A stretch of 64,000 nucleotides of DNA from Crambe crambe (taxonomy: Eukaryota; Porifera; Demospongiae; Poecilosclerida; Crambeidae): contig OZ004590.1 of assembly GCA_963924555.1 (NCBI GenBank), positions 3,318,501 through 3,382,500 of the forward strand, read 5' to 3'. The notes under the pieces were generated by a model that was not told where the DNA came from, did no database searches, and saw only the letters and a list, made by a program, of their open reading frames with translations. The position numbers and the translations under genes were made by a program. Of the stretch, positions 1-64,000 are shown one piece after another (within the stretch, counting starts at the first letter, position 1; every line of letters begins with the position of its first letter).

Positions 1-1
1 A

Positions 2-3000
2 CTTTTCCCAGATGGAAAGTTTGGAAAATATCACCCTCGCAGTGTGAAAATTTCCCACAGCGAATATATAAAGACCCGCCTCTTTAATAAAGACCCTCGA
101 TTCAGAAAGGAGCCTCGCTACATATTTTACTTGCTTTGGCAGAAAGAAATGAGGGAAATTTCAGCGGGTGTTTACAACCTACTGAAATCTTCAAAATCAC
201 ACTCAATGACCGTTGGCAACTTATTGGACAAGGTGGGAGCAAATGACGAACACCTGGAATCCAATTTATCCACTATGCTTCAGTCAGTCCGTGGCACAAA
301 GCAGTATTGGTATGTGCGGCAGAGTGATCTGAGGTGTATGGTACGCGAATACGGTTCACCAACTCTCTTCCTCACATTCAGCTGTGCCGAGTATGAATCT
401 TATGACATTGTAAGCTATCTCAGGTCTTTGAATGATGTGTCTGATAGTTACAATATAGGAAAGCTATGCACAGAGGACCCTGTTTCTGTCTCTAGGCAGT
501 TTTCGCACAAATTTCATGCTTTCTTCCAAAAAGTGTTGATCAAAGGTGAGGTTTTGGGCTGTGTAGACCATTACTTTTGGAAAAAAGAGTACCAAGCACG
601 TGGTGCTCCCCATTTCCACGTACTTTTGTGGATACGTGATGCACCTGTGATTGGTAAGGACGATCCAGACAAAATCCTGGCCTGGATTCAGGAAAGAATT
701 ACTTGCCACATCCCAGAAAAGGAAAGTAATCCTGAACTGAATTCACTGGTCACGAGATACCAAATGCACAAGTGCAGTGCTTATTGCAGACGACGAGTCA
801 AGCGTGGTTCTATCTATACAACCACTTGCAAATTCAATTTTCCTCGTGAGCCCTGTGAAAATGCAGTGCTACATTGTGTGGAAGAAAAGCTCAAAAAGCG
901 CCAAAAAATTTATCAGCTCCCACGGACAGAGTCCAAGACAAGGGTGAATGATTATAATCCCCTTCTTTTGTTGCTGTGGAAGGCTAACATTGACATACAG
1001 TTTGTGGCCGAGTCCTCCTTGGCTCTCAGCTATTATGTCACTGCCTATGTTACCAAAGCTGAAAGAAGCACCTTGCAGGAAGTATGGAATGAGGTAAGTG
1101 ATAACAAGAGTGTCTACAGTCGTTTGTGGAGCTTTGGTGTGAGAGCCCTCCGCTCTCGAGAATGTGGCTTATATGAAGCCAGCGATTTATTAATAGGTGA
1201 TCACCTATGTGAAAAATCGACCACTGTGAAGTGGATCTGTGTCAAGATGCCTCACAAGAGAAGTCGCAGGTTGAAAAACCATAGTGTGTTGCAGGAAATT
1301 GCAGACGAGAATCCAGAGAGTGAGGACATCTTTGAGGATGACCTCTTCAATACCCACTATCCCAAAAGACCAGCTGATCTGGAGGATGTCTGCCTGCATG
1401 ACTTTGTAGCCAATTATGATTGGTACAGCAAGGATCGTAATGGCGATAGGATTTACAGGAGGCTGACAAAACCTAGACTTGTGAATCACAAGCTCTATGA
1501 TCCAAACAAAGAAGAGGAGAGGGAAGACTTCTATTATTCCCTCGTACTTCTTTTCGTTCCCTTTAGAAATGAGGCTTCCTTGCTCCAGGAGAATGAAAAA
1601 CCAGAGGAAGCATTCAACCGCCTCTTACCTTCCAATGAGAGCTGCTCAGAGTATCACTCTAGATTGCAGAAGATATTGAAAGCACGGGAGGCTCTGAAGA
1701 AAATCAATGATGCAAGAGAGGCAAATAATGATAATGAGGGAACCAACAAGGAAGATCATGACGAACCAGAGTTGCTAGGTCAGGCAAAGTCAGCAATGCT
1801 GGATGCATTGCACATGAACGCCAAAAAGCCTGATAAACTCACCTTACAAGAAAGAGTCATGATGTTGAATTCTGATCAGAGGAGGATCTTTGAACGTGTA
1901 AAGGACCACCTCCTTCATCAAGTACAGCATGAAGCTGACGAATGTAATTGTGAATTTGAACCACTTTGCATGTTCATAAGTGGTGTCGGAGGAACTGGCA
2001 AATCGTTTCTCATTGAAGCTCTGAAACAGCTCATAGATGGCATTTGGACGTCTGATGATTTGACGTGTGCAGTTGCTGCACCTACTGGTTTGGCTGCCTT
2101 CAATGTTGGTGGAGTAACCATCCATAGGCTCTTTCAATTGCCTATAGAACATGAAGGCAAAGAGGCTGGTTACTGGTCTCTTTCAAAAGCCTCACAGAAA
2201 ATAATGAAGACCGTGCTTCGTGGTCTCAAAATGATTATTGTAGATGAAGTGTCCATGGTTTCCAGTCTCAACCTTGCATACATGCACCTGAGACTTGAGG
2301 AACTATTTGGTGGACACAGTTGGTTCGGTGGGAAAAATGTTATATTTGTAGGTGATTTGCTTCAGTTGCAGCCTGTTAACGGTAGTCCTGTGTTTGAAAT
2401 GATATCCAAAAAATCACTATGTCACAAACTTGGCTGTACGACATCAGTGAACATATGGAAAAGTTCCATCAAATACGATGAGCTCACCATCAATGAGAGA
2501 CAAAAGAAAGACAGGGAGTTCTCACAAATGCTGGACAGTGTGAGGCGAGGTTCTCCAACTGAGGAAACACTATGCACACTCCAAGAACGTGTTACTGACC
2601 GTTCTGTACCTGAACTCTTTCGTGATCTTAAGAACTCAGACATGAATCCTGTCTGTCTTTTCCCCACCAGAGAGCAGTGCGACCAAGTCAACAATGAAAT
2701 GCTTGGAAGCCTGGACTCAGAAATATATAAAATATCGTGCACTGACGAAGTTGATGAAACAAAGAGCAAAAGCAAGTGGAACAAGAAAGCAGCTGAGAAG
2801 CTAGAGAAACTAAACAAAGACTGCAATAACACTGCAGGATTAGAAGCAGTGCTGAAACTAGCTGTTGGTGCACGTGTCATGCTGAGACGTAACATTGATA
2901 TAGAAACAGGTTTGGTCAATGGAGCCATTGGCACAGTTATAGCAATCTCAGCAAGATGTATCTCTGTTCAATTTGACCACATCAATGATCCATGTGATAT

Positions 3001-4666
3001 TGAAAAGGTAAAAACAAAGTTCATGGTGATGAAAAATTACTTTGTCTACCGTGAGCAATTTCCCCTTATCCTTGCCTATGCAGTTACAATTCACAAATGC
3101 CAAGGTTTATCCTTGGATTGTGCTATCATAGACTTATCAAGCAAGGTATTTGCTGATGGCATGGCTTACGTAGCACTCTCAAGGGTGAAATCGCTTCTTG
3201 GGTTGCACCTAATTTCTCTGGACAAAGACTCAATCAGGGTCAATAGGAAAAGCATCATGGAAATCAATAGACTGAGGGAAATGTATAGAAAAGACCTTCC
3301 TCTGTATGATGTGCCAGCACCAAGAACTCGCTCCAAGCGCAAGCTTACTGGTACTTCTGAACAAATTGAGCCCAATGCTAAGAAGAGAAGGGTTGACAAC
3401 CCTATCAAAGCCAATCCTATCAACTCTCAGCTGGAACAAAGGGTATGGCCTTTCAAATTTCATTCAGTCGATGAGCAATGGCAGCGCAATGCTTGTGCCT
3501 CCCTTGGTCTCCAGTTTGAGAGAAGCAATGGAGCGAGTCCAGGTAGTGGCAGTTTGCCTCTCACTTGTCCAGACAAGAATAAAATTAAGACAATAGTTGG
3601 AGACGGAAATTGCATGTTTCGATCTCTGTCTTATATTATCACGGGTTCACAAGCCCAACATGGGAGGCTACGTACAAAAATTATTCAGCACATGCATGAT
3701 ATCGCTCCCCTTATTATAGGACATATCAGGGGCCGTTCTCAAGATAGATACACCACTGTTGGGGAATACATACAGGGCAGTGGAATGGACAAAACTGGTG
3801 TGTGGGGCACTGATATAGAATTACTAACCCTTGCCCACTTACTAAAAACATGCATATTCTCTTATGACACACAAAGGGACACCTGGGATAGGTTCAAACC
3901 TAGCAGCATAGACAAGACAGTGAAAACAGACTTAGCATCAAGTTCCCTGTATCTAAGACACCCACAAGCTCATTATGAGGTTGTTCTTGCTGTTGAACCT
4001 TTGATAAATTCAAACCCACCTCAATCCAATGAACCAGATGAAAAGAAAGCAGACCATAGCAGTGGTAACAGCATTCCCACAAGCAATCACATAGATGGAA
4101 ACATAATATTACAGGAAGAGTGGCCAGAGTGTAGATTCCATTCAGTGGACGAAGAGTGGCAAAAAGTTGCATGTGGTGTACTAAATATTCCATATCATTG
4201 CAAAAATGGATTAAGTCGGGGTGGTGCCAATGTAATTCTGACACGTCCAGATAAGATGCAAAAAATTATAGCAGATGGCAATTGTCTGTTTCGGTGTCTT
4301 TCCCACATAGTAACGGGAACTCAAAGACATCATGTAGCTGTACGTTTGGCCATAATAGAACACTTGCAAAGAATTCCTGGGTTCTTGGGCACCTATGGCT
4401 ATAAAAGTGTTAATGACTACTTGAATAGAACCAATATGGACAAAATAAACACTTGGGGTACTGATATCGAAATGTTTGCTTTTGCACATTTGCTAAATAC
4501 TCCAATATATTCATTTGTTAAAAATTTAAATGATTGGCATAAATATCCCCCCTCCCGGATAAATCTAACCATGTATGATGATGTCACATGTGATGATGTC
4601 ACACAAAAGGCAATGTACATAAGATTTCATTCTGAACACTTTGAAGTCGTATGCTCAGTCTTATAA
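2..4666 (+). CDS. Helitron Rep-helicase with two C-terminal OTU domains (5' end outside window)
   Basis: The reading frame is open from base 2; the first in-window Met is at 44, but the in-frame residues before it read like the same protein, so the true start lies upstream. Counting from that Met (1540 residues): a Rep/HUH nuclease region with the H-x-H motif at residues 190-192 (GAPHFHVLLW) and the tyrosine motif YYVTAYVTK near 328-336; a PIF1-type SF1 helicase with Walker A GVGGTGKS near 647, Walker B IIVDEVS near 730 and the late motifs AVTIHKCQG and YVALSRV; then two OTU cysteine protease domains, each with DGNC (residues 1187-1190 and 1411-1414) and a late catalytic-type His (about 1310 and 1532). 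Rep plus helicase defines the autonomous Helitron protein (rolling-circle transposition in the nucleus). OTU domains are known in some Helitrons; two in tandem with both Cys/His sets kept is less usual. No stop or frameshift over 4.6 kb suggests a recent insertion. Confidence 0.93.
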   Translation, partial: LFPDGKFGKYHPRSVKISHSEYIKTRLFNKDPRFRKEPRYIFYLLWQKEMREISAGVYNLLKSSKSHSMTVGNLLDKVGANDEHLESNLSTMLQSVRGTKQYWYVRQSDLRCMVREYGSPTLFLTFSCAEYESYDIVSYLRSLNDVSDSYNIGKLCTEDPVSVSRQFSHKFHAFFQKVLIKGEVLGCVDHYFWKKEYQARGAPHFHVLLWIRDAPVIGKDDPDKILAWIQERITCHIPEKESNPELNSLVTRYQMHKCSAYCRRRVKRGSIYTTTCKFNFPREPCENAVLHCVEEKLKKRQKIYQLPRTESKTRVNDYNPLLLLLWKANIDIQFVAESSLALSYYVTAYVTKAERSTLQEVWNEVSDNKSVYSRLWSFGVRALRSRECGLYEASDLLIGDHLCEKSTTVKWICVKMPHKRSRRLKNHSVLQEIADENPESEDIFEDDLFNTHYPKRPADLEDVCLHDFVANYDWYSKDRNGDRIYRRLTKPRLVNHKLYDPNKEEEREDFYYSLVLLFVPFRNEASLLQENEKPEEAFNRLLPSNESCSEYHSRLQKILKAREALKKINDAREANNDNEGTNKEDHDEPELLGQAKSAMLDALHMNAKKPDKLTLQERVMMLNSDQRRIFERVKDHLLHQVQHEADECNCEFEPLCMFISGVGGTGKSFLIEALKQLIDGIWTSDDLTCAVAAPTGLAAFNVGGVTIHRLFQLPIEHEGKEAGYWSLSKASQKIMKTVLRGLKMIIVDEVSMVSSLNLAYMHLRLEELFGGHSWFGGKNVIFVGDLLQLQPVNGSPVFEMISKKSLCHKLGCTTSVNIWKSSIKYDELTINERQKKDREFSQMLDSVRRGSPTEETLCTLQERVTDRSVPELFRDLKNSDMNPVCLFPTREQCDQVNNEMLGSLDSEIYKISCTDEVDETKSKSKWNKKAAEKLEKLNKDCNNTAGLEAVLKLAVGARVMLRRNIDIETGLVNGAIGTVIAISARCISVQFDHINDPCDIEKVKTKFMVMKNYFVYREQFPLILAYAVTIHKCQGLSLDCAIIDLSSKVFADGMAYVALSRVKSLLGLHLISLDKDSIRVNRKSIMEINRLREMYRKDLPLYDVPAPRTRSKRKLTGTSEQIEPNAKKRRVDNPIKANPINSQLEQRVWPFKFHSVDEQWQRNACASLGLQFERSNGASPGSGSLPLTCPDKNKIKTIVGDGNCMFRSLSYIITGSQAQHGRLRTKIIQHMHDIAPLIIGHIRGRSQDRYTTVGEYIQGSGMDKTGVWGTDIELLTLAHLLKTCIFSYDTQRDTWDRFKPSSIDKTVKTDLASSSLYLRHPQAHYEVVLAVEPLINSNPPQSNEPDEKKADHSSGNSIPTSNHIDGNIILQEEWPECRFHSVDEEWQKVACGVLNIPYHCKNGLSRGGANVILTRPDKMQKIIADGNCLFRCLSHIVTGTQRHHVAVRLAIIEHLQRIPGFLGTYGYKSVNDYLNRTNMDKINTWGTDIEMFAFAHLLNTPIYSFVKNLNDWHKYPPSRINLTMYDDVTCDDVTQKAMYIRFHSEHFEVVCSVL

Positions 4667-5925
4667 TTACTTGAATACCTTCACTATGATGATTGTGTGT
4701 CAGTGCTACTTATTGCACATCACAAAGTATACTTGGCAATTATGCCAGTTGTTATACAGCATCATCATGTATAGCCTGCTGTGTATAAGCACCAGGAGCA
4801 ACACCACAATGGCACTTCCCAGCTTATTTATATGATTGAAGGAAGAAGTACTGTAGAGAAGGATAATGATTACAACAGTGCAGGGGGGTGCCACTTGAAA
4901 CGTTGGGACACAGCTGGAAGTAAAAAGGTGGTGTTGCATAAAGAATGGCATCATTATAGTGTACTGGCGCACATTAACACATAGGCCAGATGTCATTCAC
5001 TTCCAGTTTAACTGTATATGTATGGATATGGATATATGTAAAAGTCCCAACGAGCACTGATCCTTTCTCTGTATAGGCAACAGTACTTAACACAGACTCA
5101 CAGGCTAAAAAACTTGGTGCCACTGTATGGTAACATACAGTACAAGTTAAAATCAAACCATTCGTGCAAAATTTATTTCGCATTTAACGTTTGTGCTCAT
5201 GCACATCAAGTAACTCGGGTTTACAGCTATAGCTAATGCATTTTTACTGTTCTTCAGTGTTTAATCTTTCAGGCTCCAAAATTATATTTTATAAGAATAT
5301 GGGGTAAGCAGTCATAGCAGCTACATCTTACTGTTTCCTGAGAAAATCCAACTTCATTTTATAGCTATTAGTCCTATGGAGGGTCATGCATGTCAAGGTT
5401 TGCAGCTGGCTATTCATGCAAAAATGCAAGGCATTATTATGTCAGATTCAGTTATTCTATCAAAAATGAAATTTAATTGTGCGAACATTTTGATTTTAAC
5501 TTGTACATATGAATTAAAGCGGAGGGCAGAGAACTTGACTGCTCTGACAGTGATTAGAAGAGTACTGAGACATTTTTATAAACCTGAATGTGTTCTATGT
5601 ACTTGGTTGCACCATGCTGAAGAGCTCCAAATAGAGCGAAACAGTCGAATTGCCACTTTCCTCTTTAACAGAGGGGCAATCAATCACACCATGCTTATAA
5701 TGCATGCTGTGTGGTCGATTGTCCATGGTTACCAAGTACAAAATTTATATTTCATACCCCACATGCGCTGCATGTGGGGAAGGAGCAATTTGTCATAATA
5801 ATAGCTATGTCTCCTCAAAGTTTCATGATCTTATATATGTAGCTAGTCCACCCTTTGACATGTAGCTACCAAGGACTTAAGCAGGGGAGCTAGTGCTAAA
5901 AATTTAATTTAAAAAAAGAGAGAAA
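4667..5925. other. Helitron 3' flank, no recognised gene
   Basis: AT-rich DNA after the Helitron stop. A 140-codon open frame at 5376-5798 matches nothing I recognise, has low-complexity composition and overlaps the hairpin at 5757-5779, so I treat it as chance. The Helitron 3' terminus probably lies in this stretch. Confidence 0.5.
5757..5779. other. Perfect 23-bp hairpin, candidate Helitron 3' subterminal hairpin
   Basis: Arms CCCCACATGC and GCATGTGGGG flank a 3-base centre. It is GC-rich inside very AT-rich DNA and lies about 1.1 kb after the Helitron ORF on the same side as its 3' end. Helitrons usually carry such a hairpin just before the 3' terminus. I do not see a clear CTRR within the usual 10-12 bases after it, so the assignment is tentative. 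Confidence 0.4.
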
Positions 5926-6720
5926 ACAAGTAAGGGAAAAAACATTTAAAAAAAATGAAAGGTGATGTAGGGATGACAAAAAACAGTGTACAAAAAAATA
6001 AAGAAACAAGGGAAGAAATTGTGGAAAGAAAAAGGTTTGACTTATTATCATCCCTACATCAAGCCTATGAATGGAATTATTGTACGTAGCTAGCTATAGT
6101 CACTTAGACTATTATACTCTTCCCCTACCTTCTACTCTTCCTCCACCTTCTCTTCCTGTACAATAATGTCTTATCTATGCTCTGATTACATGGAGTGTAT
6201 ACGTACAGTCATCCCACCTCCCATTGATTCATTCAATTTTCACACTAAATTGTTTTCATTACCAAAAAGGCTGCATAACTATGGACAATTGCATAATTCA
6301 TGATTCATTTAATTCACTGGTACAATTGAATGTAGCTACTCATTTCACTGCATGTACTTGGTGCTCACAATTCAACCTCTGATAAAGGGTACTGAAAGGA
6401 CAGTCTCAACAACCTAAAGCATGCTAACATCCTCCATGCTAAGAGTGACTGCTAATAGATTTCACCTCTGAAAGAGGGGAGAGCCTCTAATATTCTACTA
6501 TTAGGGAGGTTTCAATATTATAGTCAGATGCCAGTAGCTATTTTGGTAGATGTCAATTAGCTACAATAATTCCATTCATAGGCTTGATGTAGGGATGATA
6601 ATAAGTCAAACCTTTTTCTTTCCACAATTTCTTCCCTTGTTTCTTTATTTTTTTGTACACTGTTTTTTGTCATCCCTACATCACCTTTCATTTTTTTTAA
6701 ATGTTTTTTCCCTTACTTGT
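5926..6720. mobile_element. Foldback/MITE-like element, ~158-bp inverted arms
   Basis: Left arm 5926-6083 begins ACAAGTAAGGGAAAAAACAT and is repeated almost exactly, inverted, at 6562-6720, which ends in CCCTTACTTGT. Each arm holds two copies of the GTAGGGATGA/TCATCCCTAC motif. The ~478-bp centre has no coding potential. I see no clear target duplication. The ends (ACAAGTAA-GG-A-rich) match other foldback elements in this window (20.6, 22.5 and 57.6 kb). Confidence 0.85.
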
Positions 6721-6889
6721 ATATATATAACTAGGGCAATGTTCAACATTCAGTTGACAGCAAGCGAGCAAGCAAGTATTCTTCAACGATTTTCATTTGC
6801 TGTTGAGTATCTGTAGCAATGTGCAGCATTTGATAGTGAGCAATTAAAGTAGCTGATAGGCTTCAGTGCTTGATATTGTTAAGAGTCAT

Positions 6890-7165
6890 AGAGTCATGTA
6901 AGTGGTGGCAGGCAGCTGCATACATGCTTACCTCAAAGCACTTAGATAAGCCTAGTGCCTACAAGCCGCTTAGATAAGCCTCTTGTCAGTCTTGTGCCTG
7001 CTGCCCAAAAGGCTGTAGAAATGTTGAGCTGATAGTTCATTTGTGCTTTGCTGTTGTGTTATGTAGCTAAGTGGCAGGCAGCTGCATGCATAGAAAGCTA
7101 AGTACTTACCACAAAGCACTTGGATATGTCTAGTGCCTACAATCCATTTAGATAAGCCTAGCCCT
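6890..7165. repeat. Dispersed repeat with internal tandem copy
   Basis: Two related units (about 6898-6975 and 7063-7158) share the strings GGCAGCTGCAT, AAAGCACTT and GTGCCTACAA. Related sequence occurs near 26.98-27.12 kb, inverted at 29.49-29.65 kb, and more weakly at 53.1-53.17 kb. No coding capacity seen. Confidence 0.55.
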
Positions 7166-7185
7166 ACTATCCACCTTGCTATAAT

Positions 7186-8856
7186 CATAGATACTATAAA
7201 CTACGTGTACGGGATTGGAAACGGCACATTAACCCGTTGAATCCGTGTCCGAGGGCGTGGCCTTGCTTAACTCTTTATCCGCGAGCAACGTAACGCGGGA
7301 GATTGCCGCTGCATCGAGCTAAGCTAGCTAGGTACTGGTCTCTGTGATCCTCTCTGAGTTACCTATGGCCACTTGCAAGTTAAAGGTTAGCTGACAACTT
7401 ATTATTATTGTATAAAAAAGGAGGGAGAAAATGAAAATTAGGTAGCTAGGTGATATTTAAGTTAGAGGCTATCATATAAAAGCTGCTTGCCATATATAAT
7501 ATGAGCATGGATGCAAATTATGATACCTCTGTGGATAATTGTAAGATTGTAATTGACATGGCTACTAAGTTATATGAGGTATTCAGTAAAGGCTTCTAGA
7601 TTCTATCTCAAAAATCATTTAAAAAGTAACCAAAAGGTATCGAAAATTTTCAAGTAGCTATTAAGGAAAAATTATGAATTGAGTTTCACTTGTGCCGGAG
7701 TTCATCTTCATTTATGGTGAAATTCCTCACGGATTGTGGCATAACCATTGAGCCCCTATTTTATCAGCAACTTACTCTTAACTTATTCATCTCACTGATA
7801 GGAAAAGCATTACCTGTGACAGTTGATGATGATGTACACACTGATATAAAGGAGCTAACATACAAAGAACAGTGTGCAATCAGGTATATTGGAGGCTACA
7901 TAGTCAAATCCATTCACAAAGACTGCACAGTCAAAATTTTTTTAGCTACTTGGACTTGACAACTTACATAACAGTGACAATAACATGGAACCATCTGAAT
8001 CGGAGGAATGGATGTGAGGTTTAATCCGTATTAATGACAGTTTTTATTATACCCTATGTGCCATAGAATATAGTACACGGTACCGTTTTAATATAACAGG
8101 AATCCATGCACATTAACAATATTGTTGAAGATGTTCTGAATGATCGTCTCCCCTAATTTTGCCTCTTTTATATCTCTGCAGATTCGACCCAATCATCACT
8201 AGCACTGTGAGACTGTTGCTGTCCTTTAGCATTGGAATACATACATTTCTTTGACTCATAGCTATAATTCAATTTTAATAATAGTCATTTTCAAAAAAGT
8301 GTAACAAATTAACTGTTTTCTCTAGCATAAAAAGCTTGTCACAAGTACATATGGTAAGCATTGCTCTACCACTTTCAGTAGAGTGGCAGGCATTTTAGCT
8401 AATAGTAATGTAGGAAGTGTTACTACAGTTGAACTGGTTTTTTCATCCAAATTGTTCACTCTGCTGAATGTAATAGTGTTACATGACTTAAAATATGGTT
8501 AAGTACATGTAAGAAACTATTCTCCAGCTAATTTTCATTGTCATTGCTGTTCACTGTGAGTTCTAGGCAAGTTAATGTTACTAACATGCAAAAAAGTAGC
8601 CATTTTCACGGTAACTAGAGTTTATGAACTATTTCTGCAACTCTTTCATGTAAAAGCTTTACATAGTTACCTTGCTAATCCACCGCAGGAACTATTCCTC
8701 CTTTGGAGATGAACTTGGGATGCGTAGAACACGCGAAATTCGCCAAAACAGGAAACTAACTTGTCTAGGAAACCTCGGACAAGGATGAATTATATTGCCA
8801 TATACGGATGCGGGGGCGGGTTTCCAATCCCGTACACGTAGTTTATAGTATCTATG
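7186..8856. mobile_element. TIR DNA transposon (1671 bp) with 7-bp target site duplication
   Basis: The element starts CATAGATACTATAAACTACG and ends with the inverted copy; the terminal inverted repeats match over about 37 bp, followed by a second conserved stretch containing GTCCGAGG. It is flanked on both sides by CTATAAT (7179-7185 and 8857-8863), a 7-bp direct repeat. Inside, an open frame at 7690-7959 encodes EQCAIRYIGGYIVKS, a string typical of C-terminal parts of transposases of P/THAP9-like or hAT-like type; the rest of any transposase is gone. A 7-8 bp duplication fits those superfamilies. It is a non-autonomous, decayed copy. Confidence 0.85.
7690..7959 (+). pseudogene. Transposase remnant inside the TIR element
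   Basis: About 90 codons are open. The second half reads DVHTDIKELTYKEQ and CAIRYIGGYIVKSIHKDC, which resembles the C-terminal helical part of P/THAP9-like or hAT-like transposases. No DDE motifs, DNA-binding domain or start can be found nearby, so it cannot be functional. The superfamily is inferred from a short motif and the length of the flanking target duplication. Confidence 0.5.
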
Positions 8857-8997
8857 CTATAATACAAAGCGGTGTAGAAATCAATCAAGCAATTGCAACT
8901 GGAGCATGCGCATAAATGCACGCGCAGGGGCGCTACTATTGCACGACACGTACGTACGCCTGGGGCATTTTGGAGTGTAGACCTAGATATATATATA

Positions 8998-9131
8998 TAT
9001 ATTTAAAATTTCAATGAGTCATGACCTGAGAGTCAGCTCACTCGCTTCGCTCGCTCGCTGCAATTATATTTAAAATTTGAATGAGTCATGACCTGAGAGT
9101 CAGCTCACTCGCTTCGCTCGCTCGCTGCAAT
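8998..9131. repeat. Tandem duplication of a 67-bp unit upstream of receptor gene 1
   Basis: Units 8998-9064 and 9065-9131 differ at only about two bases. Each contains TGAGTCA (9015-9021 and 9082-9088) and the run CACTCGCTTCGCTCGCTCGC. The repeat ends about 120 bp before the start codon of receptor gene 1. Confidence 0.9.
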
Positions 9132-9165
9132 AACTCTAGCGCTAATTGACTCATGACGTGACGTC
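9015..9165. promoter_or_regulatory. Cluster of bZIP-type sites upstream of receptor gene 1
   Basis: AP-1-type TGASTCA occurs at 9015-9021, 9082-9088 and 9147-9153, and CRE-type TGACGT at 9154-9159 and 9159-9164. Five sites fall within 240 bp of the start codon at 9254. Motif matches are seen directly; binding and a role in expression are inference. Confidence 0.45.
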
Positions 9166-9253
9166 TTGATATTATTAATTATTGACGGAAGTATGATATC
9201 ATGATTCATATCATATCAATCGATATTGAATTCAGCAGCGATATTTGTCTACA

Positions 9254-12200
9254 ATGGTGGAGGTAATAATTCTAGCAGTGCAGTTATTAATACCGATCCT
9301 TCCTTCAGTACAAAGCCAGCCATGTGAGTGACTACTAGCTAGCTAGCTAATCGGGCTAGAAATGTTGGAAGTCCCCCAAAACAATCTGTTTTGTTCAGTC
9401 TCAGATAGCTACAGAAGTTCCTTTCAGGAAATTAGAGCATTGATTCAGCTGGTTAATTTTGTAGGAAAAGTATAGGGTAACTTAAGGTCACCATGTAATT
9501 ATTCTGGACACTTCCAGTTACTGGCTGGACAGTTTTGATGCTGGCCTAGCTACTGCAGTTGCATGCACATTAGATGGTTCTGAAAGTCAAAGCATAAGGT
9601 TCAATCTCTCTGCAAAACTAATGGGCATAGCCATAGATATAGCAGTATCTTCAATTGGTCTGGCTTTAACCACACCCACTAATGCAGGTTTTGATCATTG
9701 AAAAAAGTACATAATGGATTTAGATGATACGTAAATGGTATCATTCAAAGTTTTGGAAATGTAGTAGTCTTTTTCCCCACTTTCAAGTGCAAACTTCTGA
9801 ACTTCTAGCTAGGTGTCAGTGTCAGTCTATGTGTGGCATTTACAAAATTATTGGTTCGGCAACTGCTGGCCTGCCAGACTTGCTACACCCCTGGCTACTC
9901 ATTCTTTGATTATGAGGGGGGGGGGATTTTTTTTCTTAAGCATCCTGAATAATGGTAACTTGTACAGTGTAGAAGAAAATTAATGTAGAAGCTAACCTAC
10001 ATAGTGCATCATTATACATGGGTGACTCTGCTGCCCTGTATCTTAAGTTAATTATGAGTCTGCATGAAAACATATGCTTTCCTATCAACTCCAGAGCATT
10101 GGATCATGAGCTTATAATTGCCTCCCAAAACAACAACAACAACAACAAGAACAACAACAAAACAAAAAAACCTGGAATAGAAAATAGAAGTGCTGGTCTG
10201 TGAGACTAAAGAATCTGAGTGTATAACTAGCATATCTTTGCCATCTCTGTGTAAAGTCAACCATGTGAGTTTTAGTTAGCTGGCCAAGTTGCCCACAAAC
10301 CACACATTTGACACGTAGGTCTAAATAATGTCTAAGGTTTGCAGTAGTTAAATAGTCTGATGAACTTATTGTAGTAAAGAAATAAATTCAAGTGGAAGGA
10401 AATCAAGTGGTATAGCATGATTCAACCTGCACAAAATTTATCATGAGGCTACTCAGGTGGATGGCCTGCAAGAAGAGGTAAACTGGTTTATCACAGTAAC
10501 AATTATTTACTACATAACCCTCAGAGATCTTAGTGCCCTCCAGAACAGCCTATGGAGTAATCTTTACTGGCACAAGTACCAGGTGAATGGAACTCGAATA
10601 AAAATTAGTTTCCTGCTGGTCATTGTCCCAGGTGTCTGATCCTCTCTCAAACATGCTCTGCTTCTTCCACATGTTCTATAATGCATGGGCGTAAGAAGCA
10701 GGGGGGCTGGGGGGGGCTTCAGCCCCCCCACTCAAAATGGATAGTACCTGCACATAGGCATTAGTATATGCAAAACAGATGCTGCATGTCAACTAAGTAT
10801 TAAGCTATTATAAGTATTAACATCACAGAATGAGATGACATTGCATATTGGTTAATTAAGTATTAGTAACACCTAACTCAGCAGTTAGCTTGGCTCTACT
10901 ATGGCACAGAGGAGAATTCATCGCTCCAATTCAGTTCTCAAATTGACTATCGATGTAAGATTGCATATGTATATTATAAATAAAAATTATTGTATTTGCA
11001 AGTGATGATGCAGCTGGTCCATCTTCAGAGACCTCAATCACAAGCACTGACGCCACTGCATAGGCGGTGGAACAGGTAAGGCCAGTCAGGCCCAGGCCTG
11101 ACCAATATTTTGGGAAAAATAAGATTAATTATCAAGTGGCTATCAATCAATAATAAAAAATTTTGGGATTAATTATTATGTGGCTATCAATCAATAACTT
11201 AAATACATATGATGCTCAAGTACAGCAAACTGTAGAACTTCGGTGTTCTGGGGAATTATGTTTCAATTTTGGGCTTGACCAATCGAATCTTGCTTCCAAC
11301 ACGACTGTTGAGCCAGTTGATGGTACACTGGTATCCAAAAATGGGTGTGGTTAAGGAAAGTGGGCGTGGTCAGCTAAACAATTTTCCCACGCGCAAACGC
11401 GCAGATCAGCACAGCCCCCCCCCACCAGAAAACATCTTCTTACGCCCCTGTAATGGTTATGCTGCGTATCCATACCAAATTTCAATTACAAGGCTGCTAT
11501 AGTATAGGACTATCACAGTACTACTATCATTATTATAACAGACTATGGTGCTATAAAGTGTAGCCTATAATTATTTCAGACTTTTCCTTACCAAAAATGT
11601 CTGCATGAATTTTGAAGCATGAAGTATAATTAATGTGAGAATGCAATTATTTTCTTTATGCAGTGACTGTTACTTGGAGAGGAAATAACATCACAGGCAT
11701 TCCAACACTGATATATCATGATGAGGTTGAAACTGTTATGTATAGAGATCCACCAAGACTCAGTAATTCTAATGGTAATGGTGGTCTACTCTGCAGCTCT
11801 ACAGTTGGTCCTATTTCTTGGTGGCCAGGAAATGGTGCAATAGATAATCCTGGTCCCTTTGACACTAATGTTGGTCCAAGGATTATCTACCAGATAATAC
11901 CAAATGGAGACCGCATGGCCCAAATTGTCCGTGATGGGACAGATACTGGTGTTATTGCAACAAGTAGTTTTCATAATGGATTATTTACTTGTCGACGGAA
12001 TGGTGAAATACCAGTTCCTGTGGGATTTTATTCAAGAGGTAACAAGACTTACATAGTGACATGACAGGGTTCTATCTAGAATTTTTAAATTGGGGTAGAA
12101 GTATGTCAAAATGCAATTGTGGTGGGATGTGACGATTGTGTGGCCATTAGGCTGCAAGCAAGGGGGTGGGTGTGGGAGGGCACGAAGCAAAAAATGGCAT

Positions 12201-15200
12201 ACTTTGGAAACCTAGAATTAGCTAATAGGTATAATGAATGTATGTGTCCCCTCCCATGTGGAGCATGGAGCTGATACTTCATGAAGATTACATAGGTGGA
12301 GAAACCCATAGGGCAGATAGGGCTATAGTCCTACCACTGTGCGGGCCATTAGATACTCGATATAGGGGGAGGAAGGTCATCTATTTCGAAGGGGCTGAGT
12401 GTAATAAAAGTGTGCCATCTAGGGGGGTCTGGGGGCATGCTCCCCCAGGAAAATATTTGGCCTCATTGGATTCATTCTCTGAGGTTCTAGTTAAAGTGAA
12501 TGGCCAAGGTGAATGCAAATAGAGCATTTTGACTGCAGCATCCAAGCCCGCTCACCAATCAAGCTCTAGCCCCACCAATCAAAAACATCTTTCTCCACCT
12601 ATGAAAAAAAAATATGATTGAGTCATCATCTATTGTTTGTTATGGTCACAAGGGCATTTTACGCTCCCTTTTTATAGTTGTCCACTATTGCCTAGTGTGT
12701 TTCTGACAAACTTGTCCATTTCAAAGAAATTGCTAATAGCTATAGCTAGCTACTACCTGAATGGAACAGCTGCCTGTCTCATGTGATTGAATTTAACAGC
12801 TGCATGTAAACAGCTGTGAATCTGTGATTATGTGTGGCATTGTTCAGCAAGAAACTAGACTGAAAAATTTGCTGGAGTGTTTGGGGTAGAAGCTTCCACC
12901 CCACCTACCCCAGTAGGTAGAACCCTGCATGAAATTAAAAGAAGTACAAAATGAAATGCTTTCTTCACTCACTCCACACTAGCGAGTTGGCTGAGAAATT
13001 TCTACTACATAAGTATGTATGTTCTAATGTTGTTTTGCGTGATGACCTTGGGTGAGCACACATGCACTCACCCCATAATGAATTTAAGTCTGAATGAAAA
13101 GAAGCTTGGAAACCTGGTGTTGCATGACCCAGAGGTTGTGAATATAGATTTGGGTGCAATGCAGCATGTAGGTACATTTCATTTATGTGGCAGATAGAGT
13201 ATGGCTTTGTAGCATTGTGGGATGAGTGCTCGTGCTCAGTTTACCCAAGGTCGTCATGAAAAGAAGCTGCAATGTTAGAACATACATATTAGTAACGCTC
13301 CTCATTCAACTCCTACTAGTGTGGGGCTTGCTGTGCTCATCCAACAATCTAAGCCTGAAGCAGAATAATTCTTGATTTTAATACGATCATAATATCAATC
13401 ACATCTTTGTGGTCATTGAGATTGTATTCATAACAATTAAGAGCACTTTTGCTATTTCTGATTTAGCTAGACCTTTTTTTATGATCTAGTGGAGTTCATT
13501 TCTGTATGCTTCATTATTCAAATGGCGTTCATGTCATACTTATCACTAAAGCGTTTTAAAGAGAGTATATATCTCACACAATGTCCTATAATGCTTGTTA
13601 GCTACATGACATTGTATATCATGAATTATGTAATAGTTAGAACATGGGTGCCAGGGTTTTATGGATTATAAACAACCCGAATTCTGAGGGTGAGGGTTGT
13701 ATAAAACCTATGACACCCATGTTATAACTATTTTATATCCATCTATAGTTGAGTATCTTTACCTTGACGCTTTAGCAGCTGCACTTTCTTGTTTTCATGG
13801 AGATTAAACATAGATAATGGGCAATACGTATGACTCATTGCCCATCATTCATGATAACAGGTATTATGACTTATAAACCACACTGCAGCCCTTTGATCTC
13901 GCCAACGCATGGGATACAAGTATAACTGAATACCACAGGCCACATAAGTGCTTCCAAAATGTATATAGTCCAAACTCTTTCTTCAGCTGCAGTTTAATCA
14001 TAGAAATATGGATCTCATCCCCACATACACACAGGGCATGAGATCACTTGTTTTACACTACTACACATTTACTCGTATTTGGTATAATCTGAAACGGTTT
14101 ATTTCTCCAGCACGTGGTGTTATTAGAATAACTGGAGTAAGTATCACATCTAATTCATTTATGGCTGCCTCCCCATCCTTCACTCTGGCTGGTGATACTG
14201 AAGACGGTCCTCCTGAAACATATACTTGGACAAGAAATGGTGCACCCATCACTGATGGTGGCTCATTCAGCATTTCCATTGGAGTAAATGGTGTGACTGA
14301 CCCAAGTGCATATGACAATAGTCGCTATCGGAGCACACTGACTGTGACTGGGACACTACCTGGAGTGTACCAGTACTCTGTCTCCAATAGAGGCACAACC
14401 AACACTCTCACCTCCAATATCAATATTGAAGGTAATTATGATCAAGATATTATTAATTTTCTTAAAATGTAGGACATAGCTATACTGTTCCTTTAGAGTA
14501 GCCTAAAGCTCTCAGTATTGTGATTCTTCTAGATTTTGCTTATATGTTCAGGTGCAGGGGCCACAGCTCCTAGTAACCTTATGGCTCGACAAAATGGAGT
14601 TGGACAAAATGGAGTTGGACCAGTTTTAGTCTCGTGGACTTTACCATCTCTTCGACCCGTTGATGGGTACCGAATAACCACAGGATCACCCCCGGATTTC
14701 CTTTCTGGTATCGATGTTGGTCGTGATGTCTCTTCACGCTCCATAAACTTAGCACTGGGTATGATGCATTCAGTTAGTATAAGGGCTCGTTCCCGGCACT
14801 ATCCTAGTATGGTGGTGGGACCAGTGACTGTCACTGTACTAGGTAAGGGAGAGATTTATAACTTTATAATTATATTCTTATTGAGAGTCTACATCATTCA
14901 GCATTTGAAAGGCCAATTATTATGCCACCATCAGTAACAGCCAACAATTCAGTCACACTCTCCTGGGCCCAACCTGAAGGTACTTTGCCATCTGAGAACT
15001 ACATTATATCCCTACAGCGTGGAACTAACCAGCCATTTTGTTCTGATGAAACAGACAGCAGGCAAATGACCACCAACGATCAGTCAATCATTTTTCCTAA
15101 CCTATATGGAAGCAGTTCCTATACTGCCACTGTCATTGCCAGAGCATTTGGTGTTTCCATGATGACATCACGACAGTTCATAACACCTGCATCTCGTAAG

Positions 15201-17660
15201 TTTACATGATAATTATGATAAAGTGATTGACTAGAAATTTAAGCAGGATCTACGTATCCACACTTGGAATATATACTTCACTGATTTGTTTTATTCTCTG
15301 GCCTGAAGGCTTGTACAAGTACAGGGCTACTAATTATTAATCCTTAATGCTCCCCCAACCCTGTAATGATTGGATGACTACTGGGTACACTGAGCATGTG
15401 TGTTCGTCCCGCTTTATATTTCATACTTTGCCATATGCACAGTCAACACAATTGTTGTTTGCTGTTTTGACTAATATGTAACATGTCATCCATTTTATGT
15501 AGGCCCAGTTGGAGTTCCACAACGCATAAGACCCTCTACGACCTCCAGGACTATCACTGTGAACTGGGATGAGATCACATGCAGAGAGCGTAATGGAGCG
15601 ATCACCAATTACCTCGTGGAACTTAAGAAGGAAGGTGTTGGGGAACCAATCCCTGGTATGCTGATGATCAATGAAAGGAGATTCTTTGCCGATGGAAATC
15701 AGATCATTTCTTTCAAAAACTACACTTTTCGTGTGGCTGGAAGAAACATGCAAGGCCAAGGACCCTACTCTGAAATAATGACTGTTCAGACATTGGAAGA
15801 CAGTATGTTTTAGAGGTTTATTGATATGCTACTACTCATTCTGACTTTTATTCTGTAGTCCCAGGTCCTGTGTCTCCCCTCAGGAGCAAAGTAAGGTTCA
15901 CTTCCATAGATATCACATGGGATCGCCCTCAGGACCCTAATGGAATCATTTTACGTTATGAGATCACCTACACAGTTAACGATAATATTTCTCCTGTCAC
16001 TGACAGCACTACAAATCCAAATGATACTATAACGTTTAAAATCCCAGCACTGACTCTAGGGACTAGAGTGTCTGTCTCAGTCAGTGCCTACACTAGTGTA
16101 GGTCAAGGACCACCTGCTAACCTAACTAACCTGGTTACACTTACTGAACCACGTGAGTTCATCTGCTGAATTGTATAACTGAATCCATGGATTACATTCA
16201 CTTTACATTCTTGTAGCTGTGGTGATGAATATTTTAGTAGCAAGTGTAAATGCTACTTCTGTAATAGTATCGTGGGACAGAATTGATATCGTAGAGATCA
16301 CCAGCTATACAGTTTACTACAGTGCTATTGGGAGCATGAATGGTGAATTGAATGTCACTGTTCCCAGCTCTCAGAACTCTGTAGTGATTGGAAATCTGCA
16401 GAGTGGAATGGAGTATAGATTTGTGGTGGATGCTGTAGCCACGCTGAGTAGAGTCGGAAATATTAGAGGACAGAGGTCTGCAGTCACTAGAACATCTCAT
16501 CCTAATGCAAGTATGTATACCTAGTTATAAGTATAAGGCTAGCTACCTATAATTCGGACAAGTTTAAAACGGCAATGGAAAAGTGAAATTGTATAACGTC
16601 AATCATGCAGAAATAGCTAGGTCGTCTATAGAAACAGCTAATTATAGCTACTGTTCTTGGTATCCTTATTTATTGTCATCTGATCGCCATGAATACGAAT
16701 TCACCTTTTATCATGCATGAATGAGTTGTGTTCATTTCCATTTCCACTTACAGTTGCCCTGCATTTCTGATATTTTTTTCACAAACAGGCCAAAATTATG
16801 GAAGAGATTTGTCCATAGCTGTGGTTGTTTCAATCCTTTTGACAATCATCACAAATACTGCCATTATGCTTGTGGTGTTTTATGTGTGTTTAAGGAAAAA
16901 GTGAGTACAGTCATAAGCTAAGTGATAGTAATTGCTAAAGTTATGCCCCCCCCCCCCCCCTCCCCCCCAAAAAGCTTATATTTTAAGTCAAAAATCAACT
17001 AGCTAGCCTATGCATGGAATATGTTCTACCCCCAAGCAAGTTATGGTGATGCATCTAACTACATTAGCTAAAGTTACAGCATAATTATGTATTGGTCATT
17101 TCAGGAAGAATAGAAATGGAACTGGAAAGCAAGATACATATGTGGCTGCAACCAATAAGTAGGTAACACTAGGGCCTGTAACTATAGCTACAACCTATAG
17201 TAGTTATATAGTTAACACTATGGGATGGGAGCCTATACAACCTGTAAGATGGTATAACACTATGGGAGGCTATATAGGTTTCATAAAAATAGGTCACTAG
17301 CTAGTCATTTTGCCAAGGCAATTACTTAAGACCTATTTCTCTGACAACCATCCTGAAATCACAGTAGATAAGCTACCATTAGCTATAGCTAATTATGGTG
17401 TAGGGATTTTGTGGTTAAAAAAAAGAAAGAGAATTTATTATGGTTCATACTTTGATTTGAATTTTGCACTATTATTGAATTTAGCATAGCTAGCTAATAA
17501 TGCCTGCAATGATTATTTGTATAATAAATATTCTAGCTCCTTTAGAATGAGTGGTCAAGAAGAAATGGATATGAAAGCATGTGTGGCTTATGCACAATTC
17601 CCATCAGCACAGATTCCAGCATCTCATGAAGGAGCTGAAGCATTATACGACAATATCTAA
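9254..17660 (+). CDS. Ig/FN3 type I membrane receptor, copy 1 (11 exons, ~842 aa)
   Basis: Exons read from GT-AG sites: 9254-9323, 11664-12038, 14111-14431, 14552-14842, 14902-15195, 15503-15802, 15859-16152, 16217-16510, 16789-16900, 17105-17158, 17537-17660. The joined frame stays open to TAA (2529 nt). Exon 1 is a signal peptide (MVEVIILAVQLLIPILPSVQ). Exon 2 is an Ig-like domain with Cys (LLCSS), Trp (ISWW) and Cys (FTCRR); exon 3 is Ig-like without the Cys pair; exons 4-8 are FN3 modules (VTLSWAQP, ITVNWDEI, IDITWDRP, VIVSWDRI). Exon 9 holds the TM helix (LSIAVVVSILLTIITNTAI) then LRKK. The short tail carries TYVAAT, VAYAQF and the C-terminal LYDNI. Domain exons are all bounded by phase-1 introns. 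No kinase domain is present. It is probably a cell-surface adhesion or recognition receptor; the ligand is unknown. Receptor copy 2 starts 18 kb downstream. Confidence 0.85.
10127..10172. repeat. (AAC)n-type microsatellite in intron 1
   Basis: Imperfect run of AAC with AAG and AAA interruptions inside intron 1 of receptor copy 1. The rest of this 2.3-kb intron is unique-looking AT-rich DNA plus the element at 10687-11448. Confidence 0.8.
10687..11448. mobile_element. Non-autonomous element with GGGGCGTAAGAAG-type inverted ends (intron 1)
   Basis: The left end reads GGGCGTAAGAAG followed by a G-rich block (10687-10725); the right end is its inverse, a C-rich block then CTTCTTACGCCC (11415-11448). 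The interior has two related stretches around GCCTGACCAA and GCTTGACCAA and no protein I recognise. I see no certain target duplication. Receptor copy 2 has no equivalent in its intron 1. Confidence 0.6.
13643..13726. repeat. Degenerate palindromic MITE in intron 2 of receptor copy 1
   Basis: The arms ACATGGGTGCCAGGGTTTTA and TAAAACCTATGACACCCATG are inverse with mismatches. An equivalent, with longer arms, lies at the same place in receptor copy 2 (31168-31260), so it was present before the genes duplicated. Confidence 0.65.
16943..16974. repeat. C-rich homopolymer tract in intron 9
   Basis: Run of C broken by one T, inside the intron between the TM exon and the first tail exon of receptor copy 1. 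Confidence 0.85.
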
Positions 17661-18003
17661 ATTGATGATTATAACTTGTACATGTAGCCATAGCTAAGTT
17701 ATTAACAAACTGCCAGAATGTTGTAGCTATATAGCTGCACATATAATGTGTGTGCAAATTACTTCACAATTGATCCTTCTCTTCCCAATATAGTTACTAT
17801 TGTATATTTGTGGATAACAAAATCCCATCCAACTGATCCATGTATTCATTTGAGTTGCAGCTACATGGCTAGCTATTCTGAACAGAAAAATTACCTAATT
17901 GCATGTGTACTCCTGTAATCACAAATAGATGATAATAGACATATGTATAGCTGTGTAGCTATAGCCTCAAAGTCGTGAACATATTTTAATGGCCAGTGTT
18001 ACC
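17661..18003. other. Intergenic, nothing recognised
   Basis: 3' flank of receptor copy 1; AT-rich with several TAGCTA strings. No gene, repeat or RNA seen. Confidence 0.5.
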
Positions 18004-18171
18004 TGGCCAATCTCATCCATGACGACCACTGCAGCACCAAACCTCTTGACCAGACGAACCTGACTCCTCTTCCCCATCCTTCAGATGATGATGCATGGGC
18101 ACGCTTCAGACCCGAGCTAGAACAGGTCACAATGGCACCTGTGAAAGGCAATAGGCAAATCACATGACCTC
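18004..18171 (-). pseudogene. Methionine synthase pterin-domain exon relic
   Basis: Reading the minus strand from about 18171, one frame gives LKDGEEE and, after a frame change, VRLVKRFGAAVVVMDEIGQ followed directly by a GT donor. Methionine synthases have a very similar stretch in the methyltetrahydrofolate-binding domain (SLKEGE, then IKKYGAAMVVMAFDEEGQ). Two residues are missing between the VVVM and DE parts and the frame shifts upstream, so the exon is broken. It lies on the same strand as, and downstream of, the intact 5' methionine synthase exons at 25.3-26.8 kb, as if it were debris of the same gene or a second copy. Confidence 0.75.
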
Positions 18172-20590
18172 ACAGAAGTGCCAGAGACCACACCCCTCTA
18201 TATTCTCAACAATTCAAAACAAGATAACTGTGTTCTAAGTAGGGATATTAGTGAGGTCGATACATGCATGTGAGATTACTGATCTTGAATGTAAGGAATA
18301 TTATGTACTGATGTGGGATCATGCATGTCACTGGACAGAACAACTATCACAATAATTATTATCACATGCATACACCTTGTGTAAAAGTAGTAGTATATCT
18401 TTCTGTGTGTGTACTCGTACTGATCGGCTGTTTATGTTGTTAGTATATCGATGAGGCCTAATTATAACAACAAAATAACAACAAATAATGATGTTTGTTT
18501 GTGTGCTGCTATCTGAAAAGAATATTGGATTTACAATTGATGAAATTCGAGGTAGCTATGTGCAAACATTATGGTATGGTATTGATGGCCAACATCATAA
18601 GTTTGACAGAGAAGCAAGCATGGAAAGGTTACCCCTATAACCTATAGCCACCTGGTTTGTTTTCAAGGTTTAACAGGGAGATAAAGGCAATACAGAGAGA
18701 TCAAAGCGAAAGAAGCCCCCTCAGTTGAACCAAAATAATTTACTAAAAACAAACTTATTTTCATCTTTGATTATGCACAGCATGAATTTAGAATGCTTAA
18801 TGCTTGCACGAGTATGCAAATCAGTTGAGAGAAAACTTGGTTCACAGTGAAGAAGGACATCATAACCGACAGCCTCTTCATTTACTGAAAGTAGACAGTG
18901 CATCCTGTGACATTCCTGCAAAACACTTACATATGCTAGGTTATTGTACTGTTTGGAAAAATGGAATACTGTGATCCCATCTTAATACATACCAGCTTTG
19001 TGTGTCTGACAAATACAAGAGTTATCGGTTCTTGAAGGATTTAAAACTATTCATCTCTTTGTGTATCGCATGCAAGCAGCCGACTTGGTAACATATACTA
19101 TGGTTGGAAGATACCAGATGATGAGTAGGATAGGTGTTAGTGAAAACGTGGTTCGGTAATCGCTCAGTGAGATCCCAGTATATGCATCACAAGTTATGCG
19201 GAAGGTATTACCAGCATGTCAAGAAACTCACTCCAATTTATTATGAAGCATGTACCGATACCTCACTGCTGATTGTACTTCAATATTGACAACATACATG
19301 CTTGATGATCCAGATGTGGACCTTTTTGTGGAACTAGCTAAGTCAAGGTGCTTTGAAGCTTTCTGGAAGGCAGGATACTCTGTTGGAGAGGCTGTTGATG
19401 AGTGGAGACATGGACCAGATGTGGCACATATGCCTTTTGAAGGAGAACCAGATTGTCCTACTATATAGCCATGATTTCATGAAGTTCAACCTACAACCGC
19501 ATTGCCATATGTAGGCCATGGCAAGGGGGAGGGTGCGAGAGGGGGATGCGCGAAAGAAATTTTATTTCTTTTTGGAGGACTCTAAGTCTCCTACCATTTT
19601 CATAAGTTAATGTCAATTTTGTTGTATTGAGTTGAAGAATTGTACTTAAGTACCCTCTGAGAGTGATGTGGTGAAAGTCAAGAAGAGTATCAGTTTGATA
19701 TAATTATTAGCTGCTCATTTTTCTCTGTTACAATATTAAAAATCTCCAACTTTAAAGGGGCAAGATTAACTCAAAACCTGCCACCACCCCAAAAATAACA
19801 AAAACAACAATAAAAAACAAACAAACAAAAAAACAAACTGAAATCATGGTGCTATTCGCAAGGAAGCAGATTGAACCCTCTGCTTGAGAATGCTGTAGCA
19901 GATTCACTTCAATCCGTCATCTCACTAGTTGAGAAGAGGTTGGAAAAGGTTTCAAATACGGGAATCAGCTCCCACTGATGACATTGAGTGCCTATGCAAC
20001 ATGATTGGTGATGAACTATCCATGTCTAACACCACTCAAAATGACCTTTTGAAGTTGTTGAATTGCATTATCATCTAAAGAAGTATTTGTTTCAGATCAA
20101 GAAACGTAGCGATACTACATGCCAACCACCTTCACGACTACCTAGGGAAGTATTCTCCAACTTAAAGTGGCTACCGGATCCCACTCTTACATCAGATAAA
20201 GCAAATTGTATGGACACGAAAGAGACCTATCAAACGATCTTAAACCTCTGTGTGTTTATTGAATACTGATGGACAGATATTCAACCATTGTTTTAAGAAT
20301 AACATTCAGCAGCAATATAAACTGGTATTATGTGATATAAGTACTAAACAAATAAACGAAAAATACTCTAATAGTTTATATTGTACATAGTTATGACACA
20401 TTTTCCCCATAAGTTGAAAGCTTGCTCGAAACAAAAAGTTATAAATAGAATATAATACCCACGAAATGGTCCAATTGTGTCATGCCCAGTCTAAAGATCA
20501 AAGAAGCCACTTGATCAGATATATCCCTCACACTTGGGATGTATGAACGTGAAGGCTTCAGTGTTAAGAGACGCTACTTCCATATAAGTA
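18172..20590. other. Intergenic; scattered decayed coding-like fragments
   Basis: No intact gene. A 72-codon frame at 19250-19468 (DVDLFVELAKSRCFEAFWKAG) and a 68-codon frame at 20063-20269 (PPSRLPREVFSNLKWLPDP) look protein-like but I do not recognise them and found no splice-linked partners. A stretch at 19860-19975 reads NPLLENAVADSLQSVISLVE in one frame. These may be transposon or lost-gene remnants. At 20470-20530 there is one end of the transposon family found whole at 34.69-35.14 kb (TGTCATGCCCAG, AAGATCAAAGAAG). Confidence 0.4.
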
Positions 20591-20591
20591 C

Positions 20592-20890
20592 AAGTAAAGG
20601 AAAAAATATTTATTCTAAATAAAAAAGAGAAGTAGGGATGGCTATGTGCGGTTCAAAAAAGTTCAGCAACAAGAGAGTGAACTTCAGTCAAGTAACCCCT
20701 TACCCATCACCAACTACGAGCCAACTATTCCTACTTCACTCCCATGACGAGATAGTTACCTCATAGTTGGTGATGGGTAAGGGGTTACTTGACTGAAGTT
20801 CACTCTCTTGTTGCTGAATTTTTTTGAACCGCACACAGCCATCCCTACTTCTCTTTTTTTAGAATAAATATTTTTTTCCTTTACTTGTTC
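20592..20890. mobile_element. Foldback MITE, ~300 bp
   Basis: Almost the entire length folds back on itself: the left arm starts AAGTAAAGGAAAAAATATTT, the right arm ends TTTTTTTCCTTTACTTGT. AGTAGGGATGGC and GCCATCCCTACT sit at matching places in the arms, and ACCCCTTACCCATCACCAAC is inverted near the centre. Terminal motif as in the elements at 5.9, 22.5 and 57.6 kb. Confidence 0.9.
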
Positions 20891-22012
20891 ATCATCTTTT
20901 TTGATGTAATGCTCTATTATTTTATTATAGGCAACTGGATACTATCAAAAGTTAAAGTTCATGTATTGTAGCTATGTAGTTCATTGCAGATTTCATCATA
21001 ATATTGTATGAGCCGAAATGAATCTGATCTGGAAGATCTATACAGTTTATAATAAGATTGCCATAATTTTTAAGGCCTTTACTGATATATACTGTTGCAT
21101 CAAGGGTTGATTAATAACCAGACTAGTGCCTAGGGTTCACGCTCTGAGCATCGAGAGACCAACACATCAAGAGAGAAAGCTAATGACAGATTCACTAGTC
21201 AGATGCGAGGTCAAGGTCCAAGAATCATGTGTACGGGGCGGGGCATAAAAATGTCTGCTTCGTTGTAGGTTTAAAGCTAACAAGTTAGATAATGACGTGC
21301 TATTTTTGAACATGTCGATTTAAAGGTAAAGGATTATAGCACAGTCATTTCTGAATAGATTGGTATAGGCATTTGAATGAACCATTTCTGAAATAAGTTG
21401 TTTAATGATGACGATGAACGACCAGATGAAAACGGCAATTTTGGAAGCCGCTGTAAAATGATACTGCTTTGTTCTCTGCTCTTCATACTTGAGTCCTAGC
21501 ATGTTGAAGGTGTTCTGTCTTCAAGTTAGGAGTTGCTGACTGCAGGAGGTAAGTATTCTGAAGTTATGAAAGAAAACATTAAGTACTACTCCAATGGAGC
21601 ATCCGTGCCATCCCTACTTAGAGAGTACTATCATATTCTCTGATAAGGTCACATCTCTATGGCTCTCAGAGCACAGTTCAAACCAACACTTGCAAAGAAA
21701 CATCATTATGCAAGCATTGTGGGGTGAGTGTGCATACCCATGTTAGCTACATGTAATTAGATTTTGCATAAAAATAATTTTCATTGTTGAACATGACCAC
21801 AAAAATAATTTTATGGCATAGTAGAAATCCAAGAACTAGTACTTGCAACATTGTTCTGGAGTGCCCAATGCTAACAAGGAAAGCTTTAATAGTCTGTCCT
21901 GAAAGTGTACGACCACTTTTGTCACCATCATTCCCAACATCTACACTATAAAATCAGAAGTGTTATAGCTATGTACACTATAGGTGTGCAGTGTATACTG
22001 AATACACTATAA
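20891..22012. other. Intergenic, nothing recognised
   Basis: AT-rich DNA without a credible open frame. Its last ~60 bases (about 21955-22012) are minisatellite units of the array at 22762-23134, on the other side of the inserted element. Confidence 0.5.
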
Positions 22013-22761
22013 TCAGAGAGTGCGGTAGCACTCTCTATGTAGGGTTAGTATGGAATGGGCATGGCTTCTCTCATTAGAACAATACAAACTGGACTCTCTG
22101 TATCTCTTCTATTCTTGCTACAGGCTCAACTAAACTTCTTACATCTGGAAAATAATGCAGAAGATGACAATTATGTCGTCCAGAACAGCATCAACAATCG
22201 GCACCAGCCGCCGTCTAAATCTAAAATTTTTGATTCATTCATCATCATCTTTTTTGACAGCTGTAACTCCATGATCCTTTCATATACGACAATCAACATA
22301 TCAACTTGTGCAGTTATAATCACACAATGTGCTTTTACCATCGTTATTCACAGTTTTCCTCCAAAATAATCCGACTTTTCATTATAAACGATACTGTCAG
22401 CCATTTTGAATTAATGATGTCACTTGTCACACGTGAGCGTCTGTCATGATCACATGCATGTACGTGCGTGCCAATCAGTACCTCTCTAAAAAAAAAATGA
22501 GGTCATATAAAAAAGTAAACAAACAAGTGAAGGGAAAAAAATTTATGCTGAATAAAAAGGCCATGTAGTGTTAGTCTGTACTTTTACCTATAGCAGTTTC
22601 TGTGAACAAACATCAAAATTATGCTGCCTTCAATAATCCCTACATCAGAACTTTTACACTGGCATGAGCAATTAAAGCAGCTTGGTGGGAGGCAGTGATA
22701 TTGAAGGCAGCATAATTGTGATGTTTGTTCACAGAAACTGCTACAGGTAAAAAATTATATA
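22013..22761. mobile_element. ~750-bp foldback-ended element inserted in a minisatellite, copy A
   Basis: It starts with a small hairpin (AGAGTGCGGTAGCACTCT) followed by ATGTAGGGTTAG, runs through a ~480-bp unique part, and ends in a foldback segment beginning ACAAGTGAAGGGAAAAAAAT. A second copy, similar along its length, lies at 57042-57842. The element separates ACTATAGGTGTGCAGTGTAT-type units on the left from the main array on the right. No convincing protein is encoded; the open frame at 22055-22369 is not conserved in copy B. Confidence 0.8.
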
Positions 22762-23134
22762 ATACACTATAGGTGTGCAGCGTACATTGAATACACTATA
22801 ATACACTATAATACACTATAGGTATACAGTGTACATTGAATATACTATAGGTACACAGTGTACATTGAATATACTATAGGTATACAGTGTACATTAAATA
22901 TACTATAGGTATACAGTGTACATTGAATATACTATAGGTATACAGTGTACATTGAATATACTATAGGTGTGCAGTGAATACACTATGATATACTATAGGT
23001 GTGCAGTAAATACACTATGATACACTATAGGTATGCAGTAAATACACTATGATACACTATAGGTGTGCAGTAAATACACTATGATACACTATAGGTATGC
23101 AGTAAATACACTATGATACACTATAGGTGTGCAG
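22762..23134. repeat. Minisatellite, ~31-bp then ~30-bp units
   Basis: Units of the type ACACTATAGGTATACAGTGT plus ACATTGAAT give way to shorter units of the type AGGTGTGCAGTAAATACACT plus ATGATACACT. ACTATAGGT marks each unit, at least ten in all. The core ACACTATAG-T-TRCAGTGT is itself partly palindromic. Confidence 0.9.
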
Positions 23135-23234
23135 TGTACACTTTCATTTTTACGATTATGGGAAATAGTGAAACATACACCATGCTGTATATATGTTATG
23201 TATGTGTGGAGTCACTAGATGATTTGCATTTGTA

Positions 23235-23735
23235 TGTATGTATGTTCTTATGCAAGGTTTCTGCTGAGAAAAAAGGCTTGGAATTAGAAACAGGTAGTAG
23301 TGCATGGAATTCTATAAGTGAAATATGAGTCATGCTCTTGATGAGAGTGAAAGTAAACACTCAATAGGACTGTTATGTACACTGTTACTATAGGAATAGC
23401 AGTTGCACCAAATGTCAAAATCTGAAAAGCTCACTGCCTTCCTTATATAGACTTAAGAAACCCAATACTCTGGTACCTCTTGGTAGACCATACCTTACTG
23501 ATATGATGTGTGGCTAAGTAAGGTTTAGAATGTCATTGTTCCCTTTGAGAAGCTTGTGGTCGTCATTTAATTCTTCACCTTTTATAACCACACAAGGGAT
23601 AGACATTATAACCAATAGAGCGTTACGTGTAATGTCAGAAGCCTTTATATACAATGCTTGAGCTTTCCCTATGCTCACTCACCTCTGAAGTCGTTTGTTT
23701 GTAACATGGTGTCCATAGCATCAGTCAGACGTGCT
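23235..23735 (-). pseudogene. Scrambled second copy of methionine synthase exons 2, 3 and 5
   Basis: Three pieces match the intact exons at 25.8-26.6 kb. (1) 23675-23735, minus: DAMDTMLQTNDFRG, versus [20 protein letters not shown], with an internal deletion and the catalytic-loop glycines lost. (2) About 23490-23572, minus: [20 protein letters not shown] with an in-frame TAG where the intact copy reads CAG. (3) About 23255-23400 on the PLUS strand: the exon VSAE-KKG-LELETG with its downstream intron, so this piece is inverted. The copy is therefore dead and rearranged. Confidence 0.8.
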
Positions 23736-23762
23736 GAAATATTTGTTAATAGAATTAGAAGT

Positions 23763-23772
23763 GAGTGTGTGT

Positions 23773-23818
<46 letters not shown>
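23763..23818. repeat. (GT)n followed by a 32-base G run
   Basis: About 12 GT repeats pass straight into G at 23787-23818. The length of such a run is prone to assembly error. The reverse strand is C/CA-rich. Confidence 0.9.
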
Positions 23819-23819
<1 letters not shown>

Positions 23820-23969
23820 GTATAAATTAATTCAGTTATCTGAACACAGAAAACAAGCAAATTATGGACTGCAAAATACTGTAATCTGTTATTGCATGAT
23901 GATTGTAGTGTTGGTGGTTTACACACCTTCCCAGAGCCAAAGAGATCTCCAACCACATCTTACCTAAAC

Positions 23970-25262
23970 ACAATTAAACTTACTTAAAACATTTCAGGCC
24001 TGTATCCATATGTATAAGCCAAGAGGGTATAGGAGTTTGATAATACTGACCTTGTTATGGTTGTTTATGCAAGTGCTCCCATTATGTAAAGAATGTGTGG
24101 GCTGTCTCAGATACAGGAATAATCCTCCATAATTATTTTAAGTGGTCCCTGAGTAACTTGATATGTGCAACTCATTATTTCCCACCTAAAAGGAACTGGT
24201 GGGTAGACCAGAACTGTTTACTGGCCTTTACAGTCTTCATTCAATTACAGCAGAAAGTATATAGTCTCTGCTATACTAGATTCTGTGAAGCACAGGATTG
24301 CTCCACTGTAATGAAATGATGGGAACTGTCTACACCCCGGGGGGGTTGTATTAGACTGGTATGTGGTACACCCTTCAGGTAAATACCCCCATACCTGACC
24401 TAAGACTCCACTCATAAGGGGTTGTTGAGCTTATGCCAGCAATATAATTATCTGCTGGGTGTAGGGGATATAGTAGGCCTACTAGGGAGAGCAGGTTTAG
24501 GAGGTTGGGGCCTTGTACATAGTTTATGGGGAGAGGGAGGATTACCTCTCCCTCCCCCTCCTTCTGAATCCTTTGATGGGGGGTTCTCATTTCATCTTGG
24601 TTCAACTATCAGAGCTCAAACTTATGTGGTTAAGGTGTGGCTTTATATTTAAGGGTGTGGATTGTGGGTGTGGCTTTATATCCTCGAAGAGTGCACTACA
24701 CAAACTACAGTGTGCAAAGTCCAGTGCAGTGTTAGAATACCAGAGTTTACTATGTATGTGAGTACCTTCATGAGGGGACCTTCTCTCACATTCAGGGTAT
24801 TTCCCAATGTACTGGTCAATCCCCTAGTAGAGAAGAGAAAGAAGAAGAAGAAGAAGAAGAAGAAGAAGAAGAAGAAGAGGTAATAACAGTGTAACTTCCA
24901 CTTTAACTGAATTGAATATTCGTTATAGAAAAGAAGTGGCCAACTATTACATTTCTCCCTACTACAACTTGGACCCCTCACTTCGGAGCTACACTGTCCA
25001 TGACCTAAGGGACCAGAAAAGGCATACAGTAGACTATACAGGACGAATAAAATTGAGAGATAATGATCTCACTGGTTCTTATACATGTAGCCCATTTCAA
25101 CCTGGTCCTTAGCAATGCTCAATGCCTCCTCCAATGCTCACTGAATATTGAAGGAACACTTTTCACCTAGGTCTGGTGCCGCATAGTTACTTTTTACCCT
25201 AGTAGAAATCCCTCACTATGTAGCTAAGTACATACATTCTTATGCATGCATGAAGCACTTAC
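23970..25262. other. Region downstream of the last visible methionine synthase exon
   Basis: I looked here on the minus strand for the exon that should follow (encoding the ISGT...SGQT part of the homocysteine domain) and did not find it. A (GAA)n tract is at 24836-24878. A 66-codon plus-strand frame at 24912-25112 (YYISPYYNLDPSLRSYTV) looks protein-like but is not recognised. Confidence 0.45.
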
Positions 25263-26825
25263 AAAGACTGGAACTCTTCGCATGGCACTGTCAAAGTGTT
25301 GATCAATTGCATACAGAGCAGCCTGATAATATCATAACTGTTTTGGTTATATAAGCTACATACACTCACTGTTTACCTTAGCATTGGCAGTATCGAAAAT
25401 GGTCTCTACCATGAGGATATCTATACCTCCTTCCACTAGCGCTTCAGCCTGCTCCCCATAAGCTGCTACCAACTCATCAAATGCTGTAATCAAACAATTA
25501 ATGCAGTTATCACTATGAACAAGCTGTATGCATACAGTGTTTAAAAGGCCAGAATTGTTGGGCAAAAGGGGAAAAAGTGTTCCTAACTACATATTAACTG
25601 ATTTACTGATGTTTCTGTACTCTGGCTTCTCAACTGAAGGAGAGAGAGAAAGTGTCCTGTTGGTCGGTCCCATTGAGCCAATGGCAAAACGACGAATCCC
25701 TACGTCATTATATTTTTCTCATAGTAACAGTGTACATAACTGTCCCATTGAGTGTTTACTTTCACTCTCATCAAGAGCAAGACTCATATTTCACTTATAG
25801 AATTTCATGCAGTACTACCTGTTTCTAATTCCACATCTTTGCAAGCCTTTTTTGCCAACTCAGCAGAAACCTTGTTTATACGCTTTACCTGGAAGTAGCA
25901 ACCACAGACACTAACATACATGTAAGAGGTAAAGCTCATTATACTTACGAGGTGCTGTGTAGCACAATCAGACTGGGATACAGCAGTCCCATTGAAAGTG
26001 TTGGTCTCTATAAAGTCAGCTCCTGCGTAAAGGTACTCTACACACCACAACATGTATATAAGTGAAGTCTTGGTACCTCTTGGTACCTTTTGTGTTGGAC
26101 GGACCATACCTTGTATATCTCTGATATGATGTGTGGCTGAGTGAGGTTGAGAATGTCATTGTTTCCTTTGAGAAGCTTGTAGTGGTCTTTGAATTCTTCA
26201 CCTTTATAACCACACAAAAAACATAGACAATAGAGCATTTGCAATGCATCCTTTTACCATGCCAACAGTGGCCATTTTGGTGCACAATTAGTATTATGTT
26301 CTATGGAGATTATACACCAAAATGGCCACCGCTGACATGGTGAAAGGATGCATCAAAACGCTCTGTAGTATACCCCCTTGCCTGCATGCTATGAAGTTTC
26401 TACCCCTGGTTGAGAGGTACATGTGATGTCAGAAGCTTCCCTTTATATATAATGTCTGAGCTTTCCCTATGCTCACTCACCTCTGAAGTCCTCCTCCTCA
26501 AGTCGTTTTGTCTGTAACATGGTGCCCATAGCACCGTCCATCACCATAATCCTTTCTTTAAGCACCTCAGCTATGTCCACTGCAATCCCATCTACATTAT
26601 AACAAATGCATGCTTTATTACTCTTAGGTGGGGAGTCACATTAACATAGCATGTGAGGTCAATGTCTTGTTGAGCACATCAACACACCCTCTAAAAAGCA
26701 GTCGAAGCTAGCAGCAGCCCAGCTGCTTGGCAGACAGCAACTCTGAGTTAGCTAGTTAGTATCTATTCGATACCTGGGATGTTGGGAAAGCTTGGTCGAA
26801 ACATCACACCTGTAGCTGTAGCCAT
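25263..26825 (-). CDS. MTR: Methionine synthase, 5' exons only (homocysteine-binding domain, ~224 codons)
   Basis: Eight exons on the minus strand, all with GT-AG borders and consistent phase: 26774-26825 (ATG at 26825), 26481-26591, 26110-26201, 25949-26035, 25819-25888, 25607-25699, 25377-25483, 25263-25322. The product starts [20 protein letters not shown] and contains [62 protein letters not shown] and [18 protein letters not shown], the standard order in the N-terminal homocysteine-binding domain of cobalamin-dependent methionine synthase, which methylates homocysteine in the cytosol. The expected next exon after RRVPVF|GT is not visible, so the homocysteine-site cysteines, folate, B12 and activation domains are missing from this locus; either the gene is truncated or the rest lies far away or was lost in assembly. 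No stop or frameshift in what is present. Confidence 0.88.
26237..26372. mobile_element. Palindromic MITE in methionine synthase intron 2
   Basis: The inverted arms carry GCATCCTTTTACCATG and CATGGTGAAAGGATGC, then GTGGCCATTTTGGTG and CACCAAAATGGCCAC, with AGAGC(A/G)TTTTG at the outer ends and a ~40-bp centre. The paralogous intron at about 23.6 kb lacks it, giving an approximate empty site. Confidence 0.8.
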
Positions 26826-27249
26826 TGCTAGCCCTTGCATGCCACGTGTGTTAGTAATGACGTACTAGCATATTGACGGAAGTAAGTGTATGTAGTACTA
26901 GGGTATGTTCGTGCAACATATTCAATCGGCGAGGAAGCTGTGCAGTTGGTGAAAGTCATTTCTAATTGGGCTAAGATATTGCAGGGGTTGTGGCAGCTGC
27001 ATACACAGGAGGCTGTATAATGCTTACCACAAGCACTTAGAAAAAAGCCAAGCGCCTACAATCCACTTAGCGCCTCTATGACAAAATGCTGTAGAAAGCA
27101 ATAAGCTCCAGCTGTTTGTTCTAAAGTGCTGTTTGTTTCATTGTGGGGTCAAAGGTCAAACGAACTTGCGCATTATCAACTATGCCCGCTTGAGTGCCTC
27201 GCCTCCGCTCGCCTAATTATTTTTGTGAATCATATGAAGAGCGTTAGTG
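26826..27249. promoter_or_regulatory. Divergent intergenic region between MTR and receptor copy 2
   Basis: The ATG of MTR (minus, 26825) and the ATG of receptor copy 2 (plus, 27250) are 424 bp apart, so one short region must hold both promoters. It contains TGACGTAC (26857-26864) and TTGACGGAAGTA, the latter also found upstream of receptor copy 1 at about 9181-9194. No clear TATA box. Bidirectional use is inferred from the spacing. Confidence 0.6.
26900..27125. repeat. Inverted repeat arm (left)
   Basis: The stretch from GGGTATGTTCGTGCAACATA through CACTTAG...CTGTAGAAAG matches, inverted, 29495-29710. The arms flank exon 1 of receptor copy 2 and about 2.4 kb of DNA. The left arm overlaps the divergent promoter region. 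Confidence 0.7.
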
Positions 27250-30200
27250 ATGGAGGTGGTAATTCTAGCACTACAGTTATTAATACCGATCCTTCCTTCA
27301 GTACAAAGCCAGCCATGTGAGTGAGTCACTAGTTAGCTAGCTGAATCTATACTTATAGCTAATAGCTAATCAGGTAGAAATGTGGAAGTTCCCAAAACAA
27401 TCTGTTTTTGCTCAGCCTCAGATATAGAAGTTCCCAGCACTGCAGCCATATTCTGGACACTTCCAGTTACTGTACAGTTATGTTTTGATGCTGACCTACT
27501 CAGTGTAGTTGTTTACACATTAATTTTGTATTTTGATGGTTCTCAGGGGAGTAGCTAGGTTTATTAAGATTTGGAGGGGCAAAAAAAATTAATTTGACCT
27601 GCCATACCCTTTTTTACTGACCACACCCATTTTTCAATCATATACTGAACAGGTTTGTTTCTATGAAATTTTACTGGGGCAAGTGCCCCAGTTGCCCTAA
27701 TGGTAGCTACTCCTCTGGTTCTGAATATAGAATAAGCCATCAATTTTCGGCCACATCTAATTTCGGACGCAATTATCTCGAGAATCAGCAACAGTGACAA
27801 GCTGAATTTTTGTAGTGGTAAAGATTTACATACCAGAGGAATAAAGTAGAATCCTAGAAATTAACAGCTCGGTGAACCATCATACGAAAATGGGCAGGTG
27901 TTGTTAATCCTCCAGTCAAAGCGAGTCTGAAATGAACTCTAATTTCGGCCAAAAAAATTCTATTTCGAACATGGGGTCCAGTTCAGCTAGACTTTGACTC
28001 TAACAACCTTTTGATCATCTGGCTACAGTATCCCAGAGTTTCAGCTCCTGATTCACTAGTTTATTCACACTGGCTCAAATTTATTACATGTACACCTATG
28101 GGCGAGGGAGGAAAAGTAGAAGAAGAAAATGTTTCCCATCAGCATAATACATGTACATTGAACAAAAAAGTGAAAAACTGAAGAACTTAGCTAAGTGAAG
28201 AACTGAACTGTATCTTATTCTTAGATAGTATAGCAGTGCACCTATAAACCCACCAGTAACCAATCAGCTTGTTTTCCATAGTTGAATAGCTGGTTAGCTA
28301 CTAGCTTAGGTGTGCAGCTGAAGTGTGGAAAGTGCAGTAGCTGAATAAAATAGCATGTTTTGTTCCTTCACTTGTGGCTTGAAAATATTCTCCTAGCCTT
28401 AACATCAGGACGAGCTGGATAATTAAATTCGTTGATACATCACCAGTTACTGATTCCTGCAGTGGAATAAAAACCCTCAATTTCAATCATGCCAGGATTC
28501 TTGAGTGGTAACTTTAGGCCTGGGAAAGAGGCTAGCCCATTAGAAGGTACCAAAAGAGCTAGTGGTGGCTGAAATAGCCAATGGTGGCCAAAATGGCCAG
28601 AACCCTGCATGTTAAATGTGAATGTCCCTTGCAGGTGACTGGAAAATTGTTAGGCTTCAGCTCTCTTTTATTATGTGTAAGAATGAGCTATCTACTGGTC
28701 AGTGTCTGATCCCATTTTAGCCATCTCTCAAACATGGTCTGATGACTAAATGAAACCTCTTTCACATAATGGTTGTACATTCCAAGGTTGCTATAATATA
28801 GCCAATTATGAATACATGTATGTCTAATTGGCAAGCGAAGCGAGCCCCCCCCCCCCCCATTCATACAAATTGAGATTTTGTATGTCGTTAATTTGCATGA
28901 GCATCATTCGTTTCACCTTTGACCCTACAAATAAATATACCCACAATAGCCTCGTCCCCAGGCCTTCCTTTTTAATTATGATTGTGGAGGCCTGGTATGC
29001 GAAAATATTGCAAAACCATAGAAACCCCATAGTGTGGGTGTGTACATTCAAATCATATGACGAATTGGTGCTATGACCACGCACGAGCACATGGCTGACC
29101 AGGCATAAGAAAAAGAAGAGAAAGGTAGGCCATACAACCAAGGACTTATTAAAACTCATGAAGAATTCCGAGGCCAATCTATTTATAATCCAGCTAAGCC
29201 TAAAATCTAGACTACTTGATAGTAAAGCTATCTAACGATAGGCAGCTCTGATACTATCTGCTGCTAGGCTAGCAAAGTGTATAGCAGCACTCAAATTCAG
29301 TGGCAGCTCAAATAGGTCGATCCTGTAGTCGCTCCAGTCCATAGCCCAAATGCGTGGGCAGGGTCATAATGCTCTCGTGCACTGACCACACCCAATTAGA
29401 TGGCTCTATCCCCCCTGTGACTTCTGCGTACCAGGCCCATAACTAAAAAGAGGGCCTGAGGGGACGAGGCTATACCCACTACACTTAGCAACAAACAGCT
29501 AGAGCTTATTACTTTCTACAGCATTTTGTCATAGCGCTACTAGGCTTATCTAAGTGGATTGTAGGTGCTTGGCTTTTGTACAGCCTCCTGTGTATGCAGC
29601 TGCACCACCACTTCATCCTGATAGCGATATCTTAGCCTAAGAAGTTGAAGTACAAATGACTTTCACCAACTGCTTTGCTCGCCAATTGAATATGCTACAT
29701 GAACATACCCTGGTAATTATTTGATTTCTACGTACGTTGGACTATCCAAGCCTTATCAGTGCTACATAATATTAACAGACTTAGCCTGTATTCCAGACTT
29801 TTCCTAAACCAAACTTTCCTTATCACACTTTACATTTAATTGCAAAGCTCTGGATGATTTATGAAGCATGAAGTATAATTAATGTGAGAATGTAATCTTT
29901 ATGCAGTAACTGTTTTTTGGAGAGGAAATGACATCACAAACAAACCAACACTGATATATCATGAGGAGGTCACTGCTATCAATTATACAGCTCCACCAAC
30001 ACTCATTAATCCTAATGGCACTCGTGGTCTACTCTGCAGCTCTACAGTTGGCCCTGTTGCTTGGTGGCCAGGAAATGGTTTAACAAACCTACCCTTTGAT
30101 ACTAATAGACGTGATAGGCTCATCTACCAGATAATACCAAGTGGAAACCTCATGGCCCAAATGGTCCGTGATGGGAGAACTCAAGATATTTCAGGAAGTC

Positions 30201-33200
30201 CACAATTTGATTTTCATAATGGATTGTTTACTTGTCGACGGAATGGTGATATTTCAACAGCAGTTCCTGTGGGATTTTATATGAGAGATGGTCGGACAGG
30301 TGAGTTAATTTGTATCTACAATAAGGTTCATGTAAATGAAAAAATGAAATGCTTGCTTCACTCACTCCACACTAGCGAGTTGGCTGAGAAATTCTACTAC
30401 ATGTGTATGTATGTTCTAATGTTGGAGTTTCTTTGCGTGGTGAGCACACATGCACTCACCCCATAATGCTAGTACAGAAAAAATCTGAATGGAAAGAAGC
30501 TTGGAAACCTAGTTCAGAGGTTGTGAGGGTGCAATGCAGCATGTAGGTACATTTCATTTATGTGGCAGATAGAGTATGGCTTTGCATCACCTGGTAAAGC
30601 ATTGTGGGATGAGTGCTCATGCTCAGTTTACCCAAGGTTGTCATGAAAAGAAGCTGCAACATTAGAACATACATACAAGATAAATATAATAGTAATGCTC
30701 CTCATTCACTCCTACTAGTGTGGGCTTGCTGCGCCCACCTCAACAATCTAAACTTGAAAGCAGTAAAAAATCACCATAATTATGTTGACCTAAACTTGTA
30801 TGACACTTCATATCTTTGTGGTCATTGAAACTGTATAACTTAATTTTGCTATTTGCAATTTTTGCTATTTTGTGTAACCATGCACTCACAATGATAACAA
30901 CAAAACTTGTACAACTTGTCATCCCTGCTCATCTATGATCAATCACATCTTTGTGGTCATTGAGACTTACTATAGCACTTTTGCTATCTGATTTAGACTT
31001 TCATTTCTATATGCTTCATTATTAATTTTAATCATAACAACAAACGGAAACAAACTGTTCATGTCATACTTATCACTAAAGCGTTTTAAAGAGAGTATCT
31101 CACACAACGTCCTATAATGCTTGTTAACTACATGACATTGTATATCATGAATTATGTAATGGTTAGAACATGGGTGCCAGGGTTTCATGGATTATAAACA
31201 ATCCGAATTCTGAGGGTGACGGTTGTTTATAATCCATAAAACCTATGACACCCATGTTCTATTTTATATCCATCTATAGCTGCTAAGTTGAGTATCTTTA
31301 CCATGATGCTTTAGTGGCTGCACTTTCTTGTCTTCATGGAGATTAAACATGGATGACAGGAAATATGACTCATATTGCCCGTCGTTCATGACAACAGGCA
31401 TTATATGACTTATGAACCACACTGTGGCCCTTTGATCTCGCCCATGCATGGGATATAAAGTGAATACCACAGGCCACATAAGTGCTTCCAATAATGAATA
31501 TAGCTCATAATAGTACTCTCTCCAGCTGCAGTTTATTAATGTGGGTCTCATTTCCACATATGTACACACAGCTACAGGGCATGAGATCACTTCTTTTACA
31601 TTTACTGTATTTGGTATAATCTGAAACAGTTTATTTCTCCAGTACGTGGTGTTATTAGAATAACTGGAGTAAGTATCCCATCTAATTCATTTATGGCTGC
31701 CTCCCCATCCTTCACTCTGGCTGGTGATACTGAAGGAGGTCCTCCTGAAACATATAATTGGACAAGAAATGGTGCACCCATCACTAATGGTGGCTCATTC
31801 AGCATTTCCATTGGAGTAAATGGTGTGACTGACCCGAGTGCATATGACAATAGTCGCTATCGGAGCACACTGACTGTAACTGGGACACTACCTGGAGTGT
31901 ACCAGTACTCTGTCTCCAATAGAGCCACATCCAACACTCTCACCTCCAATATCAATATTGAAGGTAATGATGATCAGGATATTATTAGTTTTCTTAAAAT
32001 GTAGGACATAGCTATACTGTTCCTTTATAGTAGGCTAAAGCTCTCAGTATTGTGATTCTCTAGATTGTGCTTATATGTTTAGGTGCAGGGGCCACAGCTC
32101 CTAGTAACCTTATGGCTCGACAAAATGGAGCTGGACAAAATGGAGTTGGATCAGTATTAGTCTCGTGGACTTTACCATCTCTTCGACCTGTTGATGGGTA
32201 CCGAATAACCTTAGGATCACCCCCAGATTTCACTTCTGGTATTGATATTGATCGTGATGTCTCTTCACGCACCATAAACGTAGCACTGGGTATGCTTTCA
32301 ATTAGTATAAGGACTCGTTCCCGGCACTATCCTGGTTTGGTGGTGACAACGACTGTCAATGTGCTAGGTAAGGGAGAGATTTATGACTTTATTATTATAT
32401 TTTTATTGAGAGTCTACATCATTCAGCATTTGAAAGGCCGATTATTATGACACCATCAGTAACAGCCAACAATTCAGTCACACTCTCCTGGGCCCAGCCT
32501 GATGGTACTCTGCCATCTGAGAACTATGTTATATCCCTACAGCGTGGAACTAACCAGCCATTTTGTTCTGATGAAACAGACAGCAGGCAAATGACTACCA
32601 ATGATCAGTCAATTATTTTCCCTACCCTATATGGAAGCAGTTCCTACACTGTCACTGTCCTTGCCACAGCATTTAGTGTTTCCATGCAGACATCACGACA
32701 GTTCACGACACCTGCATCTCGTAAGATAATTATGACCAAGTGATTGACTGGAAAAAAAATTTAAGCATATGTTGGGTCATATGTACTTCACTGATTTAGT
32801 TCTTATTCTCTGGCCTGAAGGCTTGTACAAGTACAGGGATCAATGCCCTACCAATTATTAATTCTTAATCCTTCCCCATGATTTGGATGACTACTGGTAC
32901 ACTGCTTACCCCAGCACAATGTTTAACATAATTATCTGTAATGGGCATACATACTTAGCCATATACACAGTTGCTGTTTTGACTAAAATGAGCATACATA
33001 ACATGTCCTCAATTTTGTGTAGCCCCAGTTGGAGTTCCACAGCGCATAAGAACCTCTATGACCCCCAGGACTATCACTGTGAACTGGGATGAGATCACAT
33101 GCATAGAGCGTAATGGAGCGATCACCGATTACCCCGTGGAACTTAAAAAGGAAGGTGTTGGGGAACCAATCCCTGGTATGCTGACGATCAATGAAAGGAG

Positions 33201-35780
33201 ATTCTTTGCCGATGGAAGTCAGATCATTCCTTTCACAAACTATACTTTTCGTGTGGCTGGATTAACCGCGCAAGGTCAAGGACCCTACTCTGAAATAATG
33301 ACTATTCAGACATTGGAAAGCAGTATGTTTTAGAGGTTTATTGATATGCTAGTACTCATTCAAACTTTTATTCTGTAGCCCCAGGTCCTGTGTCTCCCCT
33401 CAGTAGCAAAGTAAGGTTCACTTCCATAGACATCACATGGGATCGCCCTGAGCGACCAAATGGAATCATTTTACGTTACGAGATCGTCTACAGGGTTAAC
33501 GATAGTACTTCTCCTATCACTAACACCACTACAAATCCAAATGATACTATAACGTTTAAAATCCCAGCACTGACTCTAGGGACTAGAGTGTCTGTCTCAG
33601 TCAGTGCCTACACTAGTGTAGGTCGAGGAGAAGCTGTTAACCTAATAAACCTGGTCACACTTTCTGAAACACGTGAGTTCATGCTAAAAATTCAGTAAAC
33701 ACCAATTCTAATGCAAAATTTTCATAGTTTTGAAGCATTAGCTATTACATATTTTCAAAATCATGTCCATGGAAACTTCCCGTTAGTGATTGATAACATT
33801 TCTTGCTTGTAGCTGTGGTGGCAGGAGTTCGACTTGAGACCATTGATGAAACTTCAGTTCAAGTTTCATGGAATAGAATTCCCCTTGATGAGATTACTAA
33901 TTACACAGTGTACTATAGACCCTTAGGCAGCAGGAAAAGACAAGCTTGTGAAATGGCAGTTGTTGTTCCTAGTTCTCGGGACTTTGTGGAGATTCGAAAT
34001 TTGGAGACTGAAACGAGGTACCAGTTTCAGGTCGAAGCTACTGCTCTACTGGATGATGGTACACGTTTGACAGGACAAAGATCTCCAGTTGTCAGGCAGG
34101 ATACAACTAATCCAAGTCCAACTGAGGGTAATAATATTCAACTAAGATTCATGAACCTTACACACAGCCATCTCTACTTGTCTTTTTTATATTTTCTCTG
34201 GTGTGCAGTATTTATTAATGACCCCTTTCCAGTCTCTATTCCCGCCATTTAAAGTTGCCCTTATTATTTTTCACAACAGGCCAAAATTATGGAAGAGACT
34301 TGTCCATAGCTGTGGTTGTTTCAATCCTCTTGACCATCATCATAAATACTGCTATTATGCTTGTGGTGTTTTATGTGTGTTTAAGGAAAAAGTAAGTACA
34401 GTCATGTGATAGTAACTGCTAGTCAGTTAAAATTATGCCCTAAAAAATCAACAGATATTAAATCAAAAGTTGACTAGCTTATGGAATATGTTTGCCCCAA
34501 TCAAGTTATACGTACATGTATGGTGATGCATCTAGCTACATTAGCTATAGTGGCTATTAATAGCATGTATTGGTCATTTCAGGAAGAATGGAAATGGAAC
34601 TGGAAAAGAAAATACATATGTGGCTGAAACCGATAAGTAGGTAACACTAGGGACTGTAGCTATATAAATCCGGATACTCCCGAGCATGAGGGATATAAGT
34701 ATTTTGTGTCTGCCCAGCCGAAGATCAAAGAATGCGGCGCGCAAAACACCAGCTCGCTGTTGACCAGCTAGAATGTTCTGTCTTTTATACTACTAGCCAC
34801 TCTCAGAAAAGCTTATTGGGTTTGAAACGTGGAATTTTAATGTTATTCATTGACCACGGTGCACGTTTTAATAATGATATTCATTGACCACATTCCACGT
34901 TCAAACCCAACAAGCTTTTCAGATTGTAGCCAGCATAAAAGGCAGAACTTCCGAGCTGTCTCACAGCGCGGGCTGGCGTTTCGCTTGCCAGTTTGCTGCT
35001 AGGTCACTGTGCCTTGCCCTGCGTGGGTGAGTTAAAGCACAGTGCGTGGGTGGGTTGTAGCACACTCGAACTTTATGCGATTTAAAGTTCGAGCGGCTTC
35101 TTTGATCTTCGGGCTGGGCATGACACAAAGTACATATGAAGTCTGTTATGTGTAGTTACAATCTATACCTATAAGTGCATGAGTAGCACTATGGGAGCCT
35201 GTATGAATCTATGTAAAATAGGTTGTCGCTGGTTCTGATTTTGCCAAGGCAATCAGCATGATTGCTAATATAGGCACTATAATATTATCGGCTACTATAT
35301 GGATTTTTGTGGTTTATAACAAGTGTAGCAGCTAAGTGAACATCACCTTGGCTTTAAGAGAAAACAGAATTAGCTATCTATCAAAGGTTCGAGTCCTTTG
35401 CTTTTAGTGGGGAGTTGAGATTTGGAATTGACTTATGAGAAGTATTAGCTATGTGGTATTTGCGTATTCTTCGGTAGCACATATGGGTTTAGTGACTTTA
35501 GGTCTTTTTAGTCATACAAGTCAAGGGTTAGTAGCGGCTGTAGCATGTTGATTCCAAGGTGACCAGAATTACACTCCAACAGGAATTACCCAACCTTACC
35601 TTAACTATAATTATGCCTGCATCATAATAAGTTAACTATTCTAGCTCCTTTAGAATGAGTGATCGAGAAGAAATGGATATGAAAGCATGCGTGGCCTATG
35701 CACAATTTCCATCAGCACAGACTCCAGCATCTCATGAAGGAGCTCCATCAACTGATACTGAAGCAATATATGATAATTAA
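27250..35780 (+). CDS. Ig/FN3 type I membrane receptor, copy 2 (11 exons, ~856 aa)
   Basis: Exons: 27250-27316, 29907-30299, 31643-31963, 32083-32367, 32427-32720, 33023-33322, 33379-33672, 33813-34127, 34280-34391, 34583-34636, 35645-35780; the joined frame is 2571 nt and open to TAA. Same order as copy 1: signal peptide, Ig-like domain with Cys-Trp-Cys (GLLCSS, VAWW, FTCRR), Cys-less Ig-like domain, five FN3 modules, TM helix (LSIAVVVSILLTIIINTAIM), short tail. Domain exons are again bounded by phase-1 introns. The tail has NTYVAE, ACVAYAQF and ends IYDN, so the three tyrosines of copy 1 are kept although an insertion (PSTDT) precedes the last. FN3-5 is longer than in copy 1 and basic (GSRKRQAC). 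The most divergent exons are Ig-1 and FN3-5; Ig-2 and FN3-1 to 4 are nearly identical. No kinase domain; role inferred as surface recognition or adhesion. Confidence 0.85.
27317..29906. other. Intron 1 of receptor copy 2
   Basis: The first ~200 bp resemble the start of intron 1 of copy 1. A C-run is at 28847-28858. An open frame on the minus strand at 28824-29177 is not recognised and probably chance. A TE-like end (CTAGGTTTATTAAG..GGGGCAAAAAAA) lies near 27.55 kb. The inverted repeat arm at 29495-29710 is listed separately. Confidence 0.5.
29495..29710. repeat. Inverted repeat arm (right)
   Basis: Inverted partner of 26900-27125, including GCTTATTACTTTCTACAGCA, CTTATCTAAGTGGATTGTAG, and GCTACATGAACATACCCTGG at its outer end. 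Related to the repeats at 6.9-7.16 kb. Confidence 0.7.
31168..31260. repeat. Palindromic MITE in intron 2 of receptor copy 2
   Basis: The arms ACATGGGTGCCAGGGTTTCA plus TGGATTATAAACAA and their inverse TTGTTTATAATCCATAAAAC plus CTATGACACCCATGT are longer than in copy 1 (13643-13726), where part of the right arm (TTATAATCCAT) has been lost. Confidence 0.75.
34690..35140. mobile_element. TIR element in the last intron of receptor copy 2
   Basis: The left end TTTTGTGTCTGCCCAGCCGA plus AGATCAAAGAA is inverted at the right end (TTCTTTGATCTTCGGGCTGG then GCATGACACAAAG). A second inverted pair lies inside, GCTTATTGGGTTTGAAACGT against ACGTTCAAACCCAACAAGCT. A GC-richer part with CTGGCGTTTCGCTTGCCAG is near the right end. 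No protein. Receptor copy 1 lacks it; a related end lies at 20.47-20.53 kb. Confidence 0.8.
35383..35565 (+). other. Probable nuclear mitochondrial insert: tRNA T-arm plus nad4-like fragment
   Basis: AAAGG-TTCGAGT-CCTTT (35383-35399) is a perfect 5-bp T-arm with a 7-base TTCGAGT loop, followed by GCTTTTAG, as at the 3' end of a tRNA. About 60 bp later the frame from 35465 reads YSSVAHMGLVTLGLFSHTSQ then GLVAAVAC, the style of NADH dehydrogenase subunit 4 (AYSSVSHM...LGLFS), followed by TGA TTC, where TGA is Trp in mitochondrial code. It lies inside an intron of receptor copy 2 and is absent from copy 1. Assignment rests on short motifs; the upstream part of the tRNA is not identifiable. Confidence 0.55.
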
Positions 35781-36015
35781 TTACTTGTACATGTAGATAT
35801 ACATAGCTAATGCATGTATGTAACAGACTGTCGTAGTGACATACGTAGCTGCATAATTATAATGTGTGCAAATAACTTGACGATTTTATATCTAGTCTAA
35901 TTTTGTGAATTCCAAGATTCTTTTCCTCCCAAATAGCTAACATCATTTTATGATTAAAGATCCTATTCCCACTAATCTAGCTATATATTATTAGCTAGCT
36001 GTGTTATGGGGAGTG

Positions 36016-36139
36016 AAGTAGGGATGGGAGTAGTTGGTATGGTTATTGAAATTTGCTCTCTTGTTCATGAACTTTTATGCACAGACATCCCTACTTGTCT
36101 GTTTTATTTAGAATACAATATTTGCAGATGATATATAAT
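36016..36139. mobile_element. Short MITE with AGTAGGGATG / CATCCCTACT ends
   Basis: AGTAGGGATGGG near the left and ACATCCCTACTTGT near the right, then TTTATTTAGAATACAATATT. A close copy is at 46674-46787. The subterminal motif is shared with the foldback elements at 5.9, 20.6 and 57.6 kb. Confidence 0.7.
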
Positions 36140-36146
36140 AGCTAGT

Positions 36147-36287
36147 TAGACAATGAGACCTAGGGATCTAAGTTATTCAGAGACCCGAGGGCCCTGGGCT
36201 GTAGCGACCCGAGCGCAGCGAGGGCGCTACTAAGGGCCCGAGGGTCTCTAAATAACTTAGATCCCGTTGGTCAAGTTGTCTAACTTA
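36147..36287. mobile_element. Palindromic MITE, ~140 bp
   Basis: GTTAGACAA, GATCTAAGTTATT and AGAGACCCGAGGGCCC on the left are mirrored by GGGCCCGAGGGTCTCT, AATAACTTAGATC and TTGTCTAAC on the right. The GC-rich centre (CGACCCGAGCGCAGCGAGGG) stands out from AT-rich flanks. Confidence 0.85.
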
Positions 36288-36385
36288 TTTAGAACATAGC
36301 AACAATCTCTAAGCACAAAAACAAAAAAAAAAAAAAACTTATCCGTTAGCTAGCTGTAGCTGTCTAGCCACCGCTACACCTTGCA

Positions 36386-37750
36386 ATGTTGAGGTTCTTT
36401 GATAAAGAAGGCAGAGATATCACAGAGGAGTTTACTTCTACTCGCCAGTACTGTGCTAACCCAAGTTGCCTTGGTGAGCCTTGGTGCTCTGCGTGGGGCA
36501 TCTGCCAGGCTCAAGAACCTGAACAAACTGTTCCAGAATCTGCCAGCACTATAAGTGGGAATGGAGACATGGAACAGGAAATTGACCATATTTTGCTGTA
36601 ACTGAGTCAGCAGCTAGAATCCCATAGCCCCACCCTTGAACAGCAGGTCGACTCCAGCAGCCCCACCCAACAGCAGCCCACACCCCATAGTATTGCCACC
36701 CAGAATGCTGCCTCTGCTATTTCACAACACTCTACTGGTAACAGTTCATGCTTTGCTACCCCAATGACCAATGAGCAGGTAGTAGAAGCACGCAAAATGG
36801 CTGTTCCTAAAAGGACAATGCAAGACACCCAGTATTGTGTGAGGCAGTGGGAAGCCTGGCGAGACCACCGGAATCTCAGTGGTCCTGTAGTACCCCCACT
36901 CCAAGACATGGATATGCGCACTCTCGCACACTGGTTGACTAGGTTTATCCTGGAAGTGAGGAAAATGAGTATCCACCTAACACCCTCCACCACATAGTTT
37001 GTGGCATCATGCGCCATCTGCGAACCACCAGTAGACATGAAATCGACATCTTCAAGGATCACGAATTTTCCCTAGCCTTGATGCTGAAATGAAGCGTCTA
37101 CAATCAAAGGGCGTTGGTTCAGTGCACAAATAAGCAGAGCCATTCACCACAGAGGAGGAGGAACTACTGTGGGAAAATAAAATTCTTGGTGACCACAGTC
37201 CAGAGGCTTTACTTAACACAATCATTTACATGAATGGATTGTACTTTGCACTTCGCTCTGGGGACGAACATAGAAACTTGCAACACAACCCTTGTCAAAT
37301 TCAGGTAGTTGAAAGGCAGGGCGAGAGGCCTTATCTCCTCTACACAGAGGATATCTCCAAAAATCGACCTGGAGGACTGAAGGGGCGAAAGCACAAGCCT
37401 AAAGTAGTTCAACATCATTCAAACACTGAAAATCCAGCAAGGTGCTTTGTCCGTTTGTTCAAGTTGTACATGTCTCTTTGCCCTGATGGAGCCTTCTATC
37501 TTGGGCCCTTGAAGAACCCCACAAATGATTGCTGGTACTCTACGGTACCAGTCGGTAGAAACAAGCTGGCTAAGGCTGTGTCCAAAATGTGTGAAGCTTG
37601 TGGAATTGAGGGATTCAAGACAAATCACTCTTTGCGGGCCACAGCAGCAACTCGCCTCTACCCATCCGGTATTGATGAGCAGCTTGTGATGGAACGGACT
37701 GGACATCGGAGTCTAGAGGGTATTCGATCCTACAAACGCACATCTTGCTG
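36386..37750 (+). pseudogene. Crypton-type tyrosine recombinase (DUF3504-like), inactivated
   Basis: Three frames must be joined to read one protein: 36386-36961 (with an in-frame TAA at 36599), a ~38-codon middle piece at about 36963-37090 (YPPNTLHHIVCGIMRHLRTT), and 37080-37750 (with an in-frame TAA near 37128). The last part keeps the tyrosine-recombinase layout: first Arg in FALRSGDE (about 37254), H-S-L-R (37626-37637), GHRS, and a terminal Tyr in RSYKR. This is the catalytic domain shared by Crypton transposons and their domesticated relatives (ZMYM, QRICH1, KCTD1-type). Two nonsense codons and two frameshifts show it is dead; the catalytic residues are still present, so decay is recent. 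Confidence 0.85.
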
Positions 37751-37930
37751 ATCAAAAAGAAATTGTGTCAGATAATCAACACAACAAAAAAGCAGTGTAC
37801 TGAGAATACCTTGATGCCAATTGCTAGCAACACAGCTTCAGTTCACCAGTCTCAAAATGCTTCCCTTCCTGGTTCATATACCTTTAACCAGTGTGGTTCA
37901 GTTACCATCAATATCAATACTGCGAAGTAA

Positions 37931-38270
37931 ACACTACTTCATCTACATCCATAGCACATAGCTCATATACCGTGTTATCTTGAACCAGTAATCATCAATG
38001 TCAATCATCAATGTCAATACTGCAAAGTAAACACAACTTCATCTACATCCATAGCACATAGCTGTATTAGCACCTCATAATCATCACATGATCTCAGCTC
38101 ACCACAAAATTATGAATTATTACAAAACAGGAAGTGCTAACAGTAGGTTTACTAAGTGCCCAGGGCACTTAGTAAACCTACTCAGGGCACTTAGTAAACC
38201 TACTGTTAGGCACTTAGTATCCCTGTGATGCATTATGAGGTTTAGAAGATCTGATTTTGTATTGTGAATG
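37931..38270. repeat. Direct and inverted repeats after the Crypton remnant
   Basis: CATCTACATCCATAGCACAT with flanks occurs twice (about 37938 and 38040). At 38134-38213 the string CAGTAGGTTTACTAAGTGCC is followed by two inverted copies, giving a hairpin of about 22 bp per arm. This could be the 3' end of the Crypton insertion. No coding sequence. Confidence 0.6.
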
Positions 38271-38940
38271 TACAAAGCTGTGTTCTAATGATTGGATGTT
38301 GACCAACCAATGACAACCATGGAGTGTTGACAAAAGGTCTACAAATAATACAGTAACTAGCTAAACCATGCATAAACAAAAAATAAGTCACAAGGCAATT
38401 TTGTTTTGAACTGTAAAATACATACACTACTGATAACTTACTATTATAATTATGCCTTCAGTTTCTCATGTAGCTACGTACGTAATTGCATTGCACTTTT
38501 GGTAGTATAAGCTATGAAAAGAAAGTAACTTTAGTCCTTAATAACTAGCTACACAGGGAAAAACATAAATAAAAAAAAGGTAGGGATGACTGATGGAAAT
38601 GGGTCGATCTTATTCTGTACATATAGCTATCCGACCAGCAATCCCTACTGCTCTGCCGATCATACATTCTTTTCAGGTCGTGTGCACAGTGTGTTTGCTT
38701 GTCTAATGTTCAATAGAAGTGCTTGTAGCTAGCTATTTGGAAAGATAATTATTAGTTTACAACAATAATTTATTTCTGTAATTAGCATGTAATTTTTCAT
38801 TTAACAATGAAAATTAATTAGCAATAAAAAATTACAGTATTGCATTAGCTATCATATAATATAAGCATTAGGGAGTGCAGAGTTCTATTTACTACTGACA
38901 AAAAAAACCAACAACAACAAAAATCAAACAAATATCTTAT

Positions 38941-40922
38941 TTACAACAGTTGCAAAGATTTTTTCTCACTGAAGGTAAAATTTTGGGAAGGAATAAGCAA
39001 AATTGGCATGAGAGTACACTTAAAAGTATAGCCAACATGAAGAACAGTGTTACTTCTCCAGCCATTTTGATCATTGCCATGATCAAGTATTAACCAATAT
39101 GATGGTATTTGTGTGACTAACAGCACCAAAATAAAAATCAGTGCATTGACTTTTTTGGTGTCACGGAACTCTCGCATTCGTATTTTCCTGCTTTTTATTG
39201 CAACGGACACGACTGCAAGCATGAGAATCAGTAAATATATGAGCATTAGCATGAGGAACAAAGTAAGGTCACCTTCACATTGTACTCCTACTTCTATGTA
39301 ACCAACTTTCTCAATTTCTGTAACCTGCAATGTATATGAACTCAGTGATGAAAATAGAATTAAAATAAGAATGTTTGGAGACACTATCACTAAAATAAAG
39401 ACTCCTAATGCCAGATCTGACGAGAGTTTGCTTGTTTTTCTAAATGTATTGAAAATGTGATAAACTCGTAACATTTTGACAAGGAGTGTTGCTGATATCA
39501 AAGGGAGGGGAAATCCCATTCCATTAAACCACACAATAATGTGGCAAAAGACAGAGTTTAAAACTCGAAACTCAAAATTTACCTAAAGTGTGATCTTATT
39601 GTAATAAGAATCCAAGATAGCAGCCAATGAAGATTAACATACTAAGAGTTACACTTGTGGCTTTGATCTCTGCTGTATTTCGATAATATAAGTACAGTAA
39701 TTGTAACAATTAATCTCTAATGTAGCAAACCAAAGTGGTATTCGTGATCTTCTTATTCGAGGTATATCATCGTCTGGTACAGTGCCTTGAAAAAAACTTT
39801 GAAATGTGCCAGAATTGCTGTAAAAGTATGCTTGCAGAGTTTCTGTATAGTTCTTTACTTGAGTGATTCTTACATTTCTTTGAACTTGATTATCTAATTC
39901 TTCCTGTTGAGCCCCAAAAGTCAGTTAGGGAGATTTTATCAACAACACCAGAAATATTATTCCCAATAGCTGAAACTATACTCTGAATTGCATCATGTAA
40001 AATCTTTTCTTGTGTTGAATCAGAAGTTGATGCATTTATCTTACATTTCTCACTTGAGGGATTATTATAGTTGATGTTGGTAGAGAAATCCTGATGGATA
40101 AAGATTACTCCTTGAAGCACCTGCAGGCTGAAGTTACATCTTGGTATTTCATGTTTGTCTATGCTGTGGACTATCCAAGCATATTTAGGCCATGTCAGGT
40201 TGTTCAGATATGCTGTACGGAGTATTTGACTGGCTATGTAGCAGTCTACAGATAAAAATATGATCTTGGTATTAGAATCTTTGATATGCTGGACCAAAAC
40301 TTCATTATTAACGTTAACTGTTGTATATTCTGTATAAGGAGAAATTTTTATATTGTGTGTGTCTGCTTTCTTCAGTAATAAATTTGCTGTTTGTGAGAAG
40401 TAGGTAGCTATCAAGATTGTTACTGATGATGCCTATTCTTGTCCAGTTGAATTCCTTCAAGAGATGGAGGAAGGCATTTATTATGACAGATGAAGATGAT
40501 GATATATAGAAGATGCCATGACCAGTGGCTGTATCTGTCACTAAAGATGAGGCATACATCAGTGGGATAGTGCTATTCATGCGGGAGAGGAGAGATGATA
40601 CTATCACACTCTCCATATGATATGCTGTAGTTATGATGCCAACAATATTGTAGTTATTATGATGAAATCTATGCTGGATGAAAGCCTACAGTAAACAATA
40701 TCCACTCAGTGATGGATGGCAGTAAGTTTGATTGATCTCCATGAGATGAAAGTTATATCCAGTTGAATTGTGAACACAATTGAGAAAAATGCCTATTTGT
40801 TGTTGGATGCCTGTGATCTTTTCCATCCTGTTAAGTGGCATACGTTCACCTTTGGGTGTTAGTGACAAAAAGTAGGTTGATTCTGACTGGTATTCTGCCA
40901 CACATGAGCACAAAATTAACAC
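38941..40922 (-). pseudogene. GABA-B-like class C receptor, copy 1 (pseudogene)
   Basis: Minus strand; nearly identical to the intact copy at 47442-49532 but with many lesions: no ATG (the signal-peptide start is replaced), CAG to TAG at 40686-40688, a 4-bp insertion near 40409, an 8-bp deletion near 39893, deletions near 39700 and 39615, a 1-bp loss near 39583 and a 1-bp gain near 39020. The parts still read as a Venus-flytrap ligand domain (TTAYHMESVIVSSLLSRMNS) and a seven-helix domain (FRDTKKVNALIFILVLLVTQ). At least six independent breaks rule out function or a sequencing slip. Confidence 0.92.
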
Positions 40923-41917
40923 TGATAACTTGTACTATTATTATGCCTTCAGTGTCAGATAATAATAGTTATGCATGTTATTATATTGCACTTTTAGTTG
41001 CATTAGTATAAAAAGGAAATCTTCACAATAGCAACAGCAACTGCAAGTGTAGCTAGCTACTGATAGTAGCTATACCCTTTAAAAGTGTCAAGGAAGCATC
41101 TAATGGTGTTGCTATCACATTTCAATGTCAATTACGTAACACTCCATAATAATGTTATGCGGTTTCCCCAAATGCAGCAGATGATTATCATGAAGAAGTA
41201 TAGCCATGAACTTTTGTATACAGCCATGCATGATTTCTTGATCATTCCCCTGCACCATTATGACCAATAAAAGCATAGCTAGCTATTATGAGTCTTCATA
41301 CTGTCAGTAGTGAAACCTCAATTATCCAGCACCTCCTTATCTGGACCTCAATAAGTATATCTGGCATCTGATTATCCAACTACGTAAGTCAGTCAGTAGG
41401 GATGGCTGCATGCTTGATTATTAGCTAATAGATTGATTTGGAGAGGAACCAGTATTTCATGCAGTTATCTGCTTATCCAGCAGCCTGGAAAGAATTTTAT
41501 CAAAGGTGTACCATAATCATGCAGCACCTCCAGCCATGTGTGCGTGTGGTCAGAAAGCAGCGCCTACACTGCAGTCTTGCAGCTATAGTTATGTGGTCAT
41601 TATATGCATGAGCTGATTTTATAGTTGTAGACATGAGTACATCGTTCTTAATAAAAAAACAATAGCTAATCAAACAAAAACAACAACAAAACCCGTGGGA
41701 CTTTGAAAAGTTTATTAACACTCCTGACCCATCACCCCCAAGGCCTCTCCCCATTTCAATGTGCAATACCCTGCTACTTCCCTTTTGTATCAGTAGGTGC
41801 ATCCAACATGCCCCCCACAAGTAATTTGCTTGTCCAATATTAATAATATTATCATAATTGTTATTATTATTACACAATCATCATAATTAGCTATCACTAG
41901 ATTATTACCATGATTAA
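40923..41917. other. Intergenic between receptor copies 1 and 2
   Basis: The first part (40930-41280) is duplicated at 49735-50080. The remainder holds A-rich and TAAT-rich tracts. The open frames here are not convincing. Confidence 0.5.
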
Positions 41918-43948
41918 TTAGCAGTTGAGACTTTTTCTCACTGAAGGTAAAATTTTGGGAAGAAATAAGCAAAATTGGCACGACAGCACAGCTAAAATAT
42001 GGGCAACATGGAGAATAGTATTACTTTTCCAGCCTATGTCATCGTTACTGTTAATTATTAACCAATAAGTTGGTGTTTGTATGGCTAGCAGCACCAAAAT
42101 AAAAATCAGTGCATTGACTTTTTTTGTGTCTCGGAACCGTCGCATTCGTATTTTTCTGCTTTTTATTGCAACAGACACGACTGCAAGCATGAGAAATAAT
42201 AAATATGTGAGCATTAGCATGAGAAACACAGCAAGGTCACCTTCACATCGTGGTCCTACTTCTATGTAACCAACTTTCTCAATTTCTATAGCCTGCAATG
42301 TATATGAACTCAGTGATGAAAATAGAATTAAAATAAGAATGTTCGGAGACACTATCATTAAAATGAAGAATCCTAATGCCAGATCTGATGAGAGTTTGCT
42401 TGCTTTTCCGAATGTATTGAAGATGTGATAAATCCGTAACATTTTAACAAGTAGTACTGCCAATATCAGAGGGAGAGAAAATCCCATTCCATTTAACCAA
42501 AACGTAATGTGGCAAAAAATAGTGTTTAAAACTTGAAGCTCTAAATTTGCCTTGATGTTCTTTCTAATTGTGTTGAGAGTCAAGTATGCCAGAAGAAGAT
42601 AGCAGCCAATGAAGATCAATATACTCAGAGTTACACTTGTAGCTTTAATCTCTGCTGTATTTCGATAATATAGGTATAATATCAAGATGATGGTAACAAT
42701 GATGAAGCAGATAGTTATCTCCAATACAGCAAACCAAAGTGGTATTTGAGATCTTCTTATTCGAGGTATATCATCATCTGGTACAGTGCCATGAAAATAG
42801 CTTTGGAGTGTGCTAGAATTTCTATAAAAATATGCTTGCAGAATTTCTGTATAGTTCTTTACTTGAGTGATTCTTACATTTCTTGCAACTTGATTATCAG
42901 TAAATGTAATTCTTCCTGTTGAGCCCTGAAAATCAACATGGGAGATAATATTGCCAGAAATATTGTTCAATGTAGCTGCAACTATACTCCGAATTGCATC
43001 ATATGAAATATTTTGTTTGTGTGAATCTGAAACTGATGCATTTATCATACATTTCTCACTTGAAGGCTGTTCAAAATCATTGTCGATGTTGGTAGTAACG
43101 TCTTGATTGATAAAGATTACTCCTTGAAGTACCTGCAGGCTGAAGTTACATCGTAGCATCTCATGAGTTTCAATGCTGTGGACAATCCAAGCATATTTAG
43201 GCCATGTTAGGTTGTTCAGATATGCTGTATGGAGTATTTGACTGGCTACATAGCAGTCTACAGATAAAAATATGATCTTGGTATTAGAATCTTTGATATG
43301 CTGGACCAAAACTTCATTATTAACGTTAACTGTTGTATATTCTATATAAGGAGAAATTTTTATATTGCGTGTGTCTGCTTTCTTCAGTAATAAATTTGTT
43401 GTTCGTGAAAAGTAGGTATCAAGATTATTACTGATGATGCCTATTCTTGTCCAGTTGAATTCCTTCAAGAGATGGAGAAAGGCATTTACTATGACAGATG
43501 AAGATGATGACATATAGAAGATGCCAGAACCAGTGGCTGTATCTGACACTAAAGAAGAGGCATACATGAATGGGATAGCGATATTCATGTGGGAGAGAAG
43601 AGATGATACTATCACACTCTCCATGTGATATGCTGTAGTTATGATGCCAACGATATTGTAGTTATTATGATGAAATTTATGCTGGATGAAAGCCTGCAGT
43701 AAACAGTATCCACTCAGTGAAGTTGGATGGCAGTAAGTTTGATTGATCTCCATGAGATGAAAGTTATATCCAGTTGAATTGTGAATGCAATTGAGAAAAC
43801 TGTCTATTTGTTGTTGGATGTGTGTAATCTTTGGCATCCTGTTAAGTGGTATGTGTTCACTCTTCGATGTTAGTGACAAAAAGTAGATTGACTCTGACTG
43901 CACTGCCACACATGAACACAAAATTAATAGCATCAAGAAGACCACCAT
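41918..43948 (-). CDS. GABA-B-like class C GPCR, copy 2 (intronless, 676 aa)
   Basis: One open frame from ATG at 43948. Residues 1-20 form a signal peptide (MVVFLMLLILCSCVA). Residues ~25-385 form an extracellular Venus-flytrap domain (VGIITTAYHMESVIVSSLLS, YASSLVSDTATGSGIFY, LLKEFNWTRIGIISNN) with many N-x-S/T sites. A basic RRSQ segment precedes seven hydrophobic helices from about 405 to 665, including EIKATSVTLSILIFIGCYLL and the loop RFRDTKKVNALIF near 606, which is characteristic of metabotropic GABA-B receptors. There is no cysteine-rich linker between the two domains, as in GABA-B rather than mGlu receptors. The tail is very short (SVRKSLNC), lacking a coiled coil. Expected in the plasma membrane, coupling to G proteins; ligand not deducible. 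Confidence 0.9.
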   Translation of the reverse strand: MVVFLMLLILCSCVAVQSESIYFLSLTSKSEHIPLNRMPKITHIQQQIDSFLNCIHNSTGYNFHLMEINQTYCHPTSLSGYCLLQAFIQHKFHHNNYNIVGIITTAYHMESVIVSSLLSHMNIAIPFMYASSLVSDTATGSGIFYMSSSSSVIVNAFLHLLKEFNWTRIGIISNNLDTYFSRTTNLLLKKADTRNIKISPYIEYTTVNVNNEVLVQHIKDSNTKIIFLSVDCYVASQILHTAYLNNLTWPKYAWIVHSIETHEMLRCNFSLQVLQGVIFINQDVTTNIDNDFEQPSSEKCMINASVSDSHKQNISYDAIRSIVAATLNNISGNIISHVDFQGSTGRITFTDNQVARNVRITQVKNYTEILQAYFYRNSSTLQSYFHGTVPDDDIPRIRRSQIPLWFAVLEITICFIIVTIILILYLYYRNTAEIKATSVTLSILIFIGCYLLLAYLTLNTIRKNIKANLELQVLNTIFCHITFWLNGMGFSLPLILAVLLVKMLRIYHIFNTFGKASKLSSDLALGFFILMIVSPNILILILFSSLSSYTLQAIEIEKVGYIEVGPRCEGDLAVFLMLMLTYLLFLMLAVVSVAIKSRKIRMRRFRDTKKVNALIFILVLLAIQTPTYWLIINSNDDIGWKSNTILHVAHILAVLSCQFCLFLPKILPSVRKSLNC

Positions 43949-44710
43949 TTTAGTACTATAATAGCGACTTGAGACCTACGTAAATATCTGCTGACAGACA
44001 GCTAGCTACTCATGGTAGAGCCACTGTAACTGCAACCATTCCTTTATAGCACTTTTTTGCATACACTACAGAGAGCTTCCTGGTATAATAATTATACCCT
44101 AATAGTACATATGCATGTAATAGTTTATGATGCCTATAGTTTATTTATTGAGCTAGCTATAACTCTCAGATGTCTGTGATGCAATGATAATTGAACTATA
44201 ATTCTCTGATGTCTGTGATGCAAAGATATTGTTTATTGAGCTATAATTCTCTGATGTCTGTGATGCAAAGGTATATAGTTTATTGAGCTATAATTCTCTG
44301 ATGTCTGTGATCCAAAGGTATATAGTTTATTTAGCTACTACACGTATATTATATCACTTGGTTTCTGTATGTGATACAATGAATGCATGATAAATTTTTG
44401 CTTTATGCAACCATTAAACTTGATTTATTGATGACACTGGTCCATGCAGCAAAGGATAAAGACTGTCTCATTCTACAACAGACATGGTGGCATACACAAG
44501 GCATAGCTATATCACCTACACCAGAAGAGTTGAGAATGCAACCTCTGTCTTACCTAATGTCATGCCCCACCTCTTTTCTTGTGTGTATCATTAAATCACT
44601 GTTAGTCACATGAGTCACCATGTGTTGGTTATCTCTTTACCTCATGTATCATGTGAAAGTCATTTCTCTGAGCTGTTTTGTGATATCGTTGTTTCATCTT
44701 TTAAAAGTCA
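43949..44710. other. Upstream of receptor copy 2; tandem repeat and AT-rich DNA
   Basis: Probable promoter of copy 2 near 43.95-44.1 kb, then the tandem repeat at 44136-44336. The 76-codon open frame at 44383-44613 is unrecognised. Confidence 0.45.
44136..44336. repeat. Tandem repeat, four ~50-bp units
   Basis: Each unit contains GAGCTATAATTCTCTGATGT then CTGTGATGCAAAG and a short AT-rich link; the first unit is the most diverged. Confidence 0.9.
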
Positions 44711-45949
44711 CAGATGTGATTGTTAAAGAAATCACAAAGAGGCAAGGTGCAATCACAAGCACGATGCAATGCCTGACATACGTCACACTGAGGGTTTACC
44801 ACTGCTCTGCTTCTATGAAAAATTGGAGATATCCTAGCCTGAAACCTGTAGGAAATATGATAAAGAAATTCATAAGATACACAAGGGCACAGCAAGTTTC
44901 CTTGTTTCCTATTCAAAATAATAATATTATGCTGTGGCCTTTTGTATCTTATACCGTTTCCTACACTATTTCCTTAAGAAAACACAAGGAAAATCTCATA
45001 GTGTTCTCCATAACAATACACACACTGTCATCTTAGGTTGCCAGACCTCTCCATATGCATGCCTTCCATGTGCATGGGGTCTGGTTCATATGAGCAAGGA
45101 ATTTTTGAAACATACATGTAACAGCTTCCTACATATATAGCTACGTACATGATATCTGAGGCTGCATGTTAAGAAATTAATGATATTCACATGAGTATAA
45201 GTGTCAGGAACCTCCAGCTGAGATCGAAAACATAATTTGATGCTATTAAAAACACTCCTGGCCATGCACTTCAAGTTGGAGTTCGCTGCAAGCTGACTTC
45301 CCATCTCTCATCTTGCCGCTCTGCAGGAATTAAATTTATTCCTCTCATGGCTGAAACTCTAGGTGGCCTCGCAGAGGACACTATCACCACCATCCGTGCA
45401 ATCGGCTATGCTATCGGACAGAGGACTGGTTCGCCTGATCCTGCCTCATCCACCAACCAATTTAATTACCATATATGATAATGCATATCATGTACGTAGC
45501 TATATACGTAGGAAGCTGTTACATGTATGTTTCAAAAATTCCTTGCTCATATGAACCAGACCCCATGCACATGGAAGGCATGCATATGGAGAGGTCTGGC
45601 AACCTAAGATGACAGTGTGTGTATTGTTATGGAGAACACTACGAGATTTTCCTTGTGTTTTCTTAAGGAAACAGTGTAGCTAGCTATTTTCTATAGGAAA
45701 CGGTATAAGATACAAAAGGCCACAGCATATTTTGAATAGGAAACAAGGAAACTTGCTGTGCCCTTGTGTATCTTATGAATTTCTTTATCATATTATTTCC
45801 TACATGTTTCAGGCTAGGATATCTCCAATTTTTCATAGAAGCAGAGCAGTGGTAAACCCTCAGTGTGACGTATGTCAGGCATTGCATCATGCTTGTGATT
45901 ACACCTTGCCTCTTCTTTGACCAGTGTGATTTCTTTAACAATCACATCT
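44711..45949. repeat. Large inverted repeat, ~450-bp arms, 326-bp spacer
   Basis: The left arm 44711-45157 and right arm 45484-45949 match inverted (GATGTGATTGTTAAAGAAAT, GCCTGACATACGTCACACTG, GTACATGATAT at the inner ends), with small indels including an AATAATAATATT insertion in the left arm. A third, shorter copy (right-arm orientation) is at 50687-50935. The arms have no recognised protein. The whole could form a very stable hairpin. Confidence 0.88.
45270..45472 (+). pseudogene. Retroelement polyprotein-like remnant between the inverted arms
   Basis: One frame reads VGVRCKLTSHLSSCRSAGIK then FIPLMAETLGGLAEDTITTI and RAIGYAIGQRTG. The string C-x2-AG-x2-F-x-PLV-x-E-x-GG followed by an I-x-A-I-G helix is common near the C-terminal end of reverse-transcriptase polyproteins of retroelements. 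It is short and cut off by the repeat arms, so only a fragment remains. Confidence 0.5.
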
Positions 45950-45966
45950 ATGCATATATCATGCAT

Positions 45967-46245
45967 TCAAGTGTTCCAGGCACGCTTGAATCGCTTCCAT
46001 TTCTCGGCTGCCTGAGAGTCATGAATTTCGAGTGGCTGTGGCACTGGTAGCAAGTTGCTGGCCATCCCACCGCTGCCACCATGTAACGAATTCTTGTTGT
46101 ATAATCTTTTTTGATAGTGACTTACAAACTCAATGAATAAAGATGATCACAGCTGGAAGTCTGAATCACGTGACACAAATTGACAACCGTATAATGTGCA
46201 TAATATTATGATTATGTAATAAGAATAATGTAGAGTCTCGTTACA
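45967..46245 (-). mobile_element. Gypsy-type LTR retrotransposon 5' end: LTR, primer-binding site, gag start
   Basis: On the minus strand a 164-bp LTR (46245 to 46082) begins TGTAACGAGACTC and ends GAATTCGTTACA, with perfect 7-bp inverted tips TGTAACG/CGTTACA. Directly after it comes TGGTGGCAGCGGTGGGA (46081-46065), a typical primer-binding site for retroelements. Overlapping its end is an ATG at 46065 opening MASNLLPVPQPLEIHDSQAA then EKWKRFKRAWN, the usual start of a Gypsy gag (LPVPxPL...WKxFKxxW), stopped by TGA at 45969-45967. The rest of the element is missing; the right arm of the large inverted repeat follows. Confidence 0.82.
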
Positions 46246-47441
46246 CTTGTGGTTTTAGTTTGTAGCTGCTTAAGGTGGGTATTATTGGCGACCTGTTAAT
46301 TAGTGAATCAGCGAGTAGGCACACCCTAATAATAAAATTTCACATAATTAGAAGTAATATTGAGCAAAAATAGTGTCAAAGCAAAGGTTATCACCGTATA
46401 CCACCTGAAATAGAAAAAGCTAATGAAAGGGAGCAAAGCCATTCTTTTTCCAATGTCGGTAAGTTTTCCTTCCTTGATAGCACCACACTCACGCACCTGG
46501 AGCAGTTTGACCAGCCCTGCCCTTTCACTGATCTGCTGAACTTTTACTGATTGGTCTTATTTCAAGGCAGTTCGTACGTATTTTTCTTCTGATCATATAG
46601 CATTTATGTATATTCATTGCTTTTTAAGAGATGCTCAGAAAGACTTGGAAATTGATGCACTTAAAGCGTCAGTGAAGTAGTTGGGTAATGTGGGTATGGT
46701 TATTGAAATTAGCTCTCCTGTTCATGAATTTTTATGCACAGCCATCCCTACTTGACTGCTTTATTTAGAATACAATATTTGCAGATGATATTGATTGGAT
46801 GTTGACCAACCAATGAATATATGTTAACCATGGAGTGTTGACAAAAGGTCTACAAATATAAATACAGTAACTAGCTAAAGCATGCATAAACAAAAAGTCA
46901 CAAGGCAATTTTATTTTAAATTGTAAAATACGTTCACTACTGATAACTTATAATTATGCCTTCAGTTTCTCATGTAGCTACGTACGTAATTGCATTGCAC
47001 TTTTGGTAGTATAAGCTATGAAAAGAAAGTAACTTTAGTCCTTAATAACTAGCTACACAGGGAAAAAACATAAATAAAAAAAGGTAGGGATGACTGATGG
47101 AAATGGGTCGATCTTATTCTGTACATATAGCTATCCGACCAGCAATCCCTACTGCTCTGCCGATCATACATTCTTTTCAGGTCGTGTGCACAGTGTGTTT
47201 GCTTGTCTAATGTTCAATAGAAGTGCTTGTAGCTAGCTATTTGGAAAGATAATTATTAGTTTACAACAATAATTTATTTCTGTAATTAGCATGTAATCTT
47301 TCATTTAACAATGAAAATTAATTAGCAATAAAAAATTACAGTATTGCATTAGCTATCATATAATATAAGCATTAGGGAGTGCAGAGTTCTATTTACTACT
47401 GACAAAAAAAAACCAGCAACAACAAAAATCAAACAAATATC
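46246..47441. other. Intergenic; MITE copy and start of the duplicated block
   Basis: 46246-46673 shows nothing recognised. 46674-46787 is a copy of the short MITE at 36016-36139. From 46787 on the sequence is the duplicated block, matching 38.28-38.94 kb. Confidence 0.55.
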
Positions 47442-49532
47442 TTATTTACAACAGTTGCAAAGATTTTTTCTCACTGAAGGTAAAATTTTGGGAAGGAATA
47501 AGCAAAATTGGCATGAGAGTACACTTAAAGTATAGCCAACATGAAGAACAGTGTTACTTCTCCAGCCATTTTGATCATTGCCATGATCAAGTATTAACCA
47601 ATATGATGGTATTTGTGTGACTAACAACACCAAAATAAAAATCAGTGCATTGACTTTTTTGGTGTCACGGAACTCTCGCATTCGTATTTTCCTGCTTTTT
47701 ATTGCAACGGACACGACTGCAAGCATGAGAATCAGTAAATATATGAGCATTAGCATGAGGAACAAAGTAAGGTCACCTTCACATTGTACTCCTACTTCTA
47801 TGTAACCAACTTTCTCAATTTCTGTAGCTTGCAATGTGTATGAACTCAGTGATGAAAATAGAATTAAAATAAGAATGTTTGGAGACACTATCATAAAAAT
47901 AAAGACTCCTAATGCCAGATCTGACGAAAGTTTGCTTATTTTTTTTCTAAATGTATTGAAAATATGATAAACTCGTAACATTTTGACAAGGAGTGTTGCT
48001 GATATCAAAGGGAGGGGAAATCCCATTCCATTAAACCACACAATAATGTGGCAAAAGACAGAGTTTAAAACTCGAAACTCAAAATTTACCTTAAAGTGTG
48101 ATCTTATTGTGATAAGAATCAAAGATACAAGCAGAAGATAGCAGCCAATGAAGATTAACATACTAAGAGTTACACTTGTGGCTTTGATCTCTGCTGTATT
48201 TTGATAATATAAGTACAGTATCAACATAATTGTAACAATGATGAAACAGATAGTAATCTCTAATGTAGCAAACCAAAGTGGTATTTGTGATCTTCTTTTT
48301 CGAGGTATATCATCATCTGGTACAGTGCCTTGAAAAAAGCTTTGAAATGTGCCAGAATTGCTGTAAAAATATGCTTGCAGAGTTTCTGCATAGTTCTTCA
48401 CTTGAGTGATTCTTACATTTCTTTGAACTTGATTATCAGTAAATCTAATTCTTCCTGTTGAGCCCCAAAAGTCAGTTAGGGAGATTTTATCAACAACACC
48501 AGAAATATTATTCCCAATAGCTGAAACTATACTCTGAATTGCATCATGTAAAATCTTTTCTTGTGTTGAATCAGAAGTTGATGCATTTATCTTACATTTC
48601 TCACTTGAGGGATTATTATAGTTGATGTTGGTAGAGAAATCCTGATGGATAAAGATTACTCCTTGAAGCACCTGCAGGCTGAAGTTACATCTTGGTATTT
48701 CATGTTTGTCTATGCTGTGGACTATCCAAGCATATTTAGGCCATGTCAGGTTGTTCAGATATGCTATATGGAGTATTTGACTGGCTACATAGCAGTCTAC
48801 AGATAAAAATATGATCTTGGTATTAGAATCTTTGATATGCTGGACCAAAACTTCATTATTAACGTTAACTGTTGTATATTTTATATAAGGAGAAATTTTT
48901 ATATTGTGTGTATCTGCTTTCTTCAGTAATAAATTTGCTGTTTGTGAGAAGTAGGTATCAAGATTATTACTGATGATGCCTATTCTTGTCCAGTTGAATT
49001 CCTTCAAGAGATGGAGGAAGGCATTAACTATGACAGATGAAGATGATGACATATAGAAGATGCCATGACCAGTGGCTGTATCTGACACTAAAGATGAGGC
49101 ATACATCAGTGGGATAGTGCTATTTATGCGGGAGAGGAGAGATGATACTATCACACTCTCCATGTGATATGCTGTAGTTATGATGCCAGCGATATTGTAA
49201 TTATTATGATGTAATTTATGCTGGATGAAAGCCTGCAGTAAACAATATCCACTCAGTGATGGATGGCAGTAAGTTCGTTTGATCTCCATGAGATGAAAGT
49301 TATATCCAGTTGAATAGTGAACGCAATTGAGAAAACTGCCTATTTGTTGTTGGATATCTGTGATCTTTTCCATCCTGTTAAGTGGTGTACGTTCACCTTT
49401 TGGTGTTAGTGACAAAAAGTAGGTTGATTCTGACCGGTATTCTGCCACGCATGAGCACAAAATTAACACTGCACAAAACACAATGAAGACCATTCTGATC
49501 TTAATTACTTGTATGAAGTTGTTGATGCACAT
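47442..49532 (-). CDS. GABA-B-like class C GPCR, copy 3 (intronless, 683-696 aa)
   Basis: Open frame of 696 codons; the internal Met14 at 49493 is the better start because it directly opens a signal peptide (MVFIVFCAVLILCSCVAEYR), giving 683 residues. Then the Venus-flytrap domain (YNIAGIITTAYHMESVIVSS, YASSLVSDTATGHGIFY), a basic RKRRSQ linker, and seven helices with RATEIEKVGYIEVG-type loop 2 and EFRDTKKVNALIF. Close to copy 2 over its length but with a distinct second loop (RSHFKVNFEFRVL) and third helix. It is the intact parent or sibling of the pseudogene at 38.9-40.9 kb. Short tail (SVRKNLCNCCK) with three cysteines, possible palmitoylation sites. No cysteine-rich linker, as expected for the GABA-B branch. 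Confidence 0.9.
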   Translation of the reverse strand: MCINNFIQVIKIRMVFIVFCAVLILCSCVAEYRSESTYFLSLTPKGERTPLNRMEKITDIQQQIGSFLNCVHYSTGYNFHLMEIKRTYCHPSLSGYCLLQAFIQHKLHHNNYNIAGIITTAYHMESVIVSSLLSRINSTIPLMYASSLVSDTATGHGIFYMSSSSSVIVNAFLHLLKEFNWTRIGIISNNLDTYFSQTANLLLKKADTHNIKISPYIKYTTVNVNNEVLVQHIKDSNTKIIFLSVDCYVASQILHIAYLNNLTWPKYAWIVHSIDKHEIPRCNFSLQVLQGVIFIHQDFSTNINYNNPSSEKCKINASTSDSTQEKILHDAIQSIVSAIGNNISGVVDKISLTDFWGSTGRIRFTDNQVQRNVRITQVKNYAETLQAYFYSNSGTFQSFFQGTVPDDDIPRKRRSQIPLWFATLEITICFIIVTIMLILYLYYQNTAEIKATSVTLSMLIFIGCYLLLVSLILITIRSHFKVNFEFRVLNSVFCHIIVWFNGMGFPLPLISATLLVKMLRVYHIFNTFRKKISKLSSDLALGVFIFMIVSPNILILILFSSLSSYTLQATEIEKVGYIEVGVQCEGDLTLFLMLMLIYLLILMLAVVSVAIKSRKIRMREFRDTKKVNALIFILVLLVTQIPSYWLILDHGNDQNGWRSNTVLHVGYTLSVLSCQFCLFLPKILPSVRKNLCNCCK

Positions 49533-50274
49533 ACATCTGCCAGTCTATACCTGCAATGTTATCCTATTTATATGAAATTACGTAGGCTGATTTTATATAA
49601 TACGTAACTACAGCCTCCCTCATCATATGGTAAACAGCACGAAAAAGCAACTTCATGTTTGGGTATAATAATTAATTAATTAAGGCAGTTTTGTTTCTAA
49701 ACTGTAAAGTATATACTATGATTAATGATAGCTTATTATTCAGTGTCAGATATAGTCATGCATGTTATTACATTGCACTTTTAGTTGCATTAGTATAGTA
49801 TAAAAAAGAAATCTTCACAATAACAATCATAGTCAACTGTAAGTGTGGCTACTGATAATAGCTACCCTTTAAAAGTGTCAAGGAAGCATCTAATGGTGTT
49901 GCTATCATATTTTGGTGTCAATTACGTAACACTCCATAATGTTATGCTCTCCTCTGGTCTCCCCAATGCAGCGTATGATTATCACGAAGAAGTAGCTATA
50001 GCCATGAATTTTGAACAGCCATGCATGATTTTTTTGATCATTCCCCTGCAGAACAGTTCCCATTATGACCAATAAAAGCATAGCTATTATGAGTCTTGAT
50101 ACTGTCAGTAGTGCTCAGTTATCCAGCACCTCCTATCATCTGGACCTCAATAAGTGTATCTGGCATCTGATTATCTAACTACGTAAGTAAGTCAGTAGGG
50201 CATGTGCTATCATAGCTGCTGCTTGATTATTAGGTAATAGACTGTTTTGGAGAGGAAGCTAGCTAGCTATGTGG

Positions 50275-50690
50275 TCATATAGCTATGCATGAGCTGATTG
50301 TATAGTTGTTAAAACTTTTTCTCACTGAAGGTAAAATTTTGGGAAGAAACAAGCAAAACTGGCATGACAGCACGGCTAAAATATGGGCAACATGGAGAAT
50401 GGTATTACTTTTCCAGCCAATGTCATTGTTACTGTTAATTATTAACCAATAAGTTGGTGTTTGTATGGCTAGCAGCACCAAAATAGAAATCAGTGCATTG
50501 ATTTTTTTTGTGTCTTGGAACCGTCGCATTCTTCGTATTTTTCTGCTTTTTATTGCAACGGACACGATTCGTATTTTTCTGCTTTTTATTGCAACGGACA
50601 TGACTGCAAGCATGAGAAATAATAAATATGTGAGCATTAGCATGAGAAACACAGCAAGGTCACCAGCCTGCAATGTGTATGAACTCAGAG
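50275..50690 (-). pseudogene. GABA-B-like receptor, copy 4 (3' fragment with internal duplication)
   Basis: Minus strand; reads SSYTLQA then GDLAVFLMLMLTYLLFLMLA and on to the copy-2-like end LPKILPSVRK. The second extracellular loop of copy 2 (IEIEKVGYIEVGPRCE) is deleted, and a 33-36 bp segment encoding VSVAIKSRKIR is tandemly duplicated (about 50525-50600). At its 5' side the sequence breaks at 50690 into a copy of the large inverted-repeat sequence. Only helices 5-7 remain, so it cannot be a receptor. Confidence 0.9.
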
Positions 50691-50935
50691 AATTTCCTTG
50701 TGTTTTCTGAAGGAAACTGCAACTTTTTTTTTTGGAAACAGTGTAAGATACACAAGGGCACGGCATATATCTGAATAGGAAACAAGGAAACTTGCCGTGC
50801 CCTTGTGTATCCTATGAATTTCTTTATCAGATTTCATACAGGTTTCAGGCTAGGATATCTCCAATTATTCATAGAAGCAGAGTAGTGGTAAACCCTCAGT
50901 GTGACGTATGTCAGGCATTGCATCATGCTTGTATA
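50687..50935. repeat. Third copy of the 44.7-45.9 kb repeat arm
   Basis: Runs from AGAATTTCCTTGTGTTTTCT to GGCATTGCATCATGCTTGT in the same orientation as 45645-45898, with an extra T-rich run. It joins the receptor copy 4 fragment directly. Confidence 0.85.
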
Positions 50936-51362
50936 GCTACTTGCTAAGTTTCTAAAAAATGACAAGTCAGCTGATTTATAATTTCCCAACTACCTATAGG
51001 CTCACATTGATGCATGCTGATAATTAATTTTAAGCATGCAGCTATATACAGCAAAAAATTAAAACTACAAGTGAATAGGTTATCAGTAATTCTCTTTCAT
51101 TTATATGCAGGAATACTGTCAGCAACTCCTAACTTGAAGATAGAACACCTTCAGTGTGCTAGAATATAGCTAAGATAAAGCAGTATCATTTACAGCAACT
51201 TCTAAATTTTCCTTCATAATTTTTCATGGCCATAGCTATTTCAATGGTTCATTAATTTTTAATTTTGCTCAAGACTTGCTACACTTTGATTCATATTGTT
51301 GGCTTAACTAGCCAAACTGGACTAGCTAGCTATATCCATACGGTTGATAAGCTTATCCTCCT

Positions 51363-51396
<34 letters not shown>

Positions 51397-52187
51397 ACCA
51401 CCAATAAAAGGAAGGTAAAGGGTCGGCAACGCTAGCCCTAGCCTGTGTGTACGTGTGACAGCTAGTAGCAATGCGCAGTCAGTCTGAGTCCTAAATGTAC
51501 TGGGGTTAGTAAACCAATTGATCGGAGCAGATGGTAAGTTGTAATGGTACAGTTAGCTATGCCCATTCTTTGGGGATCATTTAGTGGACTCTTCGTAGAG
51601 ACCCTTGGAGGGTCATGGAATCCTTGCTTTAGCTATTTGGGGTTCCAGATGATAGTAAGCTTAGCTAGATTCTTCCCGTGACTTGAGACTAAAATTCCTC
51701 CCTCCTTCTCTCCCTCCCTCTGATCTGATGTGCCTATACCCTTTAGTAAAGGGCAGCTAGCTTTTGTGATGAGATTATCATAGAATTCCACATAGCTACA
51801 TGTACTTGTTTGTAGTTGCCCCTCCTCAACTTTTTGAATTAACCCTGCTACATGTAGTCTGGCACAGCCAGCCCCAAGTGAAACAAAGATCTGGTGACAC
51901 ACAGGCCCTTGTATCTGTTCTGGAGGAACTTGGCAGAAGCCCATGTGTTGTTACACAGCCTAAGTCATCTTGCAGCTGCCTTTTGTAATATGCCTCTAGC
52001 CATAGGTGCTAGCTCACTGACTCTTGACTCAGTGCAAAGGTCAATCAGATTCATAACCTATACTAGTGCATTTTACCGAAGTTCTGTAAAATGAATAGCT
52101 CCAAATACATGTCACGTATTCATGCACACTCGGGGCCCCAGACTACCCCCCCTCGAATAAACATTATCATCAATTAATTTCCCTCAG
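50936..52187. other. Intergenic; upstream region of the HNH-like gene
   Basis: No gene recognised. A 33-base C run is at 51364-51396. The DNA just before the start codon at 52188 ends TTTCCCTCAG, which is also a good splice acceptor, so a 5' non-coding exon further upstream is possible. Confidence 0.5.
51364..51396. repeat. 33-base C run
   Basis: Uninterrupted C tract, counterpart of the 32-base G run at 23787-23818. Length is likely unreliable. Confidence 0.95.
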
Positions 52188-55100
52188 ATGTCTTCTACTG
52201 AATCCACTACTAATGCTGAAATCACTTCAGAATCTATCGAAGTTGCTGTAGCAAGTATAAACAGCGATTTAAAAGAACCAGTTTACAAAAAATTTCTTAG
52301 CTATGCAACCAGCATACTCTGTGGTTATGCTCAACCAAATACTGCCTCCAAGGAATTATGTATGAGCTGTGCTGGATCATTTTTGGTTAAAGTATTTGAA
52401 AGATCATCAGAAGATGAGAAAAGTGTGCTAGCTAAGATTATCCAAAATGAACATATGATGCTAAGGAAAGTATTTGATGTGATATGCTTGATTTGGACAA
52501 AAGGTAAGAAGCTAGAGCTCCCTCCAGTTCTACTTAGATGTGAGCAGGGTGTCAGGAGCACAAAAAACAAATTTTTAGGCCCTCAAAAATTTATACTCAT
52601 ACGGCAGTCAAGCAAAATTGACCCGAACAATAACATTTCAACTAGGTTTCCCTTATAAGTTTTCCACTGTCAATAGCATGTACGTAAGAATTAGCTATAT
52701 TATTAACAGTTATCTAACCATTACAGAAATTTCACTCTCAAAGAAGTCTTATGAAGACATCCATGCACTTTTGGGATTATTTCTTCACTCTTGCAAGTAT
52801 ATTCTTTTTAAAGAGAATATTCAACTCTGTGTGGAAGTGGTAAATAGTCTAAGCATCTACTTTGAAGATGCTGGAATGGATATCTTCAAAGATATGGTAC
52901 GTATGGCTACCTATAGGTTATCTGCATGTATATAAAGTAGCTACATATGCTTTCTTTTTGTTTTTGGCAAGCAAAGTGAGCCACTATTAGATGTATTGAA
53001 TAGTAATCCAAGATATAGTTTTCCGTTGTATGATCTTTGAGAATTATGCATGCCCAGGCAATGCTTAGCAACAATCAGAATAGACATAGCTGGAGCTTAA
53101 TTGCTTTCTACAGCATTTATCATAGAGGTGGTAAGCATTATACAACCTTCTACGTATGCAGCTTCCACCATATCTAACATCAGCAAGAGCAACTGTAGGA
53201 TAACCAACTAAACTAAATTAACTCTATGAAATAGTAGTATGTGTGGTATTACATCAGTGACCACATTATTTGCTTATCCTTTTATTATTCAAATAATGTC
53301 TGCAGTATTATAGTGAATTCATGACTTTTGAAAAAAAAAATGCTCCCTTTATTATAGGACTCCATTGTTTATAAACTTCTTCAAGATTGTTTGGAGTTTA
53401 TGTGTCTCTTCATTGATCATTCTTCATCAGCCACAGTGCAATATGTTGAATCAAAATGCTCTCAGCTGACACAGAAACTTTGCAATTCTCCGAATCATAT
53501 AATATGCTTACTTGCCAAAGTGGTTTCTGGTCTCTTGAGTGTTAAAGGTCAAAATGTCGAACATACTTCTATGAATCTGAATGACGAGGAGCTAGAATGC
53601 CTTCTCGATATGCTTAAGCCAGAGTATGATTCTTCTCTCTGTGTTTCTGAAAGCATAATTCTAAGTCTATTGAGGGGATTGACAGTAACCAATCACAACA
53701 GGGACAGATTGCAAGAGAGTGACTTTGAGAGTTTGTTGCTGAAGAATCCAAAGTGGTCAACTTATTCATGGATATTTCAGGAATTCTCTTTGAAGCAAAA
53801 CTGTGAAGTAACTGAATCTGAAGAAGAAAGGGCTGCTTCTTCACTCACCCACGAGTCTCAGAGTGAACTGAGTAAGGAATCACATTCCAAGGAACTCCTT
53901 TCATTGGAATCTGTTCTTAAAGTGTCTGACTTAACAGGTATATTAGATGTCAGGCTTTTAAATTCCTTAATTGTAGCAGGTTCCTTTGCCCCTTGAGTAT
54001 TAACAAAGTCTCAATTTATTTTGAAATAAAACACTAAGACAGTCTAACACAGCAGTCCTGTTTTGCATGCGACACAATTCAACAACTATATATAGATCCT
54101 CAACTATCATGCACAGTCTATTATCACTCATTAATTTTATGGAGTAAGTTACACACATGTTGAAGCTACCGCCACTTCTTGTTAGGGAAATAGTAACTAT
54201 ACAATCACATCTTGATATTATAGTGCTTGCTATACCTACCTTACAAAGCAGTAGATGTACCAACTATATGGTAGCAGGCCCTTAATTAGCTCTATTAGCT
54301 ATAGCTACGTAGCTGTAATAGTGGGCTACATAGAGACTGGTCTGTGGCAAATGGATCCATCAATTTTTCTACAATAACTTGCTAGGCTTGCTTCGCTAGC
54401 TAGAGAAAGGGGCGAACTTTGGCTGATAGTAGAGGACGTACACTATAATGTAGATCTAAACATGTGTAGCTATGTATTTATCACTCTATTTCATTTGATT
54501 TTTTTTTTTTTTTTTTTTTTTTTTGCATACATGTAGTCCATGACGAAAGTGGCAATGGTGACACTAGTGTTGTTGAAGTGGTCGACTTTCTGGCAAAGTT
54601 CTTAGTGAAGTTAGTGTCACGTCTTAACTCTTCAGAAGAACCTCCACTCTATAGTGCTGAGTTTGATAACTGCACTGCCTCATTGTTGCTCATTGAACAA
54701 TTGAAGTCAGAGGCCAATGAGAAACAGGACAAAGAGATCAATCACAGTTTATCTCAGATACCATGCTTTGCAAAAACAGCTTCATTACTGCTGGAACACA
54801 TGAATGATCCAGGTATATATTATAATGTATTGATGTCCACAGTTTTTTGAAGGGTGTACATGCATTACTTACAGTTTTGTGGTAGGGAGCGTGCCAATGT
54901 TTCTTAATTGATAGTTATAGCAGAACCCCTCAATATTAACTCCCTGAGCATTTATCAGAGTGCAGTGCAAAATATTCATAACAATTACTTAGAGTATGCA
55001 AAGACTTTGTGTTAGCTAAATGACTGCATCTCAAAATAATTATGGCAAATGAAGCATTTGTATACCCAATGTCACAGAGATGAGCCCGATTATGAGGCTC

Positions 55101-58100
55101 AATCAATGTATTTGATCTTAAGTAGAATATCCGAACTTCCCTTTTAATTAACACAATTACGTATGACTTCTGCATGTTCTTTTTAAGGATTTTGATTCTG
55201 AACAATATATGGAATGTGTATATTGAACTGATGAATGGCTGAGGACATGATTGATCAATTTGTGTTGTGATTTTTGTAATTATGTATATAGGAACGAGTG
55301 AAGTGTTTCGACGTTGTGTATTGCGGACTGTAGTGTGTTTGATGATGGAGCTGACTGACTACAGTCAAGAAGTGTGCATCGAGTTGTCCATGACTGGTTT
55401 TATAGCTTATCTTCTTGCATTTTTGGATAAGGTGGATAAAACAGCTATATTTGAGGTACATAGCTACATGTATTAAATTTTCTGATTTACTGTATTATAG
55501 CTAGACAGACCAATAGAATAAGCTGTGGCCATGAATAGTTCAAGATTTGCAGTCAGTATAATCATAGCTATCTATAATTGTGCATTAATAATTATTGCTT
55601 CCACTCTTCTAGTACCAGTGCCATCCATGATTCATGATAGGTTTCATATACTGTAAGTGAGATTCCACTGTATTACTCTTATATGGACTATATTATAGTC
55701 CCTGAAGGTTGCTGTGTAAAGTGTTAATCCCTATAAAGGATTAGTGGGTCCAAACCTTGCTGGACCTTTCTTATTGTATGTTGAGAGATCTCCAATTATT
55801 ATAGTGATAGCTAGCTATAGTCATGAACTATTCCAAAGTCTTGTGATGTACTAGCTATCCCCAAGAAATTCTTTTACCAGTTTTTCTTCCCATACGTACA
55901 TACAATAGGAAGGAATGATAACACTCGTTATATTGATCTTGACGATCATCCTAAACTGTGCAAAGGAATCTTCGACTCTCCAAATATTCGAAGCTGCAAA
56001 TGCTGCACAAATCATTCTTCCATATGTCGAGTGTCCAATTTTCAACATCAGCATCCTTGGAAAAATAGTTCTTGGTTTCCTAAAGAGTCACCTTAAGAAT
56101 GACCAATTCATGTACCTTGAGCTAGACCCTGAAGAAACCACATATCTGGTGACTCTATTCTCAGAAGCAGTTGAATCTCCTAGTTTGAGAGCTGAGGGTA
56201 ACTCAATTGATGAAATACTCCAGTTTCTCATAAATTTCACACAGCCTTGTGGGAAAAGCACTGAAGAAATGAAAAAGCAAGATGAAAGCCACTCAAAGAA
56301 AGCATCACAATTCAGTCTGGAGTACAGGAAGCAAATGGAGTTATCTTATAATAATATTCAAGTGGCCGTCGCATTTGGAATTCTATCTTCAATCGAAAAA
56401 CTGCTTAATAGGAAAGGTTTGGGTCCTCAACAAACAGATAAGTGTTTGCATTTGCTCTGGAATCTCCTTCATCTGAACTCTATAGTCAATGATCTCTCTT
56501 CTTCTTTTCGAGAAAGTCTTCATAATCTTCCAGATCAGATTTCTGCAAACCCAGATACTAAAGCCTTGATCTTGTGCATCCAGTGGCTGCTTGGAGAAAT
56601 TGATAAAAATGGTAAGTTTTTATATTTATGATGTTGCAGGTATTGCATAGCATTTTCATGTGATTATCATACTGGTATGGCTGCTGTAATAAATTTGATG
56701 CTAAGTCCAAAAACATTTGTATCATGTAACATACTTGTGTACCTGGACCAGTATGTTACCTTTCTTACCCAAATACAAACCTGTATGAACAAAGTCATCC
56801 CCTTAGTGCTTATATAGGTAACCTAGCACCGCCGACCCTTTACCATCTCCCTCCTGTTGGCAATGCCAGGCTAGCTTATAGGTACAGTTTATTTTCTAAA
56901 GGATGCCACCCACATGCTAAAATACTCAATTAATTGCTGTTAATGCAAGTAGGTATTGGTTTAATCCTTTGGAGTTTTATAACTCCAAATTTTTGTGTTC
57001 TAAAAAATTGAGATTTGATGTATCCATAAGTGTGGTCTTATCAGAGAGTGCAGTAGCACTCTCTATGTAGGGTTAGTACGGAATGGGCGTGGCTTCTCTC
57101 ATTGGAACAATACAAACTAGACTCTCTGTATCTCTTCTATTCTTGGTACAGGCTCAACTAAACATCTTACATCTGAAAAACAATGCAGAAGATGATGATA
57201 TGACTGCTCAAACTCCTCCAGAACAGCGTCAACCATCGGCACCAGCCGCCGCCTAAATCTATGATTCATTCAGATTCATCTTCTTTGACGGCTGTAACTC
57301 CATGATCCTTTCACATACGGCAATGAAATTCATATCAACTTGTGCAGTTATAACTACACAATGTGCTTTTACCATCATTATATCCACAGTTTCCCTTCAA
57401 AATAATCACTCATATCGAACGACTTTTCATTATAACTATGTCAGCCATTTTGAAATGACATCATTTGTCATGCGTGCGTGTCTGACACTATGTGCCAACC
57501 AACTATTTTTACTTGAAAACAATATTCAACCTTAGGTCGTACAAAAAGTAAACAAACAAGTGAAAGGAAAAAAATTTATGCTAAATGAAAAGGCCATGTA
57601 GGGTTAGTCTGTACTTTAACAGTTTCTGTCAACAAGAATCAAAATTATGCTGCCTTCAATAATAATCCCTACATCACTGCCTAAACCAAACAGAACACTT
57701 TTATACTGACATGAACAAGTAAAGCAGCTTGGTGGGAGGCAGTGATGTAGGGATTATTATTGAAGGCAGCATAATTGATTCTTGTTAAAGTACAGACTAA
57801 CCCTACATGCCTTTTTTATTTAGCATAAATTTTTTTCCTTTTAATATATAATTTCATTTACTATTGGATTCAAGTTACATAAGCAATATGCCTTTTTTGC
57901 AGATATCTCACTTGGTATTCTCTATGCAAAGGCATGCTACAAATATTCAAATTTCGAAGAGTGTGTCAGCATTTGCTGTGACATGAAGAAGCTTTTATCT
58001 TCAGGCAAAAAAAATTCACAGGCTGCACATGAAATAAACTTGATTTATGGCAAAGCAGTGTATTACACTTCCCAGCCAGAACTGTGGCTCCTCATCAAGG

Positions 58101-61100
58101 AAAGAGATTCTCTAACTGAGAAAGAAATAAGACTGGTATCCAATGAATGTAATAAGAAGATGAAAGAAGCCATCACATGTCTCGGTAGTGCTTTGGATGA
58201 GAGGCAAATTGATTCAGAAGGCTCTAAGCTCCTAGATTTCGCTCTAAATGCTTCTGCTTTGGATCTGGGTTATCTTGGTACCAGATGCCTCCTTTGTCGT
58301 AGAGGTGGACAAAAGCTGAAGAATAGTCACCTTTGGCCAAACTCCATCTTAGAAAGGATTTATAAGGCAGAATATAGGGGTACAACAAAGCCGTTCCTCT
58401 TTGGAAAAAATATCAACCAGCCAAAATTTGGTAGGCAGTGTACCTTTTACATGTTTTGCTACAGATGTGAAGAATTGCTGAGCCAGAATGGTGAAGATCA
58501 GTTTGCAAAACTGCTAGATCACCTCCAGAGAGCTCCAGGTGATACTCACACTTATGATAGCTGGCTTTATAGCTTTGCAATTGGCATAGTGTTTCGTGAG
58601 CTTGCCACTGAGGCGATGTCATATGTGGTCAATGAACAAGAATTGTACAATGCCTTTTTGCTTTGTAGAAAGCATTTGTTCACCCTTTCAGCTAAAATCG
58701 ATAAAAAGTACCTTCCAACTTATGCTGAGGAGGAAGGATACCAATTTCAGAGCATCTGTGCATATACCACTGGCTGCAGTGATCTGTCAGTCTACATCAT
58801 GAATTGCATGGCCAAGCAAGCATCTTCCAAGGATAAGATGATCCACTATTACAGTGAGTATTGCCATTGTTCTGGCTCTGTTGCAACCTGTCGCCTGAGT
58901 GATGCAAAACTTGATTTGAGTGGGCGAGTCCATTTCCTCCAGGTCTACCTGAATGGCATCCATTTTCTGGTGAAATTTAAGGCATCCGAGAACTGCCCAA
59001 TTGATGAACGTTTCCTAATTCTGCCACAACCCACCAGTACTCAAAGAAGTGTGATTCCAGTTGAGGATGTCAACAGCATTCCAGAAGGGGTTTGGTCAGT
59101 TTTACGTCACACCGGATCTATAAGTTTTGACTTGCGAATGAGATGTTATCAAGCCATATCCGATCTCACTTTATGCAATCTGACCGAGTCAGATTCACAA
59201 CTACACAATTCCACTTCTGCAGTGATGACAAACTCAACTTTGCTTCCCTCTCAGCCTATAGATCCCACTTCAGAGGTAGATATTTTAACTGATAGTATCA
59301 GAAATAGTGGTGCTTCTATGTTGAGCCTCCCTTCCTTGTGTATGTTTAATCTCCTGCCTAAATCCTTTTCCATTAACGTGAATAAGCCTGGGGAGTTACC
59401 TCTTTGCCTTCCAGATGAACACAAGGTTATTTTGCATCTCTCTGGACAACTAGGAGAGCTTTTAGCAAGCTACTTCTTGTGCATGGATTCTTCTGTGGAT
59501 TCACAGAATTTCTATATAATTTTTGTCTACTCTGATGATGCAAATTCTGATCTACAAATTGCTGACGGAGTTAACATTACTGCAGAAGATGAGCCAGTTG
59601 TTAGTTCTTTCCTATTGAATGATCGACCCAGAATGGAAAGTCTTCCTCACCCATTCTCAATTCCTGTAATGCAAGAAATGATTGACCAACAGCTTCCAAG
59701 CCTATTGTACTCTAAAGGAATAAAGAGTATGAAGCACCTCATGCACCTATTGGACTGCAGAAGGTAAGTTATAAGACACACATTGCCCTAGTAGTCAATA
59801 ATCTTTTTGGTAATGAGTCTTGGTCAATGTATGCTATCTAGCTATAGGAAGATTATTGAAGTGAGTTCGACTATAGTAATTATTAGCAAACCTATAATTA
59901 AAGCAATAGTTTCAGAGGCTCTCTAAGAACTTATTCTTTTTTGCAAAGTACCATAATGCATATCTTATTGTAGCGTATATTTTGAGTGAGCTAATATGTT
60001 ATTTGAACTTGCTTAGAATATTTTTTATTGTTGTTGTTGTTTTTAAAAACTTCTTTCAATTCCTTATAACTGCATGGATGTAGCTTCCAGTCAAGTCTAG
60101 CTATATGACATTGGCTGCAGATTAGCTATACAGCTTAAGATTCTCTTTTGACTCCTGGAAGGAATGCCTGGACCGGACCCTTCATGATCATGATTAGTAG
60201 CTAGGTTCTTTGCTGGCTTTTTTTTATATATTTTTTACTAACATAGAGAGTAATAATGTTATTGGTAGCTAACTCTACTAGCTAGCTTAAAAACACCCGA
60301 AATGCTAGCATGATTCACTGACCTTTATACTACCATACAAAGGACACATTTCAAGCCCCCAAATTTAACAATACTATTAGTAGGAACCGTATTGGTACAT
60401 TAAAGAATTTTTTACTTCCCTAAAAATGTGTGTGTAGCTATTAGCCATGGATGTATAGCTAATAACTATACATTTTCCCACAGGCTTAATAAATCATTGA
60501 CAAGTGCAATGGAGTCTATACCGGCTCTCGACACCAAATGTCAACCTGCTTGCTGTTGGTACTGTGAGAATCTCTGTCACTGCTGCATGTATCCAGTTCC
60601 ATTATGGGCTTCAGAAGCTCCCAGCCTTTCACCTGGACCAGAAGAACCTCTTACAAAGTTCTGTGGAGAGAACTGTCAGGAACTGCTTCACCCAAAGCCC
60701 GGGTCTCCTCCTAAGGTGTCTGTAACCTTCAATAAAAAGAAACCAGGAAAGATAGTCGGCCCTGCTAAGCTGCAAATAACGAAATCTCTTCTACCTTCTG
60801 GAGCCAAATTTAGTAAGCTTGAGTATATTGAGCTCTGCATAGCAGATGGTTGTGGAGTGACACCAGTTGGAGTGCCTTATGTATTGTGGCAACTACGGTC
60901 AATCAATTCTCAAAGTTTTATGGACTTTACAATCAATGACAAGTTTGAACCACTGGAGTGTCTGTGGATGTCAAGAAATGCTCAATTGAATATATCTCTT
61001 GATGATTCACCAGTTAAGATCCAAATATGTCGGCTGTTGCAAAATGTTCTTGCACTAATCTTGGAGAAGCTTGGATACAAATGCCTAGGTTCATTCGTGG

Positions 61101-61123
61101 CTGATAATTTGCCTGAAGTGTGA
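52188..61123 (+). CDS. Large host protein with HNH (SHIIP)-like zinc domain (8 exons, ~1569 aa)
   Basis: Exons 52188-52503, 52727-52896, 53358-53937, 54537-54812, 55292-55455, 55909-56611, 57903-59763 and 60484-61123, all GT-AG; the sum (4710 nt) is in frame from ATG to TGA. Residues ~1-735 are helix-rich with leucine-spaced stretches, no signal peptide, and may be ARM/HEAT-like. Exon 7 begins with a TPR-like helix pair (LGILYAKACYKYSNFEECVS), then C865-x2-C868, S878-H879-LWPNSI, C922-x2-C925-EELLSQNGEDQF and FAIGIVFRELA. That order (CxxC, SHxxPxxI, CxxCE-LS-xE, FAxSxxxR) is what I know from SHIIP-type HNH nuclease-like proteins. A second cluster, CQPACCWYCENLCHCC (1376-1391) followed by FCGENC, begins the last exon. 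I do not recognise the whole protein; nuclease activity is not shown. Probably intracellular. Introns 4, 6 and 7 are long; intron 6 holds a transposon. Confidence 0.8.
53938..54536. other. Intron 3 of the HNH-like gene
   Basis: AT-rich with no gene. A 26-base T run (54499-54524) lies 12 bp before the next exon and forms its polypyrimidine tract. Confidence 0.6.
57042..57842. mobile_element. ~800-bp foldback-ended element, copy B (in intron 6)
   Basis: Second copy of the element at 22013-22761: the same hairpin start (AGAGTGCAGTAGCACTCT), TATGTAGGGTTAG, then the ~480-bp body, then a 290-bp foldback from ACAAGTGAAAGGAAAAAAAT to ATTTTTTTCCTTTTAATAT. The right arm is more complete here than in copy A. 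It sits in the intron before the zinc-domain exon, about 60 bp from the splice acceptor. Confidence 0.85.
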
Positions 61124-61910
61124 TCAAAATGTGGCACAGTTAACTTAAAAATGACTTATAATAGCTAGCTAGCTTTTACTGTTTGTAGCTACCATTGTTG
61201 TTGCTCTTGGTTGTGATTGGCATAGTCAGAGTTGTTAGTATTTTTTGCATGCTTCCCTTAATAGTCATTGGTTCTACAGCTCCTGCTCTCATATACATAG
61301 CTACCCCGGTTGCATATACATGCAGGGTGTTGGGGCGTTGGGTCTAAACATAGCCTAATATGGACGAAAATAGGTGGGGCTTCCTGGGTATGAAGACAGC
61401 TAATATTAATGCTTTACGAAAGATGCCATATAAAGATATGAAATTTTTTCTACAGCCAGGTCCTAGAAAATAGTGGGACTTTTTCCTACTGTTTTAGCTA
61501 TTTTGGGTTGTTTTTTTGTTGTTTTTTGTTTTTGTTTTTGTTTTTTGGTTATTTTTTTTGCCATAGCTAGATGGAATGACATAAATGTGACCACGTCCTC
61601 TGTAGCTATAGGGTAGCTAATAGCCACTTGTAAAAGTTTAAACAGTTAGCTACTATCAGGACTGAGGCCTCTGAGCAACTTGGTGGAAGCTCAGAGTTAA
61701 TTAACCAATTGGGTATATGTGTGAGTTTCGACACACTACTAGCTAATCACTTGAAGCCAACAAAGGAGTATAGCATCAGGTAGAAGGCGGTTGCATGCAC
61801 TGCTATCCTCTATGAATTCACCTGATAAAGTTACACGATCACCCCTCCAGAAAACGAAGCAGAGCTAGAACTGGTACTGAACTTTCTCAACTTCCTCAAC
61901 TGCCACTGAT
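61124..61910. other. Intergenic, nothing recognised
   Basis: 3' flank of the HNH-like gene; G/T-rich simple tract (GTTTTTT-type) at about 61507-61560. No gene seen. Confidence 0.5.
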
Positions 61911-63690
61911 ACTAGTGGCTATGACTTCACTCTCTCCACTAGCACATACAGACCTGACCCATTTTCTTTATCTATTGAGAATTTTAGAGTTACTGTTAAA
62001 GAAAACAGCAAAGTTCATGAATTCATGGCCCTTGGCCTCCAACTTTTCAAATTGCTACTAAAGCACTTAAGCCAGAAGTAGGGAGTGTAAAGTACATACA
62101 GGTGCTTGATGAAGTAGTTGATAGCAAAGATACAATTTTACATGTGATTAGTGAGCTTCATGCAGAATACATCTGCAAACACAATCACAAATACCTGGTA
62201 CTCGAAGGAGATTAAAACATACGAAACTATCCAGGCAATCAAACACGAGTATGGGCAGGTTCACTGGTTGATACCTTATCCAGGTGACTGGCACCTCTTG
62301 AAGAACTACCTTTGCCTTATGAAGCCTTTCTTTGAGGCAGGATTGAAGGACTTAGCAGTGACTAGTGGCTACCCCTCTCAATCAATACAAAGTTGCTCAC
62401 AATTCAAATGATTGATGGAAGTATGGGAAGCCATGTACCAGAGCTTTCTGAGGTTGAAGGTAACAATAGCCAATACTCTGCAGGAGTTTGAGAAAGTGAG
62501 CTATGTTTGTACAGTGTAATCAGGTCTTTTGGGGAAGAGAGAACCAATTTTGATGAAAAATTCAGCAGGTATGTCAAGAAAATGTCAAAAAGTGATGATA
62601 TACTTGGAAGTTCTGGAGTAGATTTATTTTAGAGGACTGCCAGCCATATATTGCACCATCAGAAGTGAAAACTGGCACCTCAGAATGGCTTCAGTGAAGG
62701 CAATGGCTGCAGACTTCACAGCTTTCGATCATCCAATCTATCAAAAGCTGATCACTCAACATATTGTTGACATTATGAACATGCCTCCATGGAGTACTTT
62801 GAAAATGGAGGGTTTGTACTGCCATCAAGTCAGCAGCAAATATTCAGTGCATGCTTCAGAAATTGAATGATTGTGAGGTATTTCCTCATACTCTTCAAGA
62901 AAATAGGGGGTTAATCAACCCATTTAGGGGGCTAGCAGCAAATGCAGCACAAAGGCTTGATCTCCTCAATTTCAACAAAATTGGAAGGGAAAATTTTGAA
63001 CTGAGAGTAAAAGTGTACCTGCTCAAAACCCCCAGTGTGAAAGTGCCTCAGCACAGGAAGAAATTACAAACTTTTACCACACAGAAGAAAGGAAGCACAA
63101 GACAAGTTAATGCTGCTCAGCAGGAACTTAAAAGAGTTCAAAAGTGCATGAGGCACATGCCAACAAAACTGGTACTAACCCAGACGTGATAGGCCAACAG
63201 TACATTGAATTTCCAAAGACACTATGTACAACTGATGGGCAAAGGGCAGAAGAGCATTACCACTAATTTTTACCAAGCACGGTACAAAGATGCAGAATTA
63301 GTTTCTCTAGCACCTTTGCTGATTCCGCAATTTTAGAAGGAATGTTCAAAGCCACTTTACTGCCACAAATTAATGGGGGATTATAGGAACTTCTTAATGA
63401 GACGGTTTATTCTGCCATACCTGAAGAAAGGGTTCATCGTCTCTTTGATGATCCAGGTAGGCAAGCGGAAAACCCAAAACAGTTTGAGACACCAATTTGG
63501 TTGACCACACTTGCTTTGTGTTCTTTGATGACTCAGAAGTCCCTATTAAGTGGCAACCCACAATCAAGTGTAGATTGTGTAAAAGCTAGGAAGATCAGGC
63601 CATTTTTGACAGAAATACAGAAATATGTGACATCTGGTGCAACAGACACCTTCAGCAACTTAAGATCCTTATCGCTTGGCCACTGAGCTG
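61910..63690 (+). pseudogene. Decayed transposon protein, GDWH-type (DUF6589-like)
   Basis: Fragments in several plus-strand frames line up as one broken protein: GYDFTLSTSTYRPDPFSLSI at 61920, YETIQAIKHEYGQVHWLIPY then PGDWHLLKNYLCLMKPFFEA at 62220-62350, DFTAFDHPIYQKLITQHI near 62700, and VFPHTLQENRGLINPFRGLA then NAAQRLDLLNF near 62880-62975. The PGDWHLLKN motif and overall style match a transposon-derived family common in sponges and cnidarians that I associate with DUF6589; the family name is from memory and less certain than the fact of decay. Many stops and frameshifts. Confidence 0.6.
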
Positions 63691-64000
63691 GATAAGCACA
63701 CATTCACCTGACATGACCAACGGCAGACTGATATGGCAACAAATACTTTCACTTAATAATTAACTAGCAGTGTAAACAGGGCCAGATCCAGCTAGGATTC
63801 TTAGATAGATGGGGTTGTAGGACTAGGAGCACACACACACACTGGGCCATGGGGAAGGTGCAAGTCAGAGTTTCATTTAGGATTTTTTGTTTGGGGGGGA
63901 AGAACTCCTTGGAATCCTTGACCGCAATAGCAGTGCCTCCAAGTGTATGTTTTTATGCATTATTTATATACAAAAATCATGATCAATATGCAAGTATCCA
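63691..64000. other. Right edge, nothing recognised
   Basis: A short CA run (63831-63842) and a G run at about 63892. No coding sequence or RNA. Confidence 0.5.

What the first reader, a model, noticed from the sequence alone, without database searches (positions are those of the whole stretch)
57903..61123. HNH/SHIIP-like zinc block inside a very large animal protein
The in-frame exon chain encodes C-x2-C, then SHLWPNSI, then C-x2-CEELLSQNGEDQF, then FAIGIVFREL, the order seen in SHIIP-type HNH nuclease-like proteins, mostly known from prokaryotes. Here it is fused behind ~735 helical residues (TPR or ARM-like) and followed by another cysteine cluster. A nuclease-like module in a big scaffold could be a nucleic-acid sensor or effector. 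The order of motifs is seen directly; the fold and function are inference.
Basis: partly seen in the sequence, partly recalled or inferred. Interest (0 to 1): 0.8.

Follow-up and report, generated by a model that had tools for sequence, protein, structure and literature searches.

The report
Bacterial-type zinc domain in animal family
A large animal protein, one of about thirty related genes in the same genome, carries a probable zinc-binding domain otherwise found in bacteria and archaea, where about a quarter of the examined genes sit beside known anti-virus defence genes, so it may be a microbial defence part that an animal took over.

Summary
The gene is one of about 30 family loci in a 143 Mb animal genome. 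In the 22 paralogues aligned, C865, C868, H879, P882, C922, C925, E926, E934 and R968 are invariant.

The block is homologous to an unnamed prokaryotic/phage family (phrog_26326; profile comparison 99.6%, 102 columns). H, P, E926, E934 and R968 also hold in 22 of 22 aligned prokaryotic relatives (one further relative has A for P). Resemblance to HNH_5 nucleases covers 22 columns and beats 300 of 300 shuffles, but the block fails Pfam's cut-off, Foldseek finds nothing, and the "CN" asparagine is replaced by an acid. HNH nuclease is likely, not proven.

New here: 8 of 30 prokaryotic loci adjoin BREX, Shedu, TIR, AbiTii or DNA-methylase genes (6 of 16 genome loci within 5 kb; 0.12 expected; families chosen after the fact). 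Best reading: a domain shared with prokaryotic defence-associated proteins, set in large scaffolds and expanded in one animal, perhaps a nucleic-acid effector. Function is inference.

The parts
52188..53937 (+). Exons 1-3 (52188-52503, 52727-52896, 53358-53937): residues 1-355, N-terminal region
   Evidence: Phase-compatible open frames with GT/AG borders; no homology support; the start codon is a guess
54537..55455 (+). Exons 4-5 (54537-54812, 55292-55455): residues 356-502
   Evidence: Same basis as exons 1-3
55909..56611 (+). Exon 6: residues 503-736, conserved in paralogues; sub-threshold Pfam TIMELESS hit (E 4.6e-4)
57903..59763 (+). Exon 7: residues 737-1357, one large exon holding an N-terminal segment, the SHIIP-like block and a C-terminal segment
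58283..58630 (+). SHIIP-like (HNH_5-like) block, residues 864-979: C865, C868, H879, P882, C922, C925, E926, E934, R968
   Evidence: Invariant in 22 of 22 aligned paralogues; phrog_26326 and phrog_19960 matches; hhalign to prokaryotic relatives; AlphaFold2 model
60484..61123 (+). Exon 8: residues 1357-1569, C-terminal region
60539..60676 (+). Second cysteine cluster, residues 1376-1421 (C1376, C1381, C1384, C1388, C1391, C1417, C1421)
   Evidence: the last six are kept in 13 of 13 correctly sliced rows (a 14th row was a wrong slice of L016); C1376 is not invariant

Best explanation
The window holds one member of a family of about 30 large animal proteins. In the middle of each studied member is a roughly 115-residue domain homologous to the N-terminal domain of a patchy prokaryotic protein family (phrog_26326, 'SHIIP') found on chromosomes, plasmids and virus contigs; about a quarter of its examined loci adjoin known defence genes. 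The likely fold is a zinc-stabilised HNH_5-like treble clef: C865, C868, C922 and C925 hold zinc, H879 sits where HNH enzymes have their general base, and acidic E926 takes the place of the HNH_5 Asn, with E934 and R968 as further active-site candidates. Most likely mechanism, inferred: the flanking regions and the second zinc cluster recognise a trigger and position this domain, which cuts or binds nucleic acid; in the animal, as probably in prokaryotes, the purpose is defence. Shown: gene structure (exons 6-8), family expansion, homology, invariant residues, prokaryotic neighbourhoods. Inferred: zinc, fold details, catalysis, immune role, direction of transfer.
For: About 30 loci on 13 contigs. 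C865, C868, H879, P882, C922, C925, E926, E934 and R968 in 22 of 22 aligned copies; a 23rd (L036) keeps the Cys, His, Pro, second Glu and Arg and has Asp for E926 (by eye). Homology to prokaryotes: 97.9%, E 3e-13; 99.6%, E 4e-24. H879, P882, E926, E934 and R968 are in 22 of 22 aligned prokaryotic sequences while zinc cysteines are occasionally lost (L053 lost three of four, L065 one), which suggests that the H/E/E/R set is the functional core. HNH_5 profile score 35.5 (prokaryotic) and 28.5 (animal) against shuffle maxima of 22.0 and 23.8. Prokaryotic model pLDDT 91.8 with HNH order of elements. Neighbours: PglZ, SduA, AbiTii, TIR and C5 methylase within 5 kb at 6 of 16 genome loci, 0.12 expected. 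Patchy distribution: 4 of 199 (phrog_26326) and 3 of 296 genomes (L053 protein as query), the centre genome included each time.
Against: No Pfam HNH model reaches its cut-off. Foldseek: nothing at E<=0.001 in PDB for either model, nor in BFVD for the prokaryotic one. The window's own model is only pLDDT 67.5. The HNH_5 Asn is replaced, and the 22-column resemblance does not extend confidently to the second CxxC (16% in the global run). One more relative (L088) has SHIIA, so the Pro is not absolute. Defence families were picked after seeing the neighbours, so P 3.8e-9 is too small, and at 22 of 30 loci none was placed. Nothing ties the animal proteins themselves to immunity or nucleic acids.
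Confidence: 0.5

Rival explanations
1. The block is a non-catalytic zinc module (protein- or nucleic-acid-binding treble clef) in a scaffold protein; the conserved residues are structural.
For: Replacement of the HNH_5 Asn by Glu; no Pfam HNH call above cut-off; four cysteines invariant in 22 of 22 animal copies.
Against: H879, P882, E926, E934 and R968 stay invariant over the 44 aligned sequences, including L053, where three of the four zinc cysteines are gone; a purely structural site should lose them together.
Confidence: 0.33
2. The block is an enzyme or binding domain of another kind (not HNH) that prokaryotic and animal proteins share; similarity to HNH_5 is convergence on CxxC..H.
For: Foldseek finds no HNH relative; the HNH_5 match covers only 22 columns.
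Against: 0 of 300 shuffles with the cysteines fixed reach the score, for either profile; HNH_5 is matched, sub-threshold, by more members than any other Pfam family (9 of 22 prokaryotic, best E 0.02; 4 of 22 animal, best 0.13) and HNH_2 by 2 of 22 prokaryotic, best 0.0028; order of secondary structure agrees.
Confidence: 0.15
3. The resemblance is chance motif order in an animal zinc protein, or the locus is a microbial contaminant.
For: Single-sequence tblastn of the window block is at chance level (best E 0.5).
Against: Profile matches of 3e-13 and 4e-24; phrog_26326 finds 15 places in the animal genome, none in 14 control genomes; the gene has spliced exons inside a 7.57 Mb contig of a genome with Wnt genes.
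Confidence: 0.02

Closest known systems
phrog_26326 / prokaryotic 'SHIIP' proteins (function unknown)
   Same: Homologous block over about 102 columns; same order C-x2-C, [S]H-x2-P, C-x2-CE, E, F, [W/F]R; H, P, E, E, R shared by 22 of 22 prokaryotic and 22 of 22 animal aligned sequences
   Different: The intact prokaryotic proteins read are about 250-440 residues with the block at the N terminus and their own C-terminal part; the animal protein has about 860 residues before and about 590 after it, in spliced genes
HNH_5 (PF14279) HNH endonucleases
   Same: C-x2-C, then [DE]H-x2-P, later C-x2-C
   Different: Asn after the last Cys is Glu (Asp in L036); longer insertion with a helix between the two strands; below the Pfam cut-off
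Animal multigene immune families with prokaryote-shared domains (TRADD-N/Death arrays in Amphimedon, PMC8195603, passages read)
   Same: Expansion in one animal lineage of a domain shared with prokaryotic conflict systems
   Different: Different domains; no Death, TIR or NTPase domain was placed in the animal exons scanned here, but only a part of the paralogues' exons was scanned and one search showed 25 of 98 families

Membership tests
phrog_26326 (SHIIP family) | Profile similarity over the N-terminal block | tested here: met
   E 4.6e-5 for the window, 17 of 22 aligned copies at E<=0.01, best 3.3e-11; hhalign 99.6%
phrog_26326 (SHIIP family) | H, P, E, E, R core and CxxC pairs | tested here: met
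   L088, outside the alignment, has A for P
phrog_26326 (SHIIP family) | Whole-profile match (block plus C-terminal part, block at the N terminus) | tested here: not met
   Window match covers profile positions 14-130 of 303 only; a domain homologue, not a full-length member
HNH_5 (PF14279) | Score over Pfam's curated cut-off | tested here: not met
   window: no hit; paralogues 4 of 22 at E<=1, best 0.13; prokaryotes 9 of 22, best 0.02
HNH_5 (PF14279) | First CxxC and His motif in register | tested here: met
   hhalign against 7 HNH_5 sequences, 0 of 300 shuffles as good
HNH_5 (PF14279) | Asn after the last zinc Cys | tested here: not met
   Glu in 22 of 22 animal and 22 of 22 prokaryotic sequences, Asp in L036
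HNH_5 (PF14279) | Beta-beta-alpha metal fold | tested here: inconclusive
   Element order fits; Foldseek finds no match; coordinates not available for a site check
HNH_5 (PF14279) | Metal-dependent nuclease activity | not testable with these tools
   needs a bench assay
TPR/ARM scaffold proteins | Recognisable TPR or armadillo repeats in residues 1-735 | tested here: inconclusive
   No hit above a Pfam cut-off in the three upstream frames scanned (exons 1, 3, 6); sub-threshold TIMELESS and UBR4_N only

The most novel reading that the evidence does not exclude
An animal lineage acquired the catalytic domain of a prokaryotic defence-associated nuclease, fused it between recognition regions and a C-terminal zinc cluster, and expanded it into a roughly 30-gene family of innate immune nucleases that sense and cut foreign nucleic acid.
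Probability: 0.3. Interest if true: 0.87.

Novelty: new variant of a known kind. Interest (0 to 1): 0.64.

Why it matters
Several parts of animal immunity are shared with prokaryotic anti-virus systems (TIR, cGAS-like and others; general knowledge). Here is a further candidate that the searched domain libraries name only as 'unknown function' (PHROGs), present in about 30 copies in one animal, with the same His, Pro, Glu, Glu, Arg core in aligned members from both sides. It makes two questions testable at once: what the prokaryotic family does, and whether the animal copies keep that chemistry.

Tried and rejected
Pfam, NCBIfam and PADLOC on exons 7 and 8: no family at E<=5. PDB by sequence, exon 7 alone and the block profile: none. 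tblastn of exon 7 or the window block against phages: no match or chance-level hits; a paralogue (L019) as query reached prokaryotic plasmids instead (phages gave one hit at E 1). IMG/VR scans with the window block or the Lysinibacillus protein alone found nothing confirmed; the four-protein alignment A2 did. Alignment A1 was too diverse for a motif scan. Foldseek gave no significant match (PDB with both models, BFVD with the prokaryotic one). 'pdb_via' was not available. Paper searches: listings only; in those listings I saw nothing on this family; passages of PMC8195603 were read. Diversifying selection was considered: in the two recent paralogue pairs the segments with a defined ratio give dN/dS 0.18-0.75; one segment (L009/L011, N-terminal part of exon 7) has nine non-synonymous and no synonymous changes, ratio undefined; older pairs are saturated. 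No clear sign of an arms race, on few changes. Contamination and chance were rejected (see rivals).

Limits: 22 of about 30 loci's exons were aligned, plus one (L036) read by eye; 7 loci were not seen. Only one animal genome could be searched, so spread in other animals is unknown. The tree puts all 22 animal rows on one side of a branch (100/98) but warns of long branches and has no outgroup. Prokaryotic rows: 22 of the 27 loci were aligned; L042, L043, L049, L058 and L064 were dropped because their frames are broken or short; the four plasmid proteins and L087/L088 were not in that count. In the 30-locus neighbour scan L049, L058, L064, L081, L083 and L084 were left out; a 1200-residue cut-off removed none; for L042 and L043 at least one 'neighbour' frame is the remainder of the block's own broken gene.

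Full report
The gene. Eight exons between 52188 and 61123 splice into a 1569-residue frame with GT/AG borders and matching phases. Exons 6, 7 and 8 are conserved in paralogues; three paralogues (L009, L010, L011) have exons 7 and 8 fused in one frame, which confirms that splice. Exons 1-5 rest on open frames and phases alone. The genome is 143 Mb in 119 contigs and holds Wnt matches, which none of the 14 control genomes has, so it is an animal. I call the in-genome copies 'sponge' in some scripts; that the animal is a sponge is my recall of such genomes, not a test.

The family. The exon-7 protein has matches at about 30 loci on 13 contigs, several in clusters (my count of distinct loci from the listed places, the window included, one place at E 0.13 with a stop left out). 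I aligned 22 exons: the window's and 21 from 20 fetched loci. Median pairwise identity is 26%, yet C865, C868, H879, P882, C922, C925, E926, E934, F937 and R968 are in 22 of 22, S878 in 21 of 22. A 23rd copy, L036, keeps the cysteines, His, Pro, second Glu and Arg and has Asp for E926 (read by eye). In two recent pairs the defined dN/dS values are 0.18 to 0.75; one segment has no synonymous change. Exon 8 carries a second cysteine cluster, six cysteines of which are kept in 13 of 13 correctly sliced rows.

The prokaryotic relatives. No curated family of Pfam, NCBIfam or PADLOC matches exons 7 or 8, and no PDB chain matches exon 7 or the block profile. PHROGs does: phrog_26326 and phrog_19960, both of unknown function, match the block, phrog_26326 in 17 of 22 copies with best E 3.3e-11, and at 15 places in the genome with none in 14 control genomes. 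A paralogue's block found plasmid proteins of Halanaeroarchaeum, Haloplanus, Lysinibacillus and Burkholderia, at E 0.005 to 2; three of these four match nearly the whole phrog_26326 profile (E 8.6e-59 to 2.8e-71) and the Burkholderia one its first part (1.6e-20). Scans then gave 18 bacterial and archaeal loci and 9 IMG/VR contigs. Profile against profile, animal and prokaryotic blocks match with 99.6% probability over 102 columns. Across 22 animal and 22 prokaryotic sequences C865, L867, H879, P882, E926, E934 and R968 never vary; C868 and C925 vary only in L053, C922 in L053 and L065. Five of the 27 scanned loci were left out of this count (broken or short frames), and a later relative, L088, has SHIIA. 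L053 has lost three of four cysteines yet keeps H, P, E, E and R, so these look like the working residues and the zinc like the support. In a tree the animal copies form one side of a single branch, support 100/98, with long-branch warnings and no outgroup.

Is it HNH? Seven HNH_5 domains taken from the relatives' own genomes (7 of 9 loci gave the pattern) were compared with both profiles. The best alignment covers 22 columns from the first CxxC to H-x2-P; scores 35.5 and 28.5, against maxima of 22.0 and 23.8 in 300 shuffles that kept the cysteines in place. In a forced global alignment of the prokaryotic profile the second CxxC falls opposite the HNH_5 C-x2-CN with low confidence (16%), which puts E926 opposite the Asn. 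AlphaFold2 for a Clostridium relative is good (pLDDT 91.8, pTM 0.90): strand 13-17, which ends at the His, helix 21-30, strand 50-55, helix 56-78, which contains the end of C-x2-CE. The window block gives the same order at lower confidence (mean 67.5; ten-residue means 78-90 over residues 11-40 and 61-120). Foldseek finds no solved structure at E<=0.001 for either model and no viral one for the prokaryotic model. I conclude that HNH_5-like is the most likely fold, not established, and that an acid in place of the Asn makes the chemistry, if any, a variant.

What the prokaryotic genes sit beside. I took up to two ORFs of at least 100 residues on each side at 30 loci (113 ORFs) and scanned them in one container together with 33 animal exons (98 families at E<=1e-4, the 25 commonest shown, members not named). 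Families shown include TIR_2 (3), SduA of Shedu (2), Tn7-like TnsD and TniQ (2 each), PglZ and BrxL of BREX, TdeIII restriction enzyme, C5 DNA methylase and AbiTii (1 each). Placing some by coordinates: TIR beside L051 and L052 and near L037; PglZ in the next ORF after L045; SduA beside L047; AbiTii near L050; C5 methylase near L055; TniQ next to L046 and L047. L046 has a neighbour 86% identical to L047's SduA, though the genome search did not list it at E<=1e-4. BrxL and TdeIII were not placed. That makes 8 of 30 loci, L046 and L047 being close relatives; at the other 22 none was placed. In 16 genome assemblies (61.2 Mb) 40 genes of five families were found and 6, in 6 different genomes, lie within 5 kb of the block's gene; 0.12 expected, Poisson 3.8e-9. 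The families were chosen because they turned up, so the true significance is weaker. That contig numbers stand for the same contigs was checked by length only for some genomes. On an Exiguobacterium plasmid, outside this count, the gene starts 37 bases after a DNA cytosine methyltransferase, with an AlwI-type restriction enzyme nearby, and a VapC toxin gene follows the Thiodictyon copy. Other annotated neighbourhoods show nothing of the kind next to the gene. The family is rare: 4 of 199 genomes (phrog_26326) and 3 of 296 (L053 protein as query), in both cases with the centre genome counted.

How it probably works (inference). The zinc knuckle holds a treble clef; H879 activates water, E926/E934 bind a metal and R968 holds a phosphate. 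The regions before the block and the second zinc cluster after it would give recognition or assembly. Expansion to about 30 diverged copies in an animal and defence-gene neighbours in prokaryotes point to immunity, but neither proves it for the animal proteins.

Novelty. The prokaryotic family is recorded in PHROGs only as 'unknown function', and seven paper searches listed no description of it (listings, and passages of PMC8195603). The library holds only open-licence papers. The animal architecture is a new variant built on a known kind of domain.

Noticed in passing
window 57563-57841 (intron 6): Nested inverted repeats: 59-nt arms 95% complementary and 40-nt arms 100% complementary, like a small foldback element inside the intron.
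   Followed up: partly
window 61816-63763: Run of short overlapping open frames in several phases downstream of the gene, looking by eye like a decayed mobile-element protein; not searched.
   Followed up: no
L042:6172-6174: Methylophilus copy has an in-frame TGA exactly at the otherwise near-invariant last zinc cysteine, with the frame open for the next 19 codons read and homology continuing to query residue 282. Nonsense mutation is the simple reading; selenocysteine is not excluded.
   Followed up: partly
L043:484-486, L049:6280-6282: Two more prokaryotic copies with an in-frame stop and homologous sequence continuing after it, so some copies look inactivated.
   Followed up: partly
L053:5995-6864: Nonlabens copy lacks three of the four zinc cysteines but keeps SHIIP and the acidic residues: a natural variant without the zinc site.
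   Followed up: partly
window 55909-56631: Exon 6 has a sub-threshold Pfam TIMELESS hit (E 4.6e-4, 20 bits against a cut-off of 25), possibly a generic armadillo-like signal.
   Followed up: no
L046:3763-5469, L047:3884-5593: TniQ-containing genes of Tn7-like type next to the block's gene and a Shedu-type gene: the gene may travel as Tn7-like cargo.
   Followed up: partly
L011:9058-9900: Frames resembling a reverse transcriptase lie near one paralogue (by eye).
   Followed up: no
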